DNA of 48,618 bases from Aminivibrio sp. (GTDB lineage: Bacteria; Synergistota; Synergistia; Synergistales; Aminobacteriaceae), in contig NZ_JAESIH010000074.1 of assembly GCF_016756745.1 (NCBI RefSeq), forward strand, positions 1 through 48,618. The letters run 5' to 3'. The notes under the pieces are model-generated. The model did not search any database. It had not been told where the DNA came from and saw only the letters and a program-made list of their open reading frames with translations. The number at the start of each line of letters is the position of its first letter. Within the stretch, counting starts at the first letter, position 1. The position numbers and the translations under genes are program-made. Shown piece after piece: positions 1 through 48,618 of this stretch.

Positions 1-2
1 TT

Positions 3-32
3 CTCCGTTCGGTCATCGGCTACAAAAGGTAA
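3..32 (+). CDS. C-terminal tail of an upstream gene (partial, tentative)
   Basis: Frame 3 is open from the window edge to a TAA at 30-32 and reads ...LRSVIGYKR. It ends 21 bases before the next gene, so it may be the tail of the preceding operon member. Only ten codons are visible, so neither a product nor certainty that it is coding can be given. Confidence 0.25.
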   Translation, partial: LRSVIGYKR

Positions 33-53
33 TCCTCCCGAGCTCCGGTCTGC

Positions 54-1238
54 ATGATGCAGTTAAAAAATTTTCTGCTCCTTCTCCTGCTCCTGCCGTT
101 TTTTCTTTTCCCCCGCCCGGTTCATGCGGGGGATCTTGCCATAGGCCTGGAGGACGGATGGATCTGGCAGGTGGCTGTGCTGCCGCCTTCGGACGGATGG
201 GAAAGCGAGAGGGGAAAGTCAGCTCTCGGGGCCGTTCGCTATGCCGAGTGGAAAGTGAAAGACAGTGCGGACGGCGTGGCCGGCAGGGACATACGTTTTC
301 TGAAGGAGGAACCCCTTTCCCGGGATGACGCGGAGGAGCGCGTAGCCCGCTGGAGAGAAAACGGAATTGCCGCCGTGCTTTCCTTGGGAGGTACCGAGGA
401 TATCTCTCTCCTTCGCCCCCTTCTCGGCAAGTCCGGTCCCGTTTTTCTTTCGGCTTACGGAGAGGGAGGCGACATCACCGAAGGAGGAGTTCCCCTTCCC
501 ATGATGTTTGCCCTGGATCTCTACAGAGACTTCCGGATCGCGGCTTTTGCGGAATATGCAAAGAGGACTCTCGGCCCGGGATCAGGGGTGGCGATCCTCG
601 GAGACCGTTTGGACCCATCTTTGGAACGTTTTGCCCGGAACCTCGGCGACATGCTGTCTTCTTTCGGATATTCCGTCAGCCGCTTCTGGCTGCCTGGCGC
701 CGGGATGGACTCCTTCAGGATGATCGAAGCCGAGGCCATATCGGAAGGTGCGTCCGTTCTTGTGTCATGGGCAGGATCCATGGTCGTCCGGGATATCTGG
801 AGGGCTGTGAGGAGGAAAGAAGGAGTCTTTCGGATCTGGTACGGAGGGGAACCGTTGCGGCTTCTCCTTTCATTTAACGGCATCGTCGTTGCCGACCAGG
901 ACGTTCCCCTTGGGCGCGACCGGTCTTTCGTCACCCTCGGCCGGGAAATATGGAGACGCACCAGGACGGTTGTCAAGGATGCGAGCGCCGCCGGCAGGGC
1001 CTATGCGGCGTGCGAGTGGATCTTCGAGGGGTTCCGCAGGGCCGGATCAAAGGATCCCGGGCCCCTTGCGAACGCCATGAGAGCAGTTTCGGACACAGCT
1101 CTCGGTTCTTCAACCTTTTCAGTCAACCCTGCAACCCACCGTCCCTTTGCCAGGGAAACCGCCATTCTTGAGGTGGAGAACCGGACCTTCAGGCCGGTGG
1201 ATTTTTTCCAGGTCAAAGGCCCGGAATATCTGCCATGA
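54..1238 (+). CDS. Periplasmic type-1 binding protein-like (LivK/receptor-family fold), secreted
   Basis: A 394-residue protein opens with a clear signal peptide: MMQLKNF, a run of leucines and phenylalanines, then RPVHA before GD, a plausible signal peptidase I site near residue 25. The body has the alternating hydrophobic strands and helices of type-1 periplasmic binding proteins (for example VAVLPPSDGW at the start, AAVLSLGG and GVAILGDR later), the fold of branched-chain amino-acid receptors. No permease or ATPase genes are adjacent. It lies directly upstream of the DRTGG/HATPase/Fe-S cluster, so it could be a sensory ligand receptor rather than a transporter part; this is inference. The ligand is unknown. 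Two adjacent ATG codons (54 and 57) could start it, and neither has a strong Shine-Dalgarno site. Confidence 0.7.
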   Translation: MMQLKNFLLLLLLLPFFLFPRPVHAGDLAIGLEDGWIWQVAVLPPSDGWESERGKSALGAVRYAEWKVKDSADGVAGRDIRFLKEEPLSRDDAEERVARWRENGIAAVLSLGGTEDISLLRPLLGKSGPVFLSAYGEGGDITEGGVPLPMMFALDLYRDFRIAAFAEYAKRTLGPGSGVAILGDRLDPSLERFARNLGDMLSSFGYSVSRFWLPGAGMDSFRMIEAEAISEGASVLVSWAGSMVVRDIWRAVRRKEGVFRIWYGGEPLRLLLSFNGIVVADQDVPLGRDRSFVTLGREIWRRTRTVVKDASAAGRAYAACEWIFEGFRRAGSKDPGPLANAMRAVSDTALGSSTFSVNPATHRPFARETAILEVENRTFRPVDFFQVKGPEYLP

Positions 1239-1278
1239 TGAAAAGTCGCTGTTTTCAACCATTGAGGAGGATGACAAC

Positions 1279-1644
1279 ATGAAATTGAGGGACGTGGCAC
1301 AGAGTATACGGGCGGAAGTGCTCTACGGAGAGGAACTGCTCGACACCATCGACATCGAGTGCGCCTACGGCGCCGACCTTATGAGCGACGTGCTGGCCTT
1401 TGCCCGTCCGGGATCCCTTCTCCTCACCGGGCTGACGAACATCCAGATTGTCAGGACAGCCCAGATGCTCGACCTCCCTGCTGTGGTCTTCGTCCGCGGG
1501 AAGAAGCCCCAGGAGGCGGCGGTGAAGCTTGCCTCCCAGATCAAGATGCCGCTGCTTCTGTGCCAGATGAGCATGTTCGAGACGTGCGGCATTCTCTTCG
1601 CGAAAGGAATTCTGCCCTGTCACATACCTGACAGAGGGGTGTAG
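1279..1644 (+). CDS. DRTGG-domain protein (first copy)
   Basis: The start chosen is ATG 1279, behind a GAGGAGG site at 1263-1269; the frame is open further upstream but without a better site. The 121-residue product (MKLRDVAQSIRAEVLYG...) consists almost only of a DRTGG-like domain, a small alpha/beta unit also found attached to CBS domains and phosphotransacetylases. Recognisable parts are the DLMSDVLAFA segment, the strand LLLTGLTNIQIVRTA and the strand PAVVFVRGKKP. These domains are thought to bind ligands or nucleotides, but their role is not established. Only 3 bases separate it from the following HATPase gene, and a second DRTGG gene follows the Fe-S protein, so the pair probably works with those two proteins. 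Confidence 0.75.
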   Translation: MKLRDVAQSIRAEVLYGEELLDTIDIECAYGADLMSDVLAFARPGSLLLTGLTNIQIVRTAQMLDLPAVVFVRGKKPQEAAVKLASQIKMPLLLCQMSMFETCGILFAKGILPCHIPDRGV

Positions 1645-1647
1645 AGC

Positions 1648-2082
1648 GTGGGGCAGGAGCCGTACGTCGAGGAGTATACTATCCAGGCGGGGGATTTTAC
1701 CTCTATCGGCGAAGCCTCCACGAAATTCCGGGCGACCCTCAAGATGCTCGGGATTCCCTCGGAAGTTGTCCGAAGGGCGGCGGTAGTGGCCTATGAGGCG
1801 GAGATGAACGCCATGATCCATGGGGGAGGGGGAACTCTCCGCATGACAGTGGCGTCGGATCACCTGGAGATCATGGCCGCCGATCAGGGGCCGGGCATTC
1901 CCGACGTCGCTCTGGCCATGCAGGAAGGGTATTCCACCGCCTCCGACGAGATTCGGGAGCTTGGGTTCGGTGCGGGAATGGGACTGCCGAACATCGAGCG
2001 GAATTCCGACAGGATGAACATCGAAACGGAAGTGGGAACCGGGACGGTCCTCACAGCGAGAATAGACTTTCCGGGACAGTGA
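1648..2082 (+). CDS. Anti-sigma-factor-type HATPase (RsbW/SpoIIAB-like serine kinase fold)
   Basis: GTG start, 144 residues, a single GHKL ATPase domain. The N box is visible as YEAEMNAMIHG, the G1 box as DQGPGIPD and the G2 box as GFGAGMGLPNI, ending in the GTGTVLTARI strand. There is no histidine-kinase dimerisation domain, so it belongs with stand-alone anti-sigma or switch-kinase ATPases such as RsbW. No sigma factor or STAS anti-anti-sigma partner lies nearby. Its neighbours are DRTGG proteins and an FeFe-hydrogenase-like protein, a combination known beside NAD-dependent hydrogenase genes in Thermotogales and Clostridia. A role in redox-dependent regulation is plausible but inferred. Confidence 0.85.
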   Translation: MGQEPYVEEYTIQAGDFTSIGEASTKFRATLKMLGIPSEVVRRAAVVAYEAEMNAMIHGGGGTLRMTVASDHLEIMAADQGPGIPDVALAMQEGYSTASDEIRELGFGAGMGLPNIERNSDRMNIETEVGTGTVLTARIDFPGQ

Positions 2083-2131
2083 TCTTTTTCTTCGCCCGGA
2101 GCGGCAGGCTGCAGCGGAATGACATGAAGGA

Positions 2132-3460
2132 GTGGTGAAGGTGTCCGGAGGAATTAGGGTTCGTGAAGCCCGGTGCCGAGGGTGCGCCAACTGCATAAAA
2201 TCGTGTCCCACCGAAGCTATCCGGGTGATTGACGGACTGATACGCATAATCCCCGATCTGTGTATCGATTGCGGAGAGTGCATACGAAGCTGCAGGGACA
2301 AAGCCATCACCTTGAACGAGGATGAATGGGATCTTCTCAAGTCCAGGGATGGGCTGGTCCTCATGGCAGATCCCACCTTTTATGTCCAGGTGGGCGCCTA
2401 TTCCCGCCCAAGGCTCATGAAGGAGGCCCTGGAACATCACGGGCTCAGGGACATTGCGGAGTATGCATCGATAGCCTTTGACCTTGCTGCCTACGCGGCG
2501 GCGGGCGTCATCCGTGAGGGAGGGGAAAACCGTCCGTATATCTCCACCTACTGCCCTGCCGTCATCAGGCTCATCCAGATCAACTTCCCGGAGCTCGTGG
2601 GAAGAATCCTGCCAGTGGAATCGCCCCTGGAGACGGCGGTTACCATCTGGAGGAATGCCACGGGAGGCAAGGAAAAAGTGACCCTCGTCGCTCCCTGTCC
2701 CGCCAAGGCAACCCTCGTCCGGTGCCCCGTGGGCAGAGAGAAGAGCTCTCTGGAGTACGTGGTAAGCGTACAAAAGGTCATCCGCGACCTTCTCGCCTGT
2801 AACGTCAAGGTAACGGGCACGAAGACGAAGGCTATCAGCAGACGGTGGCTTCTCTGGTCCATTTCCGGGGGCGAGTCGAGGCATATTTCGTCCTTCTCGG
2901 ACAAGGGGCTCACCTCAGTGGCCGTCTCCGGCCTGAGAAATACCATGGACCTGCTCAACGAGCTGGAACTCGGCCGGTTCGGGGGAGTGGACTTCATCGA
3001 GTGCAGGGCCTGCGATCTCGGATGCATCGGCGGAACGGGAACCTACGAATCCCGGTTCCTCTCCCAGCTTCGCCTCGACAATATCGAGACGGAGTGGCTG
3101 CCCTCCCACGAGGAGATGGAAGAAATACGGACCTGCTACGACAAGGGGATATGGCGCCTGGACAATCCTATCCAGGTGAAGGAGCGGCTGCCCCTCTCCC
3201 AGGACCTGGGGGAAGCCATGGCCAAGCTCCGGGAGATGGACGCCATTTACGCAGGGTTGCCCCACATAGACTGCGGATCCTGCGGCCGTCCCTCCTGCCG
3301 TGCCCTTGCGGAGGACATCGTCCGCGGGCAGGGAGACGAGACGGACTGCATCTTCAAACTGAGAGAGCGCATCACCGCCCTGAGCGGTGAGATACGGGCT
3401 CTTTCGTCCAAGCTGCCCCACACCCTTCATCCCTCGGGAAAAAAGAGGCAGGGGACATGA
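2132..3460 (+). CDS. FeFe-hydrogenase-like iron-sulfur protein (catalytic-domain homologue with C-terminal Fe-S motif)
   Basis: A 442-residue protein with an N-terminal 2[4Fe-4S] ferredoxin domain: cysteines at about 15, 18, 21, 25 and 44, 47, 50, 54. Next comes a region like the large-subunit C-terminal domain of FeFe hydrogenases. The three H-cluster loops are recognisable but divergent: STYCPAV, VAPCPAKA and IECRACDLGCIGG. Near the end, CGSCGRPSCRALAEDI matches a CxxCxxxxC four-cysteine Fe-S motif. The loops depart from TSCCP and MPC, so it is more likely a sensory or regulatory homologue than an H2-producing enzyme; this is inference. Translation probably begins at GTG 2132, though GTG 2135 and 2141 are close. 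It overlaps the next DRTGG gene by 4 bases. Confidence 0.8.
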   Translation: MVKVSGGIRVREARCRGCANCIKSCPTEAIRVIDGLIRIIPDLCIDCGECIRSCRDKAITLNEDEWDLLKSRDGLVLMADPTFYVQVGAYSRPRLMKEALEHHGLRDIAEYASIAFDLAAYAAAGVIREGGENRPYISTYCPAVIRLIQINFPELVGRILPVESPLETAVTIWRNATGGKEKVTLVAPCPAKATLVRCPVGREKSSLEYVVSVQKVIRDLLACNVKVTGTKTKAISRRWLLWSISGGESRHISSFSDKGLTSVAVSGLRNTMDLLNELELGRFGGVDFIECRACDLGCIGGTGTYESRFLSQLRLDNIETEWLPSHEEMEEIRTCYDKGIWRLDNPIQVKERLPLSQDLGEAMAKLREMDAIYAGLPHIDCGSCGRPSCRALAEDIVRGQGDETDCIFKLRERITALSGEIRALSSKLPHTLHPSGKKRQGT

Positions 3461-3798
3461 AGATTTCCGGCATTACGGAACTCCTCGGCCTCACGGTCTA
3501 TTCCCCCGGCGACCCGGCCAGGGAGATAGGAGGCGTCATTATAGGAGACCTTCTGAGCTTCATCATGGCGGAGGCCAGGGAAGGATGGCTCTGGATCACT
3601 ATCCAGGTGCATCTGAACGTGGCGGCGGTGGCCGTTCTCAAGGAAGTGCCCTTTGTCCTCATAGCGTCCGGGAGAAAACCGGAGAAGGATCTCGTCGACC
3701 GGTGCCTTGCCGAAGGCATCACCCTCGCAGGCACGGATATGTCAGCCTTCGAGGCTGCAGGGCGGCTCTGGGAGGCCGGCCCGAAAAGGCTGACATGA
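3457..3798 (+). CDS. DRTGG-domain protein (second copy)
   Basis: 113 residues, starting at an ATGA overlap with the preceding Fe-S gene and ending in an ATGA overlap with the PHP gene, so translation is almost certainly coupled. The sequence MKISGITELLGLTVYS..., the GVIIGDLLSFIMAEA segment and the strand PFVLIASGRKP parallel the first DRTGG protein at 1279 in length and arrangement, though the two are clearly diverged. Two small DRTGG proteins flanking the HATPase and Fe-S genes suggests a heteromeric or antagonistic pair. No catalytic residues can be assigned. Confidence 0.75.
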   Translation: MKISGITELLGLTVYSPGDPAREIGGVIIGDLLSFIMAEAREGWLWITIQVHLNVAAVAVLKEVPFVLIASGRKPEKDLVDRCLAEGITLAGTDMSAFEAAGRLWEAGPKRLT

Positions 3799-4580
3799 GC
3801 CCGGCCCCCTTCTGGGTGGACCTTCATCTTCATACAGTCCTTTCTCCCTGCGGCGAACTGGAAATGGGGGCTCCGGAGATCGTGGAAGCCTACAGGAAGG
3901 CGGGCATCGCCCTCTGCGCCGTGACCGACCACAATGCCTCGGACAACGTGGAGGCAGTCGCCGAGGCCGCCGGAGGCAACCCTGTCGTTCTTCCCGGGAT
4001 GGAAGTGCAGACTGCGGAGGATATTCATGTACTCGTGATTTTCCCCGGCCTTTCTGAGGCCGGGAATTTTCAGAAGTGGCTCTGGAAGAAAATGCCGCCG
4101 GTGGCGAACCGTCCGGAAATTTTCGGAGACCAGCTGATCATCGACAAGGACAACGGCATCACCGGAGAGCAGAAAATTCTGCTTGTCCAAGGTGCAGGGT
4201 ATTCCGCCGACGAGACGGCTGAAGAGGCCCGGAGCAGGGGAGGGCTGGTTATCCTCGCCCACCTTGACCGGCCGTCCTTTTCCTACGAGGCGGTTCTCGG
4301 CCCTGTACCCGACGATTTTCCCTGCCACGCCCTGGAACTTTCCCCCGCAGTTTCCCACAGTGAATTTGCCCGTTGGAGAGAACGGTACCCCCATCGTATC
4401 TTCATCCGCTCTTCCGATTCCCACAGGCTTTCCACCATCTCCCGGGACAGGTGCACCGCCATGATGCTGGAATCCCCATGCTTCAGCGAGGTTGAGCTCG
4501 CCCTCGGCGGCCGGGAAGGACGCTCGGTGGTCTGCCCCTGGGGCGACGGTTACCGGTGGCGCCGCTCCAGCTCGGCGTAG
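3795..4580 (+). CDS. PHP-domain metal-dependent phosphoesterase
   Basis: The start is ATG 3795, overlapping the previous stop by 4 bases. The 261-residue protein shows the PHP metal-ligand motifs in order: DLHLHTVLSPCG near the start, AVTDHNASDN, the glutamate of PGMEVQ, the histidine of LAHLDRP and the SSDSH near the end. These are typical of polymerase- and histidinol-phosphatase-like phosphoesterases of the RNase AM/YciV type. The substrate cannot be read from sequence. It closes the Fe-S/DRTGG operon; nucleotide hydrolysis would fit a signalling role but is inferred. Its final 31 bases overlap the 3' end of hisIE on the opposite strand, and the basic tail GYRWRRSSSA lies in that overlap. 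Confidence 0.85.
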   Translation: MSPAPFWVDLHLHTVLSPCGELEMGAPEIVEAYRKAGIALCAVTDHNASDNVEAVAEAAGGNPVVLPGMEVQTAEDIHVLVIFPGLSEAGNFQKWLWKKMPPVANRPEIFGDQLIIDKDNGITGEQKILLVQGAGYSADETAEEARSRGGLVILAHLDRPSFSYEAVLGPVPDDFPCHALELSPAVSHSEFARWRERYPHRIFIRSSDSHRLSTISRDRCTAMMLESPCFSEVELALGGREGRSVVCPWGDGYRWRRSSSA

Positions 4581-5173
4581 ACTTCTCTGGGGCTCACTCC
4601 GGAAGCGAGCAGGGCCGCCTCGAGGTGATAGAGAAGGTCCGCCGCCTCGCATACCGTTTCCTTCCTGTCTCCGGCCGCCACGGCAAGAGCGGTTTCAACC
4701 CCTTCCTCCCCGACCTTCTGCGCCACTCTCCGCAGCCCCTTTGACAGGAGCCGAGCGGTGTAGCTTTCGGCGGGGTCGTCAAAACGTCGTTTTTCCAGGT
4801 ATCTCCAAAGGACGCCGGGAAAAGTTCCCCGTCCTTCGCAGGGGGGGGTGAGAAGCCTGTGGAAGCACGTCCGTTCTCCCGTGTGACATGCGGGGCCGGC
4901 CGGTTCCGCAAGGGCGAGAAGGGCATCACCGTCGCAGTCCAGCCTGAGTTCCTGGAGGGCGAGGGTGTTTCCGCTTGTTTCGCCCTTTTTCCAGATCTCC
5001 CTGCGGGACCGGCTCCAGAAGGTCATCATGCCGGAGGAAAGAGCGGCTTCAAGCGCTTCCCTGTTCGCCCAGGCCATCATGAGCACCTCTCCGGAAAGGA
5101 CATCCTGCACGATGACGGGAACCAGTCCGTCTCCGTCAAATTTCACATCCTCCAATGAAAATACCATATTCAT
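4550..5173 (-). CDS. hisIE: Bifunctional phosphoribosyl-AMP cyclohydrolase / phosphoribosyl-ATP pyrophosphatase
   Basis: 207 residues, carrying out steps 2 and 3 of histidine synthesis. The N-terminal cyclohydrolase half has the WKKGETSGNTL motif and the metal-site CHTGERTCF. The C-terminal pyrophosphatase half, from about residue 120, has KVGEEGVETALA and EAADLLYHLEAAL. The start ATG at 5173 overlaps the hisF stop as TGATG. It is the last gene of the his operon and ends 31 bases inside the convergent PHP gene. Fusion of HisI and HisE is common in bacteria. Confidence 0.95.
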   Translation of the reverse strand: MNMVFSLEDVKFDGDGLVPVIVQDVLSGEVLMMAWANREALEAALSSGMMTFWSRSRREIWKKGETSGNTLALQELRLDCDGDALLALAEPAGPACHTGERTCFHRLLTPPCEGRGTFPGVLWRYLEKRRFDDPAESYTARLLSKGLRRVAQKVGEEGVETALAVAAGDRKETVCEAADLLYHLEAALLASGVSPREVYAELERRHR

Positions 5174-5934
5174 CACCTCGGCGGGCGGACGGGAATGCCC
5201 CGTTCCGCGAGATAGCGTTTCAGATCGGGGATGCGTATCTCCCCGAAGTGGAAGACGGAGGCCGCCAGGGCGGCGTCGCTTCCTGCCCGGAATGTGTTCA
5301 GTATATGCTCCATGGACCCGGCGCCGCCTGAGGCGATGAGAGGGACAGGAACCTTTCCCGAGACCATGGCGTTGAGTTCGTCGTCGTAACCCCTTTTCAC
5401 CCCGTCCCTGTCCATGGAGGTCAGCAGAATCTCTCCGCATCCCCTCCGGACACCTTCTACGATCCACTCCAGGGCGTCCTGCCCGGTAGGGGTTCTTCCT
5501 CCGTCGATGAAAACTTCCCATTTCCCCGTTCCGCACCGCCCGGCGTCCACCGCCAGCACCACAGCCTGCTTTCCGAGCAGAGCGGCACATTCCTCGATGA
5601 GGGAAGGATTCCGGACCGCGGCGGAGTTCAGCGAGATTTTGTCCGCCCCGAGGGTGATAATATCCCTGGCCTGTTCCACCGACGAAATTCCGCCTCCTAC
5701 GGTAAAGGGGATAAACAGGGCATCGGCAACCGACGATACCCAGGCGGTCATGGTCCGCCTTCGCTCCGCCGAGGCTGTGATGTCGAGGAATACCAGTTCA
5801 TCGGCTCCCTCCTCCATGTATGCGGCGGCCATCCTGGCCGGATCCCCGGCGTCCCTGAGGTTCACAAAGTTTACTCCCTTGACCACCCTTCCGTCCTTGA
5901 CGTCCAGGCAGGGGATGATTCTTTTCGTCAGCAT
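5173..5934 (-). CDS. hisF: Imidazole glycerol phosphate synthase, cyclase subunit
   Basis: 253-residue (beta/alpha)8 barrel, the usual HisF length. The N-terminal catalytic aspartate lies in [15 protein letters not shown] and the second in LAVDAGR; phosphate-binding loops are seen as VGGGIS and IASGGAG. With HisH it turns PRFAR and glutamine-derived ammonia into IGP and AICAR. It overlaps hisA by 7 bases and hisIE by 1, in the middle of a tightly coupled his operon. Confidence 0.97.
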
Positions 5935-6647
5935 TCCGAAGCCTCCTTCAGGGCGTCCTCGAGCCGCACCGCCCCCTCGTACAGAGCCCTGCCGAGGACG
6001 GCGCCGGACATTCCGTCCCGGGCCAGGGTGCGGATGTCCTCCAGGGACGATATGCCGCCGGCGGCGATAAAGGAAAGATCGGGAAAGGAGCTCCTCAGGC
6101 TTCGGTACATCTCCCTGTCCGGTCCCGTCCCCGTTCCGTCCCGATGAACGGCGGTGACGAGGAATAGGGTAAATCCCGAAGCGGCGATCCGTTCCACGAG
6201 CCGTTCCGGAGAGAGGGCGGCCGTTTCCTGCCAGCCGGAGACGGCAACCCGGCCGTTCCGGATGTCCACTGCGGGGATGACACTCTTCCCGAACCTCCGG
6301 AAAAGAGTTTCTCCCCCGGCTGGGTCAGAGGCGAACAGGCTGCCGGAGTAGACTCTTTCGGCCCCTGCCGAAAAAGCTGCTTCAAGGTGTTCCTCCGTCC
6401 GGAGGCCTCCGCCGTACTGGATCCTGAGCCCTGCGGCCTGTAGCGTTTCGATGGCGGAAAGATGGCAGGGGAAGCCTTTTTTCGCCCCCTCGAGGTCGAT
6501 GACGTGGATCCAATCAGCTCCTGCTTCCAGGAAGGAGCGGGCCGTTCCCGCGATATCGGAGCCGAACACCGTCCGTTCATCGAATCGTCCTTGCCGGAGT
6601 CGGACAATTTCCCCCCCGAAAAGATCCATGGCCGGGAAAATCTCCAT
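5928..6647 (-). CDS. hisA: ProFAR isomerase (phosphoribosylformimino-AICAR-phosphate isomerase)
   Basis: 239-residue barrel paralogous to HisF. The start is ATG 6647, which overlaps the hisH stop as TGATG; the frame is open far upstream, but only this start gives the conserved beginning [17 protein letters not shown] with the catalytic Asp. The second catalytic Asp is in [16 protein letters not shown], and the phosphate sites are YGGGLR and IAAGGIS. It catalyses the Amadori step before HisF/HisH. The tryptophan in VSGWQE is the residue HisA uses for substrate stacking. Confidence 0.96.
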
Positions 6648-7264
6648 CAAGGCACCTTCTTCCGTATGTGGGCGGAAACCAGGGAAAGATGGTCCAGGCC
6701 TACCCGGCCGCTCCGCTCCGGATGGAACTGAAAACCGGCGATCCGTCCCCTGAGAACCATGGAGGTGAAGACGGTACCTCCCACAGATGTCTGCCCTGCG
6801 GCAAAGGCTGGGTCGAACAGAGCGTAGCTGTGAACGAAGTAAAAATATTCTCCCGAGGGGACCGCAGGGGTGAATTCGGGGGGCTTCCCCGTCCATTCCA
6901 CCGAGTTCCATCCCATGTGGGGGATTTTCTCTGCTTCCAGGAGGCGAATTTCTCCCGGTATGAGGCCGAGGCCGGGATGATCCCCGTCCTCGAGACCCCG
7001 TTCGCAGAGGAGCTGCATGCCGAGGCAGATGCCGAGAAGAGGATTCCCTTCCGCAGCCCATGCAATAAGGCGGTCCGCCCAGCCTGATGCCCTGAGTCTT
7101 GCCGAAGCAGGGCCGAAGGCCCCCACTCCCGGGAGGACGGCCAGGGAGAATTCCGGCGTGAGCTCCGCCGGGGAGGAAAGAAGCAGGGCTTCCTCCCCGA
7201 GGGAGTTGAAAGCCCGGCGGACATTGCCCGTATTGCCCACCTGGTAGTCGACGATGGCGATCAT
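6647..7264 (-). CDS. hisH: Imidazole glycerol phosphate synthase, glutaminase subunit
   Basis: 205-residue class I glutamine amidotransferase. The nucleophile is the Cys of GICLGMQLL and the His/Glu of the triad are in GFQFHPERSG. The N-terminus MIAIVDYQVGNTGNVRRA and PGVGAFGPA are typical HisH; the usual YGxGN appears here as YQVGN. It supplies ammonia to HisF. The ATG at 7264 overlaps the hisB stop by 4 bases. Confidence 0.96.
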   Translation of the reverse strand: MIAIVDYQVGNTGNVRRAFNSLGEEALLLSSPAELTPEFSLAVLPGVGAFGPASARLRASGWADRLIAWAAEGNPLLGICLGMQLLCERGLEDGDHPGLGLIPGEIRLLEAEKIPHMGWNSVEWTGKPPEFTPAVPSGEYFYFVHSYALFDPAFAAGQTSVGGTVFTSMVLRGRIAGFQFHPERSGRVGLDHLSLVSAHIRKKVP

Positions 7265-7830
7265 ACAAAAGTCCCCTTGGTGCTCTGAAGGTTCTCCGCG
7301 GGGAGGAACGCATCTCTCATGGCCCGTCCCGTCCCCTTGAAGAGGGCTTCGGCGAGATGGTGGGCGTTGTCGCAGGCGAGGGCCTGGGCGTGGAGCGTGA
7401 TTTTGCCCTCCCTGCAGAAGGCCTTCCAGAATTCCGGGATGAGCTCCAGGTCAAAGTCGCCGCACTTTTCCGCCGGGAAAACGCCCTTCCATTCAAACTG
7501 CCCCCTGCCGCCCAGGTCCGCCGCGGCCAGCACGAGGGAACCATCCATGGGAAGGGCGCACCATCCGTACCGCTTTCTCGGTTTTTCAGCCGCCGCCGTG
7601 CCGAAGGCCCGTCCCAGGACGATGCCCAGGTCCTCAGTGAGGTGGTGCCAGTCCACTTCTTCGTCCCCGACCGCCTCCACCACCAGCCCCATGCCGGCAT
7701 GGAAAGCGAACAGCTCCACCATGTGGCGGAGAAAGCCGCAGGTGACCGACACACTGATCTCTCCTCCCTCCGGAAGAAGTTCAAGGGAAATCGCCGTTTC
7801 TTTCGTTTTTCGCTCCAGTTTTACTGTCAT
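7261..7830 (-). CDS. hisB: Imidazoleglycerol-phosphate dehydratase
   Basis: Start at ATG 7830 (MTVKLERKTKETAI), in an ATGA overlap with hisG; the upstream extension of the frame lies inside hisG. The 189 residues match monofunctional HisB in length. The manganese-binding histidine motifs are present: FLRHMVELFAFHAG, VDWHHLTEDLG and DNAHHLAEALFKGTGRA. It dehydrates IGP to imidazole acetol phosphate. There is no fused histidinol-phosphate phosphatase domain, so that step must be encoded elsewhere. The linked PHP protein at 3795 resembles that family only loosely and is not in the same operon. Confidence 0.94.
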   Translation of the reverse strand: MTVKLERKTKETAISLELLPEGGEISVSVTCGFLRHMVELFAFHAGMGLVVEAVGDEEVDWHHLTEDLGIVLGRAFGTAAAEKPRKRYGWCALPMDGSLVLAAADLGGRGQFEWKGVFPAEKCGDFDLELIPEFWKAFCREGKITLHAQALACDNAHHLAEALFKGTGRAMRDAFLPAENLQSTKGTFV

Positions 7831-8471
7831 GACCGTTTCTCCTTCACGAGGGAAGATATTTTGTTCATTACCGACCGGACTTCCTTCCACCGCAGCGCGG
7901 TGCTTTTCCTGCTTGCCACAAGCCTGAGGGAGACGTCGCATACGTGCTCCAGGACTTCAAGACTGTTGGCCCTGAGGGTGCTTCCCGTCTGGACGATATC
8001 AAGGATGCAGTCGCTCAGGCCGAGTTTTGGGGCCAGCTCGATGGAGCCGTGGAGGTGGATGATGTCCACTTGGGCTCCCCTGGCGGAGAAGTGCCCGTCG
8101 GCGATGCGGGGGTATTTAGTGGCAACCTTCAGCCCCATGAGTTCCGAAGCGTGTCCCCGGAAGCGTTCCGCCTGGCTCCTCGGGCCTGCCACCACTACGG
8201 AGCATCTGCCTGCCCCCGTGTCCAGCAGTTCCACCACGGGCATGGCACTTTCGAGAAGGACGTCGCCGCCGACAAAGGCCAGGTCCGCCGTCCCATAGCT
8301 CACGTACAGGGGAACGTCGGAGGGTTTGGCAAGTATATACCGGAAATCGCCCGCTTCTATGACGAGTTTTCTTCCAGGGGAAGCGAGTCCGTCGCAAGGC
8401 AGCCCCGCCAGGGAGATCATCTCCGCGGCATCCGTAAATACCCGGCCCGTGGGAAGGGCTATGGTGAGCAT
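7827..8471 (-). CDS. hisG: ATP phosphoribosyltransferase, short form catalytic subunit
   Basis: About 214 residues, the short HisG form, which needs HisZ as regulatory subunit; hisZ is immediately upstream. The start is ATG 8471, forming TGATG with the hisZ stop as at other junctions of this operon; GTG 8474 in the same frame is an alternative. N-terminal LTIALPTGRVF and the PRPP-binding loop DIVQTGSTLRANSLEV are diagnostic. It catalyses the first committed step of histidine synthesis and is the usual target of histidine feedback. Confidence 0.95.
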   Translation of the reverse strand: MLTIALPTGRVFTDAAEMISLAGLPCDGLASPGRKLVIEAGDFRYILAKPSDVPLYVSYGTADLAFVGGDVLLESAMPVVELLDTGAGRCSVVVAGPRSQAERFRGHASELMGLKVATKYPRIADGHFSARGAQVDIIHLHGSIELAPKLGLSDCILDIVQTGSTLRANSLEVLEHVCDVSLRLVASRKSTALRWKEVRSVMNKISSLVKEKRS

Positions 8472-9682
8472 CACGATGCACCCCCCTTCCCGTCAGGGGG
8501 GAGAGTGTAGGCTGTCCCCGAGGCAAGATCGACCCATGAGCGGCATCCCCGCTTTTCCGCTGCCTGGAGAGACGTGTTTCTGTCGACGTTCCAGTTCATT
8601 TCTATACAGGTGCCGTCCGAGGAAAGATCTGCCGCCCTCCGGAGGGCTTCATCCGGAGAAAGACCCCCAGCCCAGGCCATCACCTGCGACCTCCGGGCGC
8701 GAAATCGTGAGAGACCTGCCGCCTGTTCAAGGTCGAGGGCGAACCCCATGGCCTGCCCCATGAGACCGCAGGAAGAAAGAAGCCTGTCGTACCGTCCCCC
8801 GCCTCCGAGAGACCTGCCGGACTCCCATGAATAGACTTCGAAAAGGGGACCGCTGTAGTAGCCCGGATCCCTTGCCAAGGAAAGGTCGATGGAGATCCTG
8901 TTCCCGTAGCCCTGGCTTTCCAGGGTCGCTGCCGTTGTCTTGAGGGCCGAAAGGGGGGCTCCCCTGCCCCAAAGCTTCTCCGCCTCGGCAAGGACGGAGA
9001 TGTCGCCCCGGAGGCGGGGGATGGCCGAGAGGATCGTCCGGTAAAAATCGGGAATGTTCCCTTTCTCGAGGACGGCGAAATAGTCGGGAAGACTTCCTCT
9101 CCTGAGAGCGTCGGCGAGGCTCTCAGCAGCGGAGGATTCCGCCGACGCAAGGGCCCTTTGCAGAAATGTCGAGTCGCCGAGGGCAATGGTCGTCCGTTCA
9201 AGCCCGAGGGCGTCGAGAACCCGAAGGAGCAAGGAGAGCATCTCGGCGTCGGCCCCTTCCCCTTCCCACCCGAGGAGTTCCGCCCCGATCTGGAAGGATT
9301 CGATGGACGTCCTCGGAGGGGCGGACTTCATGTACACTCTGTCGCTGTAACAGATGCGCAGGGGGCGTTCTTCCGGGGCGTAATGGGACGCCAGGTACGC
9401 GACGGCGGCCAGGGTGATGTCTCCCCTCAGGCAGCACGGCTCGCCATAGGGCGTGGTCAGGGCGACGAGCCGTGACCTGACCTGGGAGGGCAGCTTGTCC
9501 CATGCCGATTCAAGGAGCTGGAGACCGGACGGAAGAAAGGGCGAGTAACCCCAGCTTTCGAAGAAGGCGATGAAAATCCTCCGGCACTCCTCCATGGCGG
9601 AAGCGAGCTCCCCCCCAACATTGACGCAACCTCTTGGCAGCCTGTTCATCATGATTCGGCTCCCGGGTCGGATTGTGTTCAT
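8471..9682 (-). CDS. hisZ: ATP phosphoribosyltransferase regulatory subunit (HisRS paralogue)
   Basis: 403 residues resembling the class II catalytic core of histidyl-tRNA synthetase without the anticodon-binding domain. ESWGYSPFLPSGLQLLE, CLRGDITLAAVAYLAS and GGGRYDRLLSSCG correspond to HisRS-like motifs. It pairs with short HisG and confers histidine inhibition. ATG 9682 follows GAGGAAG at good spacing; a later start at MMNRLPRG is possible. First gene of the his operon; hisC and hisD are not in this window. Confidence 0.9.
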   Translation of the reverse strand: MNTIRPGSRIMMNRLPRGCVNVGGELASAMEECRRIFIAFFESWGYSPFLPSGLQLLESAWDKLPSQVRSRLVALTTPYGEPCCLRGDITLAAVAYLASHYAPEERPLRICYSDRVYMKSAPPRTSIESFQIGAELLGWEGEGADAEMLSLLLRVLDALGLERTTIALGDSTFLQRALASAESSAAESLADALRRGSLPDYFAVLEKGNIPDFYRTILSAIPRLRGDISVLAEAEKLWGRGAPLSALKTTAATLESQGYGNRISIDLSLARDPGYYSGPLFEVYSWESGRSLGGGGRYDRLLSSCGLMGQAMGFALDLEQAAGLSRFRARRSQVMAWAGGLSPDEALRRAADLSSDGTCIEMNWNVDRNTSLQAAEKRGCRSWVDLASGTAYTLPPDGKGGAS

Positions 9683-9719
9683 AAATTCTTCCTCGCTTTA
9701 TTAAGATGATATGTTAGAG

Positions 9720-9780
9720 TGTTGAGATGTTGGTCTCAAGGATGGTATCATTATATCCACCGGGTGTAAAGCTGCAGAAA
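9720..9780. promoter_or_regulatory. Divergent his / radA promoter region with an 18-bp palindrome
   Basis: On the minus strand, a perfect TATAAT lies at 9755-9750 upstream of hisZ, with only a weak -35 (around 9778-9773). On the plus strand, TTGAGA at 9722-9727 is followed after 18 bases by TATCAT at 9746-9751, a plausible radA promoter. The palindrome TTGAGATGTTGGTCTCAA (9722-9739, 6-bp arms) covers the radA -35 and lies just downstream of the expected his start point. An operator acting on both directions is possible; the protein that would bind is unknown. No T-box or his leader peptide is seen in the short his leader. Confidence 0.5.
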
Positions 9781-9820
9781 AATCATTCATCTGCCGCCCG
9801 GAGGTGAAGGAGGAGAATCG

Positions 9821-11164
9821 GTGGCGAAGGGAGAAAAGGGGAGATACGTCTGTTCAGCCTGTGGTGCCGTTGCCTCCCTCTGGACGGGGAAATGCGCCTC
9901 CTGCGGGGAGTGGGGCGCTCTGGAGAAGGAACCGGACGCTCCCGTTCCCGGTGCGTCCGTCCGTTCGTCCCGGGCGTCAAGGGTAGACGTTGCCTCGGTG
10001 GTTCCGCCGGAAAGGATACCCACGGGACTGGACGAGTTCGACCGGGTTCTCGGCGGGGGATGGGTCCCCGGTGGGGTTTTTCTCCTCGGGGGAAAGCCGG
10101 GGATCGGGAAATCCACCCTTCTTCTTCAAACCTGCGGGATGATGGCTTCGGCCGGACACAGGGTTCTCTATGTTTCCGGCGAAGAATCGGAATCCCAGGT
10201 GGCCCTGAGGGCCCGCAGGCTGGAATCGGCCTCTGCCGGACTGGATCTTTTCTGCGACAGTGACCTGTCTGCCGCCCTTTCATGTCTGGACGACCACCGT
10301 TTTTTTGTGGTGGACAGCGTACAGGCCATGAGGGCCGACGGAGCCGAAGGATGGGCAGGCAGCCCCGGCCAGGTCAGGGCCTCGGCCCAGATGTGCATAG
10401 CCGCCGCCAAGGACCGGGGCATCCCCGCAGTCCTTGTGGGACACATCACCAAGGAGGGCAGAATCGCGGGTCCCATGTTGCTGGAGCACATGGTGGACGG
10501 TGTGCTGACCTTCTCGGGGGATGACTATTCTCCCTACAGAATGCTCCGGGCGAGCAAGAACCGTTTCGGAAGCACCGACGAACTCGGTGTCTTCGAAATG
10601 GGGGAGAACGGCCTGTTCCCCGTGAAGGACGTGAGCGGCCTGTACTGGAACAAGGCGGAGGAGTCGGTTCCCGGTGTTGCCATGACGGTGGTTCTCGAGG
10701 GAACCCAGCCCCTTGTGGCGGAAATACAGTCTCTGGCAGCCGCAACGGCTTTTCCGTACCCGAAGAGGACCGGTAGGGGAATCGACCTCAACAAGATCCA
10801 GCTCTTCACCGCCGTACTGGAAAAACGGTGCGGAACGGGGTGCGGTCTTTTCGATATTTACGTGAACGTGGCGGGAGGGCTTGCTCTCCGGGAGCCGGGG
10901 GCCGACCTTGCACTCTGTGCCGCCCTCGCTTCGGCGGTACGGGATGTGCCTCTCCCTGAAAAGTGCGTTTTCCTCGGGGAGGTGGGTCTGGCAGGAGAAG
11001 TCCGGCCGGTGGTGCGGCTTGCCGGAAGGCTCCATGAAGCGGCCCGGCTTGGTTTTACCAGGGCAGTGGTGAGCTCAAGAGAGGAACAGGCGACGATGAA
11101 AGCCCCCATAGACATTATGAGGGTGGCGACACTGAATGATGCCCTAAAGGCGGTGATGAGATGA
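9821..11164 (+). CDS. radA: DNA repair/recombination ATPase RadA (Sms)
   Basis: 447 residues, the usual length. An N-terminal zinc finger CSACGAVASLWTGKCASC is followed by a RecA-type ATPase with Walker A GGKPGIGKST, Walker B around FFVVDSVQ and the RadA signature KNRFG. The last third is a Lon-protease-like domain (VNVAGGLAL, CVFLGEVGLAGEVRPV). It acts in branch migration of recombination intermediates. GTG 9821 is preceded by AGGAGGAG with 5-base spacing. Its stop overlaps the next gene by 4 bases. Confidence 0.96.
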   Translation: MAKGEKGRYVCSACGAVASLWTGKCASCGEWGALEKEPDAPVPGASVRSSRASRVDVASVVPPERIPTGLDEFDRVLGGGWVPGGVFLLGGKPGIGKSTLLLQTCGMMASAGHRVLYVSGEESESQVALRARRLESASAGLDLFCDSDLSAALSCLDDHRFFVVDSVQAMRADGAEGWAGSPGQVRASAQMCIAAAKDRGIPAVLVGHITKEGRIAGPMLLEHMVDGVLTFSGDDYSPYRMLRASKNRFGSTDELGVFEMGENGLFPVKDVSGLYWNKAEESVPGVAMTVVLEGTQPLVAEIQSLAAATAFPYPKRTGRGIDLNKIQLFTAVLEKRCGTGCGLFDIYVNVAGGLALREPGADLALCAALASAVRDVPLPEKCVFLGEVGLAGEVRPVVRLAGRLHEAARLGFTRAVVSSREEQATMKAPIDIMRVATLNDALKAVMR

Positions 11165-12510
11165 ACAGAAAGATTCGAACATGCTTGGGTGCCTTTCTTG
11201 CGGCATTCATACTTTTCCTCCTTCCGGTGCCGTCGGCGGCTTTTGTGATTGCCGCCTCCCTGGAAGGAACGGTGGGCATCTCCATGGAGAAATTTGTTGG
11301 GGATGTGCTGGACAGGGCTGCCGGGGAGCAGGCGTCGATAGTGGTCTTCCGGCTTGACACCCCGGGGGGCCTTGTGAGTTCCATGAGGAGTATCACCTCG
11401 GCAATACTGGAATCTAAGGTACCGGTGGTGGTGTGGGTATCGCCGAGCGGTGCGAGAGCGGCGTCGGCCGGAGCCTTCATTCTCCAGGCGGCCCACGTGG
11501 CGGCCATGGCGCCGGGCACCAACGTGGGCGCGGCCCAGCCGGTGATGGCGTCGGGTAAGGACGCTCCCGACACGGACATGAAAAAGAAAATCACCAACGA
11601 CCTCGCCGCCCATATCCGGTCCCTGGCCCAGGTGAAGGAGCGCAACGCCGACGTGGCGGAGAGGATGGTCACCGAGAGCCTCTCCATAACCGCTGAAGAG
11701 GCCCTTTCCCTCGGAGTGGTGGACCTTGTGGCTTCCGACATGGAATCCCTCCTTATCGGCATTCGGGGGAGGGAGGTTACGGCGGGCAGCCGGACGGTGC
11801 GCCTCGATCCCCCTTCCGGCGAGCCGGTCGAGATCTCCATGAGCCTCAGGGAGAAAATTCTCCAGTTTGTCTCCAGTCCGGATATCGCCTATCTCCTCCT
11901 GACCGCGGGAGTGCTCGCCATCATCTTCGAGGTCATATCGCCGGGAGGCTTTGTCCTCGGAACTGCGGGAGCCGTCATGGTCCTTCTCGGAGCCTTCGGC
12001 CTCCGGATGCTTCCTTTCAACTGGGCCGGCATCGTACTTCTCGCCGCAGGCGTCGGCGTTCTGGTTCTTGACCTGATGGTGGGAGGGATTGGTGTGCTCA
12101 GTCTTTTCGGCCTTGCAGCCCTCGTGACCGGGGGGCTCATAATTTTCCGCGCTCCGGGAGGTGAGCTGTTGAATGTGTCCATGAGCTTCATCGCAGGAAT
12201 GTCCATCGCTCTGGGACTGTTCTTTTTCGCCGCTCTTTATCTTGTCCTGCGGTCCATGAAACGGAGAACCTCTTCCGGCAGGGAGGGGATGATCGGTACG
12301 GTAGCGGAAGTGGTGGAGGACCTGGCGCCCGTGGGGCTTGTCAAGTGCCGGGGAGAGATATGGAGGGCCAGGAGCCGCGACGGCGCTCCCATATCCAGGG
12401 GAAGAACGGGAAAAGTGGCAGCGGTCCAGGGAATAACACTGGTCATCGATGAAGACGGCGGGAAGGTCCTTCCCGCCGGGGAAAGTTCGGAAAAACCAGC
12501 AGATAAATAA
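11161..12510 (+). CDS. NfeD-type membrane serine protease (ClpP class)
   Basis: 449 residues beginning with a signal peptide or anchor (RTCLGAFLAAFILFLLPVPS). A ClpP/crotonase-like protease domain follows, with LDTPGGLVSSM and ARAASAGAFIL, where the Ser of SAG is the expected nucleophile; a lysine in the MKKKITNDLAAH stretch is the likely partner. Then come four to five membrane segments (about residues 240-370) and a C-terminal NfeD OB-fold domain (GMIGTVAEVVEDLAPVGLVK). Family members cleave stomatin C-termini in membrane quality control. The stomatin-like partner is the next gene, 12 bases away. Confidence 0.9.
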   Translation: MNRKIRTCLGAFLAAFILFLLPVPSAAFVIAASLEGTVGISMEKFVGDVLDRAAGEQASIVVFRLDTPGGLVSSMRSITSAILESKVPVVVWVSPSGARAASAGAFILQAAHVAAMAPGTNVGAAQPVMASGKDAPDTDMKKKITNDLAAHIRSLAQVKERNADVAERMVTESLSITAEEALSLGVVDLVASDMESLLIGIRGREVTAGSRTVRLDPPSGEPVEISMSLREKILQFVSSPDIAYLLLTAGVLAIIFEVISPGGFVLGTAGAVMVLLGAFGLRMLPFNWAGIVLLAAGVGVLVLDLMVGGIGVLSLFGLAALVTGGLIIFRAPGGELLNVSMSFIAGMSIALGLFFFAALYLVLRSMKRRTSSGREGMIGTVAEVVEDLAPVGLVKCRGEIWRARSRDGAPISRGRTGKVAAVQGITLVIDEDGGKVLPAGESSEKPADK

Positions 12511-12522
12511 GGAGGAAAACCC

Positions 12523-13314
12523 ATGGTTACCGACGCAGTGGAGATGATTCTCAGTATAGGCACATCCTTCGGATTCCTTATCATCGCCGTGTTCATCCTG
12601 GCATCGGCGGTGAAGGTGGTGCCCGAGTACCAGCGGGTGGTGGTCTTCCGTCTCGGGAGGCTCGTGGGTTCCAAGGGACCCGGTATTGTTCTGGTCATTC
12701 CCCTCATCGACAGGGTGGTAAGGGTTGACCTTCGTGTCGTGACTCTGGACGTTCCCGTCCAGGAGGTTATCACGAAGGACAACGTTCCCATCAAGGTGAA
12801 TGCCGTGGTGTATTTCCGGGTCATGGACCCGGCTTTCTCGGTGGTGGAAGTGGAAAACTACATTCTGGCCACGAGTCTCCTCTCCCAGACAACCCTCCGT
12901 TCCGTGGTGGGGTCGGCGGATCTCGACGAGGTTCTCTCTTCGAGGGAGAAGATCAACAGCGAGCTTCAGAAGATCATCGACGAACGAACTGATTCCTGGG
13001 GCATCAAGGTCAGCGCCGTGGAAGTGAAGGAGCTGGAGCTGCCAGAGAGCATGAAGCGGGCCATGGCGAAGCAGGCTGAAGCAGAGCGGGAGCGGAGGGC
13101 AAAGATCATCAACGCCGAGGGAGAAATGCAGGCCGCCCAGAAGCTCAGCGAGGCGGCGAAGCAGATGGAGGCGTCCCCCATCACACTGCAGCTGAGGTAC
13201 CTCCAGACGCTTCGGGAGATCAGCGGGGACAAGAATTCCACTACCATATTCCCTCTGCCTCTCGACCTTGTGAAGCCCTTCATGGACAGGTTTTTCAAGA
13301 AGGATGAAGCATAG
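12523..13314 (+). CDS. Slipin/stomatin-like SPFH (band 7) membrane protein
   Basis: 263 residues. One N-terminal membrane segment (about 8-30: [20 protein letters not shown]) precedes an SPFH domain: [35 protein letters not shown], then the helical [17 protein letters not shown]. It lacks a long C-terminal tail. NfeD and slipin are paired in many prokaryotes and probably form one membrane-domain complex. The start has a GGAGGA site at 12511. Confidence 0.93.
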
Positions 13315-13337
13315 GGCAGGAAGAACCTTTTCCGGAT

Positions 13338-13392
13338 GAAGGCCGTTTCGGGGGTATTTTCTCCTCCGGAACGGCCTTGTTTGGTATATAAT
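13338..13392 (+). terminator. Terminator-like hairpin after slipin, with a leuS promoter overlapping its 3' side
   Basis: AAGGCCGTTTC pairs with GGAACGGCCTT (11 bp with one G-U) around a pyrimidine-rich loop, but it is followed by TTGTTTGG, only a weak T-tract. Immediately after it, TGGTATATAAT at 13382-13392 is an extended -10 box with a poor -35. Transcription of leuS therefore probably starts near 13398, giving a leader of about 140 bases. Confidence 0.55.
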
Positions 13393-13397
13393 GCCGA

Positions 13398-13536
13398 AAA
13401 GGCCGGTTCGTTCCTGAAAGGACGGACAGCTGAACGACCGACGCCCGGACTGACGGATTCCGCCAGTTGCACAGGGTGGCTGGTCGTTTGTGCGTTTACA
13501 GGTAAAAATGCAGTGTTCATCAAGGAGGAAGGGCTA
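13398..13536 (+). promoter_or_regulatory. Structured leader of leuS (no T-box recognised)
   Basis: The leader can form several hairpins: CGGT-t-CGTT with AACGACCG, ACTG-CGG with CCG-CAGT, and GCACA with TGTGC. A GGGTGG stretch at about 13477 is reminiscent of a T-box core, but the required continuation is absent and no specifier loop was found. AAGGAGG at 13522-13528 sets the start of leuS. Confidence 0.3.
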
Positions 13537-16026
13537 ATGGGCTACGATTTTCAATCCATCGAGCAAAAATGGCAGCATACGTGGGAGAGCGAAGGCACGT
13601 TCAACGCCGACACCGAACCAGGCAGGGAGAAGTTCTACTGCCTTGAAATGTTCCCCTACCCGAGCGGCGCCCTCCATATGGGGCACCTGAGGAATTATTC
13701 CATCGGCGACATGTTGACCCGTTTCCTCTGGAAGAAGGGGCTGAACGTGCTTCATCCCATCGGCTTCGACGCTTTCGGCATGCCTGCGGAAAACGCCGCA
13801 ATGAAATACAACACCCCTGCGGCGGAGTGGACCTGGCAGAATATCGAACACATGACGGAGCAGCTCAAGCACATGGGTTGCAGCTACGACTGGCGAAGGC
13901 GGATCGAGACGTGCAATCCCGATTATTATCGATGGACCCAGTGGATCTTCCTCCAGTTTTTCAAGAAGGGGCTTGCCTACAGGAAAAACGCTCCCGTGAA
14001 CTGGTGTGCAAGCTGCAGCACCGTGCTCGCCAACGAGCAGGTCATCAACGACGGGCATTGCTGGAGATGCGGCACTCCCGTGGTGAAGCGCAACCTGGAG
14101 CAGTGGTTCCTGAGAATAACCGATTACGCCCAGGAGCTGCTTGACGACCTTGACAACCTTCCGGGCTGGCCGGAGCGGGTCAAGATCATGCAGCGGAACT
14201 GGATCGGCCGCTCCGAGGGGGCCAGGCTCTCCTTCACCGAGAAGACCACCGGCGAAAAGATCGAAACCTTTACCACCCGGTTCGACACGATTTTCGGCGT
14301 GACCTTCCTCGCCCTTGCCCCGGAACACCCCTTCGTGCAGAAGATCATCAGCCTCTCCCCTGAAGGGGAGAGGATTTCGGCCTTCGTGCAGAAGTGCGTC
14401 TCCCAGAGTTCCATAGAACGCACTGCTGTAGGAGGCGAAAAGGAAGGCATCTTCACCGGCTTCTCCGCCGTGAACCCCGTGACGGGGGAGGAGTTCCCCA
14501 TCCTCATCGCCAACTACATCCTTATGGATTACGGAACGGGAGCCATCATGGGCGTGCCGGCCCACGACCAGAGGGACTTCGAGTTCGCCAGGAAATACGG
14601 CATTCCCGTAAAGCCTGTGATCAACCCCGCCGAAGGGGAGCCGCTTGACGGAAATTCCATGGAAAAAGCCTTCGAAGACGACGGGATTACGTGCAATTCG
14701 GGGCAGTTCGACGGCCTTCCCACGTCCCGGGCGATCCCCGAGATGATCGAATGGGGCGTTCAGAAGGGATTATGCACCAGGGAAGTGAACTTCAGGATCC
14801 GGGACTGGCTCATTTCCCGGCAGAGATACTGGGGTGCCCCCATTCCCGTGGTGTACTGCGACCGCTGCGGTGTGGTCCCCGTCCCGGAAGAGGAACTTCC
14901 GGTGCTGCTTCCCGGCAACGTGAAGATCACCGAGGTGGGCAAGTCTCCCCTCGCCGAGGACGGTGAATGGCTTTCCGTGCCCTGCCCGAAGTGCGGCCGG
15001 CCGGGGCGGCGGGAAGCGGACACCATGGATACGTTCATCTGCTCCTCATGGTATTTCTTCCGGTACTGTTCGCCCAGAAATGAGGGCGAGGTGTTTTCGA
15101 AAGAGGAGGCAGCCTACTGGATGCCTGTGGACCAGTACATCGGCGGCATCGAGCACGCCTGCCTGCATCTTATTTACGCCAGATTCTTCACCAAGTTTTT
15201 CGCAGACATCGGCCTGAGCACCACCAGGGAGCCCTTTACCAATCTCCTGACCCAGGGCATGGTCATCAAGAACGGAGCGAAAATGTCCAAATCCCTGGGG
15301 AACGTGGTCGATCCCGATGAAATCATCTCAAAGTACGGTGCGGACACTGCCCGGCTCTTCATCCTTTTTGCAGCCCCTCCCGCCAATGATCTCGACTGGT
15401 CGGAGCGGGGAGTGGAGGGAGCGCACCGGTTTCTTAACCGGGTCTGGAGGCTCGTGGAGGAAAACCTCCCGGTTCTGGGGAAGGCCGGCCCGAACCGGCC
15501 GGTACCCATGAAGAACCTGAAGGAACCCCGCCTCCGGGAGCTCAAGAGAAAAATCCACACCACCATCAGGGACGTGACCAGGGACATTGACCGGGAAAAA
15601 CAGTTCAACACGGCTGTGGCTCGCCTGATGGAGCTCCTGAACGCCCTTGTCTCCTTCAGGATCGGGAGTGACGAGGAACATGCGCTCTTTCGCGAGGGAG
15701 TCGATGTCCTTCTTTCCTGCCTGAACCCCTTCTGCCCTCATATCACGGAAGAGCTGTGGGAGATGACGGGGCACGGGGAGACGCTTGCGAAACTTTCCTG
15801 GCCTTCGGCGGAGGAAGAGGCTCTCGAGGCCGATACGGTCACCGTGGTGGTACAGATCAACGGCAAAGTCCGGGAAAAGGCGGAATTCCCTGCAGGGCTC
15901 GGCGAAGAGGATCTGAAGCGCGGGGTCCTCGAACTCCCGGGGGTGGCCAAACGGATAGAGGGGCAGGAAATCGTCAGGATCATCGCTGTTCCTGACAGGC
16001 TCGTCAACGTGGTGGTGAAGAGGTAG
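13537..16026 (+). CDS. leuS: Leucyl-tRNA synthetase
   Basis: 829 residues from ATG 13537, chosen because AAGGAGG lies 8 bases upstream and the protein begins [13 protein letters not shown] as in the family; the open frame further upstream is leader. Class I motifs are present: HMGH in [11 protein letters not shown] near residue 48 and KMSKS near residue 582. The CP1 editing domain carries the T-rich [11 protein letters not shown] and the Asp-containing [13 protein letters not shown]. Zinc-ribbon cysteine pairs are visible (CASCSTVL...CWRCG and CDRCG). It ends one base before holA. Confidence 0.98.
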
Positions 16027-16027
16027 C

Positions 16028-16960
16028 ATGCCCAGGCTGAAGGCGCTGACCACGTCAGGCGCCGCCGGGCGGCAGCTTCTGGAAGACACCCTCGCCGCCC
16101 TCGAGGCGGAGGGATATACCCGTTCGGGGGTCTCCGAAGGGGGCGAATGGTCCGCTCTTATTTCCGCCGGCAGGACGGGCAGCCTGTTTGACGAAAAACG
16201 AGTCACAGTAGTGGAAGGGGCCGAACTTCTCGGCCCCTTCCCCGATGCCCTGGAGCCCTTCCTCGAAGAAGAGGGGGCTGCGGAAGTCATCCTCTTGGTC
16301 TATGAATCGGCCCCCACGAAACTCTTTGCCCCGGAGACAAGGAAAAAAGTAGGCTTTCTGCGGGCGGGAACCACCTCCTTGGCGCCATGGGAACGGAAGG
16401 GGTGGGTCATGGCTCTGGCGAAGGAGATGAACGTCCGCCTGTCCGACGACGGGGCTGCCTTCCTGGCCGAGATGCTCGACGACCCGGGAGAACTTCGGTC
16501 CGAGGTTGACAAGCTCGGCAGGTACGCCGCCGGGGACGTGGTCACCGGGGAGATGGTGAAAAGTCTCTCCTTCGACGAGGGAAAGAGCAGGATGCTTTCC
16601 TTTCTGGATGCTTTCTGCACGGGGCGTACTGGGGAGATCTTCTCCTGCCTGGAGCACCTCAAAAAAGAAGAGAGCGTTCTTCCTCTTGTCACTGCCCTTT
16701 ACAACAGGATCCGTCCGGCGCTCTACCTCGGACTCTTTCCTGACAAGGGCGGCGACTGGGTGCGTCTCGTCCTCCAGATCAAGGAATACCCTCTGAAAAT
16801 GTCCAGGGAAGCCCTCAGGCGCTACCCGGCCCGGGCTTTGGCTGACCTTGCGGCCGGTCTTATCTCCCTTTCATGGAAAGAAAAAACCTCCTCGGCGGAA
16901 GGTTGGTTCGGCTTCGAGGCCCTTCTGACGCAGTGCATGGAGAGTGGTGGAAGCAAATAA
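16028..16960 (+). CDS. holA: DNA polymerase III delta subunit
   Basis: 310 residues with the HolA layout: an AAA-like N-terminal region (SLFDEKRVTVVEGAELLG), a middle helical lid (LSDDGAAFLAEMLDDPGELRSEVDKLGRY) and a C-terminal collar domain (EESVLPLVTALYNRIRPALYL). It opens the beta clamp in the clamp-loader complex. Divergence is typical of the family. It follows leuS after one base, as often seen for leuS-holA, and is convergent with rpsT. Confidence 0.85.
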   Translation: MPRLKALTTSGAAGRQLLEDTLAALEAEGYTRSGVSEGGEWSALISAGRTGSLFDEKRVTVVEGAELLGPFPDALEPFLEEEGAAEVILLVYESAPTKLFAPETRKKVGFLRAGTTSLAPWERKGWVMALAKEMNVRLSDDGAAFLAEMLDDPGELRSEVDKLGRYAAGDVVTGEMVKSLSFDEGKSRMLSFLDAFCTGRTGEIFSCLEHLKKEESVLPLVTALYNRIRPALYLGLFPDKGGDWVRLVLQIKEYPLKMSREALRRYPARALADLAAGLISLSWKEKTSSAEGWFGFEALLTQCMESGGSK

Positions 16961-16993
16961 AAAAAGCCGAGTGGACGTCCGTCCGCTCAGCTT
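16958..16993 (-). terminator. Terminator between convergent holA and rpsT
   Basis: AAGC-C-GAGTGGACG pairs with CGTCCGCTC-A-GCTT (16964-16993), with one G-U pair. On the minus strand the stem is followed by TTTTTTTATTT, a good intrinsic terminator for rpsT. On the plus strand the T-tract is poor (TTGAAAGTT), so it would serve holA only weakly. Confidence 0.8.
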
Positions 16994-17030
16994 GAAAGTT
17001 CCCGCCGTGCCTTTAACTTTAAGGTGAAAA

Positions 17031-17306
17031 TCAGGCCGACTTCGTGTAAAGGGTTTTCACCTTGTTCGTAATCATGGACTTTCTTCTGGAGCCGGTGTTT
17101 CCATGCATAACGCCCTTGCCGACCGCCTTGTCGATGACGCTCTGGGCGATGGCAAGACGCTTCTCAGCGAGGGCCGTATCCTTGTTTTCAACAGCTTCAA
17201 GGACTTTCTTCACGGCGTTTTTGCAGCGCGTCGTCCAGAAACGGTTGTAGAGCCTGTTCTTTTCGCTGGTTTTCATCCTTTTCACTGCGGACTTCTTATT
17301 GGGCAT
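17031..17306 (-). CDS. rpsT: 30S ribosomal protein S20
   Basis: 91 residues, all-helical and very basic. The start at ATG 17306 gives the family N-terminus MPNKKSAVKRMKTSEKN and follows a GGGAGGAGGTGAGG site; the frame runs further upstream without significance. The C-terminal GVMHGNTGSRRKSMITNKV matches the S20 helix bundle. S20 binds 16S rRNA at the base of the 30S body. It is transcribed alone. Confidence 0.96.
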   Translation of the reverse strand: MPNKKSAVKRMKTSEKNRLYNRFWTTRCKNAVKKVLEAVENKDTALAEKRLAIAQSVIDKAVGKGVMHGNTGSRRKSMITNKVKTLYTKSA

Positions 17307-17337
17307 GAACCTCACCTCCTCCCGCCGGAACCACGAC

Positions 17338-17367
17338 ATTCTAGCACGATTTCTGTTATATTAGCAA
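17338..17367 (-). promoter_or_regulatory. Promoter of rpsT
   Basis: Reading the minus strand, TTGCTA (17367-17362) and TAGAAT (17343-17338) are separated by 18 bases. This sits directly upstream of the S20 ribosome-binding site and 15 bases from the end of the repeat at 17382. Confidence 0.65.
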
Positions 17368-17381
17368 GGGATGGAAAATAA

Positions 17382-17523
17382 CCTAAATCCGCAGTTTCCC
17401 AGGCAGAGGGAGTGTCGGCGGGCATGATGTGAATTCTCGCCCCGCCGGGGGCGAAGAGATTTTGCACCGTGCCCTTTGCGGGGCCACCTCCGAGTGGCGC
17501 TCTCCGCTGACTGCGGGTTTGGG
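17382..17523 (+). repeat. Structured intergenic repeat, copy A (short, diverged)
   Basis: The left end is CCTAAATCCGCA (17382-17393); the right end TGCGGGTTTGGG (17512-17523) is a two-mismatch version of the inverted end. The left part shares GGCAGAGGGAGTGTCG and GTGAATTC with copy B, and later GGGGCGAAGAGATT. At about 142 bp it lacks the central portion of copies B and D. It lies between the rpsT promoter and dinG. Confidence 0.75.
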
Positions 17524-17560
17524 AATAATGTCCCGAAAAAGAGGAAGAGAGAAAATCGTG

Positions 17561-19501
17561 ATGGACATACCCCAAATGGAGAACTTCTTCGGTCCTTCCG
17601 GCAGGCTCGCCGGGATATTCCCCTCCTTTGAATACAGGAAACAGCAGGCCGACCTTGCCGAGGAAGTCAGACAAGCTCTTCTTGGAGGTCCGGGTGAAAT
17701 TCTTGCCGCCGAGGCCCCTCCCGGAGTGGGAAAGACCTTTGCCCTGCTCATTCCTTCCATGCTTGAAGCGGCTGCCTCGGGAAAGAAAATTCTCTTTCTC
17801 ACCGCAGGCATTCCCCTCCAGGAACAGCTTATCCTCAAAGACCTTCCCGCCCTCAACCGGGTGCTTGGGCTCTCCCTTCCCTTCGGGCTTCTGAAGGGGA
17901 AGGGGAATTATGCCTGCCTTGTCAGGGCAGCCGAAGTCTCGGAAAGCGGCAGGGGAGGATTCCTCTCCTTCGGGGACGGAGGAGCGGCATCTACGCTCAT
18001 CGCCCAATGGCTTGAATCCACTGAAACAGGGGATCTCTCGGAACTGCGCCTGCCTCCCGATTCCCCTGCGGTGGCGCGAGTTGCGGCCTCATCGAGGGCC
18101 TGTCTCGGCTTCCGGTGCCCTTTCAAGGACAGATGCTTCTCCCGGAAGGCCCTCCGGGAAGCCCAGGACTGGTCCGTGGTCGTGGCAAACTATCACCTCT
18201 TTTTCTCCTACCTACTCGGGGCGGGGAAGCCCTTTCCCGTCTCCTGCGACATCCTGATCTGCGACGAAGCCCACAGGATCCCCGAGGCCGCGAGATCATC
18301 CATGGCCATGACGGTGTCCGAAGACGACTTCGCCAGGCTGCTCCGGCACAGGGCCCTGTCCGAAGGGGCTGCACTTCTGGAACATGGTTCAACCGCCGGC
18401 AGAATTGCCGCCCTATCGGGAGAAATACGCCAGGAGACGGCCCGTTTCTTCGACCTGCTCGAGGTCAAGGTGTCTTCGAAAAAGGCATCCTTCACGGAGC
18501 CCTGTGAAGAACTGAGGCACCGGCAGGAGGTCGTTTCAGAGAAGGTTCTGGAACTCCTGAGGTTCTTCGCTCCTCTCGTGGACGAGCAGGAGGAACCGGA
18601 CCCCGAGCTGTCTGCCGCTGCGGTGTGGGCGGAGGAGCTTCGCCGGACCCGTCATGCCCTGCAGTGGTGCACCGAGGTGAAAAACTATCCCTCCTGGGCC
18701 TACTGGAAGGAAGGGCGGTCTCTTTCGAGCGCTCCCGCCGCCCCCTTTGCGGAGCTGGCAGACAGTTTCCTCTCCGGAGCCCCGGACTCGATTTTCTTCA
18801 TGTCGGCCACCCTTACCGCAGGAGGAAAGTGGGATTACTGGATGCGGGAAACCAAAATCAAGCCTACCCGGTTCTTTATCTCCGAATCCCCCTTCGACCT
18901 CCCCGGCCAGATGGAAATCCTGGTGGTGGATACCGGGATGGATGTCATGAACCCGGCCTATGACGATACAGTCTGCTCGGTCATAGAAAAGCTCGTGGAA
19001 AGCAACGGCGGGAGCACGCTCGTCCTTCTGAGTTCGCTGCGCCTCCTGGAGAAAGCGGCCCGGACGCTCCGTCGCAAAGAGAGAAGCTACGCCGTTCTTG
19101 TCCAGGGAGAGCTGCCCCGGTCGGATCTGCTGCAGATGTTCAGGGAGGACAGAACATCGGTTCTTATCGGAAGCGCCTCCTTCCGGGAAGGGGTGGATAT
19201 TCCCGGGGACGGTCTTACACAGGTCATCATCGACCGGATACCCTTCCCCCACCCGGGGGACCCTCTTGTCCAGGCACGGAATGCGCTCGAGGGAAGCGCC
19301 GCCTTTTCGAGAGCCATCCTTCCCGAGGCGAAAATGCTCCTTAAACAGGCCGCCGGGCGGCTCATCCGTTCACGTGAGGACAAGGGCAGAGTGGCCATCA
19401 TCGACGGAAGGGTACTCCAGAGAAGGGATTGGAACATCCCGGCGGCTCTGCCGCAGGTAAAATACCGCCGCCTTGTGGTCTCGTCGAACCGGCCGGCCTA
19501 A
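17561..19501 (+). CDS. dinG: DinG/XPD-type ATP-dependent DNA helicase with Fe-S cluster motif
   Basis: 646 residues from ATG 17561, preceded by AGGAAGAGA; ATG 17528 in frame is an alternative, and anything further upstream falls in the repeat. Motifs: Walker A APPGVGKTFALL, four cysteines for an XPD-type 4Fe-4S cluster (NYACLV, then RACLGFRCPFKDRC), DEAH box CDEAHRIPEA, and C-terminal GSASFREGVDIPGD and QAAGRLIRSREDKGRVAIID. It would unwind DNA 5' to 3' in repair. The stop TAA (19499-19501) is made by the end of repeat copy B. Confidence 0.88.
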   Translation: MDIPQMENFFGPSGRLAGIFPSFEYRKQQADLAEEVRQALLGGPGEILAAEAPPGVGKTFALLIPSMLEAAASGKKILFLTAGIPLQEQLILKDLPALNRVLGLSLPFGLLKGKGNYACLVRAAEVSESGRGGFLSFGDGGAASTLIAQWLESTETGDLSELRLPPDSPAVARVAASSRACLGFRCPFKDRCFSRKALREAQDWSVVVANYHLFFSYLLGAGKPFPVSCDILICDEAHRIPEAARSSMAMTVSEDDFARLLRHRALSEGAALLEHGSTAGRIAALSGEIRQETARFFDLLEVKVSSKKASFTEPCEELRHRQEVVSEKVLELLRFFAPLVDEQEEPDPELSAAAVWAEELRRTRHALQWCTEVKNYPSWAYWKEGRSLSSAPAAPFAELADSFLSGAPDSIFFMSATLTAGGKWDYWMRETKIKPTRFFISESPFDLPGQMEILVVDTGMDVMNPAYDDTVCSVIEKLVESNGGSTLVLLSSLRLLEKAARTLRRKERSYAVLVQGELPRSDLLQMFREDRTSVLIGSASFREGVDIPGDGLTQVIIDRIPFPHPGDPLVQARNALEGSAAFSRAILPEAKMLLKQAAGRLIRSREDKGRVAIIDGRVLQRRDWNIPAALPQVKYRRLVVSSNRPA

Positions 19502-19754
19502 ATCCGCAGGCTTTTCAGGCAGAGGGAGTGTCGCCGGGCAAAAGGTGAATTCGCCTTCCCCAGGGGCGAAGAGATTATCCCCTGGGGAAGGGCGCCTGAG
19601 GTGAGAGATACCGACACGGATGTCGGTTTCACAGGCAGGCAACCGGCGAACGCAGGGAGCCGCGGGACTCGCCTGGGCAGTTGTCACGAACGACAATCTG
19701 CACCCCCCGCCCAAGCGAGTTCCGGTGACGCTCCTGCTGAGGTGCGGATTTAGG
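19497..19754 (+). repeat. Structured intergenic repeat, copy B (full length, 258 bp)
   Basis: Bounded by perfect 12-bp inverted ends CCTAAATCCGCA (19497-19508) and TGCGGATTTAGG (19743-19754). Inside are a 13-bp perfect hairpin CCTTCCCCAGGGG / CCCCTGGGGAAGG (19554-19591), a hairpin ACCGACA-cgga-TGTCGGT (19610-19627), and ACTCGCCTGGGC / GCCCAAGCGAGT (19667-19720, one mismatch) enclosing TTGTC/GACAA. Close relatives lie at 30851 and, inverted, at 34339. No transposase gene is present, so it resembles a MITE or a large REP-like element. Confidence 0.88.
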
Positions 19755-19768
19755 GGCGGCAAAAGCTG

Positions 19769-19797
19769 TTGCTCCCGCCGAACCGGTGTGATATAGT
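19769..19797 (+). promoter_or_regulatory. Promoter of rpmH-rnpA operon
   Basis: TTGCTC (19769-19774), a 17-base spacer, and TATAGT (19792-19797) preceded by TGA, giving an extended -10. It lies 14 bases beyond the end of repeat copy B and about 70 bases before rpmH. Confidence 0.75.
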
Positions 19798-19866
19798 ATC
19801 AAGGCTGAAAAAAGAAGCCGTCAAAAAAGCGGCTTATGTTTTTTATTGCCATTGGGAGGTGTCATT

Positions 19867-20001
19867 GTGAAACAGACGTTCCAGCCCCACAACAGACCGA
19901 GGAAAAGAAAGATGGGCTTCCTCGCCAGATCGAGCTCCCCGACGGGCCGGCGGGTTCTTCGCAACCGCAGGAGAAAGGGCCGCGCACGGCTGGCCGTGTA
20001 A
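19867..20001 (+). CDS. rpmH: 50S ribosomal protein L34
   Basis: A 44-residue basic protein too short for most ORF calls. It reads VKQTFQPHNRPRKRKMG and ends RRRKGRARLAV, the universal L34 pattern. GTG start at 19867 behind GGGAGGTG at 19855. It stands in the conserved order rpmH-rnpA-yidD-yidC-jag. Confidence 0.96.
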   Translation: MKQTFQPHNRPRKRKMGFLARSSSPTGRRVLRNRRRKGRARLAV

Positions 20002-20004
20002 TCT

Positions 20005-20409
20005 TTGAAATTTCTTTTTCCGCGGTCTTCGCGCCTTCGACGAGGGTGGGAGTATGACCTTGTCTTCCGCACCGGCAACCGACTGAAAGGCCAGCTGGTG
20101 CGGTTGCTGTTTCTGGAGGCTCCCGACGGGAGGACACGGGTGGGATTCGCTGTCGGGAAGCGCTGGGGGAAGTCCCACGAGAGAAACAGGGGACGGCGGA
20201 TCCTGAAGGAAGGTTTTCGCCGCCTTATGCCGTGGATGAAAGAGGGCATGTGGGTTGTCGCCTCGCTCAGGAGCGGCGGGATGACCGCAGGTGCGGTGGA
20301 GGTGTATTACGATCTCGCCCGGACGCTTGCGAGCCGGGGCATGATGGTCGGAGAATGGCCGGGATCGGACTGGGACTGTACCGGGGCAGGAAGGAAGGAA
20401 GAACCGTGA
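20005..20409 (+). CDS. rnpA: Ribonuclease P protein component
   Basis: 134 residues, probably from TTG 20005, three bases after rpmH; this is the only start placing [20 protein letters not shown] at the N-terminus as in the family. The RNR-type signature is [16 protein letters not shown]. It binds RNase P RNA and helps process tRNA 5' ends. The C-terminus is longer than usual and is read in a second frame by the start of yidD, which begins in a GTGA overlap with its stop. Confidence 0.92.
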
Positions 20410-20672
20410 ACGTCGTCTCCCGGATAGGCATAGGACTGATTAGAGGCTACCAGCTTTTTGTTTCGCCCCTTCTCGGACATAACTGCCGTTTTTATCCCTC
20501 CTGTTCGCAGTACGCCGCGGAGGCCTTGGCGGTGCATGGATTTCTGAAAGGTGTTTTTCTAGCAGCAAAACGGATAGGCAAATGCGCCCCGTGGCATCCG
20601 GGGGGTTACGACCCCGTGCCGCCCCGGTATGAAAAAGGCGGGGCTTATATCTCCGAGGATGGTGATCGATAG
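20406..20672 (+). CDS. yidD: Membrane protein insertion efficiency factor YidD
   Basis: 88 residues from GTG 20406, in a GTGA overlap with rnpA. The family core is clear: [20 protein letters not shown], then [12 protein letters not shown] and the terminal [12 protein letters not shown]. YidD is a small inner-face membrane protein that aids YidC insertion. Its stop shares one base with the yidC start. Confidence 0.95.
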
Positions 20673-21460
20673 TGAGTGCAATCTGGAAAATGGGTGGAGA
20701 CCTGATGATGAAGCTCATGGAACTTGTCCATGGCTTTACCGGGTCCTGGGGGCTCGCCATTATTATTCTGACGCTGATCGTCAGGCTTCTGCTGCACCCC
20801 CTGACGCAGAAGCAGATGGCCAGCATGCAGAAAATGCAGAAGCTCCAGCCGCGTATCAAAATGCTTCAGGAAAAGTACAAGGACGACAAGGAAACTCTCA
20901 ACAGGGAAATGATGACCCTCTACAGGGAAAATAAGGTCAACCCCGCAGCCGGATGTCTTCCTCTCCTTGTACAGCTTCCCGTGTTCATTCTTCTCTACCG
21001 GGTGCTGACGAATTACGACTTTTCCGGTGTCTCCTTCCTCGGAATCCAGCTGGACGGGTCGGTGCTCTCAACCCTTGGGCAGGCGCTCGGCCTGGCCGTG
21101 GAAAAGGAACATCTCGGCATCATGTCGGTCGCCAACGGCATCATGGCCAATCCGGCAGGTCTGATGAACATCGGCGCCTACCTTGCCAATACCCTTCTCC
21201 TCGTGGGCATCGGTTTCCTGACGTGGTACCAGCAGCAGCTCACCTCCAGCGGCAATCCCCAGATGGCCATGATGAACTGGTTCATGCCTCTCTTCCTCGC
21301 ATTCATCTGCCTCAGCCTGCCCGGAGGCGTTCTTCTCTACTGGGGTGTTTCATCCCTTCTCGGCGTAGTCCAGCAGCTTCGCATATCACGGAAAACGGCG
21401 GCGGAAATGAAGCAGAAGCCGGCCCTTTTCAAGGAAAAACCTACGAAAAGCGGCGACTGA
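20672..21460 (+). CDS. yidC: Membrane protein insertase YidC/Oxa1
   Basis: 262 residues, the short YidC type without the large periplasmic domain. About five membrane segments: GSWGLAIIILTLIVRLLLHP, a cytoplasmic coiled-coil hairpin (QKQMASMQKMQKLQPRIKML), then VNPAAGCLPLLVQLPVFILLY, the IGAYLANTLLLVGIGFL segment and MPLFLAFICLSLPGGVLLYW. The basic C-terminal tail could contact ribosomes. GTG start overlapping yidD by one base. Confidence 0.95.
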   Translation: MSAIWKMGGDLMMKLMELVHGFTGSWGLAIIILTLIVRLLLHPLTQKQMASMQKMQKLQPRIKMLQEKYKDDKETLNREMMTLYRENKVNPAAGCLPLLVQLPVFILLYRVLTNYDFSGVSFLGIQLDGSVLSTLGQALGLAVEKEHLGIMSVANGIMANPAGLMNIGAYLANTLLLVGIGFLTWYQQQLTSSGNPQMAMMNWFMPLFLAFICLSLPGGVLLYWGVSSLLGVVQQLRISRKTAAEMKQKPALFKEKPTKSGD

Positions 21461-21499
21461 AGACTGTTCGCCTTTTCCTCTCCTGAAAGGAGGATTGCT

Positions 21500-22165
21500 G
21501 TGAACGATAACGAAGTTCTCGTCCTCGACGTTCACTCCGTGGAAGAAGCCCGGAAAGAGGCCGCCGGACGGTGGGGGCTTGATCCCTCCGATGTTGCCGT
21601 CAAGGTGATTGAGGAGGAAAAGAGCTTTTTCGGCCTCCTCGGGAGGAAGCTCCGGGTGGAAGCCCGCCCCGTGGCCCCTCTCTCGGCGCTCCGGGGAAAG
21701 GCCATGGCGGCCCGGCTTCTGGCGATGATGGATCTTCACATCGTCCCGGAACTTTCCGATGACAACAGGATCAACCTGACCGGCCAGGATGCGGGTATTA
21801 TCATCGGAAAATACGGCGAAACCCTCAAATCCATGGAATTCCTGTTGAACCTCATGACGAGGGGAGTGGACGAGGGAGAGCGGATTTACCTCGACAGCGA
21901 CGGCTACAGGGAACGCAGAGAACTGAGCCTCCAGCGCCTCGCCCTTGCGGCAGCCCGGAAGTCGGTGAAGCGGGGCAAACCCACTTACCTTGAGCCCATG
22001 ACCAGCTGGGAGCGCAGGGTGATCCACATGACCCTCAAGGACGACAGCACAGTGGAAACGAAGTCCGTTGGGGAGGCTCCCTCCAGGAAGGTTGTCGTCT
22101 GGCCCGTAGCCCCGGCCCGCTCTTCATCGGGCCAAGAGCGGCGCCCTCTGAAGAGGCGCGCCTGA
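21500..22165 (+). CDS. khpB: Jag/KhpB RNA-binding protein (Jag-N, KH, R3H)
   Basis: 221 residues from GTG 21500 with AAAGGAGG upstream. The N-terminal Jag domain (VEEARKEAAGRWGLDPSDV then EEEKSFFGLLGRKLRVEA) is followed by a KH domain whose GxxG is IIIGKYGETLKSMEFLLN, and an R3H domain with RRVIHMTLKDD. These proteins bind RNA and influence cell division and elongation. The position after yidC is conserved across bacteria. Confidence 0.92.
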   Translation: MNDNEVLVLDVHSVEEARKEAAGRWGLDPSDVAVKVIEEEKSFFGLLGRKLRVEARPVAPLSALRGKAMAARLLAMMDLHIVPELSDDNRINLTGQDAGIIIGKYGETLKSMEFLLNLMTRGVDEGERIYLDSDGYRERRELSLQRLALAAARKSVKRGKPTYLEPMTSWERRVIHMTLKDDSTVETKSVGEAPSRKVVVWPVAPARSSSGQERRPLKRRA

Positions 22166-22167
22166 AG

Positions 22168-22947
22168 GTGCGTCCCGTTCTTTTCGAATTCGGCGGAATC
22201 AAGGTCTACAGCTATTATGTGCTGTGGACCTTCGCTTTGTGTCTCGCGGTGTTTCTCACCAGGAGAAGGATGACGGATCTCTACGGTCTCTCCGACGATG
22301 ACGCAAGGGTGATCATCGCCTTCTCCTTTGCCGGCATGCTCCTCGGCGCAAGGGCCGGCACGGCCGTTGAATTTTGGCAAATGTACTCAGCCGAACCGTG
22401 GCGTCTTCTCCGTTTCTGGGAAGGAGGGCTCTCCGCAGTTCCCGCCTTTCTCGGCGCCGGAGCCGCAGGTATTGCCGCATCGTGGAAGAGAGGCATCCCG
22501 CTGTGGGTAACCGCCGATAGTGCCGCCGTACCTGCGGCGTTCACCGTAGCCTTGGGGCGGTGGGGGTGTTTTTTGAACGGATGCTGCGGCGGGACGGAAA
22601 CATCAGTTCCCTGGGCGGTAACCTTTCCGGGCGATCCTTCGGCGGCGCTCAGGCATCCCACCCAGCTGTATTACGCCTTCGGTGCCCTCTTCATAGGCGC
22701 CGCCCTGCAGTGGACAGAACAGAACCATCTCAGTTTCGGCCGGGACAGGCGCATCAGGGGAGCGGTTCTCTGGCCTCTTTTCATGGTTTTTTACGCTCTT
22801 CTCAGGATCGTTGCCGATCCTTTCCGGGCGGAGTATGAAACTGCGGGTCTCAGAGGTACCCGGTACATCCTGTTTGCCGTTCTTTTCTTCGGGGCTCTCT
22901 GGGTGGTCTTTTCCCTCCTTTTCCGGAGGGAGCGAAGAAAATGCTGA
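22168..22947 (+). CDS. lgt: Prolipoprotein diacylglyceryl transferase (Lgt family)
   Basis: 259 residues with about seven membrane segments. FEFGGIKVYSYYVLWTFAL at the start, the central arginine motif ALGRWGCFLNGCCGG and RHPTQLYYAFGALFIG are characteristic of Lgt. It transfers diacylglycerol onto the lipobox cysteine of prelipoproteins. GTG start, two bases after jag. The Cys-rich GCC variant of the signature is common outside Proteobacteria and Bacilli. Confidence 0.85.
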   Translation: MRPVLFEFGGIKVYSYYVLWTFALCLAVFLTRRRMTDLYGLSDDDARVIIAFSFAGMLLGARAGTAVEFWQMYSAEPWRLLRFWEGGLSAVPAFLGAGAAGIAASWKRGIPLWVTADSAAVPAAFTVALGRWGCFLNGCCGGTETSVPWAVTFPGDPSAALRHPTQLYYAFGALFIGAALQWTEQNHLSFGRDRRIRGAVLWPLFMVFYALLRIVADPFRAEYETAGLRGTRYILFAVLFFGALWVVFSLLFRRERRKC

Positions 22948-22971
22948 AACGGGGATACGTAAAAAAAACGA

Positions 22972-22998
22972 TGTATTCTCGTTCCTTCGGAATACAAT
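22972..22998 (+). promoter_or_regulatory. Palindrome upstream of htrA (TGTATTC-N11-GAATACA)
   Basis: Seven-base perfect arms TGTATTC (22972-22978) and GAATACA (22990-22996) are centred 45 bases before the htrA start. A possible -10 TACAAT at 22993-22998 overlaps the right arm, but no good -35 is visible. This could be an operator or a hairpin in the leader. Confidence 0.4.
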
Positions 22999-23028
22999 AA
23001 TACAAAACGAATTCGGGGGTGAAACACC

Positions 23029-24456
23029 ATGAAAACAGTAAACAGCAGGTCATCGTTTTTCAGAACATCCAAAGCGCTCATTGCAGCGGTACTGGTCCTT
23101 TCGGCTCTTCTCGCCTCGGCGCCCGCCTTTGCCCAGGATCCCTTTTCAGGCAATCCTGTGGCGAAAATCGCCAGGGAACTTTCTCCGGCGGTGGTGAACA
23201 TCGATGTGGAGACCATGGTAACCAGACCTATCCACCCCTTTGCCGACGATCCATTCTTCAGGCAGTTCTTCGGCGAGGAATTCAGACGGTTTTCCCGCAC
23301 CATCCCGATGAAGGGGCGGGGATCCGGGTTCATCGTTTCCAGGGAAGGGCACATTCTCACCAATAATCACGTTGTTGAAGGAGCGGACAAGATAACCGTC
23401 ACCTTCTCCGACGGCAAAGTCCATGAAGCAAAAGTTCTCGGCAAGGACCCCACCTACGACCTGGCCGTTCTGAAAATCGACGGGAACGGAAAGGATTTCC
23501 CCGTCCTTGAACTTGGAGATTCAGACAAAAGCGAAGTAGGTGAATGGGTCGTGGCCATCGGGAATCCCTTCGGTCTTGAGCATAGCGTCACCGTCGGTGT
23601 CATCTCCGCCAAAAACCGCAGCATTCATGCCGGAGATGTCAATTTCGACGGTTTCCTTCAGACCGACGCAGCCATCAACCCAGGCAACAGCGGAGGTCCG
23701 CTCATCGATCTCAACGGCCGGGTGGTCGGCATCAACACCGCCATCGTTCCCTATGCCCAGGGCATCGGTTTCGCAGTTCCCGTGAACATGGCAAAACAGG
23801 TCATGGATGATCTCATTCGTTACGGCAGCGTCAAAAGAGGCTGGCTTGGCGTATACATCCAGTCCCTCACTCGCGAATTTGCAGAAGCCTATGGAATAGA
23901 AGAAGAGAACGGAGCCATCATCAGTGACGTTGTGGCCGACTCTCCGGCGGAGAAAGCGGGGCTTCAGCGGGGAGACGCTATTCTCACCGTCAATGATGAG
24001 AAGGTAAAGAACAACCAGGAGTTCGTGTCCAAGATACGGCAGCGCCTTGCCGGAGAAAAAGTCACCCTGGGTATCATACGGCAGAGAAAGAAGATTAATG
24101 TGCAGGTTACACTCGGCGAGATACCGGGCAACGAAGGGGCGGCTATTGCAGCCGCTTCCGCCGGATCAAAAATGCTCAAGGACCTTGGTCTCGAAGTTGC
24201 TCCCGTTTCAGAAGAAATTCAGAAAAAGCACAATCTGAAGAACCGTGAAGGTCTCGTGGTCACAGCAGTGGAGGAAGGGTCCTTTGCCGCCCTCGGCGGA
24301 ATCCGTGAAGGAGATATCCTTCTTGAAGTGAACGGCGTCCGGCTGAAAAGCCCCGAGGACCTGGAGCGGGCGGACTCCAAAAGAGGACGGTCAACAGTAC
24401 TTCTTGTATGGAGGGACGGAAGAACATTCTTCGTTTCCATACGGGGAAGAAACTGA
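23029..24456 (+). CDS. degP: Periplasmic serine endoprotease, HtrA/DegP (Do) family
   Basis: 475 residues. A signal peptide (SSFFRTSKALIAAVLVLSAL ... APAFA before QD) leads to a trypsin-like domain with the full triad: His in LTNNHVVEGAD, Asp in TYDLAVLKID and Ser in INPGNSGGPLIDL. Two PDZ domains follow (GWLGVYIQSLTREFAEAYGI; LGLEVAPVSEEIQKKHNL). It degrades or chaperones misfolded envelope proteins. It is followed by a strong bidirectional terminator and faces an orphan response regulator. Confidence 0.96.
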   Translation: MKTVNSRSSFFRTSKALIAAVLVLSALLASAPAFAQDPFSGNPVAKIARELSPAVVNIDVETMVTRPIHPFADDPFFRQFFGEEFRRFSRTIPMKGRGSGFIVSREGHILTNNHVVEGADKITVTFSDGKVHEAKVLGKDPTYDLAVLKIDGNGKDFPVLELGDSDKSEVGEWVVAIGNPFGLEHSVTVGVISAKNRSIHAGDVNFDGFLQTDAAINPGNSGGPLIDLNGRVVGINTAIVPYAQGIGFAVPVNMAKQVMDDLIRYGSVKRGWLGVYIQSLTREFAEAYGIEEENGAIISDVVADSPAEKAGLQRGDAILTVNDEKVKNNQEFVSKIRQRLAGEKVTLGIIRQRKKINVQVTLGEIPGNEGAAIAAASAGSKMLKDLGLEVAPVSEEIQKKHNLKNREGLVVTAVEEGSFAALGGIREGDILLEVNGVRLKSPEDLERADSKRGRSTVLLVWRDGRTFFVSIRGRN

Positions 24457-24470
24457 GAAAATTCATGACA

Positions 24471-24500
24471 AAAAACCCGCCCCGGAAGGGGCGGGTTTTT
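24471..24500. terminator. Bidirectional terminator between htrA and the response regulator
   Basis: AAAAACCCGCCCC-GGAA-GGGGCGGGTTTTT, a GC-rich perfect stem with A and T tracts on either side, serves both convergent genes. Confidence 0.95.
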
Positions 24501-24512
24501 CTTGCCTTTACG

Positions 24513-25193
24513 TCAGCTGTATTCCGGACAGTTCATCTTGTATCCCACTCCCCGCACGGTGACCACGAAAGTGTCGCACCCGAAGGGGCGCAGCTTGTCC
24601 CGGAGGTATTTCACGTGGACGTCCACCACGTTGCTCGAACCGTTGTATTCTTTCCGCCATATAGAGGAAATGAGATTTTCACGGGTAAAGACCTGGTTTT
24701 CGTTTCTGAGGAGCAGTTCCAGGATGTCGAATTCACGCCGTCTCAGAGAAAGGGGCTTGCCGTCTATCCGGCACTCCCTTGACACGGGGTCGAGTTCAAG
24801 CCCTCCGCAGCGAAGTACCGAGCGCTGCCTGTCAGCGGTACGGCGAAGAAGAGCATTCACCCTGGCAACGAGTTCCCTGAAGTCGAAGGGCTTGGGAAGG
24901 TAGTCGTCGGCCCCCCTGTTCAGGCCCTCCACCCTGTCCTCTACCGTATCCCGGGCGGTGAGAAGAAGGATCGGGGTTTCGTTTCCCTGTGCCCTGACGG
25001 TGTCAAGCACCTGGAGTCCGTCGATTCCGGGGAGCATGATATCCAGGATGATGCAACCGTAGTTGTCCCGGGAGATCTTTTCCAGGCCTTTTTCCCCGGA
25101 AAAGGCGCTGTCGACGGAAAAACCGTTTTCAGCGAACCCTTCCGACAGAACCTGGACCAGATCTCTGTTGTCTTCGATGATGAGGAGCGGCAC
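24513..25193 (-). CDS. OmpR/PhoB-family response regulator (orphan)
   Basis: 226 residues. Receiver domain with acidic pocket LLIIEDNRD, phosphoacceptor Asp in CIILDIMLPGIDGLQ, Thr in LLTARD and Lys in LPKPFDF. The C-terminal winged helix has SLRRREFDILELLLRN, then VVDVHVKYLRDKL and VRGVGYK. No histidine kinase gene is adjacent, so its partner is elsewhere. Targets are not known; the neighbouring htrA, which has a palindrome in its upstream region, would be one to test. Confidence 0.95.
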   Translation of the reverse strand: MPLLIIEDNRDLVQVLSEGFAENGFSVDSAFSGEKGLEKISRDNYGCIILDIMLPGIDGLQVLDTVRAQGNETPILLLTARDTVEDRVEGLNRGADDYLPKPFDFRELVARVNALLRRTADRQRSVLRCGGLELDPVSRECRIDGKPLSLRRREFDILELLLRNENQVFTRENLISSIWRKEYNGSSNVVDVHVKYLRDKLRPFGCDTFVVTVRGVGYKMNCPEYS

Positions 25194-25491
25194 GAAAATC
25201 CCTCACTTTCCTCTGACCGGGACATGGTTTTATTAACTCTAAAAATTAAAGCACAGAGATATTTAAAAGTCGAGGACAAAATGAAATGGTCGGGGGCGAA
25301 TCTGAAATTTTGCTAAAAAACCGCACCTGGTTCCCTTCGAATAGATGAGCTTCGAAGAAGGGCGGGCGCACGGGAGCATACGCAGATTTGCATTCTGACG
25401 GAGGAAATGGTACTATTTCCCCGACCCAAACTCGGATACGGATGAAAGACTCCTTTCTGGGTTTCGGGATTTTTTTGTTGAGGTGAGGAAC
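25194..25491. promoter_or_regulatory. Intergenic region with rpsO promoter
   Basis: TTGCAT (25388-25393), 17 bases, TACTAT (25411-25416) forms a good plus-strand promoter for rpsO. A hairpin CTTCGAA/TTCGAAG lies near 25337-25358. The AT-rich stretch at 25229-25265 probably holds the minus-strand promoter of the response regulator, but no convincing pair of boxes was found. Nothing else is recognised here. Confidence 0.6.
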
Positions 25492-25758
25492 ATGCTGGAG
25501 AAAGACAAAAAACAGGGCATTATTTCGGAGTACCGTACCCACAGTACGGATACGGGATCTCCGGAGGTTCAGGTTGCCATGCTCACGCAGCGCATCCGTG
25601 ATCTCACTGAGCACCTGAAGATTCACAAGAAGGATTTTCATTCCCGCCGCGGCCTTCTGAAAATGGTCGGAACGAGAAGAAAGCTTCTTCGGTATCTCAG
25701 GGACAAGGATTTCAACCGGTACAAGACGCTCATCGAGCGGCTCGGGCTTCGGCACTGA
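25492..25758 (+). CDS. rpsO: 30S ribosomal protein S15
   Basis: 88 residues. ATG 25492 is chosen because it follows GAGGTGAGG and gives [20 protein letters not shown] 25483 overlaps that site. The family core [23 protein letters not shown] and [20 protein letters not shown] is intact. S15 is a primary 16S rRNA binder. It lies before pnp as in many bacteria but is separated by a strong terminator. Confidence 0.97.
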
Positions 25759-25782
25759 TCGGCCGGCCGGAAGAAAATTCGG

Positions 25783-25812
25783 TGCGGGGACATTAGTCCC
25801 CGCATTTTTTTT
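25783..25812 (+). terminator. Terminator after rpsO
   Basis: TGCGGGGAC-ATTA-GTCCCCGCA followed by eight T, a classical intrinsic terminator that uncouples rpsO from pnp. Confidence 0.93.
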
Positions 25813-25840
25813 GTTTTCCAGGCCCGGATTATGGTATTCT
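25811..25840 (+). promoter_or_regulatory. Probable pnp promoter
   Basis: TTGTTT (25811-25816), 18 bases, TATTCT (25835-25840), immediately downstream of the rpsO terminator and 45 bases before pnp. Confidence 0.5.
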
Positions 25841-25885
25841 TACTCCGCATACAAAGAGAAAAGAAATATAGAGGAGGAACAATGA

Positions 25886-28168
25886 ATGGAAAAGCAGTTT
25901 TCAGTTGAAGTGGGAGGCCGACCTCTCGTATTCGCCACCGGCAAGGTGGCCAAACAGGCCAACGGAGCAGTGATGGCGAGTCACGGCGAGACGACGATCC
26001 TTGCCACGGCGTGCATTACCGACAAGCCGAGGACGGGGATCGATTTCTTTCCTCTCCTTGTTGATTTCGAGGAAAGATTCTATTCGGCGGGGAAAATACC
26101 CGGCGGCTTCATCAAACGTGAAGGCCGTCCTTCCGAAACCGCGGTTTTGAGCTGCCGGATGGTGGATCGATCCATCCGCTCGCTTTTTGACGAAACCATG
26201 CGCCACGACGTCCACGTGGTGGCCACGGTGCTGGCGGTCGACCAGGTCAACCCGCCCAACGTCCTTGCCATAAACGCCGCATCGGCGGCTCTTTCCATTT
26301 CCGACATTCCCTGGGGCGGCCCGGTGGGCGCCGTCCGCATCGGCCTCGTCGACGGAGAACTCGTGGTGAATCCGACAGAAGAGCAGATGCTCGTCTCGGA
26401 GCTCGATCTCCTCGTGGCCGGACACCTCGAGGGCGTTACCATGGTGGAGTGCGGTTCCAGGGAAGTTTCCGAAGAGGTCCTCGTGGATGCCCTTGACCTC
26501 GCCCAAAGCGAGATCAGGAAAATCGTCGGTCTCTTCAACGAGATGCGGGCTTCCGTCGGCCGGGAAAAACTCGTTCTGCCCACGCCTCCGACCTTTCCCG
26601 ACATCGACCGGTGGATTACAGACAATCTCGGTGCCGAGATCAGGGATGCGGTGCAGATCCATGAGAAAAAACCCCGGGGTGACAAACTGTCAGCGGCGAG
26701 GAACAAGGCCCAGGAACATTTCGCTGAAGAATATCCGGACAGCGCAGACTATATCGCCGCCTTCATCGACGAGATGGTCAAGAAGACCGTGCGTTCTCTC
26801 ATCGTGGACGAGCGGGTCCGGGTTGACGGCAGGGCCATGGACGAGCTTCGTCCCATCACCTGCGAGACGGGGATTCTCCCCAGGGTCCACGGTTCTGCTC
26901 TTTTTACCCGGGGCGAGACCCAGGCCCTCGTGGTGACCACCCTCGGCATGATGGGCGTGGACGACCAGATCCTGGACGGACTGAAACAAGACGAGCCCGC
27001 CAAGAGGTTCATTCTTCACTATAATTTTCCTCCCTATTCCGTGGGCGAAGTCCGTCCCATGAGGGGGCCGGGCAGAAGAGAAATCGGCCACGGAGCCCTT
27101 GCCGAAAGGGCGCTCCGTCCCATGATCCCTGAAGAGGCCGATTTTCCCTACGTCATGCGGGTTGTCTCCGACATCCTTGAATCAAACGGTTCGAGCTCCC
27201 AGGCCTCCATCTGCGGCGGAAGCCTCGCCCTGATGAATGCCGGCGTTCCCATGAAGAAGCACGTGGCCGGCATCGCCATGGGGCTCATCAAGGAAGGTGA
27301 CAATGTTGCCGTCCTGACGGATATCCAGGGCCTCGAGGACCACTTCGGCGACATGGATTTCAAGGTGGCGGGAACCAGGGACGGAGTCACGGCCCTGCAG
27401 ATGGACAACAAGGCCGGCGGCATCACCAGGGGGATCCTTGAGCAGGCCCTCGGGCAGGCAAAAGCGGCACGGATGGCCATCCTCGAGAAGATGGAGGCCG
27501 CCATTCCAGCGCCGGCGCAGCTTTCCCCCAACGCTCCCAGGATCTTCATGACCGCCATTGACCCCGAGAAGATCCGCGACGTCATCGGCCCCGGCGGAAA
27601 GGTCATCCGTGGAATCACCCAGAAGACCGGCGTGAAGATCAACGTGGAGGACAATGGTGAAATTTACATCGCCGGTTCCTCCCAGGACAAGGTTGACGAG
27701 GCCCTTGCCATTATCCGGGGCCTCACAAAGGACCTCGAAGCCGGCGAGGTGTATTACGGCACGGTTACCAGGCTCATGGCCTTCGGTTTGTTCATTGAAT
27801 GCCTTCCCGGCAAGGAGGGGCTGCTCCACGTGAGCGAGGTGAGTACCTACAGGATCCCGAAGGTGGACGACGTCTTCAAGGTGGGGGACAAGGTACTGGT
27901 CATGGTCAAGGAGATCGACGACATGAACAGGGTGAACCTGACCAGGCGCCGCATCCTCGAGAACGAGGCCCGGATCTCGGACGAGGGCCTTTCCGACGTG
28001 CTTCCCGCCGAAAAGGAGCGGGAGGAGGTCATTGCCGCCCTTGCAGCGGCTGCAAAGGCCAATCCTTCCCCCGAGAGGGATCGCCCTTCTCACGGCGGCG
28101 GCAGGCCTGACCGGGGAGACAGGAGAGGCGGCGGACCCCGCCGTCATTCGTCCGGAGGAAGGGAATAA
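25886..28168 (+). CDS. pnp: Polyribonucleotide nucleotidyltransferase (PNPase)
   Basis: 760 residues. Two RNase PH domains ([33 protein letters not shown], with the active-site region [17 protein letters not shown]), a KH domain ([20 protein letters not shown]) and an S1 domain ([20 protein letters not shown]). The tail from about 735 is Gly/Arg-rich ([15 protein letters not shown]), of the low-complexity type often seen in RNA-binding proteins. It degrades RNA 3' to 5' by phosphorolysis. Strong GAGGAGG site; ATG 25882 is out of frame. Confidence 0.98.
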
Positions 28169-28175
28169 ACCTTCC

Positions 28176-28616
28176 ATGGACGTACCAGTAAAGATTGTCC
28201 GGGAGGGGATGGCGAACCAGCTACCCCTCCCGGAATATGCCACGGCTTTTTCAGCGGGCGTTGACCTGAGAGCTGCTGAAGACAAGGTCCTTCTTCCCGG
28301 TGAATGGGCCGCCGTCCCCACGGGGCTCAGGATCGAGCTTCCCGAGGGGTACGAAGGCCAGGTCAGGCCGAGGAGCGGCCTGGCTGCCAGGCACGGTGTC
28401 ACGGTGCTGAACGCTCCGGGTACCATAGACAGTGATTACAGGGGCGAGATACGGGTGCTCCTCATTAACCACGGAAAGAAATCCTTCACCGTCACCGCCG
28501 GCGACAGGATTGCCCAGCTCATATTGGCCCCTGTGTCCAGGATTTCCTGGAGGGAGGAAGCCCTGGGGGACTCCGATCGGGGCGAGGGAGGTTTCGGCAG
28601 CACCGGCAGGAGTTGA
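28176..28616 (+). CDS. dut: dUTP diphosphatase
   Basis: 146 residues from ATG 28176, seven bases after pnp. All five trimeric dUTPase motifs occur in order: [38 protein letters not shown] and [11 protein letters not shown]. It removes dUTP and supplies dUMP. Its stop codon lies inside the -35 box of the thrS promoter. Confidence 0.96.
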
Positions 28617-28641
28617 CAGAAACGCCTTTTCGGGGTATAAG
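28613..28641 (+). promoter_or_regulatory. Promoter of the thrS T-box transcript
   Basis: Consensus TTGACA (28613-28618), 17 bases, TATAAG (28636-28641). It overlaps the dut stop codon. Confidence 0.88.
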
Positions 28642-28660
28642 ACACGAAAACAAGTTTATG

Positions 28661-28898
28661 CGATGACGGGGAGAGTAGAAGCACCCCTCCGCGACAGAGA
28701 GGGAAACCCGAGGCTGGAAGGTTTCCTGCGGAGCTTCTTCGAAAACCGCCCCTGAGCGGGTGCCGAAAAACCTTCGGGAACAAGGCGCCGGGGTCCGCCC
28801 CTGACAGCGGTCAACGAGCGCCGGCTTTTTAAAGCCGGAATTGGAGTGGAACCACGGCAGCCCACGCCGTCTCCGAAAGGAGATGTGTGGGCTTTTTT
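28661..28898 (+). promoter_or_regulatory. T-box riboswitch (threonine, specifier ACC)
   Basis: Stem I: GGGG (28668-28671) pairs with CCCC (28749-28752). The specifier loop has AGTA at 28674-28677 on the 5' side and GAA-A-ACC on the 3' side, ACC at 28745-28747 being a Thr codon. Upper stems are GAAGC/GCTTC and CTCCGC/GCGGAG. Stem III is CCGGCTTT/AAAGCCGG (28821-28838). The T-box core GGAGTGGAACCACGG (28843-28857) precedes a terminator (GCCCAC, TCTCC / GGAGA, GTGGGC, six T at 28893-28898); GGAG of the T-box can pair with CTCC instead to form the antiterminator. Uncharged tRNA-Thr would allow thrS read-through. Confidence 0.93.
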
Positions 28899-28922
28899 CA
28901 TTATTACGAGGAGGAGAGAATC

Positions 28923-30815
28923 ATGTATGAACTGAAAGAACCGGAAGGAAAAAGTGTGCGGCTTTCATCGGGAACAGCGGGGGAAGCACTGGACAAACTC
29001 GGCCTCAAAAGCGGCGCCGTGGCGGCGAAACTGAACGGAAAGGCTGTTGACCTATCCTCGGAAATCATGGAGAGCGGCGACATCGCTCCCATAACGGCCG
29101 ACTCGGAAGAGGGACTGGACATCCTCCGTCACTCCGCAGCTCACCTTATGGCCCAGGCGGTGTCGGAACTTTATCCCGGTACCCGGTACGGTGTGGGCCC
29201 TTCCATAAAGGACGGATTCTACTACGATATGGAAATTCCCGGAGGCATCACCGAGGAAGACCTCCCCAAAATTGAAAAGGAAATGCGGCGCCTTGCAAAA
29301 AGGGCGATTCCCGTGGAACGGCGGGAAATGACCAGAGAGGAAGCCCTTGCCTACTTCATGGAGAAGAACGATCCTTACAAGACGGAGATCATATCCGGGC
29401 TGGAGGAGGATCATGTGTCCCTGTATTTCCAGGGTGACTACGCTGACCTCTGCCGCGGACCCCATGTGCCGAACACGTCCTACCTGAAGCATTTCCGCCT
29501 TCTCACCGTGGCGGGAGCTTACTGGAGGGGGGACGAAAAGAACATCATGCTCACCCGGGTCTACGGCACCGCTTTTGCTACCGAGGATGCCCTGGAGGCG
29601 TACATCCGCAGGATGGAAGAGGCGAAGAGCAGGGATCACCGCCGCCTCGGCAGGGAGCTTGATCTTTTCAGCCTCCAGAACGAGGCCCCCGGTTTTCCTT
29701 TCTTCCACCCAAAGGGCATGGTGATCATGAACTGTCTCATGGACTTCTGGAAGAAAGAGCACATAAAACGGGGGTACAGCGAGATCCGGACGCCTCTCAT
29801 CCTGGACCGGGATCTCTGGATACGGTCCGGCCACTGGGATCACTACCGGGAAAACATGTATTTCACCGAAATCGACGAGCACCCCTTTGCCATCAAGCCC
29901 ATGAACTGTCCGGGCGGCATGCTGGTCTACAAAACCCAGCTCAGGAGCTACCGTGACCTGCCCATGCGCATGGCGGAGCTCGGGGTGGTTCACAGGCATG
30001 AACGGAGCGGCGTTCTTCACGGGCTCATGAGGGTCAGGTGCTTCACCCAGGACGACGCCCATCTCTACTGCCGCCCCGACCAGGTCAAGGACGAGATCAT
30101 CGGGATCATGAACCTCTGCGATTTCATTTACAGGGACGTTTTCGGCTTCAAGTACACCATGGAACTGTCCACCCGGCCGGATAACTCCATGGGCTCGGAA
30201 GAGCAGTGGACTATTGCTGAGAATGCCCTGAAGCAGGCCCTTGAAGAGACAGGGTCGGAGTACAGGCTGAACGCCGGCGACGGGGCATTCTACGGACCCA
30301 AGATCGACTTCCATCTCGAGGACTGCATAGGGAGAACCTGGCAGTGCGGCACCATACAGCTGGACTTCCAGATGCCCGAAAAGTTCGATCTCTCCTACGT
30401 GGGGGCCGACGGCAAGGAACACCGGCCAGTGATGCTCCACCGAACTGTCCTCGGCAGTCTTGAGCGTTTCTTCGGCATTCTTGTGGAGAACTTTGCCGGA
30501 GCATTTCCCTACTGGATCGCACCGGTGCAGGTGCGGATTCTTCCTGTTTCGGGCGACTTCGCTGAATACGCAGGTACCGTGGCGGCGGAGCTTCGGGATT
30601 CGGGAATCCGGGTGGAAGTGGACGAGCGGGATGAAAAGCTCGGCAAAAAAATCCGTGACGCCCAGAGCCAGAAAATTCCTTACATGGTAGTGGTGGGAGA
30701 GAAGGAAAGGAAGTCCGGCGGCGTCGCCCCCAGGGAGCGGAGCCGGGGCGATCTAGGGACCATGTCCATGAACCAGTTCAGGGAGGTCCTGGCTGCGGAG
30801 TTCAACCCTCTCTAG
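28923..30815 (+). CDS. thrS: Threonyl-tRNA synthetase
   Basis: 630 residues from ATG 28923 behind GAGGAGGAG; longer starts fall inside the T-box terminator. TGS domain at 1-60, editing domain with RHSAAHLMAQAV and RGPHVPNTSYLKHF, class II core with the zinc cysteine in PMNCPGGML and motif 2 around RHERSGVLHGLMRVR, then the anticodon domain (VQVRILPVSGDFAEYAGTVA). The final PRERSRGDLGTMSMNQF is typical. Confidence 0.98.
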   Translation: MYELKEPEGKSVRLSSGTAGEALDKLGLKSGAVAAKLNGKAVDLSSEIMESGDIAPITADSEEGLDILRHSAAHLMAQAVSELYPGTRYGVGPSIKDGFYYDMEIPGGITEEDLPKIEKEMRRLAKRAIPVERREMTREEALAYFMEKNDPYKTEIISGLEEDHVSLYFQGDYADLCRGPHVPNTSYLKHFRLLTVAGAYWRGDEKNIMLTRVYGTAFATEDALEAYIRRMEEAKSRDHRRLGRELDLFSLQNEAPGFPFFHPKGMVIMNCLMDFWKKEHIKRGYSEIRTPLILDRDLWIRSGHWDHYRENMYFTEIDEHPFAIKPMNCPGGMLVYKTQLRSYRDLPMRMAELGVVHRHERSGVLHGLMRVRCFTQDDAHLYCRPDQVKDEIIGIMNLCDFIYRDVFGFKYTMELSTRPDNSMGSEEQWTIAENALKQALEETGSEYRLNAGDGAFYGPKIDFHLEDCIGRTWQCGTIQLDFQMPEKFDLSYVGADGKEHRPVMLHRTVLGSLERFFGILVENFAGAFPYWIAPVQVRILPVSGDFAEYAGTVAAELRDSGIRVEVDERDEKLGKKIRDAQSQKIPYMVVVGEKERKSGGVAPRERSRGDLGTMSMNQFREVLAAEFNPL

Positions 30816-30850
30816 GGGATATCTCCGCAAAGAGCGCGGAGCGAGAACTC

Positions 30851-31043
30851 TTCGCCCTCCCCAGGGGCGAAGAGATTATCCCCCCGGGGGAGGGCGCCTG
30901 AGGTGAGAAAAACCGACACGGATGTCGGTTTCACAAGCAGGCAACCGGTGAACGCAGGGAGCCGTGGGACTCGCTTGGGCAGTTGTCACGAACGACAATC
31001 TGCACCCCCCGTCCAAGCGTTCCCCGATGCCTGCGGATTTAGG
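30851..31043 (+). repeat. Structured intergenic repeat, copy C (left end replaced)
   Basis: Matches copy B from TTCGCC...CCCCAGGGGCGAAGAG onward, includes the ACCGACA/TGTCGGT and ACTCGCTTGGGC hairpins, and ends in TGCGGATTTAGG (31032-31043). The left 60 bases of the family are absent; instead 30825-30845 holds a CTCCGC/GCGGAG hairpin just after thrS. No left CCTAAATCCGCA end is seen. Confidence 0.82.
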
Positions 31044-31095
31044 CGCTCTTCATTTCGATGTGGATTTTCTTCGCCTTTTCAGTCATAATGATTGC

Positions 31096-31178
31096 ACCTC
31101 TCTGGTGAAGGGTTGTGCCTTCCTAAACACTACCTTACCACTGTTCTCCGAACAGTCCAGAGAGGTTTTTTATTTTTT
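31096..31178 (+). terminator. Complex terminator / possible small structured RNA
   Basis: A perfect 10-bp stem ACCTCTCTGG (31096-31105) / CCAGAGAGGT (31157-31166) is followed by TTTTTATTTTTT. Its 51-base loop can form GAAGG/CCTTC (31107-31122) and CTGTTC-TCC-GAACAG (31141-31155). GGTGAAGG can alternatively pair with CCTTACC (31133-31139). It may simply terminate thrS, but the multi-hairpin interior is unusual for that. Confidence 0.6.
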
Positions 31179-31182
31179 AGGG

Positions 31183-31194
31183 TGCGGATTTAGG
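31183..31194 (+). repeat. Isolated repeat end (TGCGGATTTAGG)
   Basis: A perfect copy of the repeat family's right end, 139 bases beyond the end of copy C and in the same orientation, directly after the T-tract of the complex terminator. Confidence 0.75.
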
Positions 31195-31208
31195 TTGAGC
31201 GGAATATG

Positions 31209-31237
31209 TTGAATCCGTTCCCTTAAGTTGCTATAAT
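31209..31237 (+). promoter_or_regulatory. Promoter of the TAXI-TRAP operon
   Basis: TTGAAT (31209-31214), 17 bases, TATAAT (31232-31237). A leader of about 75 bases precedes the receptor gene. Confidence 0.8.
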
Positions 31238-31319
31238 TTTTTGCGTTCTTCATTAAAGTATTCGGAATACTGCTTTTGAGCATCGAGAAACATCATAACA
31301 AGAGAAAGGGTGAAGAAGT

Positions 31320-32315
31320 ATGAAGTGGAACAAAAAAATCCTGGTTCTGTTCTGCCTCGCGTTTTTCCTTCTCTCCGCCGCAGGGTCGGCTGTTGCCTCC
31401 AGCAAGTTCGTCACCATCGTCACCGGCTCCACCGGAGGTACTTACTATCCCATCGGCACTATCCTCGCCAACCATTTTAATGCCGCACTCATGGACAGGG
31501 GGTACAAATGGTCCGCCCAGAGTTCGGGAGGAACAGTGGAAAACCTTGACATGATGCAGCGCGACGAGGCCGAGATGGCCATCGCCATGGCGAACCTGAC
31601 CGGTTTTGCCTATACCGGAACGGGCCGCTACGAAGGGAAGAAAATTGAGAACCTCCGCTATGTCATGGGCCTGTGGCCCGATGTGACCCAGTTTATAGTG
31701 AGCGGCTCCTCCGGCATCAAAACATGGGCAGATCTGAAGGGCAAGAAGGTCGCCGTCGGCCCTGCCGCCTCCGGAACGGAGTTTAGCTCCCGGGTTCTGC
31801 TGAAAGCTCTTGCGGGGCTCTCTTTCGACGATATCAGGGCGGAGTACGTTGGGTATAGCGAAGCTTCCCAAGCTCTTCAGAACGGCCAGCTCGATGCATT
31901 CAACGCCGAAGCCGGCGTTCCCGTGGCTGCCGTGGCCGAGCTTTATGCAGGGCGGCAGGAAGTGAGCATGCTTGAGTTCTCTCCCGAGGATCTTGCGAAA
32001 TTGAAAAAAGAGGCTCCCTTTTACGCCGGAGTTCTCATCCCCGCCGGAACGTATCCTAACCAGGAAAAGGAACTCAGGGTGGCCGGAATCAAGTCTGCCC
32101 TTCTCGTAAGGAAGGATGTGCCTGAGGAACTTGTTTATGACATGCTGAAGATAATATACAGCAGGAAAGAAGACCTGAAGAATGAACACGCAGCCTTTAC
32201 GAAGGTGGACTTCGACAATCCCGTGGACGGTCTGTTTGGCGCTCCCCTTCACCCGGGCGCTGTGAAGTTCTTCAAAGAAATGGGGGTAACCATTCCCCAG
32301 GATCTTCTTCCCTGA
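31320..32315 (+). CDS. TAXI-family TRAP transporter solute-binding protein
   Basis: 331 residues with a signal peptide (KKILVLFCLAFFLLSAAGSA). The TAXI signature is FVTIVTGSTGGTYYPIGT, followed by the two-lobed receptor pattern (DLKGKKVAVGPAASGTE; LDAFNAEAGVPVAA) and a C-terminal APLHPGAVKFFKEMGV. It captures an organic or amino acid in the periplasm for the fused permease encoded next. The substrate cannot be told from sequence. It ends 30 bases before a terminator-like hairpin. Confidence 0.94.
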   Translation: MKWNKKILVLFCLAFFLLSAAGSAVASSKFVTIVTGSTGGTYYPIGTILANHFNAALMDRGYKWSAQSSGGTVENLDMMQRDEAEMAIAMANLTGFAYTGTGRYEGKKIENLRYVMGLWPDVTQFIVSGSSGIKTWADLKGKKVAVGPAASGTEFSSRVLLKALAGLSFDDIRAEYVGYSEASQALQNGQLDAFNAEAGVPVAAVAELYAGRQEVSMLEFSPEDLAKLKKEAPFYAGVLIPAGTYPNQEKELRVAGIKSALLVRKDVPEELVYDMLKIIYSRKEDLKNEHAAFTKVDFDNPVDGLFGAPLHPGAVKFFKEMGVTIPQDLLP

Positions 32316-32344
32316 TTCCAGGGGCAGGGTTAACAAATCAATCT

Positions 32345-32384
32345 GGGCGGCGTGGGCTTCTTTTGCCCCATGCCGCCCTTTTTT
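32345..32384 (+). terminator. Intercistronic terminator between TAXI receptor and permease
   Basis: GGGCGGCGTGGGC (32345-32357) pairs with GCCCCATGCCGCCC (32365-32378) with one wobble and one bulge, followed by six T. The permease start is only 17 bases after the T-tract, so partial read-through is expected. Confidence 0.85.
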
Positions 32385-32401
32385 CGGAGGAGCGAAACCG
32401 G

Positions 32402-34321
32402 ATGAAAAAAATACTTTCCGCACTTCTGCCGGGAGAGTCCATCCCAACAAGAAAACTGTCCGGAGCAGCAGGCAGGGCCGCCCTTGTCCTTACCGTTTCC
32501 ACAGCTCTTGTCCATTTCTGGATGAACAGCGTCGGCCTGCTCATTGCCATCAAGATGAATGCCATTCACCTCGGAACCCTCATGGCGATCATCTTTCTTT
32601 TTTATCCGGCATTTGCCGGATCCCCCAGAGAACGCCCTTCCATGCCCGACTGGGTTCTGGCGGGCGTCTCCCTCGGGTGCATGGCTTGGCTGCTTCTCAC
32701 CTATGACAGACTGATTCAGTCGAACCTTCAGGCCACCTTCACCGACCTTGCGGTCGCAGTAGTCACCATGGTACTTCTGGTAGAAGCGAGCCGAAGGGCC
32801 GTCGGCCTGCCCCTGACAGTGCTCAGCCTCCTTTTCCTCGCCTATACCCGCCTCGGGCCTTACTTCCCCGGGCTCTTCGCCCACAGAGGATTCAACTGGG
32901 AAAGAATCATCATCCGGATGGCTCTCACTGACCAGGGAATTTACGGTGTCACCCTCATGGTTTCTTCCAGCTACGTTTTCATGTTTATCCTCTTTGGAGC
33001 ATTCCTGGCGGCCTCCGGAACAAGCGAGTTCTTCAACGACTTCTCCCTCGCCCTCGCCGGGAGATACAGGGGAGGGCCCGCCAAGGTGGCTGTGGTAGCC
33101 TCGGCTCTCATGGGGAGCATTTCTGGAAGTGCCCAGGCCAATGTCGCTACCACGGGGGCATTCACCATTCCGCTGATGAAGAGGGTGGGGTACATGCCTT
33201 ATTTCGCCGGGGCTGTTGAAGCGGCTGCCAGTACCGGCGGCATCCTCATGCCGCCCATCATGGGTGCATCCGCTTTTATCATGAGCACCTTCCTGGGGAT
33301 TCCCTACGTGAAAATTATGATCGCCGGCTTCACTCCCGCGCTTCTGTATTATCTCGCCATCATGTTCATGGTGGACCTGAGGGCCAAGAAAAGGGGGTTG
33401 AAGGGCATGGAACCAGGAGATATCCCTTCCCTCAAGGCGACGATGCTCGACAAGGGACACATGACCATTCCTCTCGCGGTCATCATCTACCTTCTCGTGG
33501 CAGGCTACACGCCCCTGTATTCCGCCTTCCTCGGTCTGTTTGCCATCGTTTTGGTCTCTTCCCTGAAGCGGTCAACCCGCATGGGGATACGGGAGGTCAT
33601 CGAGGCTCTGGACGGAGGAACCAGGAGCGCCGCACCGGTCGGTATTTCCTGCGCTATTGTGGGCTTCATCGTCGGTGCTGTTGGGATGACGGGGTTGGGC
33701 CAGGTGATCGCCATGAACATCATTATGTTTGCAGGAGGAAAACTCTGGGCCGCCCTCATCCTGTGCATGATCGCCGCCATTGTCCTCGGCATGGGGCTTC
33801 CCGCAACGCCCTGCTATATCATAACGGCAACGATCGCCGCTCCGGCACTCCAACAGATGGGAGTCCACCCCCTGGCGGCTCATTTCTTCGCCTTCTACTA
33901 CGGCACAATGTCGGCGGTGATCCCACCCGTGGCCCTGACAAGCTACACGGCTGCCGGGCTCGCGGGAGCACGCCCCTTTAAGGTGGCCATGGCCGCCCTG
34001 GGGCTGGCTCTCTCCGGCCTGCTGCTGCCGTTCCTGTTCGTTTACAATCCCGATCTTCTTTTCATAGACTTCGTTCTGCCGAGGTATCTTCTCGACGTTT
34101 TCACCGCCATTGTCGGCGTGTTTTCCCTTTCCTGCGGCATCATAGGAATGTTCAAAAGGGACATGCCCTTCTTTGAAAGAGCACTGTTTGTCCTGGCGGG
34201 AATTTTCATGGTCAATCCGCTGAGAGTGCTGCGAATCTCGAGCTTCGTTTTTTTTGCCGTGCTCGTGGCCTTGCACTGGTTCTCCGCAGGCGGGGCGGCC
34301 AGGAGAGAGACGTCCCCCTGA
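32402..34321 (+). CDS. TRAP transporter permease, fused small (DctQ-like) and large (DctM) subunits
   Basis: 639 residues from ATG 32402, behind GGAGGAGCG; the frame upstream lies in the terminator. The first 200 residues form the small-subunit portion with about four membrane segments, the remainder the DctM-type ion-coupling domain. Typical stretches: MGSISGSAQANVATTGAFTIPLM, GGILMPPIMGASAFIMSTF and GMGLPATPCYIITATIAAPAL. Together with the TAXI receptor this is a sodium- or proton-driven importer. This fused form is the usual partner of TAXI receptors. Confidence 0.95.
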   Translation: MKKILSALLPGESIPTRKLSGAAGRAALVLTVSTALVHFWMNSVGLLIAIKMNAIHLGTLMAIIFLFYPAFAGSPRERPSMPDWVLAGVSLGCMAWLLLTYDRLIQSNLQATFTDLAVAVVTMVLLVEASRRAVGLPLTVLSLLFLAYTRLGPYFPGLFAHRGFNWERIIIRMALTDQGIYGVTLMVSSSYVFMFILFGAFLAASGTSEFFNDFSLALAGRYRGGPAKVAVVASALMGSISGSAQANVATTGAFTIPLMKRVGYMPYFAGAVEAAASTGGILMPPIMGASAFIMSTFLGIPYVKIMIAGFTPALLYYLAIMFMVDLRAKKRGLKGMEPGDIPSLKATMLDKGHMTIPLAVIIYLLVAGYTPLYSAFLGLFAIVLVSSLKRSTRMGIREVIEALDGGTRSAAPVGISCAIVGFIVGAVGMTGLGQVIAMNIIMFAGGKLWAALILCMIAAIVLGMGLPATPCYIITATIAAPALQQMGVHPLAAHFFAFYYGTMSAVIPPVALTSYTAAGLAGARPFKVAMAALGLALSGLLLPFLFVYNPDLLFIDFVLPRYLLDVFTAIVGVFSLSCGIIGMFKRDMPFFERALFVLAGIFMVNPLRVLRISSFVFFAVLVALHWFSAGGAARRETSP

Positions 34322-34338
34322 TACATTCTTCAGGGGCG

Positions 34339-34597
34339 CCTAAATCCGCACCCCAGCGTGGAGCGTCACCGGAACTCGCTTGGGCGGGGGGTGCGGATTG
34401 TCGTTCGTGACAACTGCCCAAGCGAGTCCCGCGGCTCCCTGCGTTTGCCGGTTGCCTGCTTGTGAAACCGACATCCGTGTCGGTTTTTCTCACCTCAGGC
34501 GCCCTCTCCCGGGGGATAAACTCTTCGCCCCTGGGGAGGGCGAATTCCCCTTATGCCCGGCGACACCCCCTCTGCCTGAAAAACCTGCCGATTCAGG
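34339..34597 (-). repeat. Structured intergenic repeat, copy D (full length, inverted)
   Basis: Same element as copy B but in reverse orientation. Ends: CCTAAATCCGCA (34339-34350) and TGCCGATTCAGG (34586-34597, two mismatches). Here ACTCGCTTGGGC and GCCCAAGCGAGT pair perfectly over 12 bp, and ACCGACA/TGTCGGT is retained; GAGTTTATCCCCCGG replaces the B version of the long hairpin loop. The direct repeat TTCAGGGGCG occurs at 34329-34338 and 34592-34601. Confidence 0.87.
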
Positions 34598-34611
34598 GGC
34601 GGAAAAAAAGA

Positions 34612-34640
34612 TTGCCTTTTCCCGGGCTGTGTGATATATT
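34612..34640 (+). promoter_or_regulatory. Promoter of infC-rpmI-rplT
   Basis: TTGCCT (34612-34617), 17 bases, TATATT (34635-34640) preceded by TGA (extended -10). It closely resembles the rpmH promoter, which likewise lies just downstream of a repeat copy. Confidence 0.78.
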
Positions 34641-34646
34641 CGTCAG

Positions 34647-34795
34647 GATTTCTTACAATCAGCGCAAAGCAGAGGGGCCACCCTCTCACCGGACGGCGAA
34701 GCGTGCTTTCCGGTCTCGGAGAATCTCTCGTACGCTATCGAGGGGCCGGTGGCTTCACCGGCCCCTCTTCATATTTCATACGGAGGTGAAAGGTT
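34647..34795 (+). promoter_or_regulatory. Structured infC leader, candidate ribosomal-protein autoregulatory element
   Basis: A 12-bp perfect hairpin GAGGGGCCGGTG-GCTT-CACCGGCCCCTC (34740-34767) sits 14 bases before the infC Shine-Dalgarno. Upstream, AGAGGG-GCCA-CCCTCT (34671-34686) forms a local hairpin, and its AGAGGGGCC can instead pair with GGCCCCTCT (34760-34768, 9 bp), disrupting the large hairpin. A middle hairpin CCGGA...TCCGG also forms. Mutually exclusive folding recalls the L20-responsive infC leaders of Bacillus, but homology is not shown. Confidence 0.6.
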
Positions 34796-35443
34796 ATAGT
34801 AACAAGAAAAGAAGACGGAGATCCCAGAGTCAACCGTGAAATAACATCCCGTGAAGTGCTCCTCATCGACGAAAACGGCGTCAAGCTGGGGGTAATACCC
34901 ACGGCGGAGGGAATCCGGCTGGCGGAGGAACGGCAGCTCGACCTGGTAGAAGTGGCTCCTCAGGCCAACCCTCCCGTTTGCAGGATACTGGACTACGGGA
35001 AATATCGCTACCAGCTCCAGAAAAAGGAGAAGGACGCGAGAAAGAAACAGAAGGTCCAGGCCCTCAAAGAGATGAAGATGCGCCCGAAAATCGACGAGCA
35101 CGACTACGATTTCAAGGTCCGGGCAATCAAGGGCTTTCTCGAGGACGGCCACAGGGTAAAGGTCTCGGTGTTCTTCCGCGGCCGCGAAATGTCCTTTCTC
35201 AACAAAGGCGAGGAAGTGCTTGCCCGGGTTATCGCCGACTGCGAAGGCCTCGGCAAAAGTGAAGGGAACCCCCGTATGGAGGGTCGTTACATGAGGATCA
35301 TGCTCACTCCCCTTCCTCCCGGCCAGGGAAAGATGGCTCCGAAGCCCGAAAAAAAGAACGAAGGCGCCGAGGCGACTGAAAAAAAGAACAATGGAAAGCC
35401 GAAGGAGACAACACCGGTCTCCGCGGAGAAACCGGCAGAGTAA
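34796..35443 (+). CDS. infC: Translation initiation factor IF-3 (ATA start)
   Basis: 215 residues if read from ATA 34796, seven bases after GGAGGTG (34782-34788). This gives ...DPRVNREITSREVLLIDENG, the conserved IF-3 N-terminus; the nearest conventional start, GTG 34856, would delete the RVNxxI segment. Conserved core: ALKEMKMRPKIDEHDYDFK and GHRVKVSVFFRGREM. A lysine-rich tail (from about residue 185) is extra. IF-3 discriminates against non-AUG starts, so such a codon normally gives autoregulation. First gene of infC-rpmI-rplT. Confidence 0.92.
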   Translation: MVTRKEDGDPRVNREITSREVLLIDENGVKLGVIPTAEGIRLAEERQLDLVEVAPQANPPVCRILDYGKYRYQLQKKEKDARKKQKVQALKEMKMRPKIDEHDYDFKVRAIKGFLEDGHRVKVSVFFRGREMSFLNKGEEVLARVIADCEGLGKSEGNPRMEGRYMRIMLTPLPPGQGKMAPKPEKKNEGAEATEKKNNGKPKETTPVSAEKPAE

Positions 35444-35477
35444 TTCCGTGATCCCATAGAATGCACACCGCTTTTCC

Positions 35478-35507
35478 GCCTGCCGTGCACAGCGGCGGGC
35501 TTTAATC
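35478..35507 (+). promoter_or_regulatory. Hairpin between infC and rpmI
   Basis: GCCTGCCG (35478-35485) pairs with CGGCGGGC (35493-35500) around TGCACAG, followed by TTTAATCTT. It could be a weak terminator or a processing or regulatory site in the ribosomal-protein operon. Confidence 0.5.
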
Positions 35508-35540
35508 TTGACTCAATATACCGGGAAGGAGGAACACATC

Positions 35541-35738
35541 ATGCCCAAACTTAAATCCCATTCGGGAGCGAAAAAAAGATTCTCGTTTACAGGAACGGGG
35601 AAACTCTCCTACCGCAAGGCGGGAAGGGGACACCTGCTTACCCACAAGAGCCCTTCGAGACTCAGAAAGCTCCGCAAAACCGCTTACGTTGACGATACGC
35701 AGATGGAGTACATGAGAAAATTGCTTCCGTACAGCTGA
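35541..35738 (+). CDS. rpmI: 50S ribosomal protein L35
   Basis: 65 residues from ATG 35541 behind AAGGAGG; TTG 35508 upstream is in frame but lacks support. MPKLKSHSGAKKRFSFTGTG and GHLLTHKSPSRLRKLRK are the family signature. Standard middle gene of the infC operon. Confidence 0.97.
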   Translation: MPKLKSHSGAKKRFSFTGTGKLSYRKAGRGHLLTHKSPSRLRKLRKTAYVDDTQMEYMRKLLPYS

Positions 35739-35785
35739 GGAACATACCGTTTAACAGTCAATTTTCATGAAAGAGGTGACGTGCG

Positions 35786-36145
35786 ATGCCCCGCGTCAAA
35801 GGTGGTAGCGCTAGCGATAGAAAAAGAAAGAAACTGTTTTCCATTACCAAGGGTTACTGGGGTCGAAAAAAGAATGTTTACAGAAGGGCCAGGGAGGCCT
35901 ACCTCCATTCCCTATCGAGGGCCTATGCCGACCGGAAGAAAAAAAAGAGGGATTTTCGGCGGCTGTGGATTACCCGTATCAACGCCGCTTCCCGTGCGCA
36001 GGGACTGTCCTACAGCGTCCTGATGAACGGGCTGAAGAAGGCGGGAATCTCCATCAACCGGAAGATGCTTTCCGAGCTGGCCATCAACGACATGCCTGCA
36101 TTCATCAAGCTCTCCGAACAGGCACGGAGCGCCCTGGGCAGATAG
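35786..36145 (+). CDS. rplT: 50S ribosomal protein L20
   Basis: 119 residues, MPRVKGGSASDRKRKKLFSI..., with the basic N-terminal extension (RRAREAYLHSLSRAYADRKKKKRDFR) and globular C-terminus (NRKMLSELAINDMPAFIKL). L20 assembles early on 23S rRNA and in several bacteria represses its own operon through the infC leader. AGAGGTGA precedes the ATG. Confidence 0.97.
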   Translation: MPRVKGGSASDRKRKKLFSITKGYWGRKKNVYRRAREAYLHSLSRAYADRKKKKRDFRRLWITRINAASRAQGLSYSVLMNGLKKAGISINRKMLSELAINDMPAFIKLSEQARSALGR

Positions 36146-36163
36146 CCGCCAGCCCGGCTGAAA

Positions 36164-37483
36164 GTGAAGACCTACAGCTCGCTCCGGATTGAAAAGACCA
36201 TTACCCTGGGGTTCCTGTCGTTGATCGCGGCGGGAACCCTGCTTCTTTGGGCTCTCAACTCCGGGCATGGAAAGCCTCTTTCTCTTCTCGACGCTCTCTT
36301 CACCAGTACATCGGCAGTGTGCGTGACGGGGCTTGTTGTTGTGGACACAGGCAAGGACCTCGCACCCGCATCCCAATGGGTAGTTCTTCTTCTTATCCAG
36401 CTCGGCGGTCTCGGGGTCATGACGGCAGCCACTGCCATCATGGTGTTGCTGGGAAGGCGGGTCGGCATACGGCAGCGGCTGCTTTTTACCGGGGGCTTTG
36501 GAGTTGATACCCCCTCAGGAGCCGTAAAACTGCTTTTCCGGATGCTGAGATTTACCCTCACTGTGGAGGCTGCCGCGTCCCTTCCTCTCCTTATCGTGTT
36601 TCTTCGGTCTTTCCCTCCGGGGGAGGCTCTTTTCCACGCCGTCTTCCATTCCGTGAGCGCCTTCTGCAACGCCGGTTTTTCCACCGTGCTGGGTGGATTG
36701 GAAGGGTATTCCGGGCAGTTTCTTCTTCCCGGAGTGATCATGGCTCTCATCGTAACGGGAGGTCTCGGGTTCCTGGTCATCAGTGACATCTTCGCCCGGC
36801 TGCGGGAACGGTCTCACCTGTCGGCCCATTCCCTTCTTGTTCTCAGGACAACCGCCGTCCTGATCGCGGCTGGGACAGTACTCCTTTTGGCTTCGGACGT
36901 CGATGGGGGGCTCTCCGGCCGTTCTTTTCCCCTGAAGATCTGGAACGCTCTTTTCCAGAGCGTTACGGCACGGACAGCCGGCTTCAACACGATTCCCATA
37001 CCGTCTTTCTCATCCCTCGGGGTTTTTGTCCTGTGCATTCTTATGATCATCGGCGCATCACCGGGGTCCACCGGAGGAGGGATCAAGACCACCACAGCGG
37101 GACTGCTTTTTTATTCCTCCCTTTCCGAAATACGGGGAAGGAGCATGATCATAGGAAACAGAAGGATTCCCGACGGCAATGTGAGGCGGGCTCTTGCGGT
37201 TACCGTCCTGTATGTCCTCACTGTTCTGCTCGGCATTATTTTCCTGAGTCTCATTGAACCCTTCCCTTTCGTTACCCTGGCTTTCGAAGCGATTTCGGCC
37301 ATGGGAACCGTGGGGCTTTCACTGGGCGTTACGCCGTCCCTTTCAGCTCCGGGAAAGGTGATCATCATCCTGTTGATGTTCTGGGGTCGGGTTGGTATTC
37401 TTACATTCATGTACGGGATGATCTCCCGGGACCGGGAGGCGTCGAAAATCACCTTTCCCGAAACGAACATCCCCGTAGGATAA
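36164..37483 (+). CDS. ktrB: Potassium uptake channel subunit, KtrB/TrkH family
   Basis: 439 residues, 8-10 membrane segments. Four pore loops with selectivity-filter glycines are recognisable: AVCVTGLVVV, AFCNAGFSTV, TARTAGFNTI and AMGTVGLSLG. The length and the linked single-RCK ktrA gene favour the Ktr rather than Trk type. Likely Na+-coupled K+ uptake. GTG start 18 bases after rplT. Confidence 0.93.
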   Translation: MKTYSSLRIEKTITLGFLSLIAAGTLLLWALNSGHGKPLSLLDALFTSTSAVCVTGLVVVDTGKDLAPASQWVVLLLIQLGGLGVMTAATAIMVLLGRRVGIRQRLLFTGGFGVDTPSGAVKLLFRMLRFTLTVEAAASLPLLIVFLRSFPPGEALFHAVFHSVSAFCNAGFSTVLGGLEGYSGQFLLPGVIMALIVTGGLGFLVISDIFARLRERSHLSAHSLLVLRTTAVLIAAGTVLLLASDVDGGLSGRSFPLKIWNALFQSVTARTAGFNTIPIPSFSSLGVFVLCILMIIGASPGSTGGGIKTTTAGLLFYSSLSEIRGRSMIIGNRRIPDGNVRRALAVTVLYVLTVLLGIIFLSLIEPFPFVTLAFEAISAMGTVGLSLGVTPSLSAPGKVIIILLMFWGRVGILTFMYGMISRDREASKITFPETNIPVG

Positions 37484-37497
37484 CAGGGAGGCGGACC

Positions 37498-38178
37498 ATG
37501 GACAATAAACGGACCATCCTTGTAGTTGGACTCGGGCGCTTCGGCGTCTCCGTCTGCGAAAAACTGGCAGAACTCGGTCAGCATGTAATCGCCGTGGACA
37601 TAAACAAGCAAAGGGTCGAGGAAGTTGCGGACGTTGTGGAGTACTGTGCCCAGCTCGATGCTACAGATGAAGACCTTCTTCTGAAGGTAGGTGCGAAAGA
37701 GGCGGATATCGCCGTCGTGGCGATCGGGAACAATATTGAAGCAAGCATCCTTGCCACGGCCATCCTGAAGGGGCTGGAGATCCCGAAAGTCATTGCGAGA
37801 GCCCAGACCTCGATTCACGGAAGGGTGCTTTCACGAGTGGGAGCCCACAAGGTGGTTTTCCCGGAAAGGGATGCAGGCAAGAATATAGCGGAAACACTGG
37901 TCAACCCATGGCTTTCGGCCTTTTCCGCCATACCGGGCGGAAACGTTCTCGTCGGCGAGATTGAAGCATCGGCGGGAATGGTGGGGAAATCGCTGATGGA
38001 ACTCGATTTTCGGAAGAAGTATAATGGCATAGTTCTCCTTTTTGACCGGAAGGGAAGCCGCTTCCTGCCCCGGCCGGACAGCGTCATCCAGGAAGGCGAC
38101 AAGCTTCTTGTCGCCGGAACGGATGATGACATCGCAAAAATGATGGAGAAAAAGAACAAGGAGGGAAACGGCAAGTGA
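37498..38178 (+). CDS. ktrA: Potassium uptake regulatory subunit, KtrA/TrkA family
   Basis: 226 residues. N-terminal RCK Rossmann domain with VVGLGRFGVSVCEKLAELG and the ribose-binding Asp of AVDINKQRVEE, then a C-terminal RCK_C domain (GEIEASAGMVGKSLMELDF). It binds ATP/ADP or NAD and gates KtrB. GGGAGGCGG before the ATG. Its stop overlaps pheS by 4 bases. Confidence 0.94.
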   Translation: MDNKRTILVVGLGRFGVSVCEKLAELGQHVIAVDINKQRVEEVADVVEYCAQLDATDEDLLLKVGAKEADIAVVAIGNNIEASILATAILKGLEIPKVIARAQTSIHGRVLSRVGAHKVVFPERDAGKNIAETLVNPWLSAFSAIPGGNVLVGEIEASAGMVGKSLMELDFRKKYNGIVLLFDRKGSRFLPRPDSVIQEGDKLLVAGTDDDIAKMMEKKNKEGNGK

Positions 38179-39221
38179 CATCAATTCCCGGCGAACTGCA
38201 TACAATAGAACAAGACTTCGCCGTACAGCTTTCCAGGGCGGCAACGTCCGAGGAACTGCAGCAGGTGAAGGTGACTTTTCTCGGAAAAAAGGGAATTCTG
38301 ACCTCCTTCCTGAAAAAGATCGGATCGCTCCCTCCCGAGGAGCGTCCTGCCGCAGGAGAGGCGGTGAACTCTCTCCGAGACATCATTGAAGCCCGTCTTG
38401 CCGAAAAAAAGAGAGCCGTCGAAGAGGCAGAATCGGCTGAAGAAGAGCGACGGAACCGCATCGACGTCACCCTTCCTGCCCGGGGCAGGGAATGGGGCGG
38501 AATCCATCCGGTGGCACAGCTCACCCATGACGTGGTGGAAATTCTGGCCGGACTTGGATTTTCCGTGGCCCTCGGCCCCGAAATCGAGGACGATTTCCAC
38601 AATTTCGAGGCCCTCAACATTCCTGCGTCCCACCCAGCGAGGGACATGCAGGACACCTTTTATTTTCCCGACGGGAAGCTGCTCAGGACCCATACTTCAC
38701 CTGTGCAGGTCCGGTCCATGCTGAAGTACGGTGCCCCCATACGGATAGTCTGCCCCGGAAAGGTGTACCGCAGAGACAGCGATCCCACCCATTCCCCCAT
38801 GTTCAACCAGCTCGAAGGCCTCCTGGTGGAGAAGGACATCTCCGTAGCCGACATGAAGGGGTGCCTGGAAACGCTTATGGCTGCCATTTTTTCCCGCCCC
38901 CTGAAAGCACGTTACAGGGCGAGTTATTTCCCCTTCACCGAGCCCTCTCAGGAGCTGGATATCGAGTGCGTTGAATGCTCGGGCAAAAATCCATCCTGCA
39001 GAATCTGCAAGGGTACGGGGTGGCTCGAAGTGGCGGGACTCGGAATGGTGCACCCCAACGTGCTCCGGTACGGGGGGATCGATCCTGAAGTCTACAACGG
39101 CTTTGCATGGGGCATCGGCCTCGACCGTATTGCCATGCTGAAATACAGGCTCACCGACCTGCGCGTCCTCTTTGAAGGCAACGTGCCCTTTCTTCTCTCG
39201 GGGAGGACTCTCTCATGCTGA
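38175..39221 (+). CDS. pheS: Phenylalanyl-tRNA synthetase alpha subunit
   Basis: 348 residues from GTG 38175 (GTGA overlap with ktrA). N-terminal coiled coil (about 1-90), then class II motifs: GGIHPVAQLTHDVVEIL, the motif 2 region CPGKVYRRDSDPTHSPMFNQ and the motif 3 region NGFAWGIGLDRIAMLKY. CVECSGKNPSCRICKGTGWL is the alpha-subunit zinc-like insertion. It overlaps pheT by 7 bases. Confidence 0.97.
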   Translation: MTSIPGELHTIEQDFAVQLSRAATSEELQQVKVTFLGKKGILTSFLKKIGSLPPEERPAAGEAVNSLRDIIEARLAEKKRAVEEAESAEEERRNRIDVTLPARGREWGGIHPVAQLTHDVVEILAGLGFSVALGPEIEDDFHNFEALNIPASHPARDMQDTFYFPDGKLLRTHTSPVQVRSMLKYGAPIRIVCPGKVYRRDSDPTHSPMFNQLEGLLVEKDISVADMKGCLETLMAAIFSRPLKARYRASYFPFTEPSQELDIECVECSGKNPSCRICKGTGWLEVAGLGMVHPNVLRYGGIDPEVYNGFAWGIGLDRIAMLKYRLTDLRVLFEGNVPFLLSGRTLSC

Positions 39222-41617
39222 TTTCCTGGAATATGCTCAACGAAGTGCTCTCCATTCCCGCAACCCTGGAGGAAGTGGCCGAACGGCTCACCCTTACCGG
39301 GTGCGAGGTGGAATCGGTTGAAAGGCCCTGCGCCCTGCTGAAGAACATTCAAGTAGCTGTGATCGAAAACCTCGGGCGCCATCCCGAAAAGGAAAACCTT
39401 TTCGTTGCCGGGGTACGGGACGGCATCGGCGCCGCCGTTGTGGTCACCGCTGCTCCGAACCTTTCTGAGGGAGACAGGGTACCCTACGGGCGGCCCGGCG
39501 CCGTCCTTGCCGACGGAACGGTTCTGGGGACCAGGGAATTCGGCGGCGTCAACAGTGAGGGCATGCTGCTCTCCGCAGCCGAACTGGGCGTGCCCGAGGC
39601 TGCGGACGAGTTCGGCATTCTCCGCCTTCCGGGAGACTCTCCCTTGGGCGGCGACGTGGTGAAACTTTTCGGCCTCGATGATGCCATCCTTGATCTTTCC
39701 ATCACGCCGAATCGGGGTGATCTCCTGAGCCTCCTTGGCGTGGCCAGGGAAGTGTATGCCCTGTTCCCCGGGGCGGAATGGAAGAAGAACCCCGCTGACA
39801 TAGCGCCTCCGGAGAAGGCCGCCGAATGGCCGGTACCCTTCGACGGCATTTCCATTCTGGATGACGGGTGCACTAAATATTGTCTTGGTCTGGCGACGGG
39901 GCTCAGACCTGTCCCGTCCCCCCTGAAGACACGGATTGCCCTGACTTTCCTCGGCATGAGGCCGATCAGCGGAATGGTGGACGCTACCAACATCGCCATG
40001 CTGACCCTCGGCCAGCCGACCCATGCCTTCGATGCCGGGCGGCTTGACGCTCTGGAGATCACGGTCCGTTCGGCGAAACCTGGAGAGGTGATCACCACCC
40101 TGGACGGGAAACGGCATGAACTCGAAAATTCCGATCTCCTCATAACCAGCGCCGGAAAGCCCATTGGCATCGCCGGTGTCATGGGCGGAGAAAACAGCGA
40201 TATCCTGCCGGAAACCAGGACGGTATTCATCGAATCGGCAACCTTCGATGCCATCCGCGTCAGCAGGACGTCCCGGCGGCTTGGCATAAACTCTGAGGCG
40301 GCTTTCCGCTATGCCAGGACGGTGGACTCGAACCTGTCGGAGCTGACCCTGAGCTATATTGCTTCCCTTCTGAAAGAGTGGGGCGCAGCGGAAACGGGCT
40401 ACGTCTTCAAGACTGCCTTCTCCATTGAGCCTGCCCGGAGAGAAGTTGCCCTTACCGAAAAGAACCTGCGGAAAATCCTTCTTACCGACGATCTGGACGG
40501 AGCTTCTGCCATCCTCGCCAGACTCGGGCTACGGCAGATTGCCTCGGAAAAGGGGAAACGGGTGTTTTCAGTTCCTTCCTGGCGCCCCGACATCGCCATC
40601 GAAGAAGATCTTATCGAAGAGGTCGGAAGAATTCGGGGATACAACGAAACCCTGGCCCCACGCCTCCCCCAGGCTCTTTTCGGTCGGGGAGACATCGGCG
40701 ATATCACCAGGGTGAAGGGCAGCATACGGACCATCCTCCTCTCCAGGGGGTATGTGGAACTTGTGAACTACAGCTTTCTGTCTCCCTCCTTCGTGGAGCT
40801 CCTCAGACTTCCGCCCGAGGACAGGAGAGCCCGCCCCCTGGAGCTGGCGAACCCGCTGAGTGTCGAGCAGTCGAGGATGAGGACCACGTTGCTCCCCGGG
40901 TTGATCCGGAGCGTAGAGCAGACTGTCCAGGCCGGATGGAAGGCCCCTGTGAGAGTCTTCGAGCTCGGCAGGGTGTTTCTTCCTCTCGACGGAGGCGGGC
41001 ATGAGGAAGTGGAGCGCATCTCCGGCCTCGTCTACGGCGGCCGTGACCCCCGCCTTCCTTTCGGTCCCGCCGGAGCCGACGACCTCTTTTCCCTGAAAGG
41101 GGATATTCTTGCTCTCGCTGAGAGCAGGGGTGTTTCACTCGGGTTTGTCCAGGGCGAAGAGCCCTTCGGGCATCGGGGGCAGACAGCGGTCATCATGCTG
41201 GAGGGGCACCCCGTCGGATACCTGCTCCGGCTGAAGCCGGCCATTGAGAAGGATATCGAATGTTCTCCCGTCTACGCCTTTGAGCTCGACCTGGAACCCC
41301 TGGTCAAGGAGTATCTTCCTGTCTTCAGGGAAAACTCCCAGTTCCCGCCGGTATACAGGGACATTTCCCTGCTCGTGCCGGTGGAGAGCCCCATGGAGGA
41401 TGTCACGGCAGCAATCCGGAGTGAAGGGGGCGACCTGCTCAGAAGAATACGTCTCTTCGATATCTACTCCGGAAAGGGAATACCCGACGGATACAGAAGT
41501 CTTGCTTTCTCCCTCGCCTACCAGCGGAACGACAAAACCCTCACCGATGCGGAAGTCGATGCGGTGCACGCCGGTGTCCGAGCGAAAATGGAAGCCAGGG
41601 GCTATATTCTTCGATAG
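39215..41617 (+). CDS. pheT: Phenylalanyl-tRNA synthetase beta subunit
   Basis: 800 residues, normal length. An EMAP-type tRNA-binding domain near residues 40-150 (GRHPEKENLFVAGVRDG; GVNSEGMLLSAAELG), B3/B4 editing domain (ITPNRGDLLSLLGVAREVYA; MRPISGMVDATNIAMLTLGQP), B5 domain and a C-terminal ferredoxin-like anticodon-binding domain (FPPVYRDISLLVPVESPMEDV). Forms the alpha2beta2 enzyme with pheS. Confidence 0.97.
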   Translation: MLISWNMLNEVLSIPATLEEVAERLTLTGCEVESVERPCALLKNIQVAVIENLGRHPEKENLFVAGVRDGIGAAVVVTAAPNLSEGDRVPYGRPGAVLADGTVLGTREFGGVNSEGMLLSAAELGVPEAADEFGILRLPGDSPLGGDVVKLFGLDDAILDLSITPNRGDLLSLLGVAREVYALFPGAEWKKNPADIAPPEKAAEWPVPFDGISILDDGCTKYCLGLATGLRPVPSPLKTRIALTFLGMRPISGMVDATNIAMLTLGQPTHAFDAGRLDALEITVRSAKPGEVITTLDGKRHELENSDLLITSAGKPIGIAGVMGGENSDILPETRTVFIESATFDAIRVSRTSRRLGINSEAAFRYARTVDSNLSELTLSYIASLLKEWGAAETGYVFKTAFSIEPARREVALTEKNLRKILLTDDLDGASAILARLGLRQIASEKGKRVFSVPSWRPDIAIEEDLIEEVGRIRGYNETLAPRLPQALFGRGDIGDITRVKGSIRTILLSRGYVELVNYSFLSPSFVELLRLPPEDRRARPLELANPLSVEQSRMRTTLLPGLIRSVEQTVQAGWKAPVRVFELGRVFLPLDGGGHEEVERISGLVYGGRDPRLPFGPAGADDLFSLKGDILALAESRGVSLGFVQGEEPFGHRGQTAVIMLEGHPVGYLLRLKPAIEKDIECSPVYAFELDLEPLVKEYLPVFRENSQFPPVYRDISLLVPVESPMEDVTAAIRSEGGDLLRRIRLFDIYSGKGIPDGYRSLAFSLAYQRNDKTLTDAEVDAVHAGVRAKMEARGYILR

Positions 41618-41629
41618 GAGGAGATTTTC

Positions 41630-41956
41630 ATGGTCACGATCAGTCATATCGAACAACTTGCCGATAGGCTCGTGGAGATGGTCGCGTCCCTGAGGAGCGA
41701 GAGAGACCAGCTTCGCGTCCAGATCAACGAGATGAAGAACAAACTCTCGGAAAAAGAGCTGGAGTGCATCCGATTATCGAAGGAGAACCGGCGCAACCTC
41801 GAGATACTGGAGCGGGAAAAACTCTCCTTCCAGAAGGAAAAGAGCCAGATCGAAGGACAGATGAAAACCCTGTACGAAAAGCTCAGTTCGCTCATGCCCG
41901 AGGCAGGGCAGCCCCAGGCAAACGGCCAGGACGACAGAGGTGAAAGGAGACCCTAG
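41630..41956 (+). CDS. Small coiled-coil protein, ZapB-like
   Basis: 108 residues, almost wholly predicted coiled coil from residue 5 to about 85 (QLADRLVEMVASLRSERDQL, EKELECIRLSKENRRNLEIL), with a polar tail. It lies 2 bases before a ZapA-like gene, which supports a role in Z-ring assembly. No catalytic motif; coiled coils resemble each other, so the family name is tentative. Confidence 0.7.
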   Translation: MVTISHIEQLADRLVEMVASLRSERDQLRVQINEMKNKLSEKELECIRLSKENRRNLEILEREKLSFQKEKSQIEGQMKTLYEKLSSLMPEAGQPQANGQDDRGERRP

Positions 41957-41958
41957 GA

Positions 41959-42210
41959 GTGGACGCCACCCTTCGTGAAGTGACGATCCGGATAGGGAAA
42001 AAATCATACTTTCTGAAAACCACTCTCGACGACGAAAGCATCAAGGGTATAACCGACCTGTCTGCTGAGATTACAAGGGAGTTCGAAGATTCTCTCGACC
42101 AGGAGAGCCTTCTGCTCCTTTCCTGTCTCCAGCTTGCGTGGCTGCTTGAGAAACTCGGAAAAAAACTCGAACGATCGCTTGATAATATTCAGGAAAAGGA
42201 GGGGCTATGA
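41959..42210 (+). CDS. zapA: Cell division protein ZapA-like
   Basis: 83 residues, GTG start. An N-terminal beta unit (LREVTIRIGKKSYFLKT) and a long helix (ESLLLLSCLQLAWLLEKLGK) fit ZapA, a FtsZ-ring stabiliser, whose genes often precede cvpA and mutS2. Family similarity is modest. It overlaps cvpA by 4 bases. Confidence 0.72.
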   Translation: MDATLREVTIRIGKKSYFLKTTLDDESIKGITDLSAEITREFEDSLDQESLLLLSCLQLAWLLEKLGKKLERSLDNIQEKEGL

Positions 42211-42776
42211 CTTTTTCGTCCGTTTTTGACATTGCCATTGCCCTGATTGTGGCTTCCTTTGCCGTCAGGGGCCTGTTCCGTGGATTGTCAGGGGAAATAT
42301 TTTCCCTTCTCGGTACGGTTGGAGGCGTCATAGTGGCCTGGAAATATTCCGGCGTGCCTGCGGCGTGGATCCTCTCCATGTTCCCGGAGGCCAATCTGTC
42401 CATGGTGTCCGTAGGCTTTATGGTTGCCATCTACATTGGGGTTGTCGTTCTAGCCGCCTCGATCTGCCGGATTGTCAAAGCCTTCCTGAAGTTTGCGTCC
42501 CTTACCTTCGCCGACAGGTTTTTCGGCGCCGCCGCCGGTATTTTCAAGGGGGCCGTTCTCATCCTGTTTCTTTACGTGGGCATCACCACCTATTCTCCCT
42601 TCTTGCCCACGGAATGGATGGAGTCGAGCTACGTTATGCGCGGTGCGGACGCCGCATGGCCGGGCATACAGGATTTTCTCCGGAAATACGATTTCTTCCC
42701 GGAGAATTTTTCCCTGCCGGGCCTGAATCTTCCCGGGCTCTTCCCGGAAAAAGTCGAGGGCGGCAATGGAGGTTAG
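42207..42776 (+). CDS. cvpA: CvpA-family membrane protein
   Basis: 189 residues. Four membrane segments: FDIAIALIVASFAVRGLFRG, EIFSLLGTVGGVIVAWKYSG, VSVGFMVAIYIGVVVLAASI and FFGAAAGIFKGAVLILFLY. The RGLFRGLSGEIFSLLG motif is typical of CvpA. Function is not firmly known (colicin V production, envelope homeostasis). It overlaps mutS2 by 11 bases. Confidence 0.88.
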   Translation: MTFSSVFDIAIALIVASFAVRGLFRGLSGEIFSLLGTVGGVIVAWKYSGVPAAWILSMFPEANLSMVSVGFMVAIYIGVVVLAASICRIVKAFLKFASLTFADRFFGAAAGIFKGAVLILFLYVGITTYSPFLPTEWMESSYVMRGADAAWPGIQDFLRKYDFFPENFSLPGLNLPGLFPEKVEGGNGG

Positions 42777-45117
42777 GGAAGACATTCTCAGAATCCTCGA
42801 AATACCGAAGATTCTTGCCGAGTTCGCCTCCTGTGTCAGGGGCGAACTCGGTTTGTCGGCCATCGGCAGGCTGAGGCCCAGGGGAGACGGGAAATCCCTT
42901 GAGGAAAGGGTAGCCCTTTTCAAAAGCTATATGTCCTGCAGGGACACCTTCGGCGAATGGCCGTGGAACTCTTCCGGATGCATCTCAGGGCTGACGGCGG
43001 AGGCACGGAAGTCAGGATTGCTCACCGGTGAGGAGCTGGCTTCCGTTGCCCGGTTTCTCTCCCTGGCGAAGATGACCAGGGAACATCTGGTGAAGCACCG
43101 GGACGCCTATCCTCTTTTCGACAGTCTCAGCCGGCAGATACGGGATTTTTCGGAAGAGTCGGATGCCCTCGGTGTGCTGGACGACAAGGGGAATCTTTAT
43201 GATTCCGCCTCCCCTAAACTTGCGGAAATACGCCATGACCTTGAGACTCTTCGCCGGCAGATACGCCGGTCGGCCCAGAACATTCTCGATAACCCTTCTC
43301 TTGCCCATATGCTGCAGGAAAGGGTGACGGCCTTCAGAAACGGACATTTCGTTTTTCTCGTCCGGCAGGAGTTCGTCAACCGCTTCCCGGGAACGGTGGT
43401 GGACCGGTCAGGGTCAGGCAGCTCCGTCTACATGGAACCCTCCGCCCTCGTTCCACTAAACAACAGGCTTGCCCTGAGAGTACGGGATGAAAAGGAGGAA
43501 GAGCGGGCCATCTTGCGGAGGCTCACCAAAGTGATCCTTGCCAGGGAACGGCCTCTTTCGGAATGCGAAAACGTTCTCTCTGACCTCGATCTTTTTTACG
43601 GCGCGGCGGAGGTCATGGCGAAGAAACGATGGAAACTGCCCCAGTATGCCGAAAAGACCATGTTTGTCCTCCAGGAGGCCCGGCATCCCCTCCTCGGCGA
43701 TGCTGCCGTGCCCGTGACGATCAGGTGCGGGGACCGTTTTCGGAGCCTCGTCATAACGGGGCCGAATACGGGCGGCAAGACGGTGGTCCTGAAGACGGCC
43801 GGAGTCTGCGTCTACCTTGCCTGGTGCGGCCTGCCCATACCTGCGGGGGAGGATTCCGTGGTGGGCAATATCGGTTCCATATTCGCCGATATCGGCGACG
43901 AGCAGAGTATTGAGCAGAATCTTTCCACCTTCAGCGCCCACGTGAAAAATATCATTTCCATTCTCGAGCAGGCGGACCGTACGTCCCTGGTTCTCCTCGA
44001 CGAACTTGGAGCGGGGACGGATCCCCAGGAAGGGGCAGCCCTCGGTATCGCCATCCTCGATACCCTGACCAGGGAAAAGGGACTTACCTTGGCCACCACC
44101 CACCACAATCCCGTGAAGCAATACGCCCTTACCGCACCGGGAGTGGAAACGGCCAGCATGGAATTCGACATTGAATCCCTTTCCCCCACCTACAGGATGC
44201 TTCTCGGGGTACCGGGAAAGAGCAACGCCCTGCTCATCGCCGGGAGGTACGGTCTTCCGCAAAAGGTGCTTGAAAAGGCCCGGAAGGTTCTCAGCGAAAG
44301 AGAGGCCCCCGTAGAAGACCTGATAGGGGAACTCAACGAGAGAAAAGCATGGCTCGACAGGGCGGAGGGGGAGATAGCGGCCTTGCGGAAAAGCCTTTTG
44401 GAAGAAAAAAAGAAGTACGACGACAAGATGAGAGAAATCGAATCCCGCAGGGACAGGATTCTTTCCGAGGCGGAGCGGAAGGCTGCATCTATCCTGGAAA
44501 AAGCTGAGGAATCAAGCAGAAAGCTGCTGAAGCAGCTTGAAGACTCCGCAAAATCAGCAGTCCATCGCCAGATTCGGGACACGAGCGAAAAAGTCCGCTC
44601 GGAAAGAAAACATCTGGAGCAGAATCAGGAAAAACGGCTTCTCCGAAGTGGCGCCGCCGACGACGGAGAGTTTTCCCCTTCCGTCGGAACGGCCGCCCAA
44701 GTCGCGGGGACGGAAATCGTCGGGACCATTGAGTCCATCAGGGGAAACCGGGCTCTTCTCAGGGCGGGCGTCATGAAGATGGAAGTGGATGTCAAAAAGC
44801 TTCTTCCCACCAAAAAGAAACCCAAGGGGGCCGTTACTCCTCCCGAATCCTTTTCCATATCCCCGGACCGGGTTCCTCCTTCGATCATGGTCAGGGGAAT
44901 GAACGTGGATGAAGCTCTTCCCGTGGTCGAGCGCTACCTCGACCAGGCCATGCGCATGGGCTACGACCAGGTCACCGTCATCCACGGGCGGGGAGAAGGC
45001 ATACTCAGGAGGGAAGTGCACGCCCTCTGCTCCTCCCTGAATTACGTGGCGTCCTATAGGCTCGGAGGCCCGTCGGAAGGCGGCTTCGGCGTCACAGTGG
45101 TGGAGTTCCGGAAATAA
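42766..45117 (+). CDS. mutS2: MutS2-family ATPase (ribosome rescue / recombination control)
   Basis: 783 residues. No mismatch-recognition domain; helical lever region, then ATPase with Walker A GPNTGGKTVVLKTAGV, Walker B LLDELGAGTDPQEGAAL and ATTHHNPVKQYAL. A long coiled coil (about 510-625) and a C-terminal Smr domain with VTVIHGRGEGILRREV follow. The usual LDLHG/LDxR motif of the Smr domain reads IMVRGMNVDEAL, lacking the Asp, so nuclease activity may be reduced (inference). Confidence 0.94.
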   Translation: MEVREDILRILEIPKILAEFASCVRGELGLSAIGRLRPRGDGKSLEERVALFKSYMSCRDTFGEWPWNSSGCISGLTAEARKSGLLTGEELASVARFLSLAKMTREHLVKHRDAYPLFDSLSRQIRDFSEESDALGVLDDKGNLYDSASPKLAEIRHDLETLRRQIRRSAQNILDNPSLAHMLQERVTAFRNGHFVFLVRQEFVNRFPGTVVDRSGSGSSVYMEPSALVPLNNRLALRVRDEKEEERAILRRLTKVILARERPLSECENVLSDLDLFYGAAEVMAKKRWKLPQYAEKTMFVLQEARHPLLGDAAVPVTIRCGDRFRSLVITGPNTGGKTVVLKTAGVCVYLAWCGLPIPAGEDSVVGNIGSIFADIGDEQSIEQNLSTFSAHVKNIISILEQADRTSLVLLDELGAGTDPQEGAALGIAILDTLTREKGLTLATTHHNPVKQYALTAPGVETASMEFDIESLSPTYRMLLGVPGKSNALLIAGRYGLPQKVLEKARKVLSEREAPVEDLIGELNERKAWLDRAEGEIAALRKSLLEEKKKYDDKMREIESRRDRILSEAERKAASILEKAEESSRKLLKQLEDSAKSAVHRQIRDTSEKVRSERKHLEQNQEKRLLRSGAADDGEFSPSVGTAAQVAGTEIVGTIESIRGNRALLRAGVMKMEVDVKKLLPTKKKPKGAVTPPESFSISPDRVPPSIMVRGMNVDEALPVVERYLDQAMRMGYDQVTVIHGRGEGILRREVHALCSSLNYVASYRLGGPSEGGFGVTVVEFRK

Positions 45118-45159
45118 GACGCGGATTGCAGCTCGCGAGGAGCAAGGGAGGGAAAGAAA

Positions 45160-45378
45160 GTGACTGAAGGCAGGCTTGTATGCTACTGCTTCGGGTATTC
45201 CCGGGAAGATATTGAAAAAGAGTATCTTGTCACCGGGCGTTCCGCCATCCTCGTAAAAATACTCTCGTCGAAAAATGCCGGAACCTGTGAATGCGCGGCA
45301 AAAAACCCGTCCGGGACCTGATGTGCGGGTGATGTCCGCAGGGTGCTGGACGAACTTGAAACGAAACGCAAACCATGA
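45160..45378 (+). CDS. BFD/CopZ-type [2Fe-2S] protein, candidate selenoprotein (Sec54)
   Basis: Read through the TGA at 45319-45321, the 72-residue product has CYC at 8-10 (VCYCFGYSREDIEKEYL), CEC at 43-45 and U-Cys at 54-55 in KNPSGT-U-CAGDV. This matches the BFD-like domain of CopZ-type iron-sulfur proteins, where the corresponding position is a Cys in NPSGRCC. The part after TGA is family-like (CAGDVRRVLDELE), which argues against a true stop at 53 residues. GTG 45160 follows GGGAGGGAAAG. It lies 43 bases after mutS2. The SECIS-like hairpin is listed separately. The alternative is a cysteine gene broken by a TGA nonsense mutation. Confidence 0.75.
45334..45351 (+). promoter_or_regulatory. 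Bacterial SECIS-like hairpin
   Basis: GUCCGC pairs with GC-U-GGAC (bulged U) around the loop AGGGU. The loop begins 18 bases after the TGA; in E. coli fdhF the analogous GC-AGGUCU-GC loop begins 17 bases after its UGA. Position, G-rich loop and a bulged U all fit the bacterial rules for SelB recognition. An alternative hairpin UGCGG/CCGCA lies closer to the UGA. Confidence 0.65.
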
Positions 45379-45477
45379 TCGTTCGCCCGGAGCATTCGCA
45401 GTGACGGGCGTCGGCCCGAACAAATAATTCGTTCCCATGGACCTCAGGGGCTCTATTGAAAGACAATTTCCCGCTCC

Positions 45478-45506
45478 TTGACGGTTCCTTCGTTCGAGGG
45501 TAGAAT
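45478..45506 (+). promoter_or_regulatory. Promoter of tRNA-Arg
   Basis: TTGACG (45478-45483), 17 bases, TAGAAT (45501-45506); the tRNA begins 27 bases downstream. Confidence 0.85.
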
Positions 45507-45532
45507 TAACTTCGCCTTTTGGGGCAGCCATT

Positions 45533-45608
45533 GCGCCTGTAGCTCAGCGGATAGAGTATCGGCCTCCGGAGCCGAGGGTCTGGCGTTCGAATCGCCACAG
45601 GCGCGCCA
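45533..45608 (+). tRNA. tRNA-Arg (anticodon CCG)
   Basis: 76 bases with encoded CCA. Acceptor stem GCGCCTG/CAGGCGC, D-arm GCTCAGCGGATAGAG, anticodon stem TCGGC/GCCGA with loop CTCCGGA (CCG, reads CGG), T-arm TGGCG-TTCGAAT-CGCCA. All stems pair perfectly. Confidence 0.97.
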
Positions 45609-45618
45609 TAGAAAATCG

Positions 45619-45651
45619 AAAGCCGGGATTGATCCCGGCTTTGTGTTATTT
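45619..45651 (+). terminator. Terminator after tRNA-Arg
   Basis: AAAGCCGGGA-TTGA-TCCCGGCTTT, 10 bp, followed by GTGTTATTT; the T-tract is moderate. Confidence 0.75.
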
Positions 45652-45674
45652 CCACATTGGCAGGAAAAGGGGCG

Positions 45675-46871
45675 GTGACCGTGAGTTTCAGGGCGACCAT
45701 TCTGGATGTTCTATCATCGGATGAAAAAAAGAAGAAATTTACCCTTCTTCTCTCCGGCGGAGACCTTCATCCTTCCGGAGGAGGGCAGCCCGGGGACTCT
45801 GGGAGTCTCTGGACGGAGGATTTCCGGTTCCAAATCGACGACACGGAAAAACGGGACGGAGGATTGGCTGTCACGGGAAAAGCGGAAAAGGGTTCTCCTG
45901 CCCCCGGAATGGAAGTGGAAGGAGAGGCGGACCTGGAGCGGCATCGCCTCCTCTCGAGGATGCATACGGGGGAACATATCCTTTCAAGGGCTCTCGAAAA
46001 GGCCCATCCCGGGCTCCGGGTTTTCAAGGTTGCCGTTGACAGCGCCGAAACGTCGGTATATTTGACCTGGGATGGTGAACTGGACTGGGATGTGCTCTTC
46101 GAAGCGGAGAAGGAAGGCAACAAGATAGTTGCGGAAGACCTTCCCGTTGAAACCGTCATGCTTTCGAAGGACGAGGCGGAACACCTTCCCGGAATAAAGG
46201 GAAACTGGAGCAGAATCGCCGATGAAACCATCAGGGTGGTCCGCATTCCCGGATATGACGCCATCGCCTGTTCGGGGAGCCATGTTTCGTCCACCGGCAA
46301 GGTGGGAAACCTCTTCATCACGGCTTTCCGGGGAACCTCGCCGGACTGGGAGTTCAAGTTTTCCGTGGACGGGTCGGTGCTTCGCCAGGAATACAGCGAG
46401 GCAGCCCGCAGACTTGTTCGGAGCATAGGCTGCAGACTCTCCCAGCTTGGCCGGGTTGTAGGCGGGCTTCAGGAGGAAAACGGGGCCCTGCGGAAGTTGA
46501 TGGAGAGGGCTTCCCAATATATCTCCCTTCCTGCGGAAGACTTCAGCGCCGGAGGACTGCCTGTTTCCGCCGCGGTCCTTCCCGGTTTTTCCAGGGAACT
46601 CGCAGCTCCCGCGGCACGGAAATGGTCAGACGCCAATCCCGGCAGGGTGTTGCTGTTGCTGCTTCCTGAGCCGGAAAAAAACGAGGGCTCCTTTCTCCTC
46701 TATGGCGGCAAAGAAATTTCCGTCGATTTTTCCGCCTTTCTGAAGGAAAGCCCCGGGCTCCGCGCCAGAGGCGGCGGGCGGAGCGACTGGCTGAACGGTC
46801 TTTCTCCTGTGATGGAGGTTGAGCCCTGGCTTGAAGCGCTGAAAGTCTATGCGGAAAAAAAGCGGCCCTGA
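45675..46871 (+). CDS. AlaX-type alanyl-tRNA editing protein with DHHA1-like tail
   Basis: About 398 residues from GTG 45675; GTG 45681 or TTG 45657 are alternatives (AGGAAAAGGGG is at 45662). It resembles the AlaRS second half: an OB-like start (GGDLHPSGGGQPGDSG), zinc-binding editing motifs RMHTGEHILS and IACSGSHV, a helical linker and a DHHA1-like C-terminus (DANPGRVLLLLLP ... RARGGGRSDWLNGLS). It should hydrolyse Ser- or Gly-tRNA-Ala. The stop TGA lies in the loop of its terminator. Confidence 0.88.
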   Translation: MTVSFRATILDVLSSDEKKKKFTLLLSGGDLHPSGGGQPGDSGSLWTEDFRFQIDDTEKRDGGLAVTGKAEKGSPAPGMEVEGEADLERHRLLSRMHTGEHILSRALEKAHPGLRVFKVAVDSAETSVYLTWDGELDWDVLFEAEKEGNKIVAEDLPVETVMLSKDEAEHLPGIKGNWSRIADETIRVVRIPGYDAIACSGSHVSSTGKVGNLFITAFRGTSPDWEFKFSVDGSVLRQEYSEAARRLVRSIGCRLSQLGRVVGGLQEENGALRKLMERASQYISLPAEDFSAGGLPVSAAVLPGFSRELAAPAARKWSDANPGRVLLLLLPEPEKNEGSFLLYGGKEISVDFSAFLKESPGLRARGGGRSDWLNGLSPVMEVEPWLEALKVYAEKKRP

Positions 46872-46886
46872 CGGGCCGTTTTTTTT
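46861..46886 (+). terminator. Terminator of the AlaX gene
   Basis: CGGCCC (46863-46868), loop TGAC containing the stop codon, GGGCCG (46873-46878), eight T. The group II intron relic begins directly after it. Confidence 0.92.
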
Positions 46887-47373
46887 CGCGCGCCCGACAT
46901 GGTTCATGTCTATACGGTGTAAGTCCTGAACACTGAAGGCGCAGTAGGTGTTAGCTCAAGGCAAGGGCGTCTGCCGCAAGGCAGGGTCTGAAGGAAACCG
47001 GCGGCAAAACTCCGGGCCGAGGTACACTACCTTCCATTTGAGGCTGCGGCATCGGAGATAACGAACTTGTCGGACAAAGCGAAGTTCATGCGCCGAAGGA
47101 TGACCGCAGTAAATGAGCGGCCGCATGGAGTGAAAGACAGTAACATTACCCGGGGAGATCCGGCTTTTCGCCCGAAAAGGCAGGTCGTCATCGGGAGATG
47201 CGATTATGGGGAGTCGATAACGCCTACTGGGCGGACCACGGGCTCGTAAGCCTGAAAATAGTATACTCCGGATTTTGTGAAGGTTCCCGAACCGCCGTAT
47301 ACCGTACGTACCGTTCGGTATACGGCGGTGTGAGAGGAGGGGGGCTAGCCGCCCCCTCCTACTCATTCGATTT
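46887..47373 (+). mobile_element. ORF-less group II intron relic
   Basis: Recognised by sequence typical of group II intron RNAs: CTATACGGTGTAAGTCC, CAAGGCAAGGGCGTC, TCTGAAGGAAACCGGCGGC and ACCCGGGGAGATC in the 5' half, then GAACCGCCGTATACC, GGTGTGAGAGG and the domain VI stem ending CCTCCTACTC in the 3' half. No reverse-transcriptase/maturase ORF is present. Ends are approximate. It begins immediately after the AlaX terminator T-tract. The domain V helix is abnormal (see findings), so self-splicing is doubtful. Confidence 0.82.
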
Positions 47374-47384
47374 TTTGGGAAGGA

Positions 47385-48347
47385 TCATTTCACCGCGGGA
47401 ACGGTCATCCCTTTTTCGACATAAAATCTGGCCGCTCCGGGGTGGACGGGGACGGATACTCCGTTGAGGGCTGTTTCCAGGGTGATGAGCGCCGCTTTCG
47501 GGTGGACCTTGTGAAGGTCTGCAATGTTCTCCCACAGCGCCTTTGTGAACCTGTAGACCACGTTGTCGGGAAGGCCGGCTTCACATATGAGCATTGCCAT
47601 GACCGCGGGGGTTACAATGTCGCGGTCTATTCCCCGGTAGGTCCCGGCAGGGATGGCGTCCTTGATGAAGTAAGGATATTCCTCCGTGAGCCTTGCCATG
47701 AAATCGTCATTGAAGCTGACGAGATCGATGTCATGAGTGGCGGCAAGATCCGTTACGGAAGACGTAGGATATCCGGCAACGACGAAGCCGACGTCGAGCT
47801 GGCCGTCCTTGAAGCGCCGAGTGGTGCTGTTGAAGTCCAGGAAATCGGCGCTTATGTCCGAGTAGCGCAGTTCCGCAAGTTTCAGTATGGCGGACACGTC
47901 CCCCAGGACTCCCGAACCGGGGGCTCCGACGGACACCCTTTTGCCCCTGATGTCCATAATGTCATTGACGCCGCTTCCTTTCAGGGTGATGCAGTGGACA
48001 TGTTCCGGGTACAAGGACGCCACGACGCGGATGTTGTCGTACCTCTCCTTAAAGGGAGCCATTCCCTTTGACGCCCAGTAGGCGATATCGTTCTGGGCGA
48101 AAGCCATTTCTATCTGCCTTGTCCCCACGAGATTGATATTCGCAGCGGAAGCGTTTCCCGTCTCGGAGGTAACCTGGAACTCGGGAACATTTCTGCTGAT
48201 GATTTCCGCAATGCCTCCTCCGAGAGGATAATAGGTTCCCCCCGTGCTTCCTGTCGCGATTGAAAGGTACGTTCTTGCGGAAACGGCCCCCGGGAGGTAC
48301 GATAAAAGCAGAACGGCAGAGAAGGCCGCGAAAAGCAGTTTTTTCAT
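47385..48347 (-). CDS. TAXI-family TRAP transporter solute-binding protein (second copy, orphan)
   Basis: 320 residues from ATG 48347, with a signal peptide (KKLLFAAFSAVLLLSYLPGAVSA). Signature YLSIATGSTGGTYYPLGGGI, then DIRGKRVSVGAPGSGVLGDV and a C-terminal VPVHPGAARFYVEKGM. It is only moderately similar to the receptor at 31320, so the ligand probably differs. No TRAP permease is adjacent within the window; it may share one or have a partner elsewhere. GGGGGGAG precedes the start. Confidence 0.92.
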   Translation of the reverse strand: MKKLLFAAFSAVLLLSYLPGAVSARTYLSIATGSTGGTYYPLGGGIAEIISRNVPEFQVTSETGNASAANINLVGTRQIEMAFAQNDIAYWASKGMAPFKERYDNIRVVASLYPEHVHCITLKGSGVNDIMDIRGKRVSVGAPGSGVLGDVSAILKLAELRYSDISADFLDFNSTTRRFKDGQLDVGFVVAGYPTSSVTDLAATHDIDLVSFNDDFMARLTEEYPYFIKDAIPAGTYRGIDRDIVTPAVMAMLICEAGLPDNVVYRFTKALWENIADLHKVHPKAALITLETALNGVSVPVHPGAARFYVEKGMTVPAVK

Positions 48348-48478
48348 CCGGTAAACTCCCCCCCCCTCGCGAAAATTGAAAGAAATTGGGCGATTCCTCC
48401 CGGAAAAAACCGTTGGAACGCCCAATCCGACGGAACGATTTACTCTCTAAGTATAGACCTGAAAATGCCCCGGGGCAA
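48348..48478 (-). promoter_or_regulatory. Promoter and hairpin leader of the second TAXI gene
   Basis: On the minus strand TTGCCC (48478-48473), 17 bases, TATACT (48455-48450). The leader contains ATTGGGCG (48426-48419) paired with CGCCCAAT (48392-48385), with further TTCC/GGAA and CGG/CCG pairs inside, around a T6 loop. It could be an attenuator or an RNA switch. Confidence 0.6.
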
Positions 48479-48492
48479 GGAGTCCATCCTCA

Positions 48493-48504
48493 CCTAAATC
48501 CGCA
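48493..48504 (+). repeat. Repeat-family end (CCTAAATCCGCA) with unrelated interior
   Basis: Perfect family end just upstream of the second TAXI promoter. The following sequence differs from copies A-D but forms its own hairpin GGACGGGGAA / TTCCCCGTCC (48537-48571), followed after CACGG by a run of six T, in the remaining 114 bases of the window. The element runs out of view. Confidence 0.65.
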
Positions 48505-48618
48505 GGTTCGTTCCCCAAGAGAAGAGACAGGTCCCCGGACGGGGAAGTGAACCCTTTTCGTTTCCCCGTCCCACGGTTTTTTCTCCTTTTCGGGCGGTTG
48601 AAGCTCTTTTCCCCGTTT

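Follow-up and report, generated by a model that had tools for sequence, protein, structure and literature searches.

A very probable selenoprotein gene for a short CopZ-like [2Fe-2S] protein in Aminivibrio sp., with relatives frequently placed in arsenic-type operons

The question raised by this locus is whether the TGA at positions 45319..45321 ends a 53-residue reading frame or is read as selenocysteine (Sec) within a longer one. The window, i.e. the whole 48,618-nt stretch of Aminivibrio sp. DNA that was analysed, carries the candidate gene at 45160..45378, and all features of the window given below lie on the forward (+) strand. A frame continuing through this single TGA had been claimed in a first-pass annotation, and translation showed it to be present: it opens with GTG, has a likely ribosome-binding site (GGGAGGG, 45147..45153) 6 nt 5′ of this start, passes the TGA at codon 54 and stops at a second TGA (45376-45378). 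The product, VTEGRLVCYCFGYSREDIEKEYLVTGRSAILVKILSSKNAGTCECAAKNPSGTUCAGDVRRVLDELETKRKP, would have 72 residues including Sec54. The motifs named for the two sides of the internal TGA, CYC, CEC and NPSG before it and AGDVRRV after it, were all found, with UC at the Sec site. Ordinary gene finders cut the gene short at the TGA; the analysis supports the full-length product.

The gene stands alone between mutS2 and a tRNA gene, and neither ArsP nor copper genes adjoin it. Upstream, separated by a gap of 42 nt, is MutS2 (42766..45117; Pfam MutS_V and Smr; synteny with genome G001); downstream are tRNA-Arg(CCG) (45533..45608; ARAGORN) and an AlaX-like alanyl-tRNA editing protein (45657..46871; Pfam tRNA_SAD; synteny with G001 and G002). 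The selenoprotein gene has the same placement between mutS2 and tRNA-Arg/AlaX in G001. G002 (L077) keeps the order mutS2, tRNA-Arg and AlaX and lacks the selenoprotein gene, which makes this an empty site within the genus; no gene remnant was found in its shorter intergenic stretch, and the empty site fits a simple gain or loss of the gene. No neighbourhood was common to the other Synergistota copies across genera.

A check for selA, selB, selD and tRNA-Sec, proposed together with the first-pass annotation, found all four in the genome to which the window belongs (2.94 Mb, estimated 100% complete). The tRNA-Sec has the anticodon UCA (74.5 bits), SelA adjoins SelB, and SelD is also present. SelA was found in every Synergistota genome having a TGA copy. 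The SelD gene itself (G000:C82:1228-2163, L019) contains an in-frame TGA, and SelD is therefore probably a selenoprotein too.

A search of 201 genomes detected relatives with TGA at the same codon in a sister species and in other genera; loss of the TGA in close relatives, named beforehand as an outcome that would speak against selenocysteine, was not what was seen. In a profile search, the short form of the protein was represented by 9 copies in 8 of 188 Synergistota genomes, including the window, and all 9 had TGA. It was also present in a class outside Synergistota, the one to which G201, a MAG labelled Deltaproteobacteria, belongs (hereafter, the second class). Copies were detected there in 18 of 46 genomes, and TGA was found in 18/18 full-length copies; a 19th match ends at a contig edge before the Sec site and is outside this count. 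In a tree of 29 sequences from Synergistota, the nine short copies formed one clade (support 100/100). The sister clade was mostly Cys (TGC/TGT), with three TGA copies, and the TGA stands in place of a cysteine of the NPSGxCC motif. Sec and Cys alternated at this site among the homologues: L052 (TGA) and L046 (Cys) come from the same genus, and the Sec/Cys labels need four changes on the tree. Within the short stand-alone clade, Sec was kept in every full-length copy found. No relative of the window protein was found in a viral collection.

Downstream of the TGA is a SECIS-like hairpin, GUCC-GC-AGGGU-GC-U-GGAC (45334..45351), which begins 12 nt past the UGA and has its loop (45340-45344) beginning 18 nt past it. 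In E. coli fdhF, the sequence of which was matched under that gene name in 5368 E. coli genomes, the loop begins 17 nt after the TGA. The GC-AGGGU-GC tip and its spacing are thus as first described, but the bulged U is on the 3′ arm here and on the 5′ arm in fdhF. Most relatives form a continuous helix without this U, which is therefore not a conserved feature.

Taken alone, the hairpin is unremarkable, since an equally stable 18-nt fold occurs at the same offset for 49 of the 1402 TGA trinucleotides in the window; folding 53 nt of the region gave a different structure (z = -0.65), and the window copy by itself was not significant upon shuffling of synonymous codons (p = 0.11). It is conservation across relatives that lifts the hairpin beyond chance. 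TGA members share its position, except for the distant copy L052, which did not have it there, and it was weaker or missing in most Cys members. In statistics that ignore relatedness among the sequences, the 27-nt segment from 9 to 36 nt past the codon had a mean folding energy of -9.2 kcal/mol in TGA members vs -3.7 kcal/mol in Cys members (Mann-Whitney p = 4e-4), and synonymous-codon shuffles gave combined p values of 6e-7 and 0.23, respectively. Over 27 sequences, the six-pair helix was formed in 93.8% of cells, compared with 25-51% for slid versions. Covariation was modest, with double (compensatory) changes at two pairs, a level reached by 15 of 500 shuffles, because the helix also codes for conserved residues. 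No Rfam family was matched at the hairpin. Its position and its stability across relatives suggest a SECIS, and we refer to it as SECIS-like.

These data bear on the simplest alternative, in which translation really ends at the TGA (or the TGA reflects a sequencing error or a pseudogene) and only the 53-residue peptide is made. Most gene callers would end the gene there, and the 53-nt fold in isolation is ordinary. Against this, the homologous codon is TGA in 27/27 full-length copies of the short clade from two lineages, and the protein sequence after it is conserved across both. Comparison with the sister species gave a dN/dS of 0.31 for the part before the TGA and of 0.19 for the part after it (few sites), the latter indicating purifying selection on the codons 3′ of it, and the genome decodes Sec. 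We regard a true stop as extremely improbable. Because of the Sec machinery, the kept TGA, the position of the hairpin and the purifying selection 3′ of the TGA, the window gene very probably encodes a true selenoprotein, a judgement that rests on sequence comparison.

Assignment to a protein family required a profile. A single-sequence phmmer search against PDB returned only chance matches to cell-adhesion proteins, and the window protein scored 14.7 bits with Pfam PF04324 (Fer2_BFD), under the 26-bit gathering threshold; the same model was matched by 18 of 18 aligned relatives at E ≤ 0.1 (best, 1e-12). A profile matched 2hu9, the N-terminal domain of Archaeoglobus fulgidus CopZ, at 2e-11, and Bfd structures more weakly. 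Of the NCBIfam models, which describe longer proteins, NF047645 (CopZ_Nterm_CC) was matched at 1.9e-12 (47.5 bits vs a cut-off of 100) and NF045877 (the Csac_0668 family) at 18.2 bits vs a cut-off of 190, in both cases over the C-terminal part only. An AlphaFold (AF2) model had a pLDDT of 85, and its top solved match was again 2hu9 (probability 0.93), with a weak Foldseek E-value (0.29). The window protein satisfies the CopZ-like [2Fe-2S] pattern CxC...C...NPxGx(C/U)C, and the A. fulgidus domain shares CYC...C...NPSGRCC with it across the whole [2Fe-2S] half, with Cys at the Sec site. Bfd (PDB 4e6k and 6e6r) shares the BFD-like fold and the CxC start, but its profile match ends before the NPxGxCC part. 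The 72-residue product is thus most probably a stand-alone [2Fe-2S] protein of the CopZ-N-terminal-like type. That a BFD/CopZ-family selenoprotein with its own SECIS-like hairpin is encoded here, as first claimed, is supported by the machinery, the kept TGA and the Sec/Cys alternation, and we hold with high confidence that the UGA at codon 54 is read as selenocysteine and that the protein belongs to the CopZ family.

The family is not new as a selenoprotein family. A table in a 2026 review (PMC13188914) gives a "(2Fe-2S)-binding protein (copper chaperone CopZ family) form 1" with the motif GxUC, as well as a "form 2" (Csac_0668) with the motif CU, and both CopZ forms are listed in a 2022 review (PMC9312934). 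In the window protein, Sec is the first residue of the CC motif, and NPSGTUC fits GxUC. Form 1 (cd10141; representative WP_245779778.1) has the same domain family and, judged by its motif, the same Sec position, and its entry in PMC13188914 describes neither a neighbourhood nor a SECIS. Form 2 (NF045877) shares the C-terminal [2Fe-2S] domain and the presence of Sec in the CC motif, but by its motif the Sec is at the second Cys, and the profile has 161 residues vs 72 here. CopZ is mentioned neither in the main text of the GOS paper to which the review refers for this family nor in Peng 2016, so that the first description of the family was found in neither.

To consider what Sec54 might do, the protein was aligned to 2hu9, where C8, C10, C45 and C55 correspond to C75, C77, C109 and C119, and Sec54 to C118. 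The presumed cluster ligands of A. fulgidus CopZ are Cys 75, 77, 109 and 119, and Sec54 would therefore lie beside the ligand C55 and not be a ligand itself. This goes against the earlier proposal of Sec as a cluster ligand. Direct ligation of the [2Fe-2S] cluster by Sec54 could be argued from its location within the conserved CC motif, adjoining the last presumed ligand, and a ligation shifted by one residue is conceivable; but four ligands are already on hand, since nearly all relatives retain C45, and we consider direct ligation unlikely. A role for Sec54 as a reactive non-ligand selenol is possible. Two residues before C45 is C43, which is invariant in the aligned short copies and is not shared throughout the sister clade. 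A selenol one residue off a presumed Fe-S ligand in such a tiny protein would be a handy model for selenium/iron-sulfur chemistry.

Indications of function come from the neighbourhoods of relatives. In the second class, an ArsP_1 permease gene immediately precedes 14 of 18 copies, and L079 is close to such a gene; genes for an ArsC-like reductase, TauE and an MTH895/ArsE-family thioredoxin often occur nearby, and an ArsR-type regulator is upstream of some copies. A conserved order of ArsC-like, ArsP_1, Sec protein, TauE and ArsE-type thioredoxin was observed in L081-L096 of this class (L092:89-3038). Cys relatives L110 and L111 show the order ArsR-thioredoxin-ArsP-CopZ-like. The ArsP_1 proteins match both SaoE and Cu/Zn efflux models, under the cut-offs in each case. 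Three ArsP_1 genes occur elsewhere in the genome to which the window belongs, surrounded by ArsR-like, LMWP/ArsC-like and thioredoxin genes. Co-occurrence is uninformative in Synergistota, because ArsP is found in 143 of 188 genomes with or without the selenoprotein gene, and one carrier (G016) has no ArsP. What is new here is the frequent placement of relatives in arsenic-type detoxification operons; no published ArsP link for a CopZ-like selenoprotein was found in a limited literature search, and the link may already be known. The known form 1 motif is hereby placed in a short stand-alone clade, with a concrete, testable tie to arsenic-type permease operons.

From the gene neighbourhoods elsewhere, a role linked to ArsP-type export may tentatively be suggested for the short Sec form, and we consider it plausible but short of probable. 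The following steps would be involved. SelB and tRNA-Sec would decode the codon 54 UGA as selenocysteine with the assistance of the hairpin, a step strongly supported by comparison. C8, C10, C45 and C55 would hold the [2Fe-2S] cluster, and Sec54, perhaps with C43, would be the reactive group. Electrons supplied by the cluster or by a thioredoxin-type partner would keep Sec54 reduced, and the reduced Sec54 could act on a soft metal(loid) or sulfur species by binding or reducing it. An ArsP-type permease would then export this species, both partner and substrate being suggested by the neighbourhoods elsewhere. In a more specific form, the short Sec protein would serve ArsP/SaoE-type permeases as a dedicated partner for redox or binding, its selenol beside an Fe-S ligand handling a metal(loid) or organometal(loid) for export, and copies outside operons, such as that of the window, would act in trans on ArsP elsewhere in the genome; this is possible and somewhat doubtful.

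Two other functions were considered. A. fulgidus CopZ has a Zn-binding half at the N terminus and a domain for copper binding at the C terminus. A copper chaperone partnered with a CopA-type ATPase, like A. fulgidus CopZ, would agree with the family name and the CopZ homology, and the sub-cut-off match of ArsP_1 to the Cu/Zn efflux model leaves copper as a possible substrate. However, the 72 residues make up the [2Fe-2S] domain only, lacking the N-terminal part of the CopZ models as well as the copper-binding HMA domain, and the neighbourhoods are operons of the ArsP/ArsC/ArsE type instead, which makes a copper chaperone quite unlikely. The protein might also be a general, Bfd-like [2Fe-2S] electron carrier, in which Sec only tunes the redox properties and which has nothing to do with metal(loid) export. 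Such a carrier, for which the BFD-like fold and the isolation of the gene in Synergistota can be cited, has against it the repeated position behind ArsP permeases in the second class and in Cys relatives; it may be kept as a possibility of modest weight.

Some further arrangements were observed among relatives. A TGA copy of the sister clade, in L112 (G089, approximately 5578-5817), comes right after an ArsC-like gene (5135-5545) and is about 2.7 kb from an ArsP gene. Close to an ArsP operon, L113 (G128) has two neighbouring CopZ-like matches, at 1248-1484 and 2078-2311, which are 24% and 41% identical to the probe. CopZ-like matches were also obtained on plasmids (H2 and H8, from Deinococcus and a planctomycete), where they overlap or adjoin annotated merA/merB, which hints that Cys relatives may be tied to mercury.
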